DNA of 44,313 bases from contig JAHHGS010000102.1 in the NCBI GenBank assembly GCA_019359715.1, forward strand, positions 1 to 44,313, given 5' to 3'. The DNA is from Aphanocapsa sp. GSE-SYN-MK-11-07L (GTDB taxonomy: Bacteria > Cyanobacteriota > Cyanobacteriia > Thermosynechococcales > Thermosynechococcaceae). Under the pieces are notes generated by a model. It was not told the DNA's origin and searched no databases. It saw only the letters and a list, made by a program, of their open reading frames with translations. Position numbers and translations under genes: made by a program. Shown here in pieces: positions 1-44,313 of the stretch (positions are counted from its first letter, which is position 1; the number at the start of each line of letters is the position of its first letter).

Positions 1-31
1 CTTTGACGATTTGTTCTTCTTCAGGGGTCAT
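1..31 (-). CDS. 5' end of an unknown gene (partial, runs off window)
   Basis: Reading leftward, an ATG at position 31 opens a frame for MTPEEEQIVK before the window ends. A GGAGAG ribosome-binding site lies about 7 nt upstream of this ATG, which is why I believe the start. Ten residues are too few to assign a family. The 160 bases between this start and the insertion sequence hold no other gene that I can see. Confidence 0.45.
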   Translation of the reverse strand, partial: MTPEEEQIVK

Positions 32-197
32 GCTTCACTCTCCAACGATGACTCCTTGAATGTCCCATGGGTTTGATTTTTTTGCCTTAAGTACATTTAC
101 TCATCGCAAAACTGAGATGCTCCCGTTTGATTCTTACCTTTTGCTACATATTTGAAATACAATCTTCCTATGAAAGAATTAAAAAGGTAGCCCAGAT

Positions 198-1199
198 CAG
201 GGCTATTTCATTCTAGTTAAGTAGTTGATATGGTAGTCAGGTCATCTCCTCAATTCTGAACCCAGATGCCTCAACTTGAGATTGTCGAAGCCTTTACAGA
301 CCTTAGTGATACTCGTCGCACAGCAGGACAGCGCCACCAGCAAGCGCTTTGTCTTGCCTTGTTCACCCTGGCGGTTGCAGCGGGTAATCGGGGGTTTCTA
401 GCCATTGGGGATTGGCTCAGAGCGTATCACGATGAATTAGTTGCCTTGTTTGACCCTCCCAAAGACCGTCTTCCCTCGTACAGCACGATTCGACGAGCGC
501 TCTTGCGGCTCGATTACCGGGAGTATTCGGCTTGTTTATCTCGATTCTTCGGCATCCAACCGTTGCCCGGAGAAACGGTTGCCACCGATGGTAAAGTGCT
601 GCGAGGTTCTTATGAAGCCATCAGTGATGCCCCAAAGGTAGACTCTCACCCCGCGATTATGCTGGTCAGTGCCTACATCGTTGAGCGAGGATTGATTCTT
701 GAACCCTACGAGGTCAACTCGAAAACCAATGAAATCACGGCACTGCCTGTCTTTATTGAACAGATGGCGCTCACAGGAGTCGTCTTTGCTTTTGATGCCA
801 TCAGCACCCAAAAAAACAGCTCAGACGATCATTGACAGTGGCAACGATTACTTGGGGGCGCTCAAAGGCAACCCATCCGGTTTGCTTGAAGCCGTCCAAA
901 CGCATTTCCAAGCGCAGCAAAGTGTCCAACAGATCAACAAAGGGCACGGACGCATTGAAAAACGTACCGTTTGCATCACACATCGGTTGGATCAGATTCC
1001 TGATTTTCCAGGTCTGCAAACCCTAATTCGAGTCGAATCGGAACGCCAAGTGCATCGCGCCAACATCATCGCAGTCTCCACCGAAACCCGTTACTATGTT
1101 GCTTCGCGACAATGGATTTTTGAACATGGCTCAAGCTCAACGTCTCGCTGGCTTTAGTTTTAACGTGCTGAAAGATTTATTTAGAATGAAATAACCCTG
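198..1199 (+). mobile_element. Decayed ISAs1-family insertion sequence with intact inverted ends
   Basis: The left end CAGGGCTATTTCATTCTA (198-215) and the right end TAGAATGAAATAACCCTG (1182-1199) are inverted repeats differing at one base. Between them lies a transposase of the ISAs1 (H-repeat) type, broken by frameshifts and shortened at its C-terminus. The element is 1002 bp; ISAs1 elements are usually 1.2-1.5 kb, so an internal deletion near 1140-1160 is likely. I see no obvious target duplication in the flanks, which fits later rearrangement. The right end cuts off an hsdR-like reading frame. Confidence 0.85.
266..1194 (+). pseudogene. ISAs1-family transposase, frameshifted and C-terminally deleted
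   Basis: The first frame (266-835) carries the N-terminal DUF4338/DDE-like part: MPQLEIVEAF at the start and the first catalytic Asp in VATDGKVLRGS. At the seven-A run 810-816 the frame must shift to continue as KKTAQTIIDSGNDYLGALKG, the second conserved ISAs1 block, running to 1157. A third frame then gives MAQAQRLAGFSFN and a stop at 1192-1194. Family transposases are about 370 aa; the roughly 80 residues between the YYVASR block and the C-terminus are missing. It cannot make an active enzyme as it stands. Confidence 0.85.
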
Positions 1200-1596
1200 C
1201 CTTTTCCTCTGCTTGAGCTAATGAAAATAGCTGTCCTTCAATTTCAGATTTGTCTTTCTCAAATTTTCCAGGTGCTTTGGCTTCAATGGAAAAGAATGGG
1301 TTGCCTTTTTCATCTTTAACTATGATGTCAATTCTTGGCGAGAGTTTTCCGTGCCCTGCTTTTACTGAATATTCCTTTTCAATTTCTATGTTGTCAGGTT
1401 TGTAGTCGAGTTCATTTACTAATCGGTCAATGAGAAATGCTCTTACAATTTCTTCATCGCCTGTCAATGATTTTAAAACTCTGTTCTGCTTTATTTTCTC
1501 AGAATATTGAACAGCCACTTCATCAATGTTGCTAAAATCAACATTGTTTTTCTGCTTTTTCAGGCTCTGTTCAATTAGCTTTTTCCATTCTTTTAT
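1200..1596 (-). pseudogene. Type I restriction enzyme R subunit, N-terminal fragment
   Basis: The frame is open from about 1596 leftward and resembles the HSDR_N nuclease domain: RIDIIVKDEKGNPFFSIEAKAP holds the D...ExK core of a PD-(D/E)xK fold. Full HsdR proteins are around 800-1000 aa; only about 130 residues remain, because the IS right end at 1199 interrupts it and the last five residues come from the IS. There is no ATG in the frame; the first usual start is a GTG at 1518. Base composition is much more AT-rich than the flanking core genes and lysine/glutamate-rich, suggesting transfer from a low-GC donor. No matching continuation is seen on the other side of the IS. Confidence 0.7.
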
Positions 1597-2184
1597 TTAT
1601 ATTATTCTATTAAAATTAAAAAGATTAATTATCTTTGCTACGTTCCAATGATTTAATTTCGACTGTTGCTTAACTTTCCTTAGACGGATATCATCCATCC
1701 AATTTCTACTATTGGACTTTTAAGCGGATACTTATCCATCTAAATCAAAAGAACAGATAAGTAGGCAGATTGTTGTCCGTCTAACCCACTCATCAAGGTG
1801 ATGAAATAGATAATATACGCTAAATGCCCGATAGAGTTATTTAGGTGAAAACTTCTCTGTCTATCTGCCTCTTGTGGGTGTCTATAGGGACTGTTGTCCT
1901 GATAATATCCTTTTTCAGTTGCTTAGACGGATAAATTTAGTGTTTATTCTGATGCTCCTGTTCCTCTCTCGTTTCTATTGGCTGGAGTTTCGACTCATCA
2001 ACTCATGATCTGAATACATCCAATCGCTTTAAGTCAAGACAGGGGGCGATCGCATCTGTCACTTAGTCAAATAACTGCTCTTGCTGCTGGTGATAATCGG
2101 CGATCGCTAAGGCTAATCCGAATGAATAGAACCGGTTGCCGCCAGAGAGGATGCTGATCTCAACCAAGCATGATCTGCAAATCC
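1597..2184. other. Non-coding stretch with short inverted and direct repeats
   Basis: This stretch lies between the hsdR fragment and the next gene. Its left part (1597-2000) is AT-rich and holds four copies of a TTAGACGGATA-like motif (listed separately). Its right part returns to normal composition with two HIP1-like sites near 2048 and 2100. A 34-codon frame on the minus strand (2063-2167, TTG start) reads like protein but has no support beyond that. Confidence 0.5.
1680..1933. repeat. Cluster of four TTAGACGGATA-type motifs in both orientations
   Basis: Direct copies lie at 1680-1690 and 1923-1933 (both TTAGACGGATA). Inverted copies lie at 1733-1743 (TTAGATGGATA when reversed) and 1774-1784 (TTAGACGGACA). 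The first and third form a pair of outward ends about 105 bp apart, as in a small inverted-repeat element. No ORF is present inside. This is direct reading; the function is unknown. Confidence 0.6.
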
Positions 2185-2547
2185 TTACCCTGGCAGTCGG
2201 AGGCGGCTGAGGATATTTTGAAGCCGATCGCCCAAAGTCGGCGGCATCCAGGCTGGCTCAACTTCAATCAATTCTCGCCCCAAAGGAGTCAAGCGAAAGC
2301 TGTCCGTCAGCCCTTGTCCATCCACTTCTCGCCGCAGCAGCCCCACCTGCATCAGCCACAGCAAGGCGCTTTCAACGGCCATTTCAGCCAACGGAGACTG
2401 AGTATAGTGCTTTTCGACTCCAGTTGGGCCGGCGATCGCCTGTAGCGACACCTGCTGCGATCGCATATCGGCAAACAGTTGACGCTGAAATGGGCTACAG
2501 CGGACAGCCCGGATCGCCCGCTGCATGGTTTGCTGAGGGTACTGCAT
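2185..2547 (-). CDS. Npun_F0494 family protein
   Basis: A 120-aa protein that I recognise as the cyanobacterial Npun_F0494 family of unknown role. It opens with MQYPQQTMQRAIRAVRCSPF and has a helical core that looks like a winged helix: QSPLAEMAVESALLWLMQVG followed by LTPLGRELIEVEP. Length is normal for the family. It stands alone, with about 180 bp to the divergent small membrane protein gene. A DNA-binding role is only an inference from the winged-helix look. Confidence 0.7.
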   Translation of the reverse strand: MQYPQQTMQRAIRAVRCSPFQRQLFADMRSQQVSLQAIAGPTGVEKHYTQSPLAEMAVESALLWLMQVGLLRREVDGQGLTDSFRLTPLGRELIEVEPAWMPPTLGDRLQNILSRLRLPG

Positions 2548-2733
2548 TGAGCAGGAACAGAAATAAATTGCTTTTCTAGTGTAATGGTCTAGCTTCAGTC
2601 TGAACGCAGTCTAATTTGAAAAAACAGACCTCTACACCATGCTTGATCTGCTAGACCATGATGCCAACGGAGAGGTACTGTAGGTTTGATGAACTGGCTA
2701 TAGTTATTGTTTTTCTGTTAAGGAGTGCTAAGC

Positions 2734-3081
2734 ATGACTGCTTTTATCATCACTGCGATCGTGACGGCGATTAGCTTACTGATTATTTCCAAACTTCCCT
2801 TGGGAATTGAGATTGACAGCATTTGGAAAGCAGTAGTCGCTGCCGTGGTGTTTGGGGTTTTAAATGCCTTTGTGAAGCCGATTCTATTTTGGCTCACTCT
2901 GCCGATCACAATCATTACAGTCGGCATCTTTGCGCTGGTGCTAAATGCGATCATTTTTGCGATCACAGCCTGGCTGGTGGATGGGTTTGAGTTACGGGGC
3001 GGCTTTTTGAGCGCCATTTTTGGCACGATCGCCCTTAGCATCATTAACGGTCTAATTTTCTGGATTGTGCCAGGTTTGTAG
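2734..3081 (+). CDS. Phage holin family / YvlD-like small membrane protein
   Basis: A 115-aa very hydrophobic protein of the Phage_holin_4_2 / YvlD type (PF04020). Four membrane segments can be seen: from the N-terminus to about residue 20, around 30-50, 52-75 and 95-113. The family hallmark NAFVKPIL sits between helices two and three. I start at the ATG at 2734, because AAGGAG (2720-2725) lies 8 nt upstream; an in-frame GTG at 2725 overlaps that site. Despite the family name these are chromosomal inner-membrane proteins of unknown role, not lysis holins. Confidence 0.8.
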   Translation: MTAFIITAIVTAISLLIISKLPLGIEIDSIWKAVVAAVVFGVLNAFVKPILFWLTLPITIITVGIFALVLNAIIFAITAWLVDGFELRGGFLSAIFGTIALSIINGLIFWIVPGL

Positions 3082-3255
3082 TTAGGGCAATCGGAAAATC
3101 CAGACCAATGCCACCCTAAACAGTCAGATTAGGGGTAATGATCAGGTTAACCAGACCATTGAGTAGGCGATCTCGCTCAGTCGGAACCAAATCGCCGTTT
3201 TCTCGGCTGGGTGTCCTGCTGATAGCGCTGGAACTTTATTCTTTGAGTAATCTTG

Positions 3256-4878
3256 CTACTCCCACTCGATCGTGCCGGGGGGTTTAGAGGTAATGTCGTA
3301 GACGACGCGATTGACGCCTGCCACTTCATTGACAATTCGGTTAGAAATAGTTTCCAGGAGGTCGTAGGGAGCGCGCGACCAGTCTGCCGTCATCCCGTCT
3401 TCACTTGAAACCAGGCGCAGAACGATCGGATAAGCATAAGTGCGCTGGTCGCCCATTACCCCCACACTGCGGACCGGCAGCAGCACGGCAAACGCCTGCC
3501 AAAAATCTTTGTAGCGTCCAGAGCGATTAATTTCTTGGCGCACAATAAAATCAGCATCCCGGAGAATTTTTAGGCGCTCCGCTGTCACTTCGCCTAAAAT
3601 CCGAATTGCCAGCCCCGGCCCTGGAAACGGATGCCGCCTGACAATTTCATCTGGCAGACCCAAGGCTTCGCCCACCCGTCGCACTTCATCTTTGAACAGT
3701 TTGCGTAGCGGTTCCACCAGCTTAAACCGGAGGTTTTTGGGCAGTCCGCCCACGTTGTGATGGCTTTTAATTTTGACCGCCACCCGTTCGCCCGTGGCTG
3801 GGTCAACATTGGTGTCGGCTGACTCAATCACATCCGGGTAAAGAGTGCCTTGAGCCAAGTAGTCAAACGGGCCAAGCCGATTCGACTCTTCTTCAAACAC
3901 CTGAATAAATTCGTGTCCAATCCGCTTGCGTTTTTCTTCTGGATCCGTCACGCCTTCGAGTTGGGCTAAGAAGCGATCGCGGGCAAAGACATACTCGACT
4001 GGAATATGAAATTGATCTTGAAATAGCTTGACCAGGCGCTCTGGCTCTTTCTTACGCATAAAGCCCTGATCAATAAACATGCAGGTCAACTGGTCGCCGA
4101 TCGCCCGATGCAGCAGAAACGCCAAGGTAGAAGAATCCACCCCACCAGAGAGCGCTAGCAGCACTCGCTTATCGCCGACTCTGGCCCGGACTTCTCGGAT
4201 TGTTTCTTCGACAAAGGTGGCAGTTGTCCAAGTCGGTTCACACTCGCAAATGTGGTACACAAAATTGCGAATCAGCGCTTGCCCCCCCACGGAATGAACA
4301 ACTTCCGGGTGGAACTGCACCCCGTACAGCTTGCGCTGGCTATCGGCGATCGCCGCACTGGCGGTATTGGCGGTGTGAGCCAGCACATCAAAGCCAGTGG
4401 GGAGCTGGGTGACAGAATCACCGTGGCTCATCCACATGATCGCTTCGTTTTCAACGTTGGTCAGCAAATCCGTCGGGTCATCAATCTGCAGCGAGGCTTT
4501 GCCGTACTCAGCCCGCTGCGATCGCTCAACTTGACCACCCAATTGCTGCACCATCAACTGCATGCCGTAGCAAACCCCCAGGACTGGAATCCCTAATTCC
4601 CAAAGCGCCGGGTCACAGACGGGCGCTTTTTCGTCATAGACTGAACTCGGCCCGCCTGAAAGAATAATTCCCTTGGGGTTGAGTTGACGGAGTTGCTCGG
4701 CAGTGGTGCGATAGGGCAGCACCTCTGAATAGACTTGAGTTTCGCGAATCCGGCGGGCAATTAACTCAGAATACTGAGAGCCAAAGTCGAGAATGGCAAT
4801 CATTTGCCGATTGAGAGCGGAAGAATCAGTCGTGGGTTGATTGGTCGTAGAAGGGGAGGGCTGTGAGGAAGATAGCAC
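3256..4878 (-). CDS. guaA: GMP synthase (glutamine-hydrolysing)
   Basis: Converts XMP, glutamine and ATP to GMP in the cytosol. The N-terminal class I amidotransferase has Cys103 in GVCYGMQLM and His190/Glu192 in GVQFHPEVV. The ATP-pyrophosphatase domain follows, with the PP-loop SGGVDSS at 244-250. The dimerisation domain ends in the typical [13 protein letters not shown]. At 540 aa it is full length. The GTG start gives about 25 extra polar residues before [12 protein letters not shown]; the ATG at 4803 is an alternative start. No purine gene lies next to it. Confidence 0.96.
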
Positions 4879-5020
4879 GGCAGTTACTTTTAGCTAATCT
4901 TCTTATAGTATCAAAACTGAAATTTTGGGTGGCTTGAGGATTATGTGCATCAGTTTAAGGCGTTCGGCTTTGAAATGCACGGAACGCAAAATCTATCGCC
5001 TTGAATCTATTTCATCAAAA

Positions 5021-5056
5021 AAGCTGCCTACTCTCAAACTTGAGAGTAGGCAGCTT
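5021..5056 (-). terminator. Rho-independent terminator downstream of grxD
   Basis: Arms AAGCTGCCTACTCTCAA (5021-5037) and its exact complement (5040-5056) give a stem of up to 17 bp with a tiny loop, so the tip must open. On the minus strand it is followed by a T run (5015-5020 are A on the plus strand). It lies about 40 nt past the grxD stop. The near-perfect symmetry means it may also work for transcripts arriving from the other side. Confidence 0.8.
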
Positions 5057-5097
5057 CAGAGCCACTTACTGGCAGATGCGGCTAATTGAGCTAGAGC

Positions 5098-5421
5098 TTA
5101 GGAGGCAAGCGCAACTTCTAAAATTTCCTGGAGTTCGCCCTTTTGGTACAGCTCAACCAAAATGTCAGAGCCACCGACAAATTCACCATTGATATAGACC
5201 TGGGGAATCGTCGGCCAATTTGAGTACTCCTTAATTCCTTGGCGAATTTCGGAGTCTTCGAGTACATCTACGGTTTGATAGGGGGCGCCAAAGCTATTCA
5301 GAATTTGCACCGCAGTGTTAGAAAATCCACACTGGGGCATCAGCTTTGAACCTTTCATGAAAACAACAATCTTGTTTTCCTGGACGAGAGTGTCGAGCCG
5401 CTGTTTAAGTTCTGGAGTCAT
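5098..5421 (-). CDS. grxD: Monothiol glutaredoxin, Grx4 family
   Basis: A 107-aa CGFS-type glutaredoxin. Residues [20 protein letters not shown] contain the glutathione-contacting Lys23 and the active Cys31 of the CGFS motif; [19 protein letters not shown] is the rest of the glutathione site. These proteins bind a [2Fe-2S] cluster between two subunits and glutathione, and pass it on. The gene follows a bolA homologue with a 77-bp gap in the same direction. BolA and Grx4 proteins form cluster-bound heterodimers, so the two probably act together in iron handling. Confidence 0.95.
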
Positions 5422-5498
5422 GGCTTTTTCTGGAATGATTTGTAGATAACAGAGTTAGCAAAAAATAAGCGGACGATCGCAAACAAGCACCAAATCAG

Positions 5499-5756
5499 TT
5501 AAGCGTGCTCTAGCTCAGCCCACTCTTGGGGGGTATAGGTTTTTAAGGCTAAGGCATGAATTTGATCAGTCGCCATTGCTTGCTGCACCGCACCGTAGAC
5601 AAGCTGGTGCTGCTTAATCAAGTTTTTGCCGCTAAACAAAGACGAGACAACCACAGCCTGGTAATGGTCTCCACCGCCGGTTAAATCTTGAACCTGCACA
5701 TCTGCGTCAGGCAAGCCCGCTTTGATCAGGTCAGTCAGTTGGTCTGGGCTAATCAT
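5499..5756 (-). CDS. BolA family protein
   Basis: An 85-aa protein beginning [20 protein letters not shown], with the BolA core [15 protein letters not shown] and the conserved loop [12 protein letters not shown]. The His in KQHQLVY matches the helix-turn-helix-like part of BolA that supplies a cluster ligand. I use the ATG at 5756; an upstream in-frame TTG adds eight residues and is less likely because AAGGATA sits just before the ATG. It lies directly upstream of grxD, the usual partner. Confidence 0.92.
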
Positions 5757-5830
5757 TGGCTTATCCTTAAGTCTCCTCAAGAGTCACTCAAGTCCAGTCT
5801 ATGATATTTGCACCAATACCAGCAGCCTTG

Positions 5831-6484
5831 CTATTTGGAAGCTGGCGGTGGGGTTGGGGCTGGTGGAGCAGTCGGAGCAGCTTGAGGAGGGGTTGGAGCT
5901 GGATTAGTAGGTGGCGGTGGCGTTGCGCCGCCGCGTGGATAGGCAACATCGACAAAGCCTAGCTCTAACAACTGCTGGTAAGATTGCTGCCCCAGAGGAC
6001 GAGTTGGGCTTTGGCTCCGAATAATCTCCACCAGTAAGGGAATTGCCAGCTCTGGCTGGTTGTTCGCTCGGTATACTAGGGCCAGTCGATAGGTGGCTTG
6101 ATCCCGCAATTGAGCTGATTCTAGGGCTTTGCGGCGGGCGCTTTCTGATGCTTGGTTGTCAATGCCTAAAAAAGTACTGCTCAAACCTTGGTAAAAGTTA
6201 GAAAGTTGATTCATCAGCAATCGCGCATCCAATAGCTTTTTAGCCGCGAGAGTATAGTTTTGAGCACTGACTGCGCTCTCTGCTTCTGACATTAATCGTT
6301 GCCCACCAGCAATCGTATAAGCTCCCCCCGTTGGCAAGCTGGGATTAACAACGTCTACTCCGGGTGGAGGGGCTGGCTGGGCTGTCGCACTCATCACTAG
6401 AACTGGAGAGAGGCTGATCAAGGCGACCAACGAACCTAGGCGGGAAAGCTGCCGAGCAGAACGGTACGTTCTAAAACCAATCAT
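5831..6484 (-). CDS. Exported repeat-like protein with proline-rich tail
   Basis: A 217-aa protein. An Arg-rich start and a hydrophobic stretch (about residues 15-35) end in a likely cleavage site ATAQP. The middle (70-170) is helical, with Ala/Leu-rich pairs that look like one or two TPR-type repeats (SAQNYTLAAKKLLDARLL; YRANNQPELAIPLLVEI). The last 35 residues are almost only Pro, Thr and Ala. I do not recognise a named family; a periplasmic scaffold role is inference. It ends about 75 bp before the bolA start, in the same direction. Confidence 0.75.
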   Translation of the reverse strand: MIGFRTYRSARQLSRLGSLVALISLSPVLVMSATAQPAPPPGVDVVNPSLPTGGAYTIAGGQRLMSEAESAVSAQNYTLAAKKLLDARLLMNQLSNFYQGLSSTFLGIDNQASESARRKALESAQLRDQATYRLALVYRANNQPELAIPLLVEIIRSQSPTRPLGQQSYQQLLELGFVDVAYPRGGATPPPPTNPAPTPPQAAPTAPPAPTPPPASK

Positions 6485-6837
6485 GAAGTCACTCTATAAA
6501 TATCAGGCAGATGGGTCTAAATTTAGGCTTCGGGTATCTTATCACTTACTTGACAGATGCTAAATTATGCTTAAACCGCTTCTTTTTCCCGTTTTCTAAC
6601 AAAGGGCGGAACTCTGACAGCTAGTCCGATGCAACTTTGGCTTCAGTTTTGCAATGGTAAGACCCGGCTTCTTCAGACTGAGCTTCACCAAGAATCTGTT
6701 CCCCAGCTTTGCCAAATAATTGTTGCGGTCTTCTGATCTGAATGTTCACCCTAATTGTCAATTCACGCTGACTCAGGTAGAGTCACTGTAAGCGATCGCA
6801 GTTATTTTGATTTCCCTTATTCTTCTCGGCAGGCAGA
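6485..6837. other. Divergent intergenic region, no gene seen
   Basis: It lies between the exported protein gene (leftward) and ftsQ (rightward), so it must hold both promoters. Composition is AT-rich near 6530-6600. A HIP1-like site sits near 6792. I see no conserved small ORF or strong hairpin. Confidence 0.5.
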
Positions 6838-7785
6838 ATGGCTAGGCTTGCTCCAGACTCCCAAATTCAAGAATCGATTCGCAATCGGCGCAAGCAACTG
6901 CGTGGGCAGCAGCGGATCAAGCTGCTGACAGGGATTTGGCGCACTTTAGCGATCGCCAGTATTGCCGCCGCCGGACTGTGGGCTACCACACTGCCAGAGT
7001 GGATCATTCGTCGCCCCAGTCAAGTGGTGATTCGCGGCAATAAATTACTGTCTACTCAAGCGATTCAAGCCCTGTTGCCGCTCAGCTATCCGCAATCTCT
7101 CTTGGAACTGCATCCCCAGTCGATGGTCAGTACCTTAGAGATGGCAGTCCCAATCAGCAAAACGACGATTACTCGCCAATTGTTTCCGCCCCGCCTGATG
7201 GTTGAGGTTCAAGAAAGGCAGCCTGTAGCTATCGGGCAGTGCGATCGTTGTACTCTTGTGACCCCAATCCCAAACGTAGCTGCCAAAGTTAAACCCGTCT
7301 CACAGGGCCCAGCCGACCTCTGGTTGATTGATAGCAAAGGCACAGCCGCTCCCTTTACCAGTTACCCAAGCTTACAAAAGTCAGGAGCGCCAACGCTCAA
7401 AATCTTGGGCTTTTTTAGCCCATCTGCCCTAAAAGAGCAAAAGTCAGCCAGCCCCAGCAATCTGGTTCAGATCGACTCCACCCGCAAACAGCAGTGGGAA
7501 AAGCTCTACACCACACTCCAGCGAAACCCAATCAAAGTGTCTGAGATTGATTGGCGCTCCAGCAATAACTTAATTTTGCAAACGGAACTTGGCACGGTCT
7601 ACCTTGGCCCCTACACTGGCAAACTGCCTCAGCAGCTCAAGGCTCTAGACGAAATGCGAAAGTTGCCGCAATTGATTAGCAGCAGGCAAATCACCTACAT
7701 TGACTTAAACAACCCTGAGCAACCTCTGGTGCAAGTCCGTGATGCCCGCAAATCTCAGGCTGGCAGTCCATCTTTACCCCGTTAA
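6838..7785 (+). CDS. ftsQ: Cell division protein FtsQ
   Basis: A 315-aa bitopic division protein. A basic cytoplasmic N-terminus (NRRKQLRGQQRIK) is followed by one membrane helix (about 30-52). The POTRA domain then begins at PSQVVIRGNKLLSTQAIQAL, and ITRQLFPPRLMVEVQERQPV is the FtsQ-type junction. It sits in the periplasm and links the early Z-ring to the septal peptidoglycan machinery. It lies directly upstream of ftsZ, as in other cyanobacteria, with a gap of about 270 bp. The C-terminal 25 residues are polar and poorly ordered. Confidence 0.93.
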   Translation: MARLAPDSQIQESIRNRRKQLRGQQRIKLLTGIWRTLAIASIAAAGLWATTLPEWIIRRPSQVVIRGNKLLSTQAIQALLPLSYPQSLLELHPQSMVSTLEMAVPISKTTITRQLFPPRLMVEVQERQPVAIGQCDRCTLVTPIPNVAAKVKPVSQGPADLWLIDSKGTAAPFTSYPSLQKSGAPTLKILGFFSPSALKEQKSASPSNLVQIDSTRKQQWEKLYTTLQRNPIKVSEIDWRSSNNLILQTELGTVYLGPYTGKLPQQLKALDEMRKLPQLISSRQITYIDLNNPEQPLVQVRDARKSQAGSPSLPR

Positions 7786-8052
7786 CATTAATTGATAATT
7801 GACTAGCCTTAAATTTAGCCGGATTTCTGAGTAAACTACCTGCTATCTATTCCCCCTAACGTTTTGAGCTAGATCCCACCCTGCTTAAGTTTGCCGTTCA
7901 GTTTGACAGTTTTTTTACTCAAACCGACTTAACGGCGAAAGCCTGAAACAATAGATTAACTCCGCACAATTCATTGGTTTTTTCCGTGACTTACCCTATA
8001 GTTAATGGATTAGAATTCCCATAAACTAGACACTTAATTTCACTGCATACCG
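7786..8052 (+). promoter_or_regulatory. ftsQ-ftsZ intergenic region, probable ftsZ promoter
   Basis: This is 267 bases without a coding frame. Composition is AT-rich from 7790 to 8040, with no clear terminator after ftsQ. The length suggests that ftsZ has its own promoter here, but I cannot fix a -10/-35 pair with confidence. Confidence 0.35.
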
Positions 8053-9330
8053 ATGACTTTAGAGAATGAGCTGCCGCCAAACCATACAATTAAGCTTGAG
8101 CACAACGGCTCTCACTCTGAGGATGAGTCGCATCTGACATCGGCGGTTTCTCCATCTTTGAATAAATCCGAATTCAACTTGCACCAAAACCGCAGTGGAG
8201 GTATTCTTCCAGCCGAAGAACATTGGGATGAAGACAGTATGCTAGACACTACGGCCAAAATCAAAGTCATCGGCGTGGGAGGCGGTGGGGGCAACGCCGT
8301 TAACCGCATGATTGCTAGCAATGTCTCTGGAGTTGAGTTTTGGTCGCTGAATACAGATTCCCAAGCCCTGACTCAGTCTGCTGCGCCAAGACGGTTGCAG
8401 GTGGGGCAAAAGCTAACCCGCGGTTTGGGCGCGGGCGGTAATCCTGCCATTGGTCAGAAGGCGGCGGAAGAATCCAAAGAGGAGATTGCGGCGGCCCTAG
8501 AAGGATCTGACTTGGTTTTTATTACTAGTGGGATGGGCGGCGGCACCGGCACCGGAGCAGCGCCAGTCGTGGCAGAAGTTGCCAAAGAAATGGGCGCTTT
8601 GACCGTAGGCATTATTACGCGTCCGTTTACCTTTGAGGGTCGGCGACGCAGCCAGCAAGCGGAAGAAGGCATTGCCGCTCTCCAGGGGCGGGTTGATACT
8701 TTGATTGTGATTCCGAACGACAAAATATTGGCGGTTGTCTCGGAACAAACGCCGGTTCAGGAAGCTTTTCAAGTGGCTGACGACATTTTACGCCAGGGCG
8801 TCCAAGGCATTTCTGACATTATTAACTTGCCTGGATTAGTAAACGTTGATTTTGCCGATGTCCGAGCCGTGATGGCAGATGCAGGCTCAGCCATGATGGG
8901 CATCGGCGTTGCTTCTGGAAAGTCGCGGGCGGTTGAAGCTGCCACGATCGCGATTTCATCGCCCCTCTTGGAATCCTCGATTCAAGGCGCAAAGGGAATT
9001 GTTTTTAATATTACGGGTGGTTTGGATCTGAGCCTACACGAAGTCAGCGCTGCCGCCGAGGTGATTTATGAAGTTGTTGACCCCAGCGCCAACATTATTT
9101 TTGGGGCAGTGATTGACCCGCATTTGCAGGGTGAAATTCAAGTGACGGTGATTGCAACGGGCTTTAACGGCGAGATTCAGCCAGCGGTTAACCGCACCAC
9201 GGTGGCCAAGCCTGCTGCTACTGCTCCGACCCCAATTACCAAGGTGCCAGCGCCGCCGCCATCGGAACCAAAAGCTAAAACCGGCTTAGATATTCCAGAA
9301 TTTTTACAAAAGCGACGACCCAATCCTTAG
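8053..9330 (+). CDS. ftsZ: Cell division protein FtsZ
   Basis: The tubulin-like GTPase that forms the Z-ring. The GTP-binding part starts about residue 68 ([18 protein letters not shown]), and the tubulin signature GGGTGTG lies at 162-168. The T7 loop and the C-terminal domain follow. A Pro/Ala-rich linker then leads to the terminal peptide [14 protein letters not shown], the conserved tail that contacts membrane anchors. At 425 aa it has an N-terminal extension of about 65 residues, which is typical of cyanobacterial FtsZ. The ATG at 8053 gives the full extension. Confidence 0.97.
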
Positions 9331-9545
9331 ACTCACAGATTTAGTCAAGCCCAATACTTTTTGTAAAAGTGCTTTCGGTTAATTAATCTGCAGTGATTAG
9401 CAGCGGTTTGCAGCCTGATCGCAAACTGCAAATTTATTCCTCGAAAGCTTTTGGAAAGCTAAACGTTGTTTAAATAAAACTAGCAGCAATATAAAAACCA
9501 GCATAGGATGCTAGTATTGCCAAGAAAGCGCTTTGGGGACATGTT

Positions 9546-10538
9546 GTGATCCGTCCTGCTACTCTGCCTGTTCCGTCTGCTCTCCCTTTTATTCCAGAGC
9601 ATAACCGTCTTAAGCTTTTCTCAGGTTCGGCTAACCCACAGTTGTCTCAAGAAGTTGCCCGCTATTTGGGCATTGATCTGGGGCCAATGCTGCGAAAGCG
9701 GTTCGCCGATGGTGAGCTTTATGTCCAAGTGCAAGAGTCAATCCGGGGATGCGACGTTTATTTAATTCAGCCGACCTGTCAGCCCGTTAACGATCACTTA
9801 ATGGAATTGCTGATTATGGTCGATGCCTGTCGGCGGGCTTCAGCGCGCCAGATTACGGCTGTGATTCCCTACTATGGCTATGCCCGGGCCGATCGCAAAA
9901 CGGCGGGGCGAGAATCAATTACAGCCAAGTTAGTCGCGAACTTGATCACGCAAGCTGGGGCTAGCCGGATTCTAGCCATGGATCTGCACTCAGCTCAGAT
10001 TCAGGGTTACTTTGATATCCCGGTCGATCATGTTTACGGCTCGCCGGTGATTTTGGAATATTTGCTCAGTAAAAACCTGTCTGATTTGGTGGTGGTATCG
10101 CCAGATGTCGGTGGGGTTGCCCGGGCCAGAGCCTTTGCCAATAAGCTCAACGATGCGCCCTTGGCCATTATTGATAAGCGTCGCCAAGCCCATAACGTGG
10201 CTGAAGTGATGAACGTCGTGGGTGATGTCGCCGGTAAAACTGCCGTTTTAGTCGATGACATGATTGACACCGGCGGCACAATTTCAGAGGCGGCTCGCGT
10301 TTTGCGCCAGTCTGGAGCGCGGCAGGTTTATGCCTGTGCAACACACGCTATTTTCTCTCCCCCGGCAATTGAGCGCCTTTCTAGCGGTGTGTTTGAAGAA
10401 GTGATTGTCACTAACACGATCCCAATTCCAGAAGCGAACCGCTTCCAGCAGTTGCGGATGCTCTCTGTGGCTGGCATTTTGGGCGAGACCATTTGGCGCG
10501 TCCATGAAGATAGTTCGGTCAGCAGTTTGTTTCGTTAG
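9546..10538 (+). CDS. prs: Ribose-phosphate pyrophosphokinase
   Basis: Makes PRPP from ribose 5-phosphate and ATP, feeding purine, pyrimidine, histidine, tryptophan and NAD synthesis. Visible class I motifs are the ATP flexible-loop side YGYARADRK, the metal site DLHSAQIQGYFDIPVDHVY, SPDVGGVARARAFA and the PRPP loop VLVDDMIDTGGT. At 330 aa it is full length. The GTG at 9546 is used as the start; it overlaps a short ATG TTG TGA run. The 215-bp gap after ftsZ holds no gene. Confidence 0.96.
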   Translation: MIRPATLPVPSALPFIPEHNRLKLFSGSANPQLSQEVARYLGIDLGPMLRKRFADGELYVQVQESIRGCDVYLIQPTCQPVNDHLMELLIMVDACRRASARQITAVIPYYGYARADRKTAGRESITAKLVANLITQAGASRILAMDLHSAQIQGYFDIPVDHVYGSPVILEYLLSKNLSDLVVVSPDVGGVARARAFANKLNDAPLAIIDKRRQAHNVAEVMNVVGDVAGKTAVLVDDMIDTGGTISEAARVLRQSGARQVYACATHAIFSPPAIERLSSGVFEEVIVTNTIPIPEANRFQQLRMLSVAGILGETIWRVHEDSSVSSLFR

Positions 10539-10563
10539 CCTTGCCAGATGGACGGACGACGAA

Positions 10564-11727
10564 CTAAGGCAAAAAGACAAATTTACCTGTTTTACCGCCT
10601 GGCTGCATTTTGATTTGCGCCACATAGAAGTCTTTTTTGATCAGCTCACCCTCTGGAGTAAAGCTGATTTCGCCCAAGGGCGTGTCGTATTTACCTTTCA
10701 GGAGCTGCTGATTGAGTTGGCTGCGCAGTTTAGTCAAGGCTAGTTTACTGATTGGGGTTTGCTGATTCAGCGATCGCAGCGCTTCCACAAACACCTGAAC
10801 TGCCGTAAAGCTTTGGGCGCTAAACTGGGGTGGGTCTTTTTTAAATTGGTCAACGTAAGCCTTCCGAAACTGGGCATTCATTTGACCCGGCTCGGCTGGG
10901 CTATAGGCTTGAGCAATCAAAATCCCATCGCAAAAGTTTTGGCAAACTGGAAAGATATTGGCGGTGTTTAAGCCATTGCCGCCAATGATCAGTCCTTTGT
11001 AGCCCAATTCGCGCAATTGTTTGACCAAATTGCCGCCATCCGCCACTAACCCGGAAATAATTACCAGATCGGGCTTTAAATTAAGCGCAGTTGTGGCTTG
11101 GGTCTGAAAATCGGTGTCGGTGGTCTGAAACCTTTGCACCGTCAAAACCTGTAGCCCTTGCGCTTTAGCAGCCTGCTGAAAAAACTTGGTTTCCGAAACC
11201 AAAGCATCTTGGTCTTGAGCGTAAAAAACGGCCACCCGTTTCAGGTTAGGGTTGAGTTTAAGAGCTGCTTTAACCGCGTTAGGTGAAACAATTTCCGCCG
11301 AGGCGGCCACACGAGAAACATATTGACCGATTTGGGGAATTCCATTCGCGATCGTTGAGGGGCAAATCACCGGCACCCCCGCTCGATCAGCGATCGGGGC
11401 GGCGCTAAAGGCTTGCTGCGAAGTAGTTGGCCCGACTAACCCAACTACCCGACTCTGCGAAATCAACGTCTGAAAAGCATTGATTGCCCCTGCTTCATCA
11501 TTGCCAATATCTTGGTAGGCAAATTGGATTGGTTTGCCGTCAATTCCCCCCTGCTGATTAAACATCTGCTCGGCAATTTTGACCCCAGCCAGTTGCTCTT
11601 GCCCAATCAGAGCCAAATTACTGGTGCGGGGCAGAGCAATCCCCAAGGTAGCATTGGTTGACCCAGAGGGGCGATCGCAGCCCCCGCTCAGGATTGCTAG
11701 CAAACCTAGCCCCAGGATTCTCCGCAT
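10564..11727 (-). CDS. ABC transporter substrate-binding lipoprotein (branched-chain amino acid type)
   Basis: A 387-aa protein with a lipoprotein signal MRRILGLGLLAILSGGC (lipobox LSGGC), then a Peripla_BP_6 type I binding fold: LGIALPRTSNLALIGQEQLA, GVPVICPST and DLVIISGLVADGGNLVKQLR. A GTG at 11748 could add seven residues, but the ATG at 11727 gives the cleaner signal. A close paralogue ends 24 bp upstream of it; no permease or ATPase gene is nearby. The ligand cannot be read from the sequence; family members bind amino acids, urea or amides. Confidence 0.88.
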   Translation of the reverse strand: MRRILGLGLLAILSGGCDRPSGSTNATLGIALPRTSNLALIGQEQLAGVKIAEQMFNQQGGIDGKPIQFAYQDIGNDEAGAINAFQTLISQSRVVGLVGPTTSQQAFSAAPIADRAGVPVICPSTIANGIPQIGQYVSRVAASAEIVSPNAVKAALKLNPNLKRVAVFYAQDQDALVSETKFFQQAAKAQGLQVLTVQRFQTTDTDFQTQATTALNLKPDLVIISGLVADGGNLVKQLRELGYKGLIIGGNGLNTANIFPVCQNFCDGILIAQAYSPAEPGQMNAQFRKAYVDQFKKDPPQFSAQSFTAVQVFVEALRSLNQQTPISKLALTKLRSQLNQQLLKGKYDTPLGEISFTPEGELIKKDFYVAQIKMQPGGKTGKFVFLP

Positions 11728-11750
11728 AGACTGACCTACTTCAAACACAA

Positions 11751-12953
11751 CTACTTTAAAAACACAAATTTACCCTTCTCGCCGCCAGCATCCATCTTGA
11801 TCTGAGCCACATAGAAGGAGGTTTGGACAATTTCGCCTTCCGGCGTAAAGCTAATTTTTCCCAAGGGCGTATCGTAGCTGCCTTTCAGCAGTTGAGCATT
11901 CAGCTTTTGGCGGAGTTCTGGCAGCGGTATCTGGGCAATTTTAGTTTGCTGATCGACTGCCTGTAATGCTTCTACAAACACTTGTACCGCCGCAAACGCC
12001 TGAGCGCTAAACTGGGGCGGATCTGACTTGAATTGCTGCTGAAAAGCTTGTCGGAAAGCCACATTCACCGCCCCTGGATGGTCTGGGCTATAGGCTTGGG
12101 CAATTAAAATTCCATCACAGTCTGCCTGACAAACCGGAAAAATGTTAGAAGTATTTAACCCATTACCGCCGATGATCAAACCTTGATAGCCCAATTCCCG
12201 CAGTTGCCTGACTAAGTTGCCACCATCGGCAGCTAGCCCTGAAATAATCACTAGGTCGGGCTTGAGGTTGATTGCATTAGTAGCTTGGGTTTGAAAATCG
12301 GTGTCGGTAGTTTGAAACTTCTGTACCGTGACCAAATCTAGCTTGGCATCTTTGACCGTTTGCTGAAAAATCTCGGTTTCTGACTTGCTGTAGGCATCAT
12401 TCTGGGCATAAAAAACCGCGACTCGCTTCAGCTTGGGGTTGATCTTGAGGGCGGCTTTGAGCGCATTCGGGGCAACGACAGTGATTGGGGCGGAGACGCG
12501 GGCGATAAATTCGCCAATTTGGGGAATCCCTTTGGCGGTGTTGGAAGGGCCTAAGACTGGCACACCGGCTCGGTCAGCGATCGGGTTCGCCCCAAAAGCC
12601 TGCTGAGATAAGGTCGGGCCAATAATTCCGACGACGCGATCTTGGTTGATCAAGGTTTGAAAGGCATTGATTGCCCCGGCTTCATCGCCGCTGGTATCTT
12701 GAAAAACGATTTGAATTGGCCTGCCGCCCACCCCACCTTTGGTATTGAAATACTGCTCGGCAATTTTGACTCCCGCCACCTGCTCTTGCCCCAACAGAGC
12801 AACGTTGCTAGTTTGCGCTAAAGCCGCCCCAAGGGGAATATCTGCTTGACTGGAAGCAGTTTCAGAAGTTGAAGTCGGAGACTGAGCGCAACTGGTGAAA
12901 AAGAGCGAAAGGGCGATCGCCAGACCGGGCAGTGGGGCAATAGACTTGGGCAT
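11751..12953 (-). CDS. ABC transporter substrate-binding lipoprotein (tandem paralogue)
   Basis: A 400-aa Peripla_BP_6 protein with signal and lipobox (LFFTSC). It is clearly homologous to the next gene over its whole length; shared stretches include GLNT.NIFPVCQ, DGILIAQAYSP, YDTPLGKISFTPEGE and the end GKFVFL. Both keep two nearby Cys residues (VCQADCDG here, VCQNFCDG there) that may form a disulfide. The pair reads as a local duplication. It follows ilvH with a gap of about 20 bp, so the three genes may be co-transcribed, which hints at branched-chain amino acids. Confidence 0.88.
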   Translation of the reverse strand: MPKSIAPLPGLAIALSLFFTSCAQSPTSTSETASSQADIPLGAALAQTSNVALLGQEQVAGVKIAEQYFNTKGGVGGRPIQIVFQDTSGDEAGAINAFQTLINQDRVVGIIGPTLSQQAFGANPIADRAGVPVLGPSNTAKGIPQIGEFIARVSAPITVVAPNALKAALKINPKLKRVAVFYAQNDAYSKSETEIFQQTVKDAKLDLVTVQKFQTTDTDFQTQATNAINLKPDLVIISGLAADGGNLVRQLRELGYQGLIIGGNGLNTSNIFPVCQADCDGILIAQAYSPDHPGAVNVAFRQAFQQQFKSDPPQFSAQAFAAVQVFVEALQAVDQQTKIAQIPLPELRQKLNAQLLKGSYDTPLGKISFTPEGEIVQTSFYVAQIKMDAGGEKGKFVFLK

Positions 12954-12972
12954 AGCGCGGGCAAAATCGGAC

Positions 12973-13491
12973 TCAGAGTTTGGCTTCTAAAGATTTGAGA
13001 TATTCCGTATTGACGCCGGATTCACGGGTAAGGCAGATTTTGCCCGTGCGGGCAATTTCTCGGATGCCAAACTTGTTTAGCATTTGGACGATCGCCACCA
13101 TTTTGCCCGGATCGCCTGCCACCTCAACGGTTAAAGTTTCCTCAGACACATCCACAACTCTGGCCCGAAAAATTTGGGCAATTTCAATCACTTCCGAGCG
13201 GTTATTAGCCGTGGCATTCACCTTAACCAGCATGAGTTCTCGTTCAACCGAAGGGGTTTCAGTCACATCTTGCACCTTGAGCACGTTGATTAGCTTGTAG
13301 AGTTGCTTGGTCAACTGCTCAATAATTTGGTCATCCCCAGGCACAACCATTGTGATCCGAGATACCCCCATCTGTTCGGCTGGCCCAACCGCTAAGCTCT
13401 CAATATTGAACCCCCGGCGGGCAAACAAGCCAGCAATTCGGGTCAACACGCCCGCTTCATCTTCTACCAGTACAGACAGGGTATGCTTCAT
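12973..13491 (-). CDS. ilvH: Acetolactate synthase small (regulatory) subunit
   Basis: A 172-aa regulatory subunit for the first common step of valine, leucine and isoleucine synthesis. The N-terminal ACT domain is clear: [33 protein letters not shown] and [12 protein letters not shown]. The second domain holds ELMLVKVNA and [19 protein letters not shown]. This subunit gives feedback inhibition by valine and boosts catalysis of IlvB. The large subunit is not in the window. Confidence 0.96.
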
Positions 13492-13639
13492 GATCTAACT
13501 AAGGGTCTTGCGGTAATGACTGACAATCAATCGCTCTCGGCTCCTTATTTTAGCTTTTATTGCGATCGGAAACCGCTCCTCAGTCTGTCATCAAGTTACT
13601 AAGGAGCGCTTGATCCAATCAGAGCACTATTTAATCTGG

Positions 13640-13954
13640 CTAATCTGGTTGGTAGCCGTTTAGGGTGTATTCGGAAATCCATTCCTGGCGATCGCCAACC
13701 CCCTCAACCAAATACATCCAGCGGGGTGAAATTGGTTCACCACCATAGAACAACGGTTGATACTTCGCAGTTGTGACAATGCCAAGACCGCCCGTCGGCA
13801 TAAATTTTACAGTCTCCCCAATTCGATATTTTTGCGGCGCAGTTGATATTTGAGGGCGATCGCTGACTAAGCGTTCCCTGAGCGCCTGGCCGCTGACCAA
13901 CGTTTTGGCGCTGGCTTGGCGTAAAGATAAAACTGTCTGATGACTCAGTTGCAT
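13640..13954 (-). CDS. Conserved hypothetical protein, 104 aa
   Basis: I start at the ATG at 13954 (MQLSHQTVLSLRQASAKTLV); the frame is open further upstream, but that stretch is AT-rich and does not look like protein. The core is KYRIGETVKFMPTGGLGIVT followed by a compact, Tyr/Trp-rich end (WMYLVEGVGDRQEWISEYTL). This resembles small SH3-like beta barrels, but I do not recognise the family. No partner gene is near. Confidence 0.6.
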   Translation of the reverse strand: MQLSHQTVLSLRQASAKTLVSGQALRERLVSDRPQISTAPQKYRIGETVKFMPTGGLGIVTTAKYQPLFYGGEPISPRWMYLVEGVGDRQEWISEYTLNGYQPD

Positions 13955-14690
13955 AACAAGGCAATAACTAGTTTTGCCTGCTTGTGCAAGCAGATAAGTA
14001 CATTTCCCAAAAGTTGGAAGCGCCTGAGCGCCCCAAGTTGAATATTTCATCGCCCCCCCTGATTTAAATCCGGCTAACAACAATTTTGGATTAATTAGCC
14101 TAATCAATTTTATGGTATCGCTGTAGCAATTCCCATTATTTAAGAGATATGAAATTATGTGGGACTTCCTTAATATCCTAACAAACAATATTACAAATAG
14201 CTAATTCACTGATAAAAGGATTTTTCGCGGTGTTTATTTGATTTTCTAAGCTACGCAAAGCTTTTCAGAATATAGACTATAGCCATTTTGAATCGAGTAC
14301 AGTAAAACCCTACTTTTTATATACTGGTTTTTCCTAAGCCAGTTACGCTTCATGCAGCAGAACATGATTATGACAACCCTAATTATCCTTAAAAGGATAG
14401 CGAGTAGAGTGCTTCTTGCTTAAACCCATGACGGTTAATTTCTCACTATTTCTATGGTCGCAAATATTGGGTGGAATCGATTATTTCTTGAAGCTTTTGC
14501 GGATCGGCAAAGAATAATTGTCCTTAATCTAAGCGGTAGGTACTTACGTAGATGTGTGAGTTTGAAAGCCCCCGTCATTCATGCGGGGGATGAAAAACGA
14601 AATTGCGGCTTGAGCCGCCTAGAAACTTCCGGAATTCGGAGGACTTCTAGCGTAGAATAAAAGAATTACGCTGAAAAACTTGGAGTAAGG
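13955..14690. other. Gene-poor region leading into an IS605-type element
   Basis: Positions 13955-14480 are AT-rich and hold no gene I can support. From about 14550 the sequence has the look of an IS200/IS605 left part: CCCCCG (14569-14574) pairs with CGGGGG (14584-14589), then GCGGC/GCCGC form a second small hairpin near 14605. GGAGTAAGG precedes the tnpB start. Confidence 0.5.
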
Positions 14691-15152
14691 ATGCTGGTTC
14701 TGGAGGCGAAAATAAAAGGTAAGATTGAGCAGTTCGAGGCTTTGGATGAAGCCATGCGGACGGCTCAGTTTATCCGTAATTCTTGCCTTCGGTTTTGGAT
14801 GGACAATCCTAAAGTCAGCCGTAATGATTTGTACAAATACTGCAAAACACTGGCGGATGACCCAGCATTCCCTTGGGCGAATAAGCTCAATTCCCAAGCT
14901 CGGCAAGCTCACGCCGAACGAGCCTGGTCTGCCATTGCTCGGTTCTACGACAACTGCAAAAAACAGGTTCCTGGTAAAAAGGGATATCCCAAGTTCAAGA
15001 AGTTCCAAACTCGTGCCAGCGTAGAATATAATGCTGCAATCAACATCTTGAAAAAGGGACTCAATACGGTGGGACACACCGGAATCAAAGCTTGGGGAGA
15101 GAACGACCTCTATCTCAGTCAAGCAATTGGCTCAGATAAGTTGACTCGATGA
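14691..15152 (+). pseudogene. tnpB: IS605-family TnpB with central deletion
   Basis: TnpB is the RNA-guided nuclease of IS200/IS605 elements, usually about 400 aa. This frame is 153 aa. The N-terminal part is normal (FIRNSCLRFWMDN, SQARQAHAERAWSAIARFYD, KKGYPKFKKFQTRASVEY) and joins, in frame near residue 113, to the far C-terminus (NAAINILKKGLNTVGHTGIK, normally after the last RuvC Asp). The RuvC I and II acidic residues and the zinc ribbon are gone, so no nuclease can be made. The start ATG has GGAGTAAGG upstream. No tnpA is present. Confidence 0.85.
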
Positions 15153-15160
15153 ACCAAGAA

Positions 15161-15190
15161 TCTGCCCTGCTTCAGCGGGCAGAGTGTCAA
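15161..15190 (+). mobile_element. Right end hairpin of the IS605-type element
   Basis: TCTGCCC (15161-15167) pairs with GGGCAGA (15177-15183), with GC/GC inside and a TTCA loop, followed by GTGTCAA. In IS605 elements a right-end hairpin just after tnpB marks the cleavage site and forms the end of the omega RNA scaffold; the following bases would be the guide. I place the element end near 15190 by this analogy, not by seeing a junction. The left end is not located. Confidence 0.55.
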
Positions 15191-15196
15191 TGTTTG

Positions 15197-15736
15197 CTAA
15201 TTCAGAGACAGGAGTTGCCCTGTCCGATCGCAGAGCGCAATATCCCACTGACCATTGATGCCGATTTCAAACGCAATCAGGTTGCCATCGCTGCTGAGGC
15301 TGGGGTTACGCACATCGGCATTCAAGCTGTCGGTCAAATTTCGGAGCTGTTGAGTGCCCCGGTTATAAAGGTAAATATCCGACTGGCCCTGACGGCTGAG
15401 CACAAACGCAATCAAATTGCCATCAGCAGAAATGGCCGGGTTGCTGGCGATCGCATCATAAGCATTCAACCCTGGCAGATCAACCAAGCGCTGGGTTTCC
15501 AGGTCAAATACGTAGATGTCCTGCTTGCTTTGGCGAGTGGAAGTAAACACCAGATAGCGGTTGCTGATGCCCGGCTCGGTTTCATTGAAAGGGCTATTGA
15601 GTCCGCGGCCACCAGGGTCAAACGGAAAGTGCAGCAATTGACCCGCCGGGGCACAACTGGTCAGCAAGATGGCTAAAAGACCCGCCCCGCTAATTACCCG
15701 CCGTTGAGTTGCCAGGTTCACTATCAAGCTCCACAT
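15197..15736 (-). CDS. Small TolB-like beta-propeller lipoprotein
   Basis: A 179-aa protein with a signal and lipobox (GLLAILLTSC). It has three PD40/TolB-type blades: NRYLVFTSTRQSKQDIYVFD, SADGNLIAFVLSRQGQSDIY and SSDGNLIAFEIGINGQWDIA. Three blades cannot close a propeller, so it may pair with its neighbour or itself. I use the ATG at 15736. It overlaps the end of the upstream paralogue by 47 bp, so the two are surely co-transcribed. The IS605 right end lies only about 10 bp past its stop, so the original C-terminus may have been changed. Confidence 0.75.
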   Translation of the reverse strand: MWSLIVNLATQRRVISGAGLLAILLTSCAPAGQLLHFPFDPGGRGLNSPFNETEPGISNRYLVFTSTRQSKQDIYVFDLETQRLVDLPGLNAYDAIASNPAISADGNLIAFVLSRQGQSDIYLYNRGTQQLRNLTDSLNADVRNPSLSSDGNLIAFEIGINGQWDIALCDRTGQLLSLN

Positions 15737-16319
15737 TCGGGCCGCGATCAAGCACTTCTAGATTCCAGTCTCCCTCACGGCTGCTTTCAAAGACAACGTA
15801 GCGTCCGTTGGGGCTAATTTTGGGTTGCCTAACCCCGCCCGGATAACCAGAGGTTAGCACCTGCGATCGCCGGTTTGCTCGATCGTAAAGAGCAATTTCA
15901 GGTCGCCCCTGATGATCAACTAGGTAGACCAAATAGCGACCGCCAGCGCTCAAACTGGGGCTTTCTTTCAAGCTGTGGTCGTTATTTAAGCCCGGCAAAT
16001 CTAAAAACTGTCGCTGTTGGACATCGTAAAGATAAATCCGCTGACCACCGAAGCGATCAGAGACAAACGCCAACCAGCGCCCATTTGCGCTCAAGGCTGG
16101 CTGGTGTTCAGCCGCCCGACTGTTGAGAGCCACCGGAATGCCAATATTGACGCCTGAACCGCAGCTACCGAGCAGGCCGCTCAAACCCAAACAGCCAATC
16201 AAGCCACTCAGCCACCAAAAACCTTTAGTGGAAAGATGACCTGTCTGCCCATGCTCAAAAGGTAAAACATCCTGTTGTCTTAACCTTCTGCCCTCTGCCT
16301 CCGACCTTCTGCCTTCCAC
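15690..16319 (-). CDS. Small TolB-like beta-propeller lipoprotein (paralogue)
   Basis: Up to 209 aa. The first 25 residues come from a GGCAGAAGG-type low-complexity run often seen between cyanobacterial genes, so the true start may be later. A hydrophobic segment ends in a lipobox (LLGSCGSG). Blades follow: SANGRWLAFVSDRFGGQRIY, SAGGRYLVYLVDHQGRPEIA and SPNGRYVVFESSREGDWNLE. It is paralogous to the downstream gene. A periplasmic, membrane-anchored role is inferred. Ycf66 lies 9 bp upstream in the same direction. Confidence 0.72.
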   Translation of the reverse strand: MEGRRSEAEGRRLRQQDVLPFEHGQTGHLSTKGFWWLSGLIGCLGLSGLLGSCGSGVNIGIPVALNSRAAEHQPALSANGRWLAFVSDRFGGQRIYLYDVQQRQFLDLPGLNNDHSLKESPSLSAGGRYLVYLVDHQGRPEIALYDRANRRSQVLTSGYPGGVRQPKISPNGRYVVFESSREGDWNLEVLDRGPNVELDSEPGNSTAGN

Positions 16320-16328
16320 TGACCGAAG

Positions 16329-17234
16329 TTATTGTCCACCCCACCCTAGATCATCATCAAAGTTAGAAGAGTTATCAGATTCGTTTTTGGTGCGATCGGT
16401 ATAGCTCTTGTAGGCTTTTTCATCAACGGGCTGGTAGTCTACGTAGTCTCCATCGCTGGCGGTCGAATCAACTGGACGGTCAGGGCGAGGACGCTTGCGG
16501 TTTGAGCGGGGCGGAGCAGCAGATTCGGTTGTGGCACCTGGACGATCGCGGTCGCCCATTGCTCGATCGCCGGTCGGGCGATTCGGGTTGGGGCGAGTGC
16601 GGCGGGAACGATCGCTAGGGGGGGCATCAAAGCCATTGATATCATCGCCATAGCCAGCGTTAGTATCGCCATTCTCAGGGCGAGGAGAACGCCGCTTGGG
16701 ATTGGAATTACTACTGGTGGGGCGATCGCCACTGGGGCGACTGGACGAGGGACGGCGGGGGGTGAGGCGGCGAGTCGAACGAGTTTCTTCTTCTAGCTCA
16801 TCGACATAGCCGTTCTGCCCCCGACCTGAACCAGCACCGCGAATCCGGCGCACGGGCGGATACTCGTCTTCTTCTTCAAACGCATCTAGCTCATCGATTT
16901 CTGCTCGGTAAACGCGACTAACGGGGCGATCGTCATCCACAATCGGCGTATTGCGGCGGGCCTGATCGGTCGCGACTCTCCGCATCCGGATACTCTCAAT
17001 CGCAAAAAAGACCGTAGATCCCGTCAGCAGGAGTTGACCAAACATCAGAATTGGGTCAAGCCGCCAGCCCTGGAAGAACAGAATCCCGCCACAGAGTAAA
17101 CCGACTGCCGCAAAAAAGATGTCGGTGTCACGGGCCAGTTCTGGTCGCCATGAGCGTAGAAAGTAGAGCAGTGCTCCCGCTACGGCAACAACAATGCCGA
17201 GGATGCTACCCGGACTCAGTCCAACGTTTACCAT
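16329..17234 (-). CDS. ycf66: Ycf66 family protein
   Basis: A 301-aa protein with the Ycf66 membrane domain in the first 90 residues: GLSPGSILGIVVAVAGALLY, then FFAAVGLLCGGILFFQGWRL and ILMFGQLLLTGSTVFFAIES. The remaining two thirds are disordered and rich in Arg, Pro, Asp and Ser. Ycf66 is found in cyanobacteria and some plastids; its role is not settled. It lies next to psbX, a pairing known from other cyanobacteria, which supports a thylakoid context. The tail is longer than in compact homologues. Confidence 0.93.
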   Translation of the reverse strand: MVNVGLSPGSILGIVVAVAGALLYFLRSWRPELARDTDIFFAAVGLLCGGILFFQGWRLDPILMFGQLLLTGSTVFFAIESIRMRRVATDQARRNTPIVDDDRPVSRVYRAEIDELDAFEEEDEYPPVRRIRGAGSGRGQNGYVDELEEETRSTRRLTPRRPSSSRPSGDRPTSSNSNPKRRSPRPENGDTNAGYGDDINGFDAPPSDRSRRTRPNPNRPTGDRAMGDRDRPGATTESAAPPRSNRKRPRPDRPVDSTASDGDYVDYQPVDEKAYKSYTDRTKNESDNSSNFDDDLGWGGQ

Positions 17235-17278
17235 ACTGTACAGTTCTCCTAGGTAAATCTATGTTAGCGCCAATAGCA

Positions 17279-17326
17279 AAATCCCCACAGCTTCGATCAG
17301 AATTTTGCGATCAGAAGTGAGGGGAT
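17279..17326 (-). terminator. Hairpin between psbX and ycf66
   Basis: On the minus strand ATCCCC...GGGGAT and an inner CTTCTGATC / GATCGAAG pairing form a long imperfect hairpin in the gap after psbX and about 45 nt before ycf66. Only a short T run follows (ATTTTGC), so it may be a weak terminator or processing site that lowers ycf66 relative to psbX. A second small stem (TGGGCAAC 17357-17364 with GTTGCCCA 17380-17387) lies between it and psbX. Confidence 0.5.
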
Positions 17327-17432
17327 ATTAACAGGACTCAGCCATGAAATTCAATCTGGGCAACCCGCAAGCTAAGCTTGTTGCCCAAACCATCAGCACA
17401 GCGATCGCCTCAGCTCTAGGCTGAATCAAGGT

Positions 17433-17555
17433 TTAGGAGCGCTGAATTTTATCAATTTGGCTAATTACCAGTAAGCCCCCAAAGGCAGCTCCCAAAACGA
17501 CGGCTCCCGCGATCAGCCCAATAAAAAATCCGTTTAATGAAGGCGTTATCGTCAT
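17433..17555 (-). CDS. psbX: Photosystem II reaction centre protein X
   Basis: A 40-aa single-helix protein, MTITPSLNGFFIGLIAGAVV at the start and ISQIDKIQRS at the end, with one membrane helix between. TPSL near the start and ISQ-D-x-x-R at the end are the PsbX pattern. It binds PSII near cytochrome b559 and the QB side. An upstream ATG at 17570 would give 45 aa; the usual length is 38-41, so I prefer 17555, though neither has a strong ribosome site. Its place upstream of ycf66 supports the call. Confidence 0.88.
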   Translation of the reverse strand: MTITPSLNGFFIGLIAGAVVLGAAFGGLLVISQIDKIQRS

Positions 17556-17717
17556 TAGAGTTGAAGTCATTATCTTTTGCCTAAATATGGTTGTTTCATT
17601 ATTTTACCTACCAGGTGAGCCAGTTACTACGGACAATCTGCTGTCTCAAGCAATTGATTCAAACGGGGCAGGACTGGCTTAAGCTTAAAGATAAGTTGTG
17701 ACTTTGTAAAGTTTTTT

Positions 17718-18005
17718 ATGGATGCATCGGTTGTATTGAACTGGGGGTTGGGTATACTGCTAGGCGTGATGATTTTGCTGATGATTCTGCGGATTGTTTT
17801 AACGTGGTATCCCCAGCTTGATCTAAATCGGCTGCCCTACAATTTGGTCGCCTGGCCAACCGAGCCATTTTTGTCCCCTACGCGCAAACTGATTCAGCCC
17901 CTAGGCGGAGTGGATATTACGCCAGTGATCTGGGTCGGAATTCTCAGCCTAATCCGCGAACTGCTTCTAGGACAGCAGGGGCTGCTGATGATGCTGATGC
18001 GTTAG
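17718..18005 (+). CDS. YggT family (Ycf19-like) membrane protein
   Basis: A 95-aa membrane protein with two hydrophobic helices (8-30 and about 66-92). The family motif LTWYPQLDLNRLPYNLVAWP is followed by TEPFLSPTRKLIQPLGGVDI. The YggT/Ycf19/CCB3 group acts in thylakoid or inner-membrane protein assembly; CCB3 helps haem attachment to cytochrome b6, and cyanobacterial members also affect nucleoid or thylakoid organisation. It sits between psbX and accC, facing accC tail to tail. Confidence 0.88.
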   Translation: MDASVVLNWGLGILLGVMILLMILRIVLTWYPQLDLNRLPYNLVAWPTEPFLSPTRKLIQPLGGVDITPVIWVGILSLIRELLLGQQGLLMMLMR

Positions 18006-18029
18006 ATGGCAGGGCTGGCAGAGGGTTTA

Positions 18030-18116
18030 TCGGTCTAAATTCTGATTTTTCGATCTCCCAACCCCCTTCAGGTCAAAGTCTCCCTTTTTAAGGGGGATCT
18101 AACGATCTAAATTCTG
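18030..18116. repeat. Intergenic repeat with paired GGTCTAAATTCTG-like ends
   Basis: CTAAATTCTG occurs at both sides (about 18036-18045 and 18106-18115), around CAACCCCCTT and TTTTTAAGGGGG. This resembles the GATCCCCC...GGGGGATC intergenic repeats that are frequent in cyanobacterial genomes; a longer relative lies in the MITE at 35828-36033. It sits between convergent yggT and accC and could help to terminate both. Confidence 0.45.
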
Positions 18117-19469
18117 CTACTGCTCCGGCTGCATCATTTTCTCAACAAAATTCGTGTAGACCTTGCCTGTGAGAAATTCTGGGCGCTCCAGCACGCGCTG
18201 ATGAAAGCCGATCGTCGTTGGTAGCCCCGTAATCGCACATTCGCGTAAAGCCCGCCGCATCCGGGTGATAGCAGCATTGCGATCGCTGCCCCAGACAATT
18301 AGTTTGCCAATTAGCGAGTCGTAGTAAGGCGGAATTTCATAGTCAGTGTAAACGTGGGAATCCATTCGCACGCCAGGCCCGCCAGGGGGTAAATAGCCGC
18401 TGATTTTGCCCGGATTGGGACGAAAATTATGGTCTGGGTCTTCAGCATTGATTCGGCACTCGATCGCGTGCCCCGTTAGCACCACCTGGTCTTGGGTTAA
18501 GCGCAGGCGTTCCCCTTGGGCAACCCGAATTTGCTCGGCAACGAGGTCAATCCCCGTAATCATTTCTGTGACCGGATGTTCGACCTGAATCCGGGTGTTC
18601 ATTTCCATGAAGAAGTATTCCCCGGATTGAGCCAGCAAAAATTCGATGGTGCCGGCCCCGATGTAGTTGATTGACTTGGCTGCCATCACAGCGGCTTGCC
18701 CCATTTTCTGCCGCAGTTGTGGGGTCAAGGCTGGGCTAGGCGCTTCTTCCAGTAGCTTTTGGTGGCGGCGCTGAATTGAGCAGTCTCGTTCGCCCAGGTG
18801 AATCACATTCCCAAAGCTGTCGGCTAAAATCTGAAACTCAATGTGGCGGGGTTGCTCAATGAACCGCTCCATATATAGCCCCGGATTGCCAAAGGCAGCA
18901 TCGGCTTCGCCCTGGGCGGCTAAAAACAGCTTGGTCAAGTCTTCGGGATCGCGCACCAGGCGCATCCCCCGCCCACCCCCGCCAGCGGTGGCCTTGATCA
19001 TCAGCGGATAGCCAATTTGACTGGCGATCGCCTCGGCCATTTCTTCATCAGTGACCAGCCCATCACTGCCGGGCACGGTCGGTACGCCGGCCCGCTGCAT
19101 GGTTTCTTTGGCGGTGGACTTATCACCCATGGCTCGAATCGCCTCCGGCGACGGGCCAATAAAAGCAATCTGATGGTCAGCGCAGATTTCCGCAAAGCGG
19201 GCGTTTTCAGCTAAAAACCCATAGCCAGGATGAATGGCGGTGGCATTGTGGGTTAAGGCGGCGGAAATAATATTCGGAATATTCAGGTAGCTGCGATTGC
19301 TGTGGGGTTCGCCAATGCAAACCGCTTCGTCTGCCAGTTGGACGTGGAGGGCGTGGCGATCGACAGTGGAGTGCACAGCGACGGTGGCAATCCCCAACTC
19401 TTCGCAGGTACGGAGAATTCTGAGCGCAATTTCGCCGCGATTGGCAATCAGAATTTTAGAGAAGTGCAT
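18117..19469 (-). CDS. accC: Acetyl-CoA carboxylase, biotin carboxylase subunit
   Basis: Carboxylates the biotin of the carrier protein using ATP and bicarbonate, the first step of fatty acid synthesis. The N-domain begins [20 protein letters not shown]. The ATP-grasp lid is [14 protein letters not shown]; the catalytic region is [20 protein letters not shown]. The ATG at 19469 gives 450 aa, the family length; an upstream in-frame start would add ten residues of no family look. accA, accB and accD are not in the window. Confidence 0.96.
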
Positions 19470-19573
19470 CTTGCCGCCATCAGGTAAGCAGGCAATCATC
19501 CTACCATGTTGCTCGTTCCCCTAGAATGGGGCTGATTCAGTTGTTCAATGCCTCAACCAGGAGGATGACCGCC

Positions 19574-20245
19574 ATGGCCGCAATTAATCTGGTCAAGATT
19601 CCGATTAAAACTATTGACTTGGCTCCAGGAAGTCATCTGTTCATTCCAGAAGTGACCTGGCAGCAGTATGAAGAACTATTGACAGAGCTGGGCGAAAACC
19701 GCCGAATTCCCCGGATTAGCTACTACAACGGCACGTTAGCAATTATGTCACCCCTACCCCGTCACGAACGCTGGAAACGACTGATTGTCGGTTTGGTCGA
19801 AATTATCTTAAAAGCTCAACAACGGGCTTGGGAACCCTTGGGTTCAACTACTTTTAAACGCAAAAGTATGGCGGCAGGTTTGGAGCCGGATGACTGCTTT
19901 TACATTCAGAACTACCAAGCTGTGATTGGCAAGGATCGGGTTAACCTAGAGGTCGACCCGCCGCCCGACCTAGCGATCGAGGCAGATTTGACCTCTTCTA
20001 CCCAGCGCGATGCTTATGAGGCGCTGGGGGTGCCAGAGCTATGGATTTATGGACTGGATAACCTCAAGATCTACGTGCTGCGAAATGGCAAGTACGAGGA
20101 ATCAGCCGTCAGTCCGACTTTTCCTGATTTACCAATGCCTAAGATTGTTTCGAGAGTAATTGAGCAGGCTCAAGCGAGCGGCTACAGTCAGGCGCTGCTA
20201 GAGTTTGAAGCGTGGTTGAGTCAGCATTTCCTATCCCAAGCTTGA
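19574..20245 (+). CDS. Uma2 family endonuclease-fold protein (DUF820)
   Basis: A 223-aa protein of the Uma2 family, which cyanobacteria carry in many copies. It has VTWQQYEELLTELGENRRIP, ISYYNGTLAIMSPLPRHE, and the PD-(D/E)xK-like core PPDLAIEADLTSSTQRDAYE followed by LGVPELWIYG. The ATG at 19574 lies 9 nt after AGGAGG, while the ATG at 19565 directly abuts that site. It is divergent from accC. The fold is that of a nuclease; the role of these proteins is unknown. Confidence 0.88.
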   Translation: MAAINLVKIPIKTIDLAPGSHLFIPEVTWQQYEELLTELGENRRIPRISYYNGTLAIMSPLPRHERWKRLIVGLVEIILKAQQRAWEPLGSTTFKRKSMAAGLEPDDCFYIQNYQAVIGKDRVNLEVDPPPDLAIEADLTSSTQRDAYEALGVPELWIYGLDNLKIYVLRNGKYEESAVSPTFPDLPMPKIVSRVIEQAQASGYSQALLEFEAWLSQHFLSQA

Positions 20246-20281
20246 GCACACCTAGAAATACCGATCGCTGGTATGCTCTCA

Positions 20282-20337
20282 AGCAGGCCACCTGCTACAA
20301 CAGAGGTATTGAGGGCAGGTTGGTTCGATTTGCCTGC
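20282..20337 (+). promoter_or_regulatory. Two GC-rich hairpins in the trpE leader
   Basis: AGCAGG (20282-20287) pairs with CCTGCT (20291-20296), and GCAGG (20315-20319) with CCTGC (20333-20337). The arms share the same core, so the first left arm could instead pair with the second right arm. The second hairpin ends about 14 nt before the trpE start and there is no clear ribosome site, so a leader switch is possible. This is pattern only; no known leader peptide or T run is seen. Confidence 0.25.
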
Positions 20338-20351
20338 GCTGTGCAACCGCC

Positions 20352-21896
20352 ATGATTTTTCCCGATTTCGCTCAATTTTCTGACCTAGCCCAGTCCGGCA
20401 ATTTTATTCCGGTCTATCAGGAGTGGATTGCTGACCTTGATACGCCAGTTTCGGCTTGGTATCGGGTTTGCGCCGATCGCCCCTACAGCTTTTTGCTCGA
20501 ATCGGTGGAAGGTGGGGATCAGTTGGCCCGCTATAGCTTGCTGGGCTGTGATCCGCTCTGGGTGCTGGAGACGCGGGGCGAGCAAACCAGCCAAACCCAT
20601 CGGGATGGAGCGATCGAAAAATTTACTGGCGATCCGTTTGCAATTTTGCAGCGCTGTTTAGAGCCGTATCAGCCCGTCAAGCTACCCCAATTGCCGCCGG
20701 GAATCGGGGGACTGTTTGGATTTTGGGGCTATGAGCTAATCCGCTGGATTGAACCGCGCGTGCCGGTTTATCCGCCGACAGAGCAAGATTTACCAGATGG
20801 GCTGTGGATGCAGGTGGATCATCTGCTGATTTTTGATCAGGTTAAACGCAAGATTTGGGCGATCGCCTACGCTGACCTGCGGGATGGACAAGATTTAGAG
20901 GTCGCTTACCAACAGGCCTGCGATCGGATTCATTGCCTCCTGCATCGCCTGCAAAAGCCCCTGGATCAAGATCAAACCCTGCTGGACTGGCAAGAAAAGC
21001 CGGCCGGAACTCAGATTCACTACACCAGCAATACTACCCAAGCTGATTTCTGTGCCAATGTCCTCAAAGCCAAAGACCACATCAAAGCTGGCGATATTTT
21101 TCAGGTTGTCCTCTCACAGCGGCTGACGACAGCTTATGCAGGCGACCCGTTTGCCCTCTATCGCTCTTTGCGGCTGATTAATCCTTCGCCCTACATGGCC
21201 TACCTGCATTTTGGCGATTGGCAAATTATTGGTTCCAGCCCAGAGGTAATGGTAAAAGCTGATCACCAGAGCGATCCCAGTCAGCCGATGCTGGCCACCG
21301 TTCGCCCGATCGCTGGCACCCGGCAGCGGGGCAAGACGGTTCAGGAAGATCAAGCTTTAGCCGAAGACCTACTGAGCGACCCAAAGGAAATTGCTGAACA
21401 CGTGATGTTGCTCGATTTAGGGCGCAACGATTTGGGGCGCGTTTGCCAGCAGGGCAGCGTCCGAATTGAACCCGATCAACTAATGGTGATTGAGCGCTAC
21501 TCCCACGTTATGCACATCGTCAGCAATGTGATTGGCGATTTGGCTCCCGGCAAAACCGCCTGGGATTTACTGAAGGCTTGTTTCCCAGCCGGCACGGTCA
21601 GCGGTGCGCCCAAGATCCGAGCGATGGAAATTATTTATGACCTAGAAGGCTGTCGGCGCGGCCCCTATTCGGGGGCCTACGGCTACTACGACTTTGAAGG
21701 GCAACTGAATACGGCGATCGCAATTCGGACAATGGTCGTGCGCAGTTTGGGTGAGGGCAAACACAGCATTAGCGTCCAAGCCGGGGCTGGGCTGGTGGCC
21801 GACTCTGACCCCCAGCGCGAGTATGAAGAAACTCTCAACAAAGCCAGAGGCCCCCTGCAAGCGATCAATGCCCTACCTGGGATTGGTCAAGCTTGA
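20352..21896 (+). CDS. trpE: Anthranilate synthase component I
   Basis: Turns chorismate and ammonia (from TrpG) into anthranilate, the first step of tryptophan synthesis. The N-terminal regulatory part contains FLLESVEGGDQLARYSLLG, with the LLES motif of tryptophan-sensitive enzymes. The catalytic part has FQVVLSQRL, NPSPYMAYLHFGD, the GTRQRGKT loop, LLDLGRNDLGRV, FPAGTVSGAPKIRAMEII and VQAGAGLVADSDPQREYEE. At 514 aa it is a normal single-subunit TrpE. No trpG or other trp gene is adjacent. Confidence 0.95.
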   Translation: MIFPDFAQFSDLAQSGNFIPVYQEWIADLDTPVSAWYRVCADRPYSFLLESVEGGDQLARYSLLGCDPLWVLETRGEQTSQTHRDGAIEKFTGDPFAILQRCLEPYQPVKLPQLPPGIGGLFGFWGYELIRWIEPRVPVYPPTEQDLPDGLWMQVDHLLIFDQVKRKIWAIAYADLRDGQDLEVAYQQACDRIHCLLHRLQKPLDQDQTLLDWQEKPAGTQIHYTSNTTQADFCANVLKAKDHIKAGDIFQVVLSQRLTTAYAGDPFALYRSLRLINPSPYMAYLHFGDWQIIGSSPEVMVKADHQSDPSQPMLATVRPIAGTRQRGKTVQEDQALAEDLLSDPKEIAEHVMLLDLGRNDLGRVCQQGSVRIEPDQLMVIERYSHVMHIVSNVIGDLAPGKTAWDLLKACFPAGTVSGAPKIRAMEIIYDLEGCRRGPYSGAYGYYDFEGQLNTAIAIRTMVVRSLGEGKHSISVQAGAGLVADSDPQREYEETLNKARGPLQAINALPGIGQA

Positions 21897-22041
21897 TCGG
21901 CCAGGATTTCAAAAATCAGCCATTGTTCGGAGGTTTCGCAGGTTGTTTTGGCCAAAGACTTTTAATGACATCTTGAACAGAAGATTACCTGGCCTTTACA
22001 GTCATGACTTACTTTAGGGCCATCACTCCAGTTAGAAATAA

Positions 22042-22689
22042 ATGCCCAACCCAGCTTCTCAGCTTCCCCAGCCAGACCAGCGGTATTTACTCGAAAAGAT
22101 TTATCAGAGCCGTCATCAGCCAGACCAGCATCGACGCTTTAGCTATAGCAGCGGCGAAACGGTGCAGATGCAGCCCGGTAAGCTGTGGGTTGTCGATCGC
22201 GGCGTTGTCCAACTGAATGTGCTGCACCCGAGCGGCGATGAAGTGATTGTTGGCTTGGTTGGGCCATCCATGCCGTTTGGCGAAGGTTTGAGCTGCTTGA
22301 GTTCTTACAATGCTAAAACCCTGACTGCTTCAGAACTGCTCTGCTACGACTTGGCTGAAATTGAAGCTTCGCCAGAACTGAGCCAGCAATTGTTTCGCCC
22401 TTTAATTCGCCGCCTTAGCCAAACCGAAGCAATTTTGACGATTTCTAGCCACCGGCGGGTGGAAGACCGGCTGCGCCATTTGCTCCTGTTGCTAAAGCAA
22501 GAAGTTGGCCAGCCCACCTCGGAAGGGATTCGATTGAGCGTCAAGCTAACTCACCAGCAACTAGCCAGCGCGATCGGCACCAGTCGAGTCACGATTACCC
22601 GCCTGTTAGGCAAACTCCGCAGTGAGCGGTGGGTGAATTTAGATCGCGATCGCCACCTCGTCATCGCCACCCAAGCCAAATTTTCCTGA
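22042..22689 (+). CDS. Crp/Fnr family transcriptional regulator
   Basis: A 215-aa regulator with a double-stranded beta-helix sensor (about 30-110: VDRGVVQLNVLHPSGDEVIV, then GPSMPFGEGL) and a C-terminal winged helix (LTHQQLASAIGTSRVTITRL, about 170-190) like that of NtcA and other cyanobacterial Crp proteins. I do not see the phosphate-binding Arg-Ser/Thr pair of true cAMP receptors, and there are no Fe-S cysteines, so the signal is unknown. It follows trpE by 145 bp in the same direction, with no sign of shared transcription. Confidence 0.85.
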   Translation: MPNPASQLPQPDQRYLLEKIYQSRHQPDQHRRFSYSSGETVQMQPGKLWVVDRGVVQLNVLHPSGDEVIVGLVGPSMPFGEGLSCLSSYNAKTLTASELLCYDLAEIEASPELSQQLFRPLIRRLSQTEAILTISSHRRVEDRLRHLLLLLKQEVGQPTSEGIRLSVKLTHQQLASAIGTSRVTITRLLGKLRSERWVNLDRDRHLVIATQAKFS

Positions 22690-22697
22690 GTCAGCAA

Positions 22698-23093
22698 CTA
22701 CTTAAAGCCTAGATTGAGCAGGATAACTAAGCTAATCAGGATTTGAAAAGTGACGGGCCAGTAGTGGAGAGCAATCCGGATCAGGTATCGGGAATAAACA
22801 CCGATCCGCCGCCACAGCCACTCGGCTGCAAATACCCCACCCGCCAGACAGCCGACATAGACAAAAATCGACAGCGGATTATTTTGCCTGCCCAACGCCG
22901 CAAAGATTGAATTGAGCAACAAAAGCCAGAGCAGAAATAACAGCACGCCCAGAAAAAAGATCACTAGGCGACCAGGGCTGAAAAAAGAGCGGGCCGAAGT
23001 CGCCAATTCGTTACGGAGCAGCAGCTCATCTTCCAGTTGCAGTAGGGCTTGGTCAGAGAGCCGATCTAAATCATCAGGGGTTTTCTGGGTCAT
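22698..23093 (-). CDS. Membrane protein of unknown function, 131 aa
   Basis: The ATG at 23093 overlaps the stop of the upstream gene as ATGA, so the two are translationally coupled. The N-terminal 45 residues are acidic and helical (LSDQALLQLEDELLLRNELA). Two or three membrane segments follow: LVIFFLGVLLFLLWLLLL, IFVYVGCLAGGVFAAEW and FQILISLVILLNLGF. I do not recognise a family. The frame reads open upstream of 23093, but that part is inside the neighbouring gene. Confidence 0.7.
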   Translation of the reverse strand: MTQKTPDDLDRLSDQALLQLEDELLLRNELATSARSFFSPGRLVIFFLGVLLFLLWLLLLNSIFAALGRQNNPLSIFVYVGCLAGGVFAAEWLWRRIGVYSRYLIRIALHYWPVTFQILISLVILLNLGFK

Positions 23094-23893
23094 GGCTGGC
23101 GATAGCAGAGGGTAACGAAAAGATCGGTTGCTGCGTAGCTGACAAAGGAATTGCCGCTCCTGTCCGCCGAGCCTACCAGTTCCGTTGGCATTAGCCCGCC
23201 CTGATCGCCAGACGACCAAACTCTGGTTGATTTTGAGAGCCTTGGATGAGGTTGCAGTGTTTTGAGTTCACTGAGAGTGGGCAAGCGCCAGTTGTTGCCA
23301 AAGCGATCGCGGCAGCCGATCTGAGCCTGAGCAGCAGTCAGCGGCTCCAGTTTACCAGTCGAGTCCAGCACGAATGCCCAATTCTCTCCTTTGGGTTGCC
23401 CCACTAGCTGAACCGACTCAACCGTCTTTCTTTGCAGGTCTTGGTTAACTTGCTGATGCCAAGCTTGTAAGGACTTGAGCAGCGACCTTTCGCCAGAACC
23501 CTGGAGTAAAACTAAAGTGATCACCCCTAGCAGGAGCAGCGCCAGCAATGCATAGGCAGTCCGCAAAATCCGCTCAATTTGCCTGAAGTAACGCAACCAA
23601 ATGTAGTCAGCAATCTCAACACTCAACCAACCCGCTAGCAAAGCTAGCCCAACTGCTAAAAATCTTGGTAGCCAAGTATTCAAACCTGCCACCAGCAATC
23701 CCAAACCGAACAAAATTGTCAAGTGGATCAGGAATTTGGGCCAGATGGGCGTAAAGCCATACCTGCCAAATTTTCTGGTTTCCGAGAAGGTTTCCCTCCC
23801 CCAGGTGTAATAGCCTTGAGCGCGAATAAACTCAATATTCAGAATGCGTTTGTTGCGATAGTACGCTTGGAGATTTTGCCAGAATGCATCCAT
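23090..23893 (-). CDS. Membrane protein with C-terminal DUF1566-like domain
   Basis: A 267-aa protein. A soluble N-terminal 45 residues (MDAFWQNLQAYYRNKR) are followed by two or three membrane helices (about 50-75, 78-95, 112-135). The C-terminal part (about 165-265) has the DUF1566/Lcl signature CRDRFGNNWRLPTLSELKTL, which is a sugar- or surface-binding type fold. I use the ATG at 23893 because AGGAAGGA lies about 9 nt before it; the ATG at 23902 abuts that site. It is coupled to the next membrane gene. The two may form a complex; the function is unknown. Confidence 0.75.
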   Translation of the reverse strand: MDAFWQNLQAYYRNKRILNIEFIRAQGYYTWGRETFSETRKFGRYGFTPIWPKFLIHLTILFGLGLLVAGLNTWLPRFLAVGLALLAGWLSVEIADYIWLRYFRQIERILRTAYALLALLLLGVITLVLLQGSGERSLLKSLQAWHQQVNQDLQRKTVESVQLVGQPKGENWAFVLDSTGKLEPLTAAQAQIGCRDRFGNNWRLPTLSELKTLQPHPRLSKSTRVWSSGDQGGLMPTELVGSADRSGNSFVSYAATDLFVTLCYRQP

Positions 23894-24257
23894 TGCCAAC
23901 ATTTCCTTCCTACAAGGTGGCCAGTTGGGTATTCATCTTGAGAGCTAACCAGACTTGCTGCTGAATGGCGACTCTTAGCATTCTGAGACGTGCTAACAGA
24001 TATGGGTTTGGCTAATCGGTGTGGCGATCGCTGCGCTCATCAGCATCAGGCTAGTGTAAGAGAGCTTAAAGGGATTGTAGCTTTTTACCTTAGCTCAAGG
24101 ATCTTGAAAACCAATTCTGCTGAGGAGATCGCGGTTATGCATCTGGCAGGCCTCCCTGCATAGCAGTCTCAGAACATTGACAAGGCTCTTAATATAATCG
24201 GCTGAAGTAAAATGCCGTAGGAGAGTCTGAGCTAAGCAAGGGGTATAATTTTAGCTT
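23894..24257. other. Divergent intergenic region, no gene seen
   Basis: It lies between the leftward membrane operon and the rightward hsdM operon. It contains a HIP1-like site near 24025 and no open frame of interest. The stretch 24190-24255 (TATAATCGG and GGGGTATAATTTTAGC) has TATAAT-like boxes that could be the hsdM promoter. Confidence 0.4.
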
Positions 24258-25709
24258 ATGAATACTGCCACCCACGACATTGTTGCCAAGCTCTGGAACC
24301 TCTGTAATGTCCTCAAGGACGACGGGGTTTCTTTCCATCAGTATGTGATTGAACTTACCTATCTGTTGTTTCTGAAGATGGCAAAGGAAACCCACACCGA
24401 AAGCCAACTTCCAGAGGGGTATCGTTGGGATGCTTTGGAAGGGCAAACTGAGCAGCAATTGGACTTCTATAAAGGGCTGCTGAGCAATTTAGGAAGTCAT
24501 GGCTCAACGCTGGTTAAAGAGATTTTTGCCGATGCACACTCTTTTATTAAGAAGGACACAACACTCTCCACGCTGGTAACTGAGATTGACAAGCTGGACT
24601 GGTACAGTGCCAAACGCGAGGGACTGGGTGATGTCTACGAAGGCTTGTTAGAGAAAAACGCTAATGAAAAGAAAGCTGGTGCTGGTCAGTATTTTACCCC
24701 TCGTCCGTTAATTGACAGTATGGTGAATGTGATGTGTCCTACGCTGGAGGATATCATTCAAGATCCTGCTGCTGGTACAGGCGGATTTCTGATTGCTGCC
24801 AATTGCTATATTCGAGAACACAGTGATCTAGACAGTTGGACTGAGAAACAAAAACGCAAGTATCGTGACAATACGTTCTACGGGATGGAGCATGTACAGG
24901 ATACCCATCGTCTAGCCTTAATGAATTTGATCCTGCATGGGTTAGATTCTGATCCGCAAGGTGCAGGCATGCGCTATGGTGATACACTCTCGCCGGAGGG
25001 ACAAGCCCTGCCACAAGCGACGTTGATGCTGACAAATCCACCCTTTGGCAGCAAAAAAGGTGGCGGTTTGCCCGATCGTTCAGACTTTGAGTTCCCGACC
25101 AGCAACAAACAGCTTTGCTTCTTGCAGCACATTTACCGGGGGCTGAAGCCAGGTGGTCGTGCCGCTGCTATTTTTCCTAATAATGTCCTGTTTGAGAGCA
25201 ATATGGGACGGCTGATTCGGGTTGACTTGATGGACAAATGCAATCTCCACACAATTTTTCGTTTACCATCTGGTATTTTCTATGCTCAGGGTGTGAAAAC
25301 GAATGTATTGTTTTTTACCCGTGGCAAGAAGGAAAAGGGTAATACTAAGGAAATTTGGGTATATGACCTACGTGCAAATACTTCCCAATTTAGGAAGCGT
25401 ACCTCTTTGACGCGGAAATTTTTCAAAGAGTTTGAAACCGCTTTTGGTGATGATCCATTGGGAAACCCTGCCAGTCTCGATCAGCGCATGGATACAGGGG
25501 AGCAAGGGCGCTTCAGAAAGTTTTCTCGTGATTGGATTGCTGAACGGGGTGACAATTTAGACATCGCTTGGCTCAGAGACGAAAATGGAGGCGATAATGG
25601 CGCGTTACCTGAACCTGCAATCTTGGCACAGGAGGCGATCGGTGAACTGGAAGCGGCTATAGCGGAGTTGCAGGGAATTTTGCAAGAATTGGGTAGACCT
25701 GTTGCTTAA
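24258..25709 (+). CDS. hsdM: Type I restriction-modification DNA methyltransferase subunit
   Basis: An N6-adenine methyltransferase of 483 aa. It has the HsdM N-terminal helical domain (residues 1-130; LWNLCNVLKDDGVSFHQYVI), the SAM-binding motif I DPAAGTGGFLIAANCYI and the catalytic motif IV LTNPPFGSKKGGG. It looks complete. The downstream hsdS is cut short and no hsdR follows, so it can hardly act as a sequence-specific enzyme unless another HsdS exists elsewhere. The operon order is hsdM, vapB-like, vapC, hsdS. Confidence 0.94.
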   Translation: MNTATHDIVAKLWNLCNVLKDDGVSFHQYVIELTYLLFLKMAKETHTESQLPEGYRWDALEGQTEQQLDFYKGLLSNLGSHGSTLVKEIFADAHSFIKKDTTLSTLVTEIDKLDWYSAKREGLGDVYEGLLEKNANEKKAGAGQYFTPRPLIDSMVNVMCPTLEDIIQDPAAGTGGFLIAANCYIREHSDLDSWTEKQKRKYRDNTFYGMEHVQDTHRLALMNLILHGLDSDPQGAGMRYGDTLSPEGQALPQATLMLTNPPFGSKKGGGLPDRSDFEFPTSNKQLCFLQHIYRGLKPGGRAAAIFPNNVLFESNMGRLIRVDLMDKCNLHTIFRLPSGIFYAQGVKTNVLFFTRGKKEKGNTKEIWVYDLRANTSQFRKRTSLTRKFFKEFETAFGDDPLGNPASLDQRMDTGEQGRFRKFSRDWIAERGDNLDIAWLRDENGGDNGALPEPAILAQEAIGELEAAIAELQGILQELGRPVA

Positions 25710-25870
25710 TAAGCCACAAAAAGCCATGAAAACCAAGCAGAGCAATCATTCCAGGCGATTTTCATGATCAATGGCTGCAAGCTAGTGACGATAAGGGTTT
25801 CGGCGATTTTTTGCGTTATAAAGCAACAGGTCTGGTGAAGATATCAGTTTGTAGAGACGGACGGAAAACT

Positions 25871-26095
25871 ATGCACAGCATCACACTAAAATCTCATATC
25901 GGTAGCGACGGTCTTTTGAAAGTTCATTTACCTAACATGAGAGATACGGATATTGAGGTTGTCATTGTCTATCAAACTAGCCTGCCCAAAGACATTAAAG
26001 CGGTAGATCTTTCGCAGTTTTACGGCTGCATCCAGGATGACTCATTCTTCAGACACCCTCAACCCGAACAACCTGAGCGCGAACCTTTGGAATGA
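25871..26095 (+). CDS. VapB-like antitoxin of the VapC pair
   Basis: A 74-aa acidic protein beginning MHSITLKSHIGSDGLLKVHL. Its stop overlaps the start of the PIN toxin as ATGA, the classic layout of an antitoxin-toxin pair. The N-terminal part resembles the AbrB/short beta-barrel or DUF2281-like antitoxins that bind DNA, and the acidic, Pro-rich end would bind the toxin. I start at the ATG at 25871; an earlier start adds 20 residues with no family look. Confidence 0.72.
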   Translation: MHSITLKSHIGSDGLLKVHLPNMRDTDIEVVIVYQTSLPKDIKAVDLSQFYGCIQDDSFFRHPQPEQPEREPLE

Positions 26096-26499
26096 ACTAT
26101 CTTCTTGATACCAATGTCTGCATCATTTATCTAAAAGGCAGAAATTTGAACTTGAAGCAGAGGCTTGAGGCGATTCCGGTTCAAGAGATTGCGGTATGTT
26201 CAATCGTCAAGGCTGAACTCTACTTTGGGGCGATGAAAAGTGCCAATCCAGAACGTAATTTTGCATTACAGCAGACATTCTTGGCGCAATTTGTCTCATT
26301 GCCTTTTGACGATCTTGGTGCTGCAACCTTTGGGGTGATTCGATCGCAGCTAGAAGCTAACGGAACACCGATTGGGGCTTATGATTTACAAATAGCCGCG
26401 ATCGCTCTGGCACACAATCTAACCCTAGTCACTCACAATACACGAGAGTTTGGACGGGTGGACGAGTTACAGATTGAAGATTGGGAGGTTGAGCAATGA
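26092..26499 (+). CDS. vapC: VapC-type PIN domain toxin
   Basis: A 135-aa PIN-domain ribonuclease. It shows the acidic site residues in order: YLLDTNVCIIYL (Asp6), SIVKAELYFGAM (Glu42), IGAYDLQIAAIALAHNL (Asp98) and LVTHNTREFGRV (the final TxN..EF block). Such toxins cleave tRNA or rRNA. Its start overlaps the antitoxin stop, and its own stop overlaps the hsdS start (ATGA), so all three are translated in series. The pair may hold the broken RM operon in place by addiction, which is inference. Confidence 0.92.
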   Translation: MNYLLDTNVCIIYLKGRNLNLKQRLEAIPVQEIAVCSIVKAELYFGAMKSANPERNFALQQTFLAQFVSLPFDDLGAATFGVIRSQLEANGTPIGAYDLQIAAIALAHNLTLVTHNTREFGRVDELQIEDWEVEQ

Positions 26500-26723
26500 G
26501 CGAACTTCCACAGAACTGGATGATTGCCAAAGTCGAAGATGTGATCACATTAAATCCTAGAAATGACTGTGATGATTCAACTGAAGTTGGTTTTGTACCA
26601 TTACAACTTTTAGGTGTGCGCTTCCGTGACCACCACGCATTTGAGCAGCGTCCTTGGGCTGAAGTCAAGAAGGGTTACACTCATTTTGAAAACGGTGCTG
26701 ATGCTCTATTGGCAGCAGCTTGA
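26496..26723 (+). pseudogene. hsdS: Type I RM specificity subunit, N-terminal remnant
   Basis: HsdS carries two target-recognition domains and is usually 400-450 aa. Here only about 68 residues remain (MSELPQNWMIAKVEDVITLN, GFVPLQLLGVRFRDHHAFEQ, AEVKKGYTHFENG), after which the frame enters the reversed 3' end of an XRE gene and stops. The cut is near 26698. The lost remainder explains why no specificity domain is present. Confidence 0.85.
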
Positions 26724-26993
26724 TCTCAACTCGCTGATTGAGAGCACCAGCAATTCTCTGAAGCATTGAAAGCGAGTGACCCTCATAGTCAGCATCTTCA
26801 AGCCGTGCGATTACAGACTGCTTGGTGCCAATGCGATCAGCAAGCTGCTGCTGAGTCAACCCTGTGTTCTTGTCTCATAAATTAGCTGAGCAACCACAGC
26901 ATTGAGCGAAGCTTCTCTGATAAATTCCTCAAGCTCAGGATCAGTACGAGTCAGATTCTCGATGATTTTAAGCGCATCATTAGTCATTGCCAT
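26698..26993 (-). pseudogene. XRE-type helix-turn-helix antitoxin gene, frameshifted and 3' truncated
   Basis: A clear GAGGAGG ribosome site precedes the ATG at 26993 (MAMTNDALKIIENLTRTDPE). This frame runs to a TGA near 26868; the HTH continues in another frame (LTQQQLADRIGTKQSVIARL, about 26859-26800) and reaches RVEIKLLP. Homologues read RTxAGLTQQQLA here, so a small deletion probably broke the frame. The last 14 residues are reversed hsdS sequence, which shows that the 3' end was lost in the same rearrangement. A HigA-like role is likely for the parent gene; its toxin partner is not here. Confidence 0.75.
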
Positions 26994-27030
26994 TTTCTAC
27001 CTCCTCTAGGTACGAAAACTTCTTCATTCG

Positions 27031-27528
27031 CTAGATTTTTTGCTTCATCAGAACCAAGCGCTCGTGGTTGAGCAACCATTGTTTGCGCTCAATCCCACCG
27101 CCGTAGCCAGTTAGCTTGCCATTCGCGCCAATCACCCGATGACAGGGCACAATGATCGAGACTGGGTTGCGTCCATTCGCTAGACCCACCGCACGAGATG
27201 CCTTGGGTTGCCCGATTTGCTGTGCCAACTCTCCGTAAGAGATGGTTTTGCCGTAGGGAATCGCGGCCAGGACTGACCAAACTTGTCGTTGAAAAGCAGT
27301 GCCGAGCATCTGCAAGGGTAGATCAAACTCAGTCAAGCTACCGGCAAAATAGGCCGTTAGCTGTTGTTTAGCTTCCGGGAAGGGTGCAACAGTATCATCT
27401 TCTATCCAATCGTTGGCGGGAATCAGCCCATGTTTTTCAGATAGCATGTAGAGTCCAATCAGCGATCGCCCATCCGCAACTAACCGCAGGGTTTGAATCG
27501 GGCTTTCGTAAGTAGTGAAATAAATCAT
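27031..27528 (-). CDS. ogt: Methylated-DNA--protein-cysteine methyltransferase
   Basis: Repairs O6-methylguanine by taking the alkyl group onto its own Cys. The 165-aa protein has the active motif IIVPCHRVIGANGKLTGYGG and the recognition helix FQRQVWSVLAAIPYGKTISY. The N-terminal ribonuclease-like domain is short. It follows the Ada-AlkA fusion gene with a 35-bp gap in the same direction, so the two form an alkylation-repair operon. Confidence 0.95.
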   Translation of the reverse strand: MIYFTTYESPIQTLRLVADGRSLIGLYMLSEKHGLIPANDWIEDDTVAPFPEAKQQLTAYFAGSLTEFDLPLQMLGTAFQRQVWSVLAAIPYGKTISYGELAQQIGQPKASRAVGLANGRNPVSIIVPCHRVIGANGKLTGYGGGIERKQWLLNHERLVLMKQKI

Positions 27529-27563
27529 AGACGTAATGCTTGCAATAGGTCATGCCGTTGCCT

Positions 27564-29024
27564 TTAAGCTGATTCCAAAAGGCAACCTAAGCCTTTTCCC
27601 CGCTCTAAAGATTTCCACAGGTGCAGGGTGGCGTACGATCGCCAGGGTTGCCAGGCCGTTGCGATCGCTAAGATTCGCTTCGAGTTGGTTTCACCGAGGG
27701 CTTGCCGAATCCCTAAGTCAGTGGGTAGAAAAACATCTGGATCGGCTAGCACCCGCATGGCAATGTAATGCGCCGTCCACGGGCCAATCCCAGGCAGGGC
27801 TTGCAACTGAGCAATCGTCTGCTCAACCGCAGATCCAGGCGCAAGGGAAAGGGTGCCGTCTGCGATCGCCTGCGCTAAGCCTAAAATTGACTTCGCCCTT
27901 GTAGCCAAAATGCCCAAGCTGGCGATCGCCGCAATATCCGCTTCAGCCAACCGCTCGGCGGTTGGGGTCAACTGGGTTAAGCTGGCAAATGGCGTGGCGA
28001 TCGGTTCACCAAAGCACTGAACAAAGCGAGCCATTAGGGTCGTGGCGGCTTTGACGCTCACCTGTTGGCCAAGAATGGTGCGGACGGCAATTTCAAAGCT
28101 ATCAAAGGCTCCTGGCACCCGCAGTCCAGGGTGATGCAGCGCCAGCCCACCCAGATGAGCGGCAATCTGCTGCGGCTCAGCCGCTAAGTCAAACAGGGCT
28201 TTCGCTCGCCCTAATACGGGTAGCAAAACTGGCACCAGCGAGAGCGAAAGTTTGACTCGCAGCACTGGTTTGGCCTTCACAGGTTCAACCACAAGCCAAC
28301 CTTGCTGCTTACCGATCTGAACCGTGCGGAGGTAGCGATCGCCCTCCACCCTTTCCACTCCAGGGATCGCCCGTCCAGCCAAGTAAGTCAGCAAGGCAGA
28401 CCAATCCAAGGGCGGGCGATACGCTAGCTCACAAATTAGATCGTCTGACTCGATCGTTGTTGATTTAGTCTTCCGTAGTTGAGTCGGATTTAAGCGATAG
28501 CGCTCTCGGAAAACGGCATTAAAACGACGCAAGCTGCTGAAGCCACTCGCATAAGCAACCTCGGTCACAGGTAGGCGAGTATCCGTCAGTAGCCGCTTGG
28601 CCAGCAAGAGGCGCTGCGTTTGCAGTAACTCCAGCGGCGAAACGCCAAACTCTTGCTGAACCACTCGGCGAAGATGGCGTTCACTAATGCCCAAGGACTG
28701 AGCCAACTGATCGCAGCCCTGCCCAATCAAGCTGCCAGTTTCAATTCGATCGGCGATCGCGGCAGCTAGTCTTCCAGTCGCATCAATCCGAGCATTGCCA
28801 GGCGCTAGCTCTGGGCGACAGAGCAGGCACGGCCGAAAGCCAGCTTGTTCAGCAGCGGCTGGGCTAGGGTAAAAGAGGCAATTTTTTTGCTGAGGAGTTC
28901 TGGCGCGACAAACCGTGCGGCAGTAAATGCGAGTCGTGACAACGCCGACGAAGAACACGCCATCGAAGCGAGAGTCGCGAGTCAATACGGCTTGATAACA
29001 GTACCCAGCCTTTAGAGTGGTCAT
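27564..29024 (-). CDS. alkA: Ada-type regulator fused to DNA-3-methyladenine glycosylase II
   Basis: A 486-aa three-part protein. The N-terminal Ada metal-binding domain has the four-Cys zinc site (RIYCRTVCRAR and FRPCLLCRPELAPG); its first Cys takes methyl groups from phosphotriesters in Ada. An AraC-type helix-turn-helix follows (about 110-185: GISERHLRRVVQQEFGVSPL, VAYASGFSSLRRFNAVFRER). The AlkA glycosylase then follows, with AVRTILGQQVSVKAATTLMA, LPGIGPWTAHYIAMRV and the catalytic Asp in PTDLGIRQAL. The ATG at 29024 begins the Ada domain. It probably regulates and repairs in one molecule, with ogt behind it. Confidence 0.93.
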   Translation of the reverse strand: MTTLKAGYCYQAVLTRDSRFDGVFFVGVVTTRIYCRTVCRARTPQQKNCLFYPSPAAAEQAGFRPCLLCRPELAPGNARIDATGRLAAAIADRIETGSLIGQGCDQLAQSLGISERHLRRVVQQEFGVSPLELLQTQRLLLAKRLLTDTRLPVTEVAYASGFSSLRRFNAVFRERYRLNPTQLRKTKSTTIESDDLICELAYRPPLDWSALLTYLAGRAIPGVERVEGDRYLRTVQIGKQQGWLVVEPVKAKPVLRVKLSLSLVPVLLPVLGRAKALFDLAAEPQQIAAHLGGLALHHPGLRVPGAFDSFEIAVRTILGQQVSVKAATTLMARFVQCFGEPIATPFASLTQLTPTAERLAEADIAAIASLGILATRAKSILGLAQAIADGTLSLAPGSAVEQTIAQLQALPGIGPWTAHYIAMRVLADPDVFLPTDLGIRQALGETNSKRILAIATAWQPWRSYATLHLWKSLERGKGLGCLLESA

Positions 29025-29148
29025 GATAATTGTTGAACCTCTCAACACCCTTGACTGTAGCGAGTGTTGCGCCAACTGTCTCGCCATTTTCGGACATCGC
29101 TATCGAATATGGTTGTTGGCGATCGCGTCAAAACTTTAGTAGTTGACA

Positions 29149-29167
29149 TTGGACTAGATCGTCCAAT
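29149..29167 (+). promoter_or_regulatory. Candidate TetR operator upstream of the tetR gene
   Basis: TTGGAC (29149-29154) and GTCCAA (29161-29166) form a perfect inverted repeat with a 6-bp spacer, 13 bp before the regulator start. The 15-base block ACTAGATCGTCCAAT (29153-29167) recurs with one change after the gene, at 29814-29828. Autoregulation is the usual pattern for TetR proteins. Confidence 0.6.
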
Positions 29168-29179
29168 ACAATCAAACTC

Positions 29180-29788
29180 ATGAACAAATGCCATGCCACT
29201 CGCCAAAAATTACTCGATACTGCCTTAGAACTGATTTGGTCAAGCAGCTACGGCAACGTGACCGTAGATGACATCTGTAAAGCGGGTGGCATTAGCAAGA
29301 GCAGCTTCTATCACTTCTTTAAGGGCAAGAGCGGCTTGGCCTTAGCCGTCTATCGGGAACAATGGGAGCAATCTTTTCCCAACTACAATCGGATTTTTTC
29401 GGCTATGGTTGCTCCCCTGGCTCGGCTCTCTAACTTTTGCGCTTACATTCGAGCCGGGATAGAGGAATCGACGGAGCGGCTGGGCAAGTGTCCGGGTTGC
29501 CCCTATTCTCTAATTGGCATGGAGTTAAGCACGATCGACGAAGAGATTCGCCTCCAAGTGCAAACTGCCTTTGGGCGGATGGTGCGCTATCTGGAGCAAA
29601 CTCTCCGGGATGCTCAGCATGAGGGCTTGATTGATCCAACCCTTGATCCGCATCAAACGGCCGAAGACCTGTATGCCTACATTTTGGGGGTTCTACTGCA
29701 AGCGAAAGTTCAAAACGATGTCACTGTGCTAGACCGCATTGAGCCGAGGCTGATGGCAATGATTGGTGCAAAAGTGCCCGTTGCCTGA
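29180..29788 (+). CDS. TetR/AcrR family transcriptional regulator
   Basis: A 202-aa regulator. The N-terminal helix-turn-helix is plain (LLDTALELIWSSSYGNVTVD, then ICKAGGISKSSFYHFFKGKS). The C-terminal ligand domain is helical and has an unusual Cys pair in LGKCPGCPYSLIG, which may sense thiol stress or bind a metal. It is divergent from the Ada-AlkA/ogt operon and followed by a small secreted-looking gene with the same candidate operator in front. Confidence 0.9.
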   Translation: MNKCHATRQKLLDTALELIWSSSYGNVTVDDICKAGGISKSSFYHFFKGKSGLALAVYREQWEQSFPNYNRIFSAMVAPLARLSNFCAYIRAGIEESTERLGKCPGCPYSLIGMELSTIDEEIRLQVQTAFGRMVRYLEQTLRDAQHEGLIDPTLDPHQTAEDLYAYILGVLLQAKVQNDVTVLDRIEPRLMAMIGAKVPVA

Positions 29789-29813
29789 GGCAATTTTTTT
29801 TGATCAAGAGTGT

Positions 29814-29828
29814 ACTAAATCGTCCAAT
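29814..29828 (+). promoter_or_regulatory. Second copy of the candidate TetR operator
   Basis: ACTAAATCGTCCAAT matches 14 of 15 bases of the block before the tetR gene. It lies about 95 bp before the start of the 73-aa gene at 29922, so that gene is the likely target of the regulator. CTAA and TTAG flank it as a short inverted repeat. Confidence 0.55.
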
Positions 29829-29921
29829 TAGATCAGCTTTATAACATCTATTAAATCAAATCTCGAATCAAAGTTTCTACGCCTGTCAAAAGCTAACCCA
29901 ATTTAAGGAAAGGAGTCGATC

Positions 29922-30143
29922 ATGAGCCTCCCCTGGATCAATACAGTCAGCTTGTCCCTGTTAGCAACAGCAACCTTCCTGATCAGCGGCTGGAGCGATC
30001 GCTCAATCTCACCCCAGCCCACCGATTTACAGTTGGTGCCCGCCTATCAAACCCCTAGCTTAGAAACACAGCCCATTCGGGCTTGGCAACCTGGCGTTTG
30101 GCGGCAGTCCAATCCCCCGACTGTTGATACAATTAGCGCTTGA
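29922..30143 (+). CDS. Small membrane-anchored or secreted protein, 73 aa
   Basis: Begins MSLPWINTVSLSLLATATFL, a typical signal or anchor segment, and continues as a short Pro/Gln/Thr-rich chain. AAGGAAAGGAG precedes the ATG, so translation is likely. I recognise no family. The candidate TetR operator upstream ties it to the preceding regulator. Confidence 0.6.
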   Translation: MSLPWINTVSLSLLATATFLISGWSDRSISPQPTDLQLVPAYQTPSLETQPIRAWQPGVWRQSNPPTVDTISA

Positions 30144-30166
30144 AGCCTTACTTATTCCTTTAAGTT

Positions 30167-30200
30167 AGTTTTGAGAGCGTTCCCCCGCAGCATAGGGAAT
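30167..30200 (+). terminator. Hairpin after the 73-aa gene
   Basis: GAGAG and TTCCC pair with GGGAA and CTCTC around a CCGCAGCATA loop, with small internal mismatches. No T run follows directly, so it is a weak terminator at best. Confidence 0.4.
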
Positions 30201-30323
30201 ACTCTCATAACCCCTCAAAACATAATTAATAGAGCACTTGCTAAGTTACTTTAAGCAATTTTTTGCGATCTCAGCGTACAATTCAATCATAGGATAAGCA
30301 ATTATACTGATTGATAAAAATCT

Positions 30324-30617
30324 ATGTTAAGTGGTGAATCCCCAGAAAATCAGCCGCTGTCTGACCGTGAGTTGCAGGTGATTGAGTTAGTTGCTGCTGG
30401 GTTAACCAATCATGACATTGCCGAAAAGCTAGACATTAGCAAGCGGACTGTTGATAACCATATCAGCAATGTTTTAACCAAGACAGGCACGGATAATCGG
30501 GTGGCCTTAGTTCGTTGGGCCTGGCGCTGGGGCAAAGTCTGTCTAGATGATGTCAATTGCTGTGCATTGCCAAATTTACCTGGCGGTTCGCCGTTTCCAG
30601 AGTCTCCAAATGAGTAG
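30324..30617 (+). CDS. Small LuxR-type helix-turn-helix regulator
   Basis: A 97-aa protein that is little more than a GerE/LuxR DNA-binding domain: LSDRELQVIELVAAGLTNHD, then IAEKLDISKRTVDNHISNVL and KTGTDNRVALVRWAW. No receiver domain is present. The last 20 residues are variable. Its stop overlaps the start of the next gene by a few bases, so the two are co-translated. Such short LuxR proteins occur widely in cyanobacteria; the target is unknown. Confidence 0.85.
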   Translation: MLSGESPENQPLSDRELQVIELVAAGLTNHDIAEKLDISKRTVDNHISNVLTKTGTDNRVALVRWAWRWGKVCLDDVNCCALPNLPGGSPFPESPNE

Positions 30618-30888
30618 CTCGCTCACCCATCAGCAATATGCTCTGACCTGTCAGGGCTTGCCCCTAGCGGTGTACCGAGAAATTGTTGCCCATCTCCAAC
30701 AGATTGCCGGCATAGAAGCGGGTCTAACCCCTCAAACTTCAACTGAGTTTGACTATCGGCAAAGCCAAGTTGGGCACCTATGGATTCGTCATCCCTCTGA
30801 TTTGGCAGGGCCGAAGAAACAGCGTTTAGAGCAAATCCTCGCCTACTACAGCGATCGCTTCGGGGCTTGGCAACAGGTCAACCCTTAG
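30610..30888 (+). CDS. Conserved hypothetical protein, 92 aa
   Basis: The ATG at 30610 overlaps the end of the LuxR-type gene, which supports a coupled start. The protein begins MSSSLTHQQYALTCQGLPLA and is mixed helix/strand with VAHLQQIAGIEAGLTPQTST and QRLEQILAYYSDRFGAWQQV. I recognise no named family. The frame is open upstream of 30610, but that part is the LuxR gene in another frame. Confidence 0.65.
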   Translation: MSSSLTHQQYALTCQGLPLAVYREIVAHLQQIAGIEAGLTPQTSTEFDYRQSQVGHLWIRHPSDLAGPKKQRLEQILAYYSDRFGAWQQVNP

Positions 30889-30932
30889 CTTTGCTAGCTG
30901 CAAATCGCTTTGAGGGGTTCAGCTCAAGAGCC

Positions 30933-32099
30933 TCAAGCAACAGTTTGGCGAATCTCAACCCAAAGTGAGCGCCAGTCAGCGATCGCCTGCTGGCTGAGCG
31001 GCTGGAGAAACTCACTGCGATCGAAAACTGAAGCGTTCGCTAGCAGAAGGCGTTTGGCGGGGCTACTGGGTTGGGCAGGAGTAATAATAGGGGATACGCC
31101 ACTGCTGAACTGAGACAACTGATTGGCAATTTCTGGCTGCCACCAAAAGTCAATCCACTGGCGCGTTAGTTGGGAAAGCAGCGGTTCGATTGGCTGGGTT
31201 GTTTGGGTGGATTTTGCCTCGGTTTTTTGATTGTCCTTCTGCTGCACCCACAGATCAGCCCACAGCGCCGTGCCAGAAAGCGGTGCGATCGCGCTAATTT
31301 CCTGATTCCGCCGCATTAGGGATAAAACCTCGTTCGACCATCCCACTGCCGCCCAGGTATCGCCTAACACCAGCGGTTGCAGATAGGCATTAGAACTGTA
31401 GAATTTGGTCTGCTGATTGAGGGCAATCAGTTGTTGCTTTAAGTCTGTAACCGCCTCTAGGTTCTCAGTGCTGTAAGACTGCTTTAAGGTTTTTAGCGTC
31501 AAACCAATCACTTCTCTGGGGTGGTCGAGCAAGCTAAACCGCTGCTTCAGCTCTGGTCGCCAGAGGTCTTGCCAGTCTGTGGGCTGCCAACCAAGGTTTC
31601 TGAACTTATCTTTGCGGTAGGCAATGACGGTCATCCCCCAGCGGTAAGGCGCACCCCAAATCTGCCCAGTCGGGCTGAAATTACCCTGGCGATCGCGCTT
31701 GACCAGGGTTTGCCAACGGGGAGGCAACTGCCCCCATTGGGGAAGCTCAGGCCAGGGCTGAATTAACCCCTGCCGAATTGCTTCTGCCAGCCAGTAGTCG
31801 CCTAAACTGACTAACGTTGCCGGTCTGTGAGTCGGACTTTTTGAGCCTGCTGGCTGCGTTTTAGCCTCTTGTTGCCAAGCTTGGAGCTGCTTAAACAAGG
31901 CGGCAATTTCAGGCTCAGCCACTAAATTGAGCTGAGCTTGATCTTTTAATCTGCTTTTGAACTGGTTCAGCAGTTGTCCAGGGATGGCACCCCTCAGCAA
32001 ATGCACGCTCAGTTGAGCTTGTTGAGCATTACTACAGCCCAAAGCCCCCTGTGCAACCGCAAACGCGCCTAACCCTTTCAGTAGAGAACGTCGATCCAT
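30933..32099 (-). CDS. Extracellular solute-binding protein (polyamine-type)
   Basis: A 388-aa protein with MDRRSLLKGLGAFAVAQGAL at the start: an RR motif of the Tat kind and a lipobox-like GALGC. The body resembles family 1/PotD binding proteins (LVSLGDYWLAEAIRQGLIQP, IWGAPYRWGMTVIAYRKD, DTWAAVGWSNEVLSLMRRN). The PotD-like look suggests polyamine, but the ligand pocket residues cannot be confirmed by eye. No permease or ATPase gene is near. Confidence 0.85.
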   Translation of the reverse strand: MDRRSLLKGLGAFAVAQGALGCSNAQQAQLSVHLLRGAIPGQLLNQFKSRLKDQAQLNLVAEPEIAALFKQLQAWQQEAKTQPAGSKSPTHRPATLVSLGDYWLAEAIRQGLIQPWPELPQWGQLPPRWQTLVKRDRQGNFSPTGQIWGAPYRWGMTVIAYRKDKFRNLGWQPTDWQDLWRPELKQRFSLLDHPREVIGLTLKTLKQSYSTENLEAVTDLKQQLIALNQQTKFYSSNAYLQPLVLGDTWAAVGWSNEVLSLMRRNQEISAIAPLSGTALWADLWVQQKDNQKTEAKSTQTTQPIEPLLSQLTRQWIDFWWQPEIANQLSQFSSGVSPIITPAQPSSPAKRLLLANASVFDRSEFLQPLSQQAIADWRSLWVEIRQTVA

Positions 32100-32805
32100 A
32101 CTTATTTTGTTACACCTTCAGCAATCATCAACGATAGCGATCCAACCTGGATTGCCATCACAGTCGAGACTTAGACCGGACTGCAAAGCTCTACTTGAAT
32201 ACCACTATCACATCTCCTCATCTCCGATTGCGATCCTAAAAGCGGTTCGGCTGAAATCCTTGTTCGCAACTCCTTTGGTTTTCACACATCCCAATCGTTG
32301 CATCAGATTATTTCTTGAAACCCAGATCTTAAAATCTAGTTTAGATTGACAGACAGCCAACTTGACTTTATCTTGAGGGCAAATCTCAGCTAAAGTCGAT
32401 GTTCAGATTTCTTTTTTTGCATGAGTCATTGCACTGAATTAACCGTTTCCGCATTAATTTCTCCCCGTTACCTAATCTCACAATTTCGCTTAACAAATGC
32501 TAAAGATTTCAAGTAATTTTGATTACTGGAATAAATAAAGTTAGATCGGTCAAATTAAGCCCTAAAACAAGTTACCTAGAAGTAGAATTAAAAACCGAAG
32601 AATCATGCTAGGAAACCTTTTCAAGGCTTGTTTAAGCTTAAAAAAGTCTGCATAATTCTTGCGTAAAAAAGTTAGCAAAAGAGATTTTTTTGAAGAGATT
32701 TTTTCGATTAAACCTTAATTGAATCTTAAATCGTTTGAAATTAACTCCTTTTCTATAGATGATTCTCTACTATAGGTAAAGATAAGCGTCTTTTAGGGGG
32801 CCATC
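32100..32805. other. Long AT-rich intergenic region, no gene supported
   Basis: About 700 bases between a leftward binding-protein gene and a rightward coiled-coil gene. An 80-codon frame at 32107-32349 has no protein-like composition. TTGACTTTATC near 32362 and CTACTATAGG near 32768 could be promoter parts. The block 32500-32740 is very AT-rich with scattered A and T runs. I see no stable hairpin. Confidence 0.5.
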
Positions 32806-33177
32806 GTGGATCTACTACAAAAGCAAATCGCGGCCTTAAGTGCCAAGATCGATGCCCTGCATCAAATTGTTGAACAGTTAGACAGCAAGGTGATCCAAGC
32901 GATCGCCGCTGGTAAATTGCTGCCAGAAAGTCTTGATGGGCAATCATCAAACAATGGTAGCTATAGTCTGCAAACTCATCGCAATAGCGATCCTTTAATG
33001 CAACACAAAGATGTGTTGGTTGACGGCAATCAAGCAGACTCTCGCAGCAAAAGTGGTGAACGTCAACTGAGTCCAGAAGTCCAAATTCAGCGACTAACGG
33101 CTCAACTGACTGCTGCTTATAACCAGATTGCGGCTTTAGAAGAGCGGCTGCTGGCTCAGCGCGAGCGGGTTTACTAA
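32806..33177 (+). CDS. Coiled-coil hypothetical protein, 123 aa
   Basis: A GTG start is preceded by AGGGGG at a good distance. Two helical heptad regions are seen: residues 1-38 ([20 protein letters not shown]) and about 93-120 ([20 protein letters not shown]), joined by a polar, low-complexity linker. I recognise no family; a dimeric scaffold role is inference. It lies 59 bp upstream of tRNA-Asp. A longer frame on the opposite strand is its shadow. Confidence 0.68.
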
Positions 33178-33236
33178 GCTGCATTGAGCAGTATTTGACA
33201 AACCGACCATCTGTCGGCACAATTGAAAATGCTCTT

Positions 33237-33310
33237 GGGACTGTAGTTCAATTGGTTAGAGCACCGCCCTGTCACGGCGGAAGTTGCGGGTTCGAGCCCC
33301 GTCAGTCCCG
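33237..33310 (+). tRNA. tRNA-Asp (GTC)
   Basis: The acceptor stem GGGACTG (33237-33243) pairs with CAGTCCC (33303-33309), discriminator G. The D-loop has AGTTCAATTGGTTAGA; the anticodon loop is CTGTCAC with GTC at 33271-33273 between CCGCC/GGCGG arms; the T-arm is GCGGGTTCGAGCCCCGT. All arms fold. CCA is not encoded. No phage attachment copy of its 3' end is seen within the window. Confidence 0.97.
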
Positions 33311-33325
33311 TAGTTAACTGAGATG

Positions 33326-33374
33326 ATGTTTGCAGTTCTCACTCTTAGAGGCACTGCAAACATATTCTTTTTTC
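33326..33374 (+). terminator. Terminator after tRNA-Asp
   Basis: ATGTTTGCAGT (33326-33336) and ACTGCAAACAT (33353-33363) form a perfect 11-bp stem with a 16-nt loop, followed by ATTCTTTTTT. It starts 16 nt after the tRNA. The loop itself is not conserved in any way I know. Confidence 0.75.
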
Positions 33375-33394
33375 GGCAGCACACCCTTCTGGAG

Positions 33395-34063
33395 CTAGGC
33401 ATCAGCCGTAAAGGTGCTGACATAAAAGCTGTCGAAGAACAGCCGCTCGCCTTTCCAGAGAATTTGCCCAGTAATGGTGGCGGCTCCTTTGGCAAAATCA
33501 GCTTCAATCACAAAATTCCAGCGCGTGGGGTGAGTATTTTGCTCTTGGACAAAATACTTAATGCCGTTGTAGGCTTGCAGTTCGCCCAAGCGGTCTGCAA
33601 AGACAGCAAAGTTTTGCTCTAAATGACCGGGCTGATTGGCAGCCCGCAGTTTTGGGGTAGAGCGATGCACAAGTTCAAGTGGATTCCAATCACTGACAAT
33701 TTTAGGCACAGCTTCATTGATGTAGGCGATCGCCTGGGGTAAGCGGGCGGCATCTTTCCATTTGCGGGGCAAAAACTTACGGATTGTACCAGGAATAAAG
33801 TTGACGGGATTGAGGCTGGCCTGAATATCTGCCGTCAAGGCCATAAATTCGCTGTCGTTTTGGATCTCGTTTAGATCAATGCCTTGATCTTGCTTGCGCT
33901 GCACGTACTCCCCCAGCTTTCGCATCTTGGGTTCAGTTTCGTGCATTTTGACCATCATCTGCCTGAGGGCGAAAAAGCAGAGCATGAAGAACAAATAAAT
34001 TGTTCCTAGCGTCAGCAAAATACCAATCAGCAGCCCGCCCAGAACCGTTAGAATTTCTCGCAT
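33395..34063 (-). CDS. Membrane-anchored hypothetical protein, 222 aa
   Basis: One long N-terminal membrane segment (MREILTVLGGLLIGILLTLG, continuing to about residue 34) and a soluble remainder with a central helical part and a strand-rich end (FVIEADFAKGAATITGQILW). I recognise no named family. A periplasmic or cytoplasmic side cannot be fixed. Its promoter region (34064-34155) holds AGTACAA and TTGTACT as an inverted pair about 27 bp apart. Confidence 0.65.
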   Translation of the reverse strand: MREILTVLGGLLIGILLTLGTIYLFFMLCFFALRQMMVKMHETEPKMRKLGEYVQRKQDQGIDLNEIQNDSEFMALTADIQASLNPVNFIPGTIRKFLPRKWKDAARLPQAIAYINEAVPKIVSDWNPLELVHRSTPKLRAANQPGHLEQNFAVFADRLGELQAYNGIKYFVQEQNTHPTRWNFVIEADFAKGAATITGQILWKGERLFFDSFYVSTFTADA

Positions 34064-34155
34064 AGCCTCAGTACAAGTGAGTGAGCAATCAGGGATTACT
34101 CTATTGTACTAATTTCAAAACATTGCTCTTTTGAAGGGGCGCTGCTAACCGGGCC

Positions 34156-35675
34156 CTAAGGCAGCCAAAATTGGGGCAGGAAAGCTTCACCCCAACTGCG
34201 AACCAATCGATTCAGCGATCGCCCAAGCTGGATATGCGGCTCATCGGCTTCAACTGGGATAATCGGGGCCGGGGTGCCTTGGCCGCAGCGCTGGATGACT
34301 AAATTGGCCGCTTCTAAGCCCGTTACGTAGGCTTTTTCCTGGGACCAAGACCCGTGCCGATTCACAATCCAGTCGCCGCTCATAAACAGATTGGCCAGCG
34401 GGGTTTGAGCGGGCAGCAGGTATTGATAGCTGCCAGGGGCAAAGTGAGTCACGGCGCGGGGCAGGCGAATCACGCTGCTGTCGATCACCTCGGCTTGCCG
34501 AAACCCTGGTACACAGGTACTCAAGTGATCCTTAACCATAGCCACGGTTTGCTGGTCGCTCAGGGGTAGGAGCTGGTTGGCATGGTAAAAGTCAGCTTCT
34601 ACCACTGTGCCGGGGGCAGCTTGGTGTTCGTCGTGGAGGGCGTTCAGGTCAAAAAATGTCCAGCCTGTGGTGGCATCAAAGCCAAAGCAGGCATTGGACG
34701 GGCGGGGAATTGCTACTTTGCGATCGCACCAGAGGCGGGTTGCCAACACATCCACAGCCCCCAGATTCATCAGGTTGCGAAACTCTGGATAGGCGCTGAG
34801 GCTGGGACTACCCATCACAATTTTCTGGATTCCAGATACACCGACAGCAAAAATCACCGCATCCGCCTCAAACTGGCGATCGCCGCAGACTACCCCGGTC
34901 ACGTTCGGTTTGGCATTGTGATCAGCGCTCACCACCAAATCGCTGACCCGCTGCTGGGTTAGGACTTGAACCCCCAGCTTAGTTAGGCGATCGCACCAAG
35001 GGCGAAAAATCATCTCACCGACCGTGCCCCGGCACCAGACGACATCAAAATCGGGCTGATGGGCCAGGATGAAGTAGTAGAGCATCCCTAGGGCAGCGGC
35101 GGCGGAACACTGCTCACCCGGCGCAAACAGGCCAACCAGCAGCATTGGTTCAAAGGAGTCTTTGTACAGGCGAGCTGAGACGCCAAAATCTTTGAATAGC
35201 TCTCTGGCCGTAATCGAGTCGTAGCGTCGCCAGGCCGGATCGGAGTTGTCAAAGTCGAGCAGGGCAGCCAGTAAAGGGAGGGCAGAAAGGCGATCGCCCA
35301 AAGGCAAGCGCTTAAATTCAGGATATAAGAACGTGCCCAAAGGCATCGGCAAGCGGGGCAAGTCCTGGAAAATTGGCGACTCTACCTCTAGCCCGGCCGG
35401 AGAATACTGGGCGGAGCGCGTCCAGGGCGTAAACGGATTTAAGCCCAATCGCTGCACCAGGCTAAAAATATTCCGGTAGGGATACCAAAAGCCATGTATC
35501 CCGGCTTCTACAGGCCGCCCCCGGCCGTTTGCCAACCCGCCACCAGCCCCCCCGGATAGGCCCCTGCTTCTAAAAGAGTAACGTGGTAGCCCTGCTGCAC
35601 CAGATGATCGGCGGCTCCTAACCCAGCCCATCCAGCTCCAACCACCACGACTCGCGGCCCTGTATTGTTCTCCAT
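34156..35675 (-). pseudogene. FAD-dependent amine oxidase/phytoene desaturase-like protein with one frameshift
   Basis: The true start is the ATG at 35675: MENNTGPRVVVVGAGWAGLG begins the FAD Rossmann fold (GxGxxG). After YPGG the frame breaks at a run of seven G on the coding strand (35547-35553); with one more G it continues as AGGGLANGRGRPVEAGIHGF and then to the end at 34156. About 505 aa in total. The C-terminus holds the second FAD contact (LFMSGDWIVNRHGSWSQEKA). The family covers carotenoid desaturases and squalene-type oxidases; the substrate cannot be told. Everything but the run looks intact, so this may be a sequencing error or a slip-type switch. Confidence 0.8.
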
Positions 35676-35827
35676 GTCTATTTCTGTCTCTTTGTTGTCA
35701 TTCTAGAGCGATGCTTGCAGGATAAGGATTGGGGCTAAAACCAGGTTCTTTATATTCAGGTGATATATTTTCTGTATCAAGTGGGTTATTAACCAAAAAG
35801 CTAGTGTGTATCGAACACTGATTCTTA

Positions 35828-36033
35828 GAGGGTGTTTTAAAAGTGCCCGGCTAAGATGTTTAGCTCTCGCAGATCCCCCCAACCCCCTTAAAAAGGGGGC
35901 TTCAGAACTCAAAGTCCCCCTTTTTAAGGGAAGCCACTGCGGTGGACGGGTTTCCCGGCTTGGAGCAAGTGGCGCGGATTTAGGGGGATCTTGCAGATAG
36001 AAACGTGGTTATCAAACCTTTTTAAACACCCTC
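35828..36033. mobile_element. 206-bp MITE with 15-bp inverted ends and TTA target duplication
   Basis: GAGGGTGTTTTAAAA (35828-35842) and the reverse of 36019-36033 (GAGGGTGTTTAAAAA) differ at one base. TTA flanks both sides (35825-35827 and 36034-36036). There is no ORF inside. The core holds two GATCCCCC / GGGGGATC arms, so the whole folds into a long hairpin. This end type is like IS5-related elements of cyanobacteria, so a full-length IS with the same ends may move it. Confidence 0.82.
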
Positions 36034-36055
36034 TTAGGCTTAAGGAAATAAATTA

Positions 36056-36793
36056 ATGAATAAACGGCTGTTGACGGGGATGATCGCGGCGGGTGTGGCT
36101 GGCACCGTTCTGCTGACGACGGCCTCTAAATCCTTAGGGTTTGCCTTTACTTTTAGCAATACCACTCCTGCCACGATCCCAGACGGCGATAGTAGCACCA
36201 GTACACCCGGTATTGTTTCGCGAGATATTGTGATCTCAGATCCAGGCTTTATCAGTGACCTAACAGTCACAATTACCGGGCTGAATCATATCTTTGGCGG
36301 CGACCTAATTGCGACCTTAACCAACGTCAACACAGGTACGAGTGTTGATTTGTTCAACCGAATTGGGCGAGTTGCAGCTCCTTCCTATGGTTTCCCCATT
36401 GGAGATAACTCCAATTTCAGGGGCCCCTACAGTTTTAGCAATGCCTTCACGGGCGATATTTGGGCCGCAGCAACCGGTGGTGGTCCTGGCTTCAATATTC
36501 CGGCTGGTAATTATGCCCCTAGTACTTTTAAGACTTCTGGGCCTAATAACGTTGCTCCGCCCTCCTCTTTAGCGCCATTCACTGGGCAAAATTTAAACAG
36601 CACTTGGCGACTGACCGTTTTCGATTGGCTTGAATCAGACACTGGCAGTTTCTCTGGTTGGACGCTTTCGGGTAATGCCACCCCTGTGCCCGTGCCTCCC
36701 CAGGCCATAGGCACAGTGCTGCTAGCGGGTTTGGCCGCAGTCAAAAAGCTGCGGAATCGCAAAGCAAAAGTTGGTGAAGATGCAGCCGGTTAA
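36056..36793 (+). CDS. Exported P-domain protein with C-terminal sorting-type tail
   Basis: A 245-aa protein: a signal peptide (MNKRLLTGMIAAGVAGTVLL), then a proprotein-convertase P-domain (about 30-205: GIVSRDIVISDPGFISDLTV, ITGLNHIFGGDLIATLTN, LNSTWRLTVFDWLESDTGSF), a beta-sandwich usually linked to secreted proteases or surface proteins. There is no protease domain. The end is PVPVPPQAIGTVLLAGLAAV then KKLRNRK: a short motif, a hydrophobic helix and a basic end, like PEP-CTERM signals. The next gene shares this tail. Confidence 0.85.
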   Translation: MNKRLLTGMIAAGVAGTVLLTTASKSLGFAFTFSNTTPATIPDGDSSTSTPGIVSRDIVISDPGFISDLTVTITGLNHIFGGDLIATLTNVNTGTSVDLFNRIGRVAAPSYGFPIGDNSNFRGPYSFSNAFTGDIWAAATGGGPGFNIPAGNYAPSTFKTSGPNNVAPPSSLAPFTGQNLNSTWRLTVFDWLESDTGSFSGWTLSGNATPVPVPPQAIGTVLLAGLAAVKKLRNRKAKVGEDAAG

Positions 36794-36885
36794 GGCAAAG
36801 CTTTGGCTGTTGGTGTAGCAGGCTGGGCAAACCGTTGAGTGTTCCTGGCTATCTCAGCTATTTCTCGTTAATTTGGGGTGAACTC

Positions 36886-37455
36886 GTGAAAATTCAATTT
36901 ATCGGAGCGATCGCGGCAGGCGTTGCCAGTCTGGCGGTGGCTGTTCCTGCCCAGGCTTTTTTTTACAACGGCTCCACCGCTGGGCAACCCACCTGGAATC
37001 GACCGGAGCCAAATGGGACACTGCCGCCTGATACTCTAGATAGCTCTGCTACCAGTACCCCCTATCAGAACCTGGACTTCCTGGTTGATACCAGCGGCTC
37101 CTATACTATTTCCGCCCTGACCACTGGTTGGCCAATGGCGCTTTTTCTGTACGAAAACAGCTTTAACCCAACTCAACCCCTCACCAATGTCAGAATTGGC
37201 AATATTGATGGGCTGGGGGCAACCAATCCTCAGTTTGACTTTACCTTGACGGCTGGTGTGCAATACTCTCTGGTCGCGACTGGTTTCTTCAACGATGATA
37301 GTGGTACCTACACAGGTTTTATTAATGGGCCAGGGCAAGTCACTCAAGTACCCGTGCCACCCCAAGCCGTCGGAACGGTGCTGTTAGCAGGTTTAGCAGC
37401 TATTAAGCAGCGACGCGATCGCAAAGCTGCGGTTCATAAATCCATGAAGAACTAA
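36886..37455 (+). CDS. Exported protein with the same C-terminal sorting-type tail
   Basis: A 189-aa protein. The GTG at 36886 after GGGGTGA gives a clean signal peptide (KIQFIGAIAAGVASLAVAVPAQA); an upstream ATG adds 17 residues before it. The mature part is strand-rich (FLVDTSGSYTISALTTGWPM, FDFTLTAGVQYSLVATGFF) and resembles a short bacterial pre-peptidase or P-domain-like sandwich. The tail PVPPQAVGTVLLAGLAAI then KQRRDRK matches the upstream protein. It is probably displayed or released by the same sorting route. Confidence 0.78.
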   Translation: MKIQFIGAIAAGVASLAVAVPAQAFFYNGSTAGQPTWNRPEPNGTLPPDTLDSSATSTPYQNLDFLVDTSGSYTISALTTGWPMALFLYENSFNPTQPLTNVRIGNIDGLGATNPQFDFTLTAGVQYSLVATGFFNDDSGTYTGFINGPGQVTQVPVPPQAVGTVLLAGLAAIKQRRDRKAAVHKSMKN

Positions 37456-37492
37456 TCCAGTAACAAACTGCAATATTATAGTTTCCGGGCGC

Positions 37493-37729
37493 TCACGGCG
37501 ATCTGCTCTCATTTTGGCGAGGCAATCCCTCGCGATCCATAAAAGCAATTAAGACAGCAGTACTCTTATCCCAAGCTTGGGGATCAACCTTGGGATTATA
37601 TTGGCGATCGCCTTGAGTGCGTCGCTGGAATTCAGCATAAAAACCAGCATCTTGGTGCGCTTGTCCTTGCTCAATTAGGCTCCAAAATTCTTGCTCAGAT
37701 AAACTGCTGTACTGATCGTAGCTAGACAT
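37493..37729 (-). CDS. Hypothetical protein, second of a coupled pair
   Basis: 78 aa from the ATG at 37729 (MSSYDQYSSLSEQEFWSLIE, then AEFQRRTQGDRQYNPKVDPQ). The ATG overlaps the end of the upstream 67-aa gene by 8 bp, so the two are co-translated. The layout and sizes are like toxin-antitoxin pairs, but no toxin fold is recognised, so this is only a suggestion. Confidence 0.55.
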   Translation of the reverse strand: MSSYDQYSSLSEQEFWSLIEQGQAHQDAGFYAEFQRRTQGDRQYNPKVDPQAWDKSTAVLIAFMDREGLPRQNESRSP

Positions 37730-37925
37730 AAAATTCACCCTCGCTAAAACTAGCGTCAATATAAATTGTGTAGCGGTAGCGCCATCGATAATTAATTGAC
37801 TGCTCAAACAGGATGACAACTTCTCCACCGGGCATCACATCAACAAATCTGGCGCGCCATTGCAAGGGCAGTCGATAACGAAGAACTTCAAACAGCCGCT
37901 GAAGCTGCACTTCATTTGGCTGCAT
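37722..37925 (-). CDS. Hypothetical protein, first of a coupled pair
   Basis: 67 aa from the ATG at 37925 (MQPNEVQLQRLFEVLRYRLP, then a strand-rich GGEVVILFEQSINYRWRYRY). It has a compact alpha/beta look. Its stop overlaps the start of the following small gene. I recognise no family. A GTG at 37937 would add four residues. Confidence 0.55.
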   Translation of the reverse strand: MQPNEVQLQRLFEVLRYRLPLQWRARFVDVMPGGEVVILFEQSINYRWRYRYTIYIDASFSEGEFYV

Positions 37926-38099
37926 CACCAGTCCCACTATTGATCAATTCTCGCTATGCCGCTTTGGTAATGATGGAGAGTAGGGGCATTGAATAAAGTC
38001 GTAAATTGCTCGTAGTTAAGTGATTTTATTGCAGGATAATATTTCAGTGCCCCCAATTGTGCCCCCTGAAGATTATTGCTAGCTTGTTTTACAGAACTG
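37926..38099. other. Gap with a GTGCCCCC direct repeat
   Basis: GTGCCCCC occurs twice with a 4-bp spacer at about 38048-38067. It sits at the border between the core-like genes and the phage-like region, so it may belong to an attachment site. I cannot show this, because the other end of the element is outside the window. Confidence 0.3.
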
Positions 38100-38360
38100 C
38101 TAACCTTTGCCAAGCAGCCTCGCTAACCCCGCAAACAGCACATCGGCTTTATCCACAACGCCGCCAAAAATCACCACAGCTCCGGCAGTGATGATGATAG
38201 TTGTAGCCATGCGGGTCATGCCTTCGGAGGCTTTGACATAGGCATCAAACTTGGTTTCAGCTTTCTCTAGTCGGCTATCGAGGCGGGTAATATCTCCGTC
38301 AATTTTGTCCAAGCGCTCTAAGACTAAGCGCTGAAAGTCGTTATCTGTGGCTTGAGTCAT
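38100..38360 (-). CDS. Coiled-coil plus membrane helix protein, 86 aa
   Basis: The N-terminal part is a heptad coil (FQRLVLERLDKIDGDITRLD, then SRLEKAETKFDAYV). A single membrane helix follows (ATTIIITAGAVVIFGGVV). This architecture is like small phage or mobile-element membrane proteins, but the identity is unknown. It lies last in a leftward set with the ribbon-helix-helix candidate. Confidence 0.55.
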   Translation of the reverse strand: MTQATDNDFQRLVLERLDKIDGDITRLDSRLEKAETKFDAYVKASEGMTRMATTIIITAGAVVIFGGVVDKADVLFAGLARLLGKG

Positions 38361-38484
38361 CTTGTTCTATCCTGCTCCTCCCAGAGCTTCATCTCTTTTT
38401 TGAACTGCTCAATCGCCGGATTATACAGCGATTCAGGCTCTTCTTAAGCCTTCTGGGTCTTGAGCTACCCATTCAGGGGAACTG
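38361..38484 (-). pseudogene. Possible small frameshifted gene
   Basis: Two minus-strand frames read as one short acidic protein when joined: LIDSSPEWVAQDPEGL then, after a shift near 38446, EEPESLYNPAIEQFKKEMKL and WEEQDRTR, ending just before the 86-aa gene. The family-B palindrome at 38411-38433 lies inside it. There is no good start; a TTG overlaps the stop of the 198-aa gene. Weak evidence. Confidence 0.3.
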
Positions 38485-39081
38485 TCAATCAAGGTTGTAT
38501 TTTTTCTGGAATTCAACGAGGGTGGGTGGTAGTTTAATCGCCAGAGACTTTGGCGATTTTGGGTCTTCTGTGAACTTTCCTACCTTCTTTAGGTTTTTCC
38601 AAAACAATGGAATCTTAAATTCCGCTGCTCCTTTGCCAGAAGACATCCGTTGCTGGATACAAGAGCCTTCCAGGCACCAAGCGCGAAAAGCTAAATACTC
38701 AGCCTCTGATTCAAAAGCTTGGGTCATACAGCCTCTCTTTAGTTTTTCGAGGTGCTTTTCCTGGCTGAGATGCTTTTCCCACCTTGCCTCATCTTGCTTG
38801 AAATCTTCGGTCAGCCGACTAAAATGTTCTTCGTCCTTCGCTTGCCATTCAGGGTGATAATTCGGTTCCCGTGGAGCATCATAGGGAATCTGCCAAGGGG
38901 GCAATAGACGATCGCGCTCAATCTTTTCGTAAATCGCCTGTCGAATGAACTCGCTGCGATTAGGAAGTGAGTTGAGTAAAGCTTCAATTTCTGCGGTTAC
39001 AGCAGCCGTGGCCCTTCCGCGCGTTAGCCCTTTGCCTTTCGGCCAACGGGTTTCATGATTTTTTGGGTTTTTGCTTGGCAT
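38485..39081 (-). CDS. Ribbon-helix-helix-like protein, 198 aa
   Basis: Begins MPSKNPKNHETRWPKGKGLT. Residues about 27-55 (AAVTAEIEALLNSLPNRSEF then IRQAIYEKIERDR) fit a strand-helix-helix DNA-binding unit like the CopG/MetJ family. The middle is a charged helix (EEHFSRLTEDFKQDEARWEK) and the end is variable. It is divergent from the 251-aa gene. If it is a repressor it may bind the inverted repeat in that gap. A palindromic repeat (38536-38558) lies in its coding sequence. Confidence 0.6.
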   Translation of the reverse strand: MPSKNPKNHETRWPKGKGLTRGRATAAVTAEIEALLNSLPNRSEFIRQAIYEKIERDRLLPPWQIPYDAPREPNYHPEWQAKDEEHFSRLTEDFKQDEARWEKHLSQEKHLEKLKRGCMTQAFESEAEYLAFRAWCLEGSCIQQRMSSGKGAAEFKIPLFWKNLKKVGKFTEDPKSPKSLAIKLPPTLVEFQKKYNLD

Positions 39082-39083
39082 TT

Positions 39084-39120
39084 ACGTAGAATCACTGATA
39101 ATAAACCCAGTATACTACGT
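39084..39120. promoter_or_regulatory. Inverted repeat in a divergent promoter region
   Basis: ACGTAG (39084-39089) and CTACGT (39115-39120) are inverted, with GTATAC just inside the second arm. The site starts only 3 bp before the start of the ribbon-helix-helix gene. It is a reasonable operator for that protein. The arms are short, so chance is not excluded. Confidence 0.3.
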
Positions 39121-39207
39121 TATATTTAATTCATGAGGCAAATCGCTACAGCCTCTCGCTACCACTACCGCCCACCCTCTACATTCCTGGGCAAAGGACT
39201 TTCAATC

Positions 39208-39963
39208 ATGTCTAATTACAATCCCTACACCGCCGCTTTTGCTGCTCTGACCAATTCCCAAGCACGTCAGTTCTATGCACAAACAGCCAGAGAGCATTCA
39301 CAGTTGCTTGAAAGCTCTCTCGTCAATGCGATGACACTCTGTCTGATTGTCATTCGCCTGGGTCAGCTCACCCGCGAGTTCATTGAGTGGCAAAAACGGG
39401 AGGAACCTTCCCCCCGTTTATTGCCAAGTAAAAACCGCAATTTGCAGAATTTGAACGGCAAAACCCGAACGGTTCAGGTTTTGTCGTTGCCGCCGGCTGC
39501 TGCCCCGATTGCCTTAATCGCCGGAGTCTCCAGCGATTTGCCCGAAGGAAGGTGTCCGGCGGAAGATTCCCCCGGCACACTTCCGCAAGTCTCCAGCGCC
39601 CCTCGCCGGGTATTGATTACGCCAGCGCCGCAGACAGAATCGCCAGAGGATCTGGCGATTGACAACTATTGGTCATCTGACGATCGAGAAGAGTTTTTGC
39701 CGTCGATCACACAACGTCAGCTTGACGCTGCACAGGCAGCAAAAACGGGCGGAATCTTCCCCCCGTTTGTTGCTGAAGTCTATGCCCTTGGGACTGAGTT
39801 AGAAGCCAGCATGGCGAAAACAGATGACATGCTGCGAGAGATGAAAACGGCTGTCCTAGACTCGATGACCATTCGCCAGCTCAAGGCGATCGCTCGTGAT
39901 CGCAAGCTCGCCGGCTACGGTCGGATGACTAAAGCTAAGTTAGTCGAGGCGTTGTCTCGATAG
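39208..39963 (+). CDS. Unknown 251-aa protein with SAP/Rho-N-like end, full of palindromic repeats
   Basis: The ATG at 39208 gives MSNYNPYTAAFAALTNSQAR. The first 65 residues are helical; about 65-190 are low-complexity and Pro-rich; the last 35 (DSMTIRQLKAIARDRKLAGY then GRMTKAKLVEAL) resemble a SAP or Rho N-terminal nucleic-acid-binding motif. At least six long palindromes interrupt the middle (see repeats), two of one family being read in different frames, so much of this part may be repeat insertion rather than a designed domain. It converges with the capsid gene. Confidence 0.6.
   Translation: MSNYNPYTAAFAALTNSQARQFYAQTAREHSQLLESSLVNAMTLCLIVIRLGQLTREFIEWQKREEPSPRLLPSKNRNLQNLNGKTRTVQVLSLPPAAAPIALIAGVSSDLPEGRCPAEDSPGTLPQVSSAPRRVLITPAPQTESPEDLAIDNYWSSDDREEFLPSITQRQLDAAQAAKTGGIFPPFVAEVYALGTELEASMAKTDDMLREMKTAVLDSMTIRQLKAIARDRKLAGYGRMTKAKLVEALSR
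39389..39775 (+). repeat. Family A palindromic repeats inside a gene (three copies plus one relative)
   Basis: Copies: 39389-39425, 39547-39584 and 39737-39775. Each has a GGAA-nn-TTCC tip, then a mismatch facing C (A, C and C in turn), then a 4-7 bp stem (AAACGGG/CCCGTTT in the first and third), then a one-base bulge on the right arm, then an outer stem of 4-6 bp. A related palindrome at 39454-39488 (arms AACGGCAAAACC and GGTTTTGTCGTT) has a C-A mismatch at a like place. The first and third copies are 349 bp apart in register, so they are read in different codon frames. Confidence 0.8.
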
Positions 39964-39989
39964 CAGACAAAAATACCCCCAGAGCGCTA

Positions 39990-40010
39990 ATTGCCAGAGA
40001 ATCTGGCAAT
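39990..40010. terminator. Hairpin between convergent genes
   Basis: ATTGCCAGA, loop GAA, TCTGGCAAT, with outer CCCCCA/TGGGGG that may extend the fold. It lies 27 bp after the 251-aa gene stop and 33 bp past the capsid gene stop, where a two-way terminator is expected. There is only a short T run on each side. It is also the family-B repeat copy. Confidence 0.45.
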
Positions 40011-40042
40011 TTGGGGGCAAGTCATTGTCATCAGAGAGAAAG

Positions 40043-41860
40043 CTAGGTTGTAATGCAGTCTGTGATGGCTGCAAAGGAAGCGGGCCGACGAATTCCGATA
40101 TCGAGCGTCATCATCGCCCTAACCGCGATTCTGCCAGCGCTGAAATCGTTCTCTCCGTAGGGATTTGAGAGGATTTCCATCGCGCCCCACTGACCGATCA
40201 AAAGGTCTGCCCAATTGGCAAAGAGAATGGCGCTCAGGTTGGTTCCTGAACCCTTGGCCAGGTTGGAGGGAATGTTATTGGAAATCCCACATCTATAACC
40301 ATTCAATCGCTCAAAGCCTGGCGTAGATTGACCGCTATCGCCAATGATGAATTCGCTGGATGGCGAGGGTTTCAAGGTGTTTTTCAGTACGCCCCTGACC
40401 TTGGAATTAGTCAGGTAGCCCAAGCTGCCCACATCGGCATTCGCATTGGAGAGCAACGTTTCCAGGGCAACGACATTAGCCCAGCTGGGAGCTGCCCCGT
40501 TAGCACCTAAGGCGACTGAGCCAATCCCAGGAGTGTTGAGAATGCCGCGCGGAACCCCACCCGTACCAGAGCCAGCAATGGAAACTCTATCAATTTCAGT
40601 TGCCAGGATGGCGGCAAAGTCGCTTCGGATCAAATCCTCGATCGCTGGAGTGGCTTGAAGCAACGTCAATCGGCTAAATCGGCTCAGAGCACCAACCGTT
40701 CGAGGTCTTAGCGAAACCACGTCAAACAAGCCCTCGGATTGGGTAATAGGGGCATCTTCAGCCACCCAAAACGTGTTGGCGGAGGCGGTTCTTCTTGGCA
40801 CATCAGTATTTCCGACCAATCCGCTTAACAAACTTGCGCCCAGCTGCAACGTCAAACAGCGATTTCTGAGTGCATCAACGAAGCTCTCACTTAGCAAATC
40901 AGTCGCGACCAAATTCCCCCCGGTACTGGGTGTTCCGACCATGTAGGTCGCCCGTTTCTGGCTGGTAAACATCAGGTCATGAACCGGGATTAAAAGCCCC
41001 TGTGGTGGCTTACTTGAACGCTGGGCTAGGGCTTCATGACACTCACGCTCAAAGCCTGCTCCAGACCAGTCTTTCTCTGCCCAAGCCAAGATAGCGCGGG
41101 CCAAACTGTATTTTTTTTGATCAGACCGGCTTAAACCAAGTACCGATTCGTTGGGAATCGCCGCAACTGGCGACTGGGTATTAGACATGATCGAATCAAG
41201 CAGCAGCCCTCTCGCCGTTTCTAAATCTGTTCCCTGTGAAATCAACCTTTCAGCCAACTCTTCTCGCCCGTGGCGCTGTCCATAGCCGCGAATGGAGCTA
41301 ATCCGATCGCGCTCTTTTTCTTCAATTTCACGTATTTCATAGGTATTCATTCCGTTTCCTCCTTTGTTAGTAAATCTTTGTCGGCCCAATCCCACCGTTG
41401 GATCGACGGGCACAGCAGTCAGCGAAATTTCCACCGGCCGCCAGCGGGTGATCAGCACTTCCTCACCGTTTTGGACGGCGGCCATAATCTCGTAGCGGCA
41501 GGAGATGCCCCGCAGGGTGCCTTCTTGCACCTGGGCGCGGCGCAATGGCGCATCACCCAGCGCTGACCACTTGGCAATACAGCGCCCCCGCCGATTCTCA
41601 ATTCGGGCATCGATGATAGAGCCGATAATATTGTCGGAATCATGGTTCCAAAGCCAGTTGGCCACCCCCGATCGTAGGTAAGACAGGTCTACCGCCTCTG
41701 GCTCATGGCTGAGGATTTCGAGGCCCCAAGGGCGCTTGTAGGGGTACTCGCTGGAAAAGGCGAACTCAATCGTGTCTGCGCTTTGCTTCTCAACCGAAAG
41801 CGGCAATACCGCTTCAAGCTTTCGATTGAGTAATGATCTTACATTGAACGGCAATGCCAT
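40043..41860 (-). CDS. HK97-type prohead protease fused to major capsid protein
   Basis: A 605-aa fusion. Residues about 30-160 are a prohead protease (S78/U35): LWNHDSDNIIG holds His73, TLRGISCRYEIMA holds Ser120 at the HK97 His-Ser spacing, and VEISLTAVPVDPTVGLGR is the family end. A linker with charged helices (IREIEEKERDRISSIRGYGQ) leads to an HK97-fold capsid protein from about 270 (GGNLVATDLLSESFVDALRN, ITQSEGLFDVVSLRPRTVGA, LIRSDFAAILATEIDRVSIA, SGTGGVPRGILNTPGIG, AVRAMMTLDIGIRRPASFAA). Protease and capsid are usually separate genes. The fusion lets the protein cut itself during assembly. Confidence 0.92.
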   Translation of the reverse strand: MALPFNVRSLLNRKLEAVLPLSVEKQSADTIEFAFSSEYPYKRPWGLEILSHEPEAVDLSYLRSGVANWLWNHDSDNIIGSIIDARIENRRGRCIAKWSALGDAPLRRAQVQEGTLRGISCRYEIMAAVQNGEEVLITRWRPVEISLTAVPVDPTVGLGRQRFTNKGGNGMNTYEIREIEEKERDRISSIRGYGQRHGREELAERLISQGTDLETARGLLLDSIMSNTQSPVAAIPNESVLGLSRSDQKKYSLARAILAWAEKDWSGAGFERECHEALAQRSSKPPQGLLIPVHDLMFTSQKRATYMVGTPSTGGNLVATDLLSESFVDALRNRCLTLQLGASLLSGLVGNTDVPRRTASANTFWVAEDAPITQSEGLFDVVSLRPRTVGALSRFSRLTLLQATPAIEDLIRSDFAAILATEIDRVSIAGSGTGGVPRGILNTPGIGSVALGANGAAPSWANVVALETLLSNANADVGSLGYLTNSKVRGVLKNTLKPSPSSEFIIGDSGQSTPGFERLNGYRCGISNNIPSNLAKGSGTNLSAILFANWADLLIGQWGAMEILSNPYGENDFSAGRIAVRAMMTLDIGIRRPASFAAITDCITT

Positions 41861-42069
41861 CTTAGTTAATGCCCTTAACTTGAATTAATTATCCTCATTT
41901 TGCAAGGGTTTTGGGGTGAAACGGCGGCGGCAATCGTGACTTTCTGGTCTGTGGCGGCGGCAATGATTTTTCAGAAATTTCTGTCTCTAGAAATAGACTG
42001 CGGCTTCGCACCCCGCAATGGTTTACCCCCAGGAAGTACCTTGGCTTTTACCAGCCAGGGGGTAAGAGT
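41861..42069. other. Gap upstream of the capsid gene with a long hairpin
   Basis: GCAATGG (42015-42021) and CCATTGC (42073-42079) enclose TTACCCCC (42023-42030) and GGGGGTAA (42058-42065). The two stems stack into a large hairpin at the end of the 110-aa gene, so it may end upstream transcription or protect RNA. GGCGGCGGCAAT also occurs twice near 41923-41960. The capsid promoter must lie between. Confidence 0.5.
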
Positions 42070-42402
42070 TCACCATTGCAAATGGTAAATCATCTCGTCA
42101 CCAAACTCTTCGCACTCAACTCGTGCAGCCTGTGAAGGCACTTGGTCATCAGGGTAAATCAGGCTGATGACCACCGGCTTGCTTTTGCCAAAGACGACCT
42201 GGCAGGCGCGATTCAGTACGCCTTTGTAGCCACGCAATCTGTAGGCAATGTCAGGGTCTGTCACCAGGATGTGCAACGCCCCAGCAACTTCATCATCAAG
42301 CAGGTAGGACAGTCCCCCAGCGCCGGCATAAATCAAGTTGCTGACTGCTGAGGGCAGGGCAAGCAGGTATTGCCTGAACAGAAATTCATGGGGTTGCATC
42401 AT
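42070..42402 (-). CDS. Hypothetical phage-region protein, 110 aa
   Basis: The ATG at 42402 follows GAAGGTGG at 6 nt and overlaps the stop of the previous gene (ATGA). It begins MMQPHEFLFRQYLLALPSAV and has VAGALHILVTDPDIAYRLRG and a C-terminal strand-rich part. I recognise no family. Placed between the helicase genes and the capsid gene, it may be a head-related or regulatory protein of the element. Confidence 0.6.
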   Translation of the reverse strand: MMQPHEFLFRQYLLALPSAVSNLIYAGAGGLSYLLDDEVAGALHILVTDPDIAYRLRGYKGVLNRACQVVFGKSKPVVISLIYPDDQVPSQAARVECEEFGDEMIYHLQW

Positions 42403-42821
42403 GGTTCCACCTTCAATTGTTTTGCTTGCCAATCCCCACCACCGCCATCAGCGAACCTTACCCTGTAGGTCTGGTCGGTCGGGTCGTAACTCTCAACCCT
42501 GCCCATTCGATCTTTAAATTTGCCACCGGTGATCACTCGAACGCGATCGTCAACCTGAAAAGCCCGGTCAGAAATAAACTCGTTTTTTTCCCTTAGTGAA
42601 ACATGGGTGTCAAGGGTGTCAAAGCCCTGAAAGTCTTTCTGGCTATAGCTTCTATCTGACACCCTGCTTGACACCCTTCTGACACCCCGCCCATTGCCAT
42701 TGGGTGTCAGGGTGTCAGAAATTGGAGGGAGGGTGTTCAAGCAGGGTGTCAGACGAAACGCTCTCACTGTCTGAATTTTGGGGTTCTGACACCCTTGACA
42801 CCCCTGACACCCCCTCTCCAC
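42399..42821 (-). CDS. Short protein with KOW-like C-terminus
   Basis: Up to 140 aa. The C-terminal 55 residues (FQVDDRVRVITGGKFKDRMG, then RVESYDPTDQTYRVRFADGG) look like a KOW/SH3-type beta barrel that binds RNA or DNA. The first 60 residues are read through the TGACACCC array and are low-complexity, so the real start may be a GTG at 42674 or 42662. It overlaps the end of the helicase gene by about 107 bp in another frame. Confidence 0.6.
   Translation of the reverse strand: MERGCQGCQGCQNPKIQTVRAFRLTPCLNTLPPISDTLTPNGNGRGVRRVSSRVSDRSYSQKDFQGFDTLDTHVSLREKNEFISDRAFQVDDRVRVITGGKFKDRMGRVESYDPTDQTYRVRFADGGGGDWQAKQLKVEP
42605..42812. repeat. Iteron-like array of TGACACCC octamers
   Basis: Eleven exact copies in 208 bp. 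GGGTGTCA starts at 42605, 42614, 42702, 42710 and 42744. TGACACCC starts at 42657, 42669, 42680, 42787, 42796 and 42805. One imperfect copy (GGGTGTTCA) is at 42731. Within a run the starts are 8-12 bp apart, and runs alternate in direction. The array covers the overlap of the helicase and KOW-like genes. Such arrays next to a replication gene are typical of origins bound by an initiator. Confidence 0.85.
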
Positions 42822-44127
42822 TGAGAGCTTTTTTTGAATTTATTTTTCTCACCCACAGTTTGACTCGTTCACCATTGCGGTAAACAGAATTTGGGTTGTA
42901 CTCAAATCCCAACCGCCGCAGAATGTTTGTGACTCGTGAGCGCTTGCTGTTGTCGAGCAGTCCAATGTCAATCTTGAGGACATGGGTAAAAATCTGATTG
43001 ACAGACACCTCTTCTCGGTTCTCCAGGAAGTCGGCAATGACATCATGCCAAGCGTCAACGACCTCAAACTCCTTCCGCGCTGCTTCAGCCGCCAGCTCAT
43101 CCTTATCGTTCAGCCACCACGATTCACCGCCCTTGTATAACGAGACAGCCGCCGCCCAGAGCCGATCGCGTTCCTCTCGCACCAGGTCAAGCGGAATCTT
43201 TTGATTAACTCTGATCACCCACCAGCGGCGATTTCCAGTGCTGTCCTGTAGGAATTCAGTGTCGTTGGTGGTGCCGATAATCGTCGAAGGGCGTGGCATT
43301 GGCTCAGCCTCTCTGCCGTAGGGCCGCCGGATATGGTCGTTCGAGCAGGACATAAACTGTTTGACTCGTTGTATCTCACGCCGGGTCAGCCCCGACAACT
43401 CCGACCATTCAACAATCCAAGTTTCATGCAGCTTCAAGAGGTGGTCTTTGTCGGTCGGATTGTTGAAGTCATCGCAGAACCAGGCAGGGGAGGCCAACAG
43501 CTTCAAAAATTCGGACTTTTGATAGCCCTGCGGCCCCTGAAAAACAGTCGAATCTTCAGCTTTGCAGCCAGGCTCAAACACCCTGGCCACCGCTCGGATC
43601 AGCGTCTTAACAAGCTGGGTCTGGGCGATCGGCTCTGAGTTGCCGAGATAACGTTCAGCCAGCCCCTCTAAAACCTGGATGTCGTTGCCGAATTTGGAAA
43701 AAACACGATCTAAATAGTCTTTGACGGGGTTGTAGCTATTTTTCTGAGCCAGATAAAGCACAATTTCCATCAAATCGTCTTTGCCCGACTTCAGAGGTAG
43801 GCCCTTCTCAATCACCAGTTTGAGCCGTGCTTTTTCAGCCGGGAATGGCTCACCGTCAAGCTCTGGTTTGTTCAGAATTTGGTTAAATCTCAGTTTTCGC
43901 CCCAGTCGATTTTTGATCAGCTCGTACTCAGTCACGTAGCGGCTCCTAACCTGCTTGCGCTGCCGTTTCTCTCGCCACCGTTTAGCCATTGTCAATAGGT
44001 CTCTGGCTCTAACCCCCTGTTTAGCGAACTGTGTCCCCAGCCGCCTCAGAAATGCACTGCACTCATCCTCTGGCAAGTAGAGAACGGCTAAACAGGCGGC
44101 CAGCTTCGAGCGCTTGACAATTTGCAC
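42715..44127 (-). CDS. VapE/VirE family helicase-like ATPase
   Basis: A 470-aa protein. The N-terminal half is helical and unrelated to anything I know. The VirE/VapE (PF05272) P-loop ATPase follows: FQGPQGYQKSEFLKLL (Walker A, 198-205), HETWIVEWSELSGLTRREIQ (Walker B side), then FMSCSNDHIRRPYGREAEPM and TTNDTEFLQDSTGNRRWWVI, the family signature. A winged-helix-like end and a Ser-rich tail (encoded by the octamer array) follow. VapE proteins act as replicative helicases of phage satellites and prophages. The frame is open to about 44250 but has no usual start before the GTG at 44127. Confidence 0.88.
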   Translation of the reverse strand: MQIVKRSKLAACLAVLYLPEDECSAFLRRLGTQFAKQGVRARDLLTMAKRWREKRQRKQVRSRYVTEYELIKNRLGRKLRFNQILNKPELDGEPFPAEKARLKLVIEKGLPLKSGKDDLMEIVLYLAQKNSYNPVKDYLDRVFSKFGNDIQVLEGLAERYLGNSEPIAQTQLVKTLIRAVARVFEPGCKAEDSTVFQGPQGYQKSEFLKLLASPAWFCDDFNNPTDKDHLLKLHETWIVEWSELSGLTRREIQRVKQFMSCSNDHIRRPYGREAEPMPRPSTIIGTTNDTEFLQDSTGNRRWWVIRVNQKIPLDLVREERDRLWAAAVSLYKGGESWWLNDKDELAAEAARKEFEVVDAWHDVIADFLENREEVSVNQIFTHVLKIDIGLLDNSKRSRVTNILRRLGFEYNPNSVYRNGERVKLWVRKINSKKALSGEGVSGVSRVSEPQNSDSESVSSDTLLEHPPSNF

Positions 44128-44204
44128 TGCATTGTCAGCCAGCCAGTGGGTTGGCCACTGTTGCAGCAGCTCATCAGGTCTAAAAGCTGATACCAGTTCG
44201 CGTC

Positions 44205-44313
44205 TTAAAACGTAACTCTCATGTGAGGAAAATTGGTCATAGACCGTAGCTTATTTGGTAAATCCATTAGCTCTTTCAATCCCTTGCATACAGTTTCTAA
44301 TACGGCATCAAGA
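44205..44313 (-). CDS. 3' end of an upstream gene (partial)
   Basis: An open frame enters from the window edge and ends at TAA (44207-44205): LDAVLETVCKGLKELMDLPN, then KLRSMTNFPHMRVTF. It overlaps the open 5' extension of the helicase frame in a different register, which suggests either two overlapping genes or one gene with a shift. It is too short to name. Confidence 0.45.
   Translation of the reverse strand, partial: LDAVLETVCKGLKELMDLPNKLRSMTNFPHMRVTF

Follow-up and report, generated by a model that had tools for sequence, protein, structure and literature searches.

Two families of dispersed small hairpin repeats in a cyanobacterial genome: probable SDR-like inserts with covarying stems

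Two families of very small hairpin repeats, A and B, are dispersed in the genome of the cyanobacterium Aphanocapsa sp. GSE-SYN-MK-11-07L. Their copies have sharp ends, their stems covary, the tips of some otherwise alike copies are inverted, and one B copy has an empty counterpart in the same genome. Our main reading, to which we give a probability of about 0.6, is that both families are non-autonomous dispersed inserts, similar to the small dispersed repeats (SDRs) of other cyanobacteria, which were placed by an enzyme and in which template switching then made the covariation of the stems. For the copies inside genes, the best explanation is that the hairpins are not parts of the genes they occupy.

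Hairpins at the phage-like end of the window

The window, i.e. the whole stretch of 44,313 nucleotides that was analysed, is contig C102 of a 5.1 Mb genome in 159 contigs. The window end that carries the hairpins is phage-like, with a head protein and a VapE-like helicase/primase, and both families are copied there and elsewhere. HIP1 (GCGATCGC), described as common in the genomes of cyanobacteria (PMC4390886), has 49 sites in the window against 0.68 expected from the base composition. Bit scores below are from two covariance models, R1 for family B (built from 12 copies) and R2 for family A (built from 3 copies). The features of the region are:

38411..38433, B hairpin, the most decayed, between listed ORFs; outer stem AATCGC/GCGATT kept; R1 29.5 bits
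38485..39081, minus strand, host ORF of 198 aa; one B copy near its C-terminus
38536..38558, B hairpin inside ORF 38485-39081 (minus strand), part read KSPKSLAI; R1 34.9 bits
39133..39963, plus strand, host ORF of 276 aa; N-terminal part resembles gene L019, C-terminal Rho_N domain, hairpins between
39388..39426, A hairpin in ORF 39133-39963; R2 64.0 bits
39456..39486, A-shaped hairpin, candidate only; 10-bp stem, C-A mismatch, GAA..TTC tip
39516..39538, B hairpin inside ORF 39133-39963, part read LIAGVSSDL; R1 35.5 bits
39546..39585, relative of A with stem letters mostly different; R2 20.6 bits, E 0.0018
39638..39660, B hairpin with a perfect 10-bp stem inside ORF 39133-39963, part read ESPEDLAI; R1 39.9 bits
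39737..39775, A hairpin, second copy, in ORF 39133-39963; R2 63.4 bits
39989..40011, B hairpin with pair 4 T-A instead of C-G, 25 nt past the ORF stop codon; R1 38.6 bits
40043-41860, head protein, window end
42715-44127, VapE-like helicase/primase, window end

Family B is 23 bp long, with a 10-bp stem and a 3-nt loop, and its five copies within 38411-40011 confirm the original prediction of five 23-bp copies in 1.6 kb, a density far above chance. The frame AATYGC-N11-GCRATT is found five times in the window, compared with a mean of 0.03 and a maximum of 1 in 100 dinucleotide shuffles of the window. When at least 8 of 10 stem pairs and a loop of 3 nt are required, 38411-40011 holds seven near-palindromes, whereas 500 shuffles gave 0.72 on average and never more than 3. 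Five of the seven are the B copies. The paired change that had been read from the stems is also present, with AATCGCC/GGCGATT at 38536 and 39638 and AATTGCC/GGCAATT at 39989, and the stems at 38411 and 39516 are imperfect. The reading frame differs between B copies, and a shared protein motif was therefore rejected as the source of their likeness.

Family A is built over 39 bp of an outer stem, a 3' bulge, an inner stem, a mismatch and a GGA..TCC tip. Three copies plus a relative had been claimed in the window. Two clear copies were recovered, both belonging to the alignment from which R2 was built, so that their bit scores are those of the model's own sequences; beside these two there are two look-alikes. 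The tip, the mismatch and the 3' bulge, predicted to be the same in each copy, are common to the two copies and the relative at 39546-39585. The hairpin at 39456-39486 comes from the palindrome scan and folding only (z -2.77), and it is absent from the matches listed for R2.

That several of the hairpins lie inside a gene was also correct: six are inside ORF 39133-39963 and one B copy is inside ORF 38485-39081, for which no Pfam or PHROG match was found. L019, a gene in a genome of the same family, is a shorter and diverged relative of the N-terminal part of the 276-aa ORF; it is without the Rho_N part and too divergent for the insertion edges to be located. In its genome, the R1 search of the order gave no B match.

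Other inverted repeats and ORFs were noted along the window. The palindrome scan has its longest perfect stem at 5021-5056, a 16-bp inverted repeat with a 4-nt loop, and about 205 bp at 42602-42806 match their own reverse complement at 69%. A short ORF at 14691-15152, named by eye, resembles the start of TnpB (MLVLEAKIKGK...) and is akin to the tnpB start found downstream of two A copies (L138, L139).

Dispersal and insertion

The genome-wide covariance search bears out the dispersal of the hairpins by copying. R1 finds at least 13 B copies at E below 1e-6, with the next best at E 0.29 (150 of 7,165 candidates scored), and R2 finds seven A places, with the next best at E 0.79 (147 of 147 candidates scored). 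Besides the five B copies in the window there are two each on C116 and C33, and one each on C86, C94, C105 and C129. The copies on C116 are near genes resembling integrase, primase and terminase, and two B copies (L001 and L025, at the tnpB end) and four A copies (in the left end) lie in IS605-type ends; in both cases the ORFs were read by eye. On C118 an ORF (L128 9672-10115) is interrupted by an IS605-type left-end fragment that itself carries an A hairpin, again judged by eye.

One B copy can be compared with its empty site. The copy on C94 (L001) is in the 3' end of an IS605-type tnpB and adjoins a 97-bp MITE-like repeat, which has TTA at both ends and is found in six other places at 97-100% identity (C1, C33, C54, C81, C112 and C158). 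When this repeat is omitted, the right end of L001 is 92% identical to a paralogue on C135 over 134 bp. The filled site reads GGGCA[ATCGCCAGAGGATCTGGCGAT]TTGGGG in L001, compared with GGGCA directly followed by AAGGGG in C135, so that L001 is longer by a net 21 bp and stays in frame. Judged from this alignment, the B copy of L001 is an insertion relative to a repeat-free paralogue in the same genome, and the insertion boundary sought for the original prediction is thus seen for one B copy. No AATYGC-N11-GCRATT hairpin is present in any of seven plasmid TnpB homologues. These homologues differ in length by a few codons at the insertion spot, so it is the C135 paralogue from which the figure of 21 bp is taken. 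Close empty/filled pairs number one for B and none for A.

The B insertion site looks like a step between A and T, with no target duplication visible at the single paired site. The flanks of the 13 copies have little in common beyond the outer A and T, and CCCA precedes a few of them. A comparison of the eight B loci outside the window with each other and with the window end showed likeness that stopped within a few bases of the hairpin in every pair but L005/L008; despite these unlike surroundings all 13 copies have the same 23-bp limits. HIP1 was rejected as the B insertion site, as none of the 13 sites gives GCGATCGC after removal of 21 bp. The net gain of 21 bp keeps the reading frame, and 11 of the 13 copies are without a stop in all six frames, so B can settle in genes. 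Six of the 13 are in putative genes: three in the window and those of L001, L004 and L007, of which L004 and L007 are the least certain.

Viral contigs gave no homologue of either host ORF in the window, phages none of the 198-aa ORF, and plasmids none of the 276-aa ORF or of the L004 ORF. The L007 ORF has one partial plasmid match, at residues 28-64, that stops short of the insertion. A DNA search of plasmids with 39380-39780 gave two matches, both at chance level.

That very small palindromic repeats are inserted precisely in this genome is seen from a 27-bp palindromic repeat, GTTCGACTGAGCGCTCACGCCGAAGTC, which has exact empty and filled sites in L136 (1436 empty, 1541 filled; L136 1436-1593). 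At one place of the IS left end there are 0 bp in L138, 15 bp in L139 and 27 bp in L135 and L137. Eleven plasmid records match GTTCGACTGAGCGCTCACGCCGAAGTC; six are cyanobacterial, the best being 29 of 29 bases in Calothrix, and the five others match over 71-77% of the query.

In other genomes, R1 matched 20 besides the own one among 386 of the phylum (E 0.0001) and four besides the own one among 29 of the order (E 0.001), and R2 matched four besides the own one among the 386 (E 0.0001). The outside matches are one or two places per genome and reach at most 32.1 bits with R1 and 33.6 bits with R2. The top R1 match (G219) equals the weaker own copies in score, and its pairing extends into the flanks. 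The outside loci that were inspected (12 of the 21 from the R1 phylum search and all eight from the R1 order and R2 phylum searches) differ from B or A in the tip or in the arms, and some are terminator-like. No genome with a family of A or B copies was found among these 386 and 29 genomes outside the own one, a weaker absence than the tallies imply as the phylum searches scored 20 (R1) and 17 (R2) candidates per genome. A scan with AATYGCCRGANNNTCYGGCRATT of contigs from 84,980 species gave 41 loci, none titled cyanobacterial (records of the own genome were possibly excluded), which we take as background hairpins, and viral contigs scanned with AATYGCCRGANNNTCYGGCRATT gave 0 loci. Both families are taken as private to this genome or its near kin, the compared genomes including no genus mate. 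Such a private range is no rule for repeats of this kind, since GTTCGACTGAGCGCTCACGCCGAAGTC is found in other cyanobacterial plasmids.

Covarying stems and inverted tips

In both families the stems covary, as the original prediction had it. In the 13 B copies, three of ten pairs are changed on both sides, with a score of 0.262 against 0.137 in shuffled alignments. For family A the alignment with the relative has six sequences, i.e. the seven places (three identical ones entered once) and the relative at 39546; here ten of 16 pairs are changed on both sides (0.429 against 0.162). The relative supplies six of the 12 double-changed cells, and without it five of 16 pairs remain (0.256 against 0.092). 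None of 500 shuffles reaches the observed score in any of the three comparisons, which are to be read with the limit that related sequences can outscore such shuffles even without structure. One-sided changes between standard pairs are rare, at 3 of 110 cells in B and 1 of 80 in A. Unpaired cells make up 6 of 110 in B, which indicates that the copying of one arm onto the other is incomplete.

The tips behave differently from the arms. L005 and L008 belong to a 177-bp duplicate with nine mismatches, and three of these are the change of the loop from GGA to TCC, with both arms unchanged. In family A, the 16-nt tips of L135 and of L137, L138 and L139 are exact reverse complements of each other in the same IS605-type left end. 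L001 and L025 have opposite loops beside a common IS right end; a common insertion is a candidate explanation for this pair.

According to PMC8604942, template switching from one arm of an inverted repeat to the other homogenises the arms and inverts the spacer, and multibase compensatory changes are attributed to it in PMC8794818. Inverted tips together with paired changes are thus the reported footprint of template switching, and the fold need not be that of a selected RNA. From the alignments, template switching would explain both the covariation and the inversion by one process, without an RNA function, and it seems to be errors in copying one arm from the other, rather than the needs of an RNA, that keep the arms matched. 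The original prediction had offered a structured RNA or a spread DNA hairpin as the meaning of the conserved fold; the DNA hairpin agrees with these findings, and the inverted tips speak against the RNA.

Proposed origin and alternative explanations

The same limits in 13 places call, we infer, for an enzyme that recognises the hairpin. This sharpness at both ends is unlike that of elements scattered by template switching alone. Such an enzyme would have placed the inserts, and the likeliest candidate is a transposase of the IS200/IS605 type (Y1), acting in trans on single-stranded DNA; for this step we see about one chance in three. After placement, template switching during replication would copy one arm onto the other and flip the tip, and the "compensatory" changes would arise thereby without selection on an RNA. 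In favour of Y1 are the five Y1 matches of the genome, four full length and a fragment, and the B and A copies read as lying in IS605-type ends. Against it, no A or B copies were found in ten loci (34 kb) around these five matches, the hairpins have no adjoining guide motif of the GTAG kind, and Y1 enzymes cut outside the hairpin.

Cyanobacterial SDRs are about 21-27 nt long, fold as hairpins with compensatory mutations and are viewed as moving by an RNA intermediate. SDR families of heterocystous cyanobacteria were reportedly described by Elhai et al. in 2008. By this description, and not by sequence, A and B appear to work like SDRs. B (13 copies, 23 bp, net 21) is within the SDR size range, both families have predicted hairpins with compensatory changes, and here too there is precise insertion, other small repeats alongside and a genome rich in HIP1. 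The differences are that A, with 39 bp, is longer than the SDR range and that the tip inversion points to template switching. Membership of B in SDR5 is excluded by its target: SDR5 is described as splitting HIP1 after its third base (PMC4390886), whereas the B sites are steps between A and T and never HIP1.

Other classes of small repeats resemble the hairpins in part. Rickettsia palindromic elements share the in-frame insertion into genes in the account of PMC3733652; they were compared by description only, their host is unrelated, and no CGTC tag is found beside B. MITEs are likewise non-autonomous and dispersed, and one MITE-like repeat adjoins B in L001; however, A and B fall far short of the 70-300 bp stated for MITEs (PMC3733652), and B is without the target-site duplication. 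REPs and REPINs moved by RAYT enzymes are short imperfect palindromes, some intragenic, with compensatory stem changes, as described in PMC3733652 and PMC3116915. Overall, REPs, MITEs and the known RNA families each fail at least one of the features tested.

The most serious rival to enzyme placement followed by template switching is that selection keeps the fold and that a transcribed RNA hairpin is the mobile or working form, with a terminator role for A included. The strong covariation in both families is what it would predict, and in 38000-40200 there are seven terminator-like sites compared with a mean of 2.6 in shuffles, four of them on the A hairpin at 39388 and one on that at 39737. 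A may thus act as a terminator outside genes. Selection on RNA, however, does not predict tips that are inverted while the arms stay, and the one-sided intermediates expected from it are few. Six hairpins within one ORF would be an odd place for terminators. In 37800-40600 the Rfam search gave two matches up to E 1, both far below the gathering scores. On the B copies in 38000-40200 there is no terminator-like site, and a terminator was rejected as the role of B. Altogether we regard a selected RNA as unlikely.

Two further explanations appear less probable still, and about equally so. If the hairpins were palindromes of the REP kind moved by a RAYT (Y1) transposase, their shortness, their presence inside genes and the Y1 matches would fit, and REPs are reported in cyanobacteria and inside genes (PMC3733652). 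But a GTAG or CGTC tag adjoins none of the 13 B copies (one GTAG is within 10 nt, not adjacent), the copy numbers are low, at 13 and 7, and the Y1 loci are without hairpins. The hairpins could instead be scraps of IS605-type element ends left after decay, as the copies at the tnpB end and in the left end suggest. Against this, the C135 paralogue and the seven plasmid homologues are without B, and a short palindrome that belongs to the element itself lies just downstream, as seen by eye. Moreover, the flanks of the B loci share no likeness beyond a few bases apart from L005/L008, in a comparison of these loci with each other and not with an IS library.

Finally, the hairpins could be local palindromes that arose in place, by template switching or chance, and are not copies of each other. 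Template switching can make perfect hairpins according to PMC8794818, and there are two further near-palindromes in the region. Much the same 23 letters are, however, found in 13 places, and the B frame is met at most once per shuffled window, which makes this origin very improbable. It was rejected for B only, and the hairpins at 39456-39486 and 39546-39585 are outside that rejection.

Returning to enzyme placement followed by template switching, a wider claim can be put forward with some reserve, as somewhat less probable than its opposite: inserts of net 21 bp would make up a class of mobile DNA whose members enter genes between A and T without breaking the frame, and the covariation of their stems would come from mutation by template switching. 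The covariation in such repeats, earlier taken as evidence for an RNA intermediate, would then be no evidence for one. Mobile units of about 21 bp are close to the smallest size for which transposition has been proposed. Inverted tips in otherwise alike copies provide a direct test, from sequence only, between selection on RNA and template switching, and this bears on every case in which a structured RNA is considered proven by the covariation of short inverted repeats.
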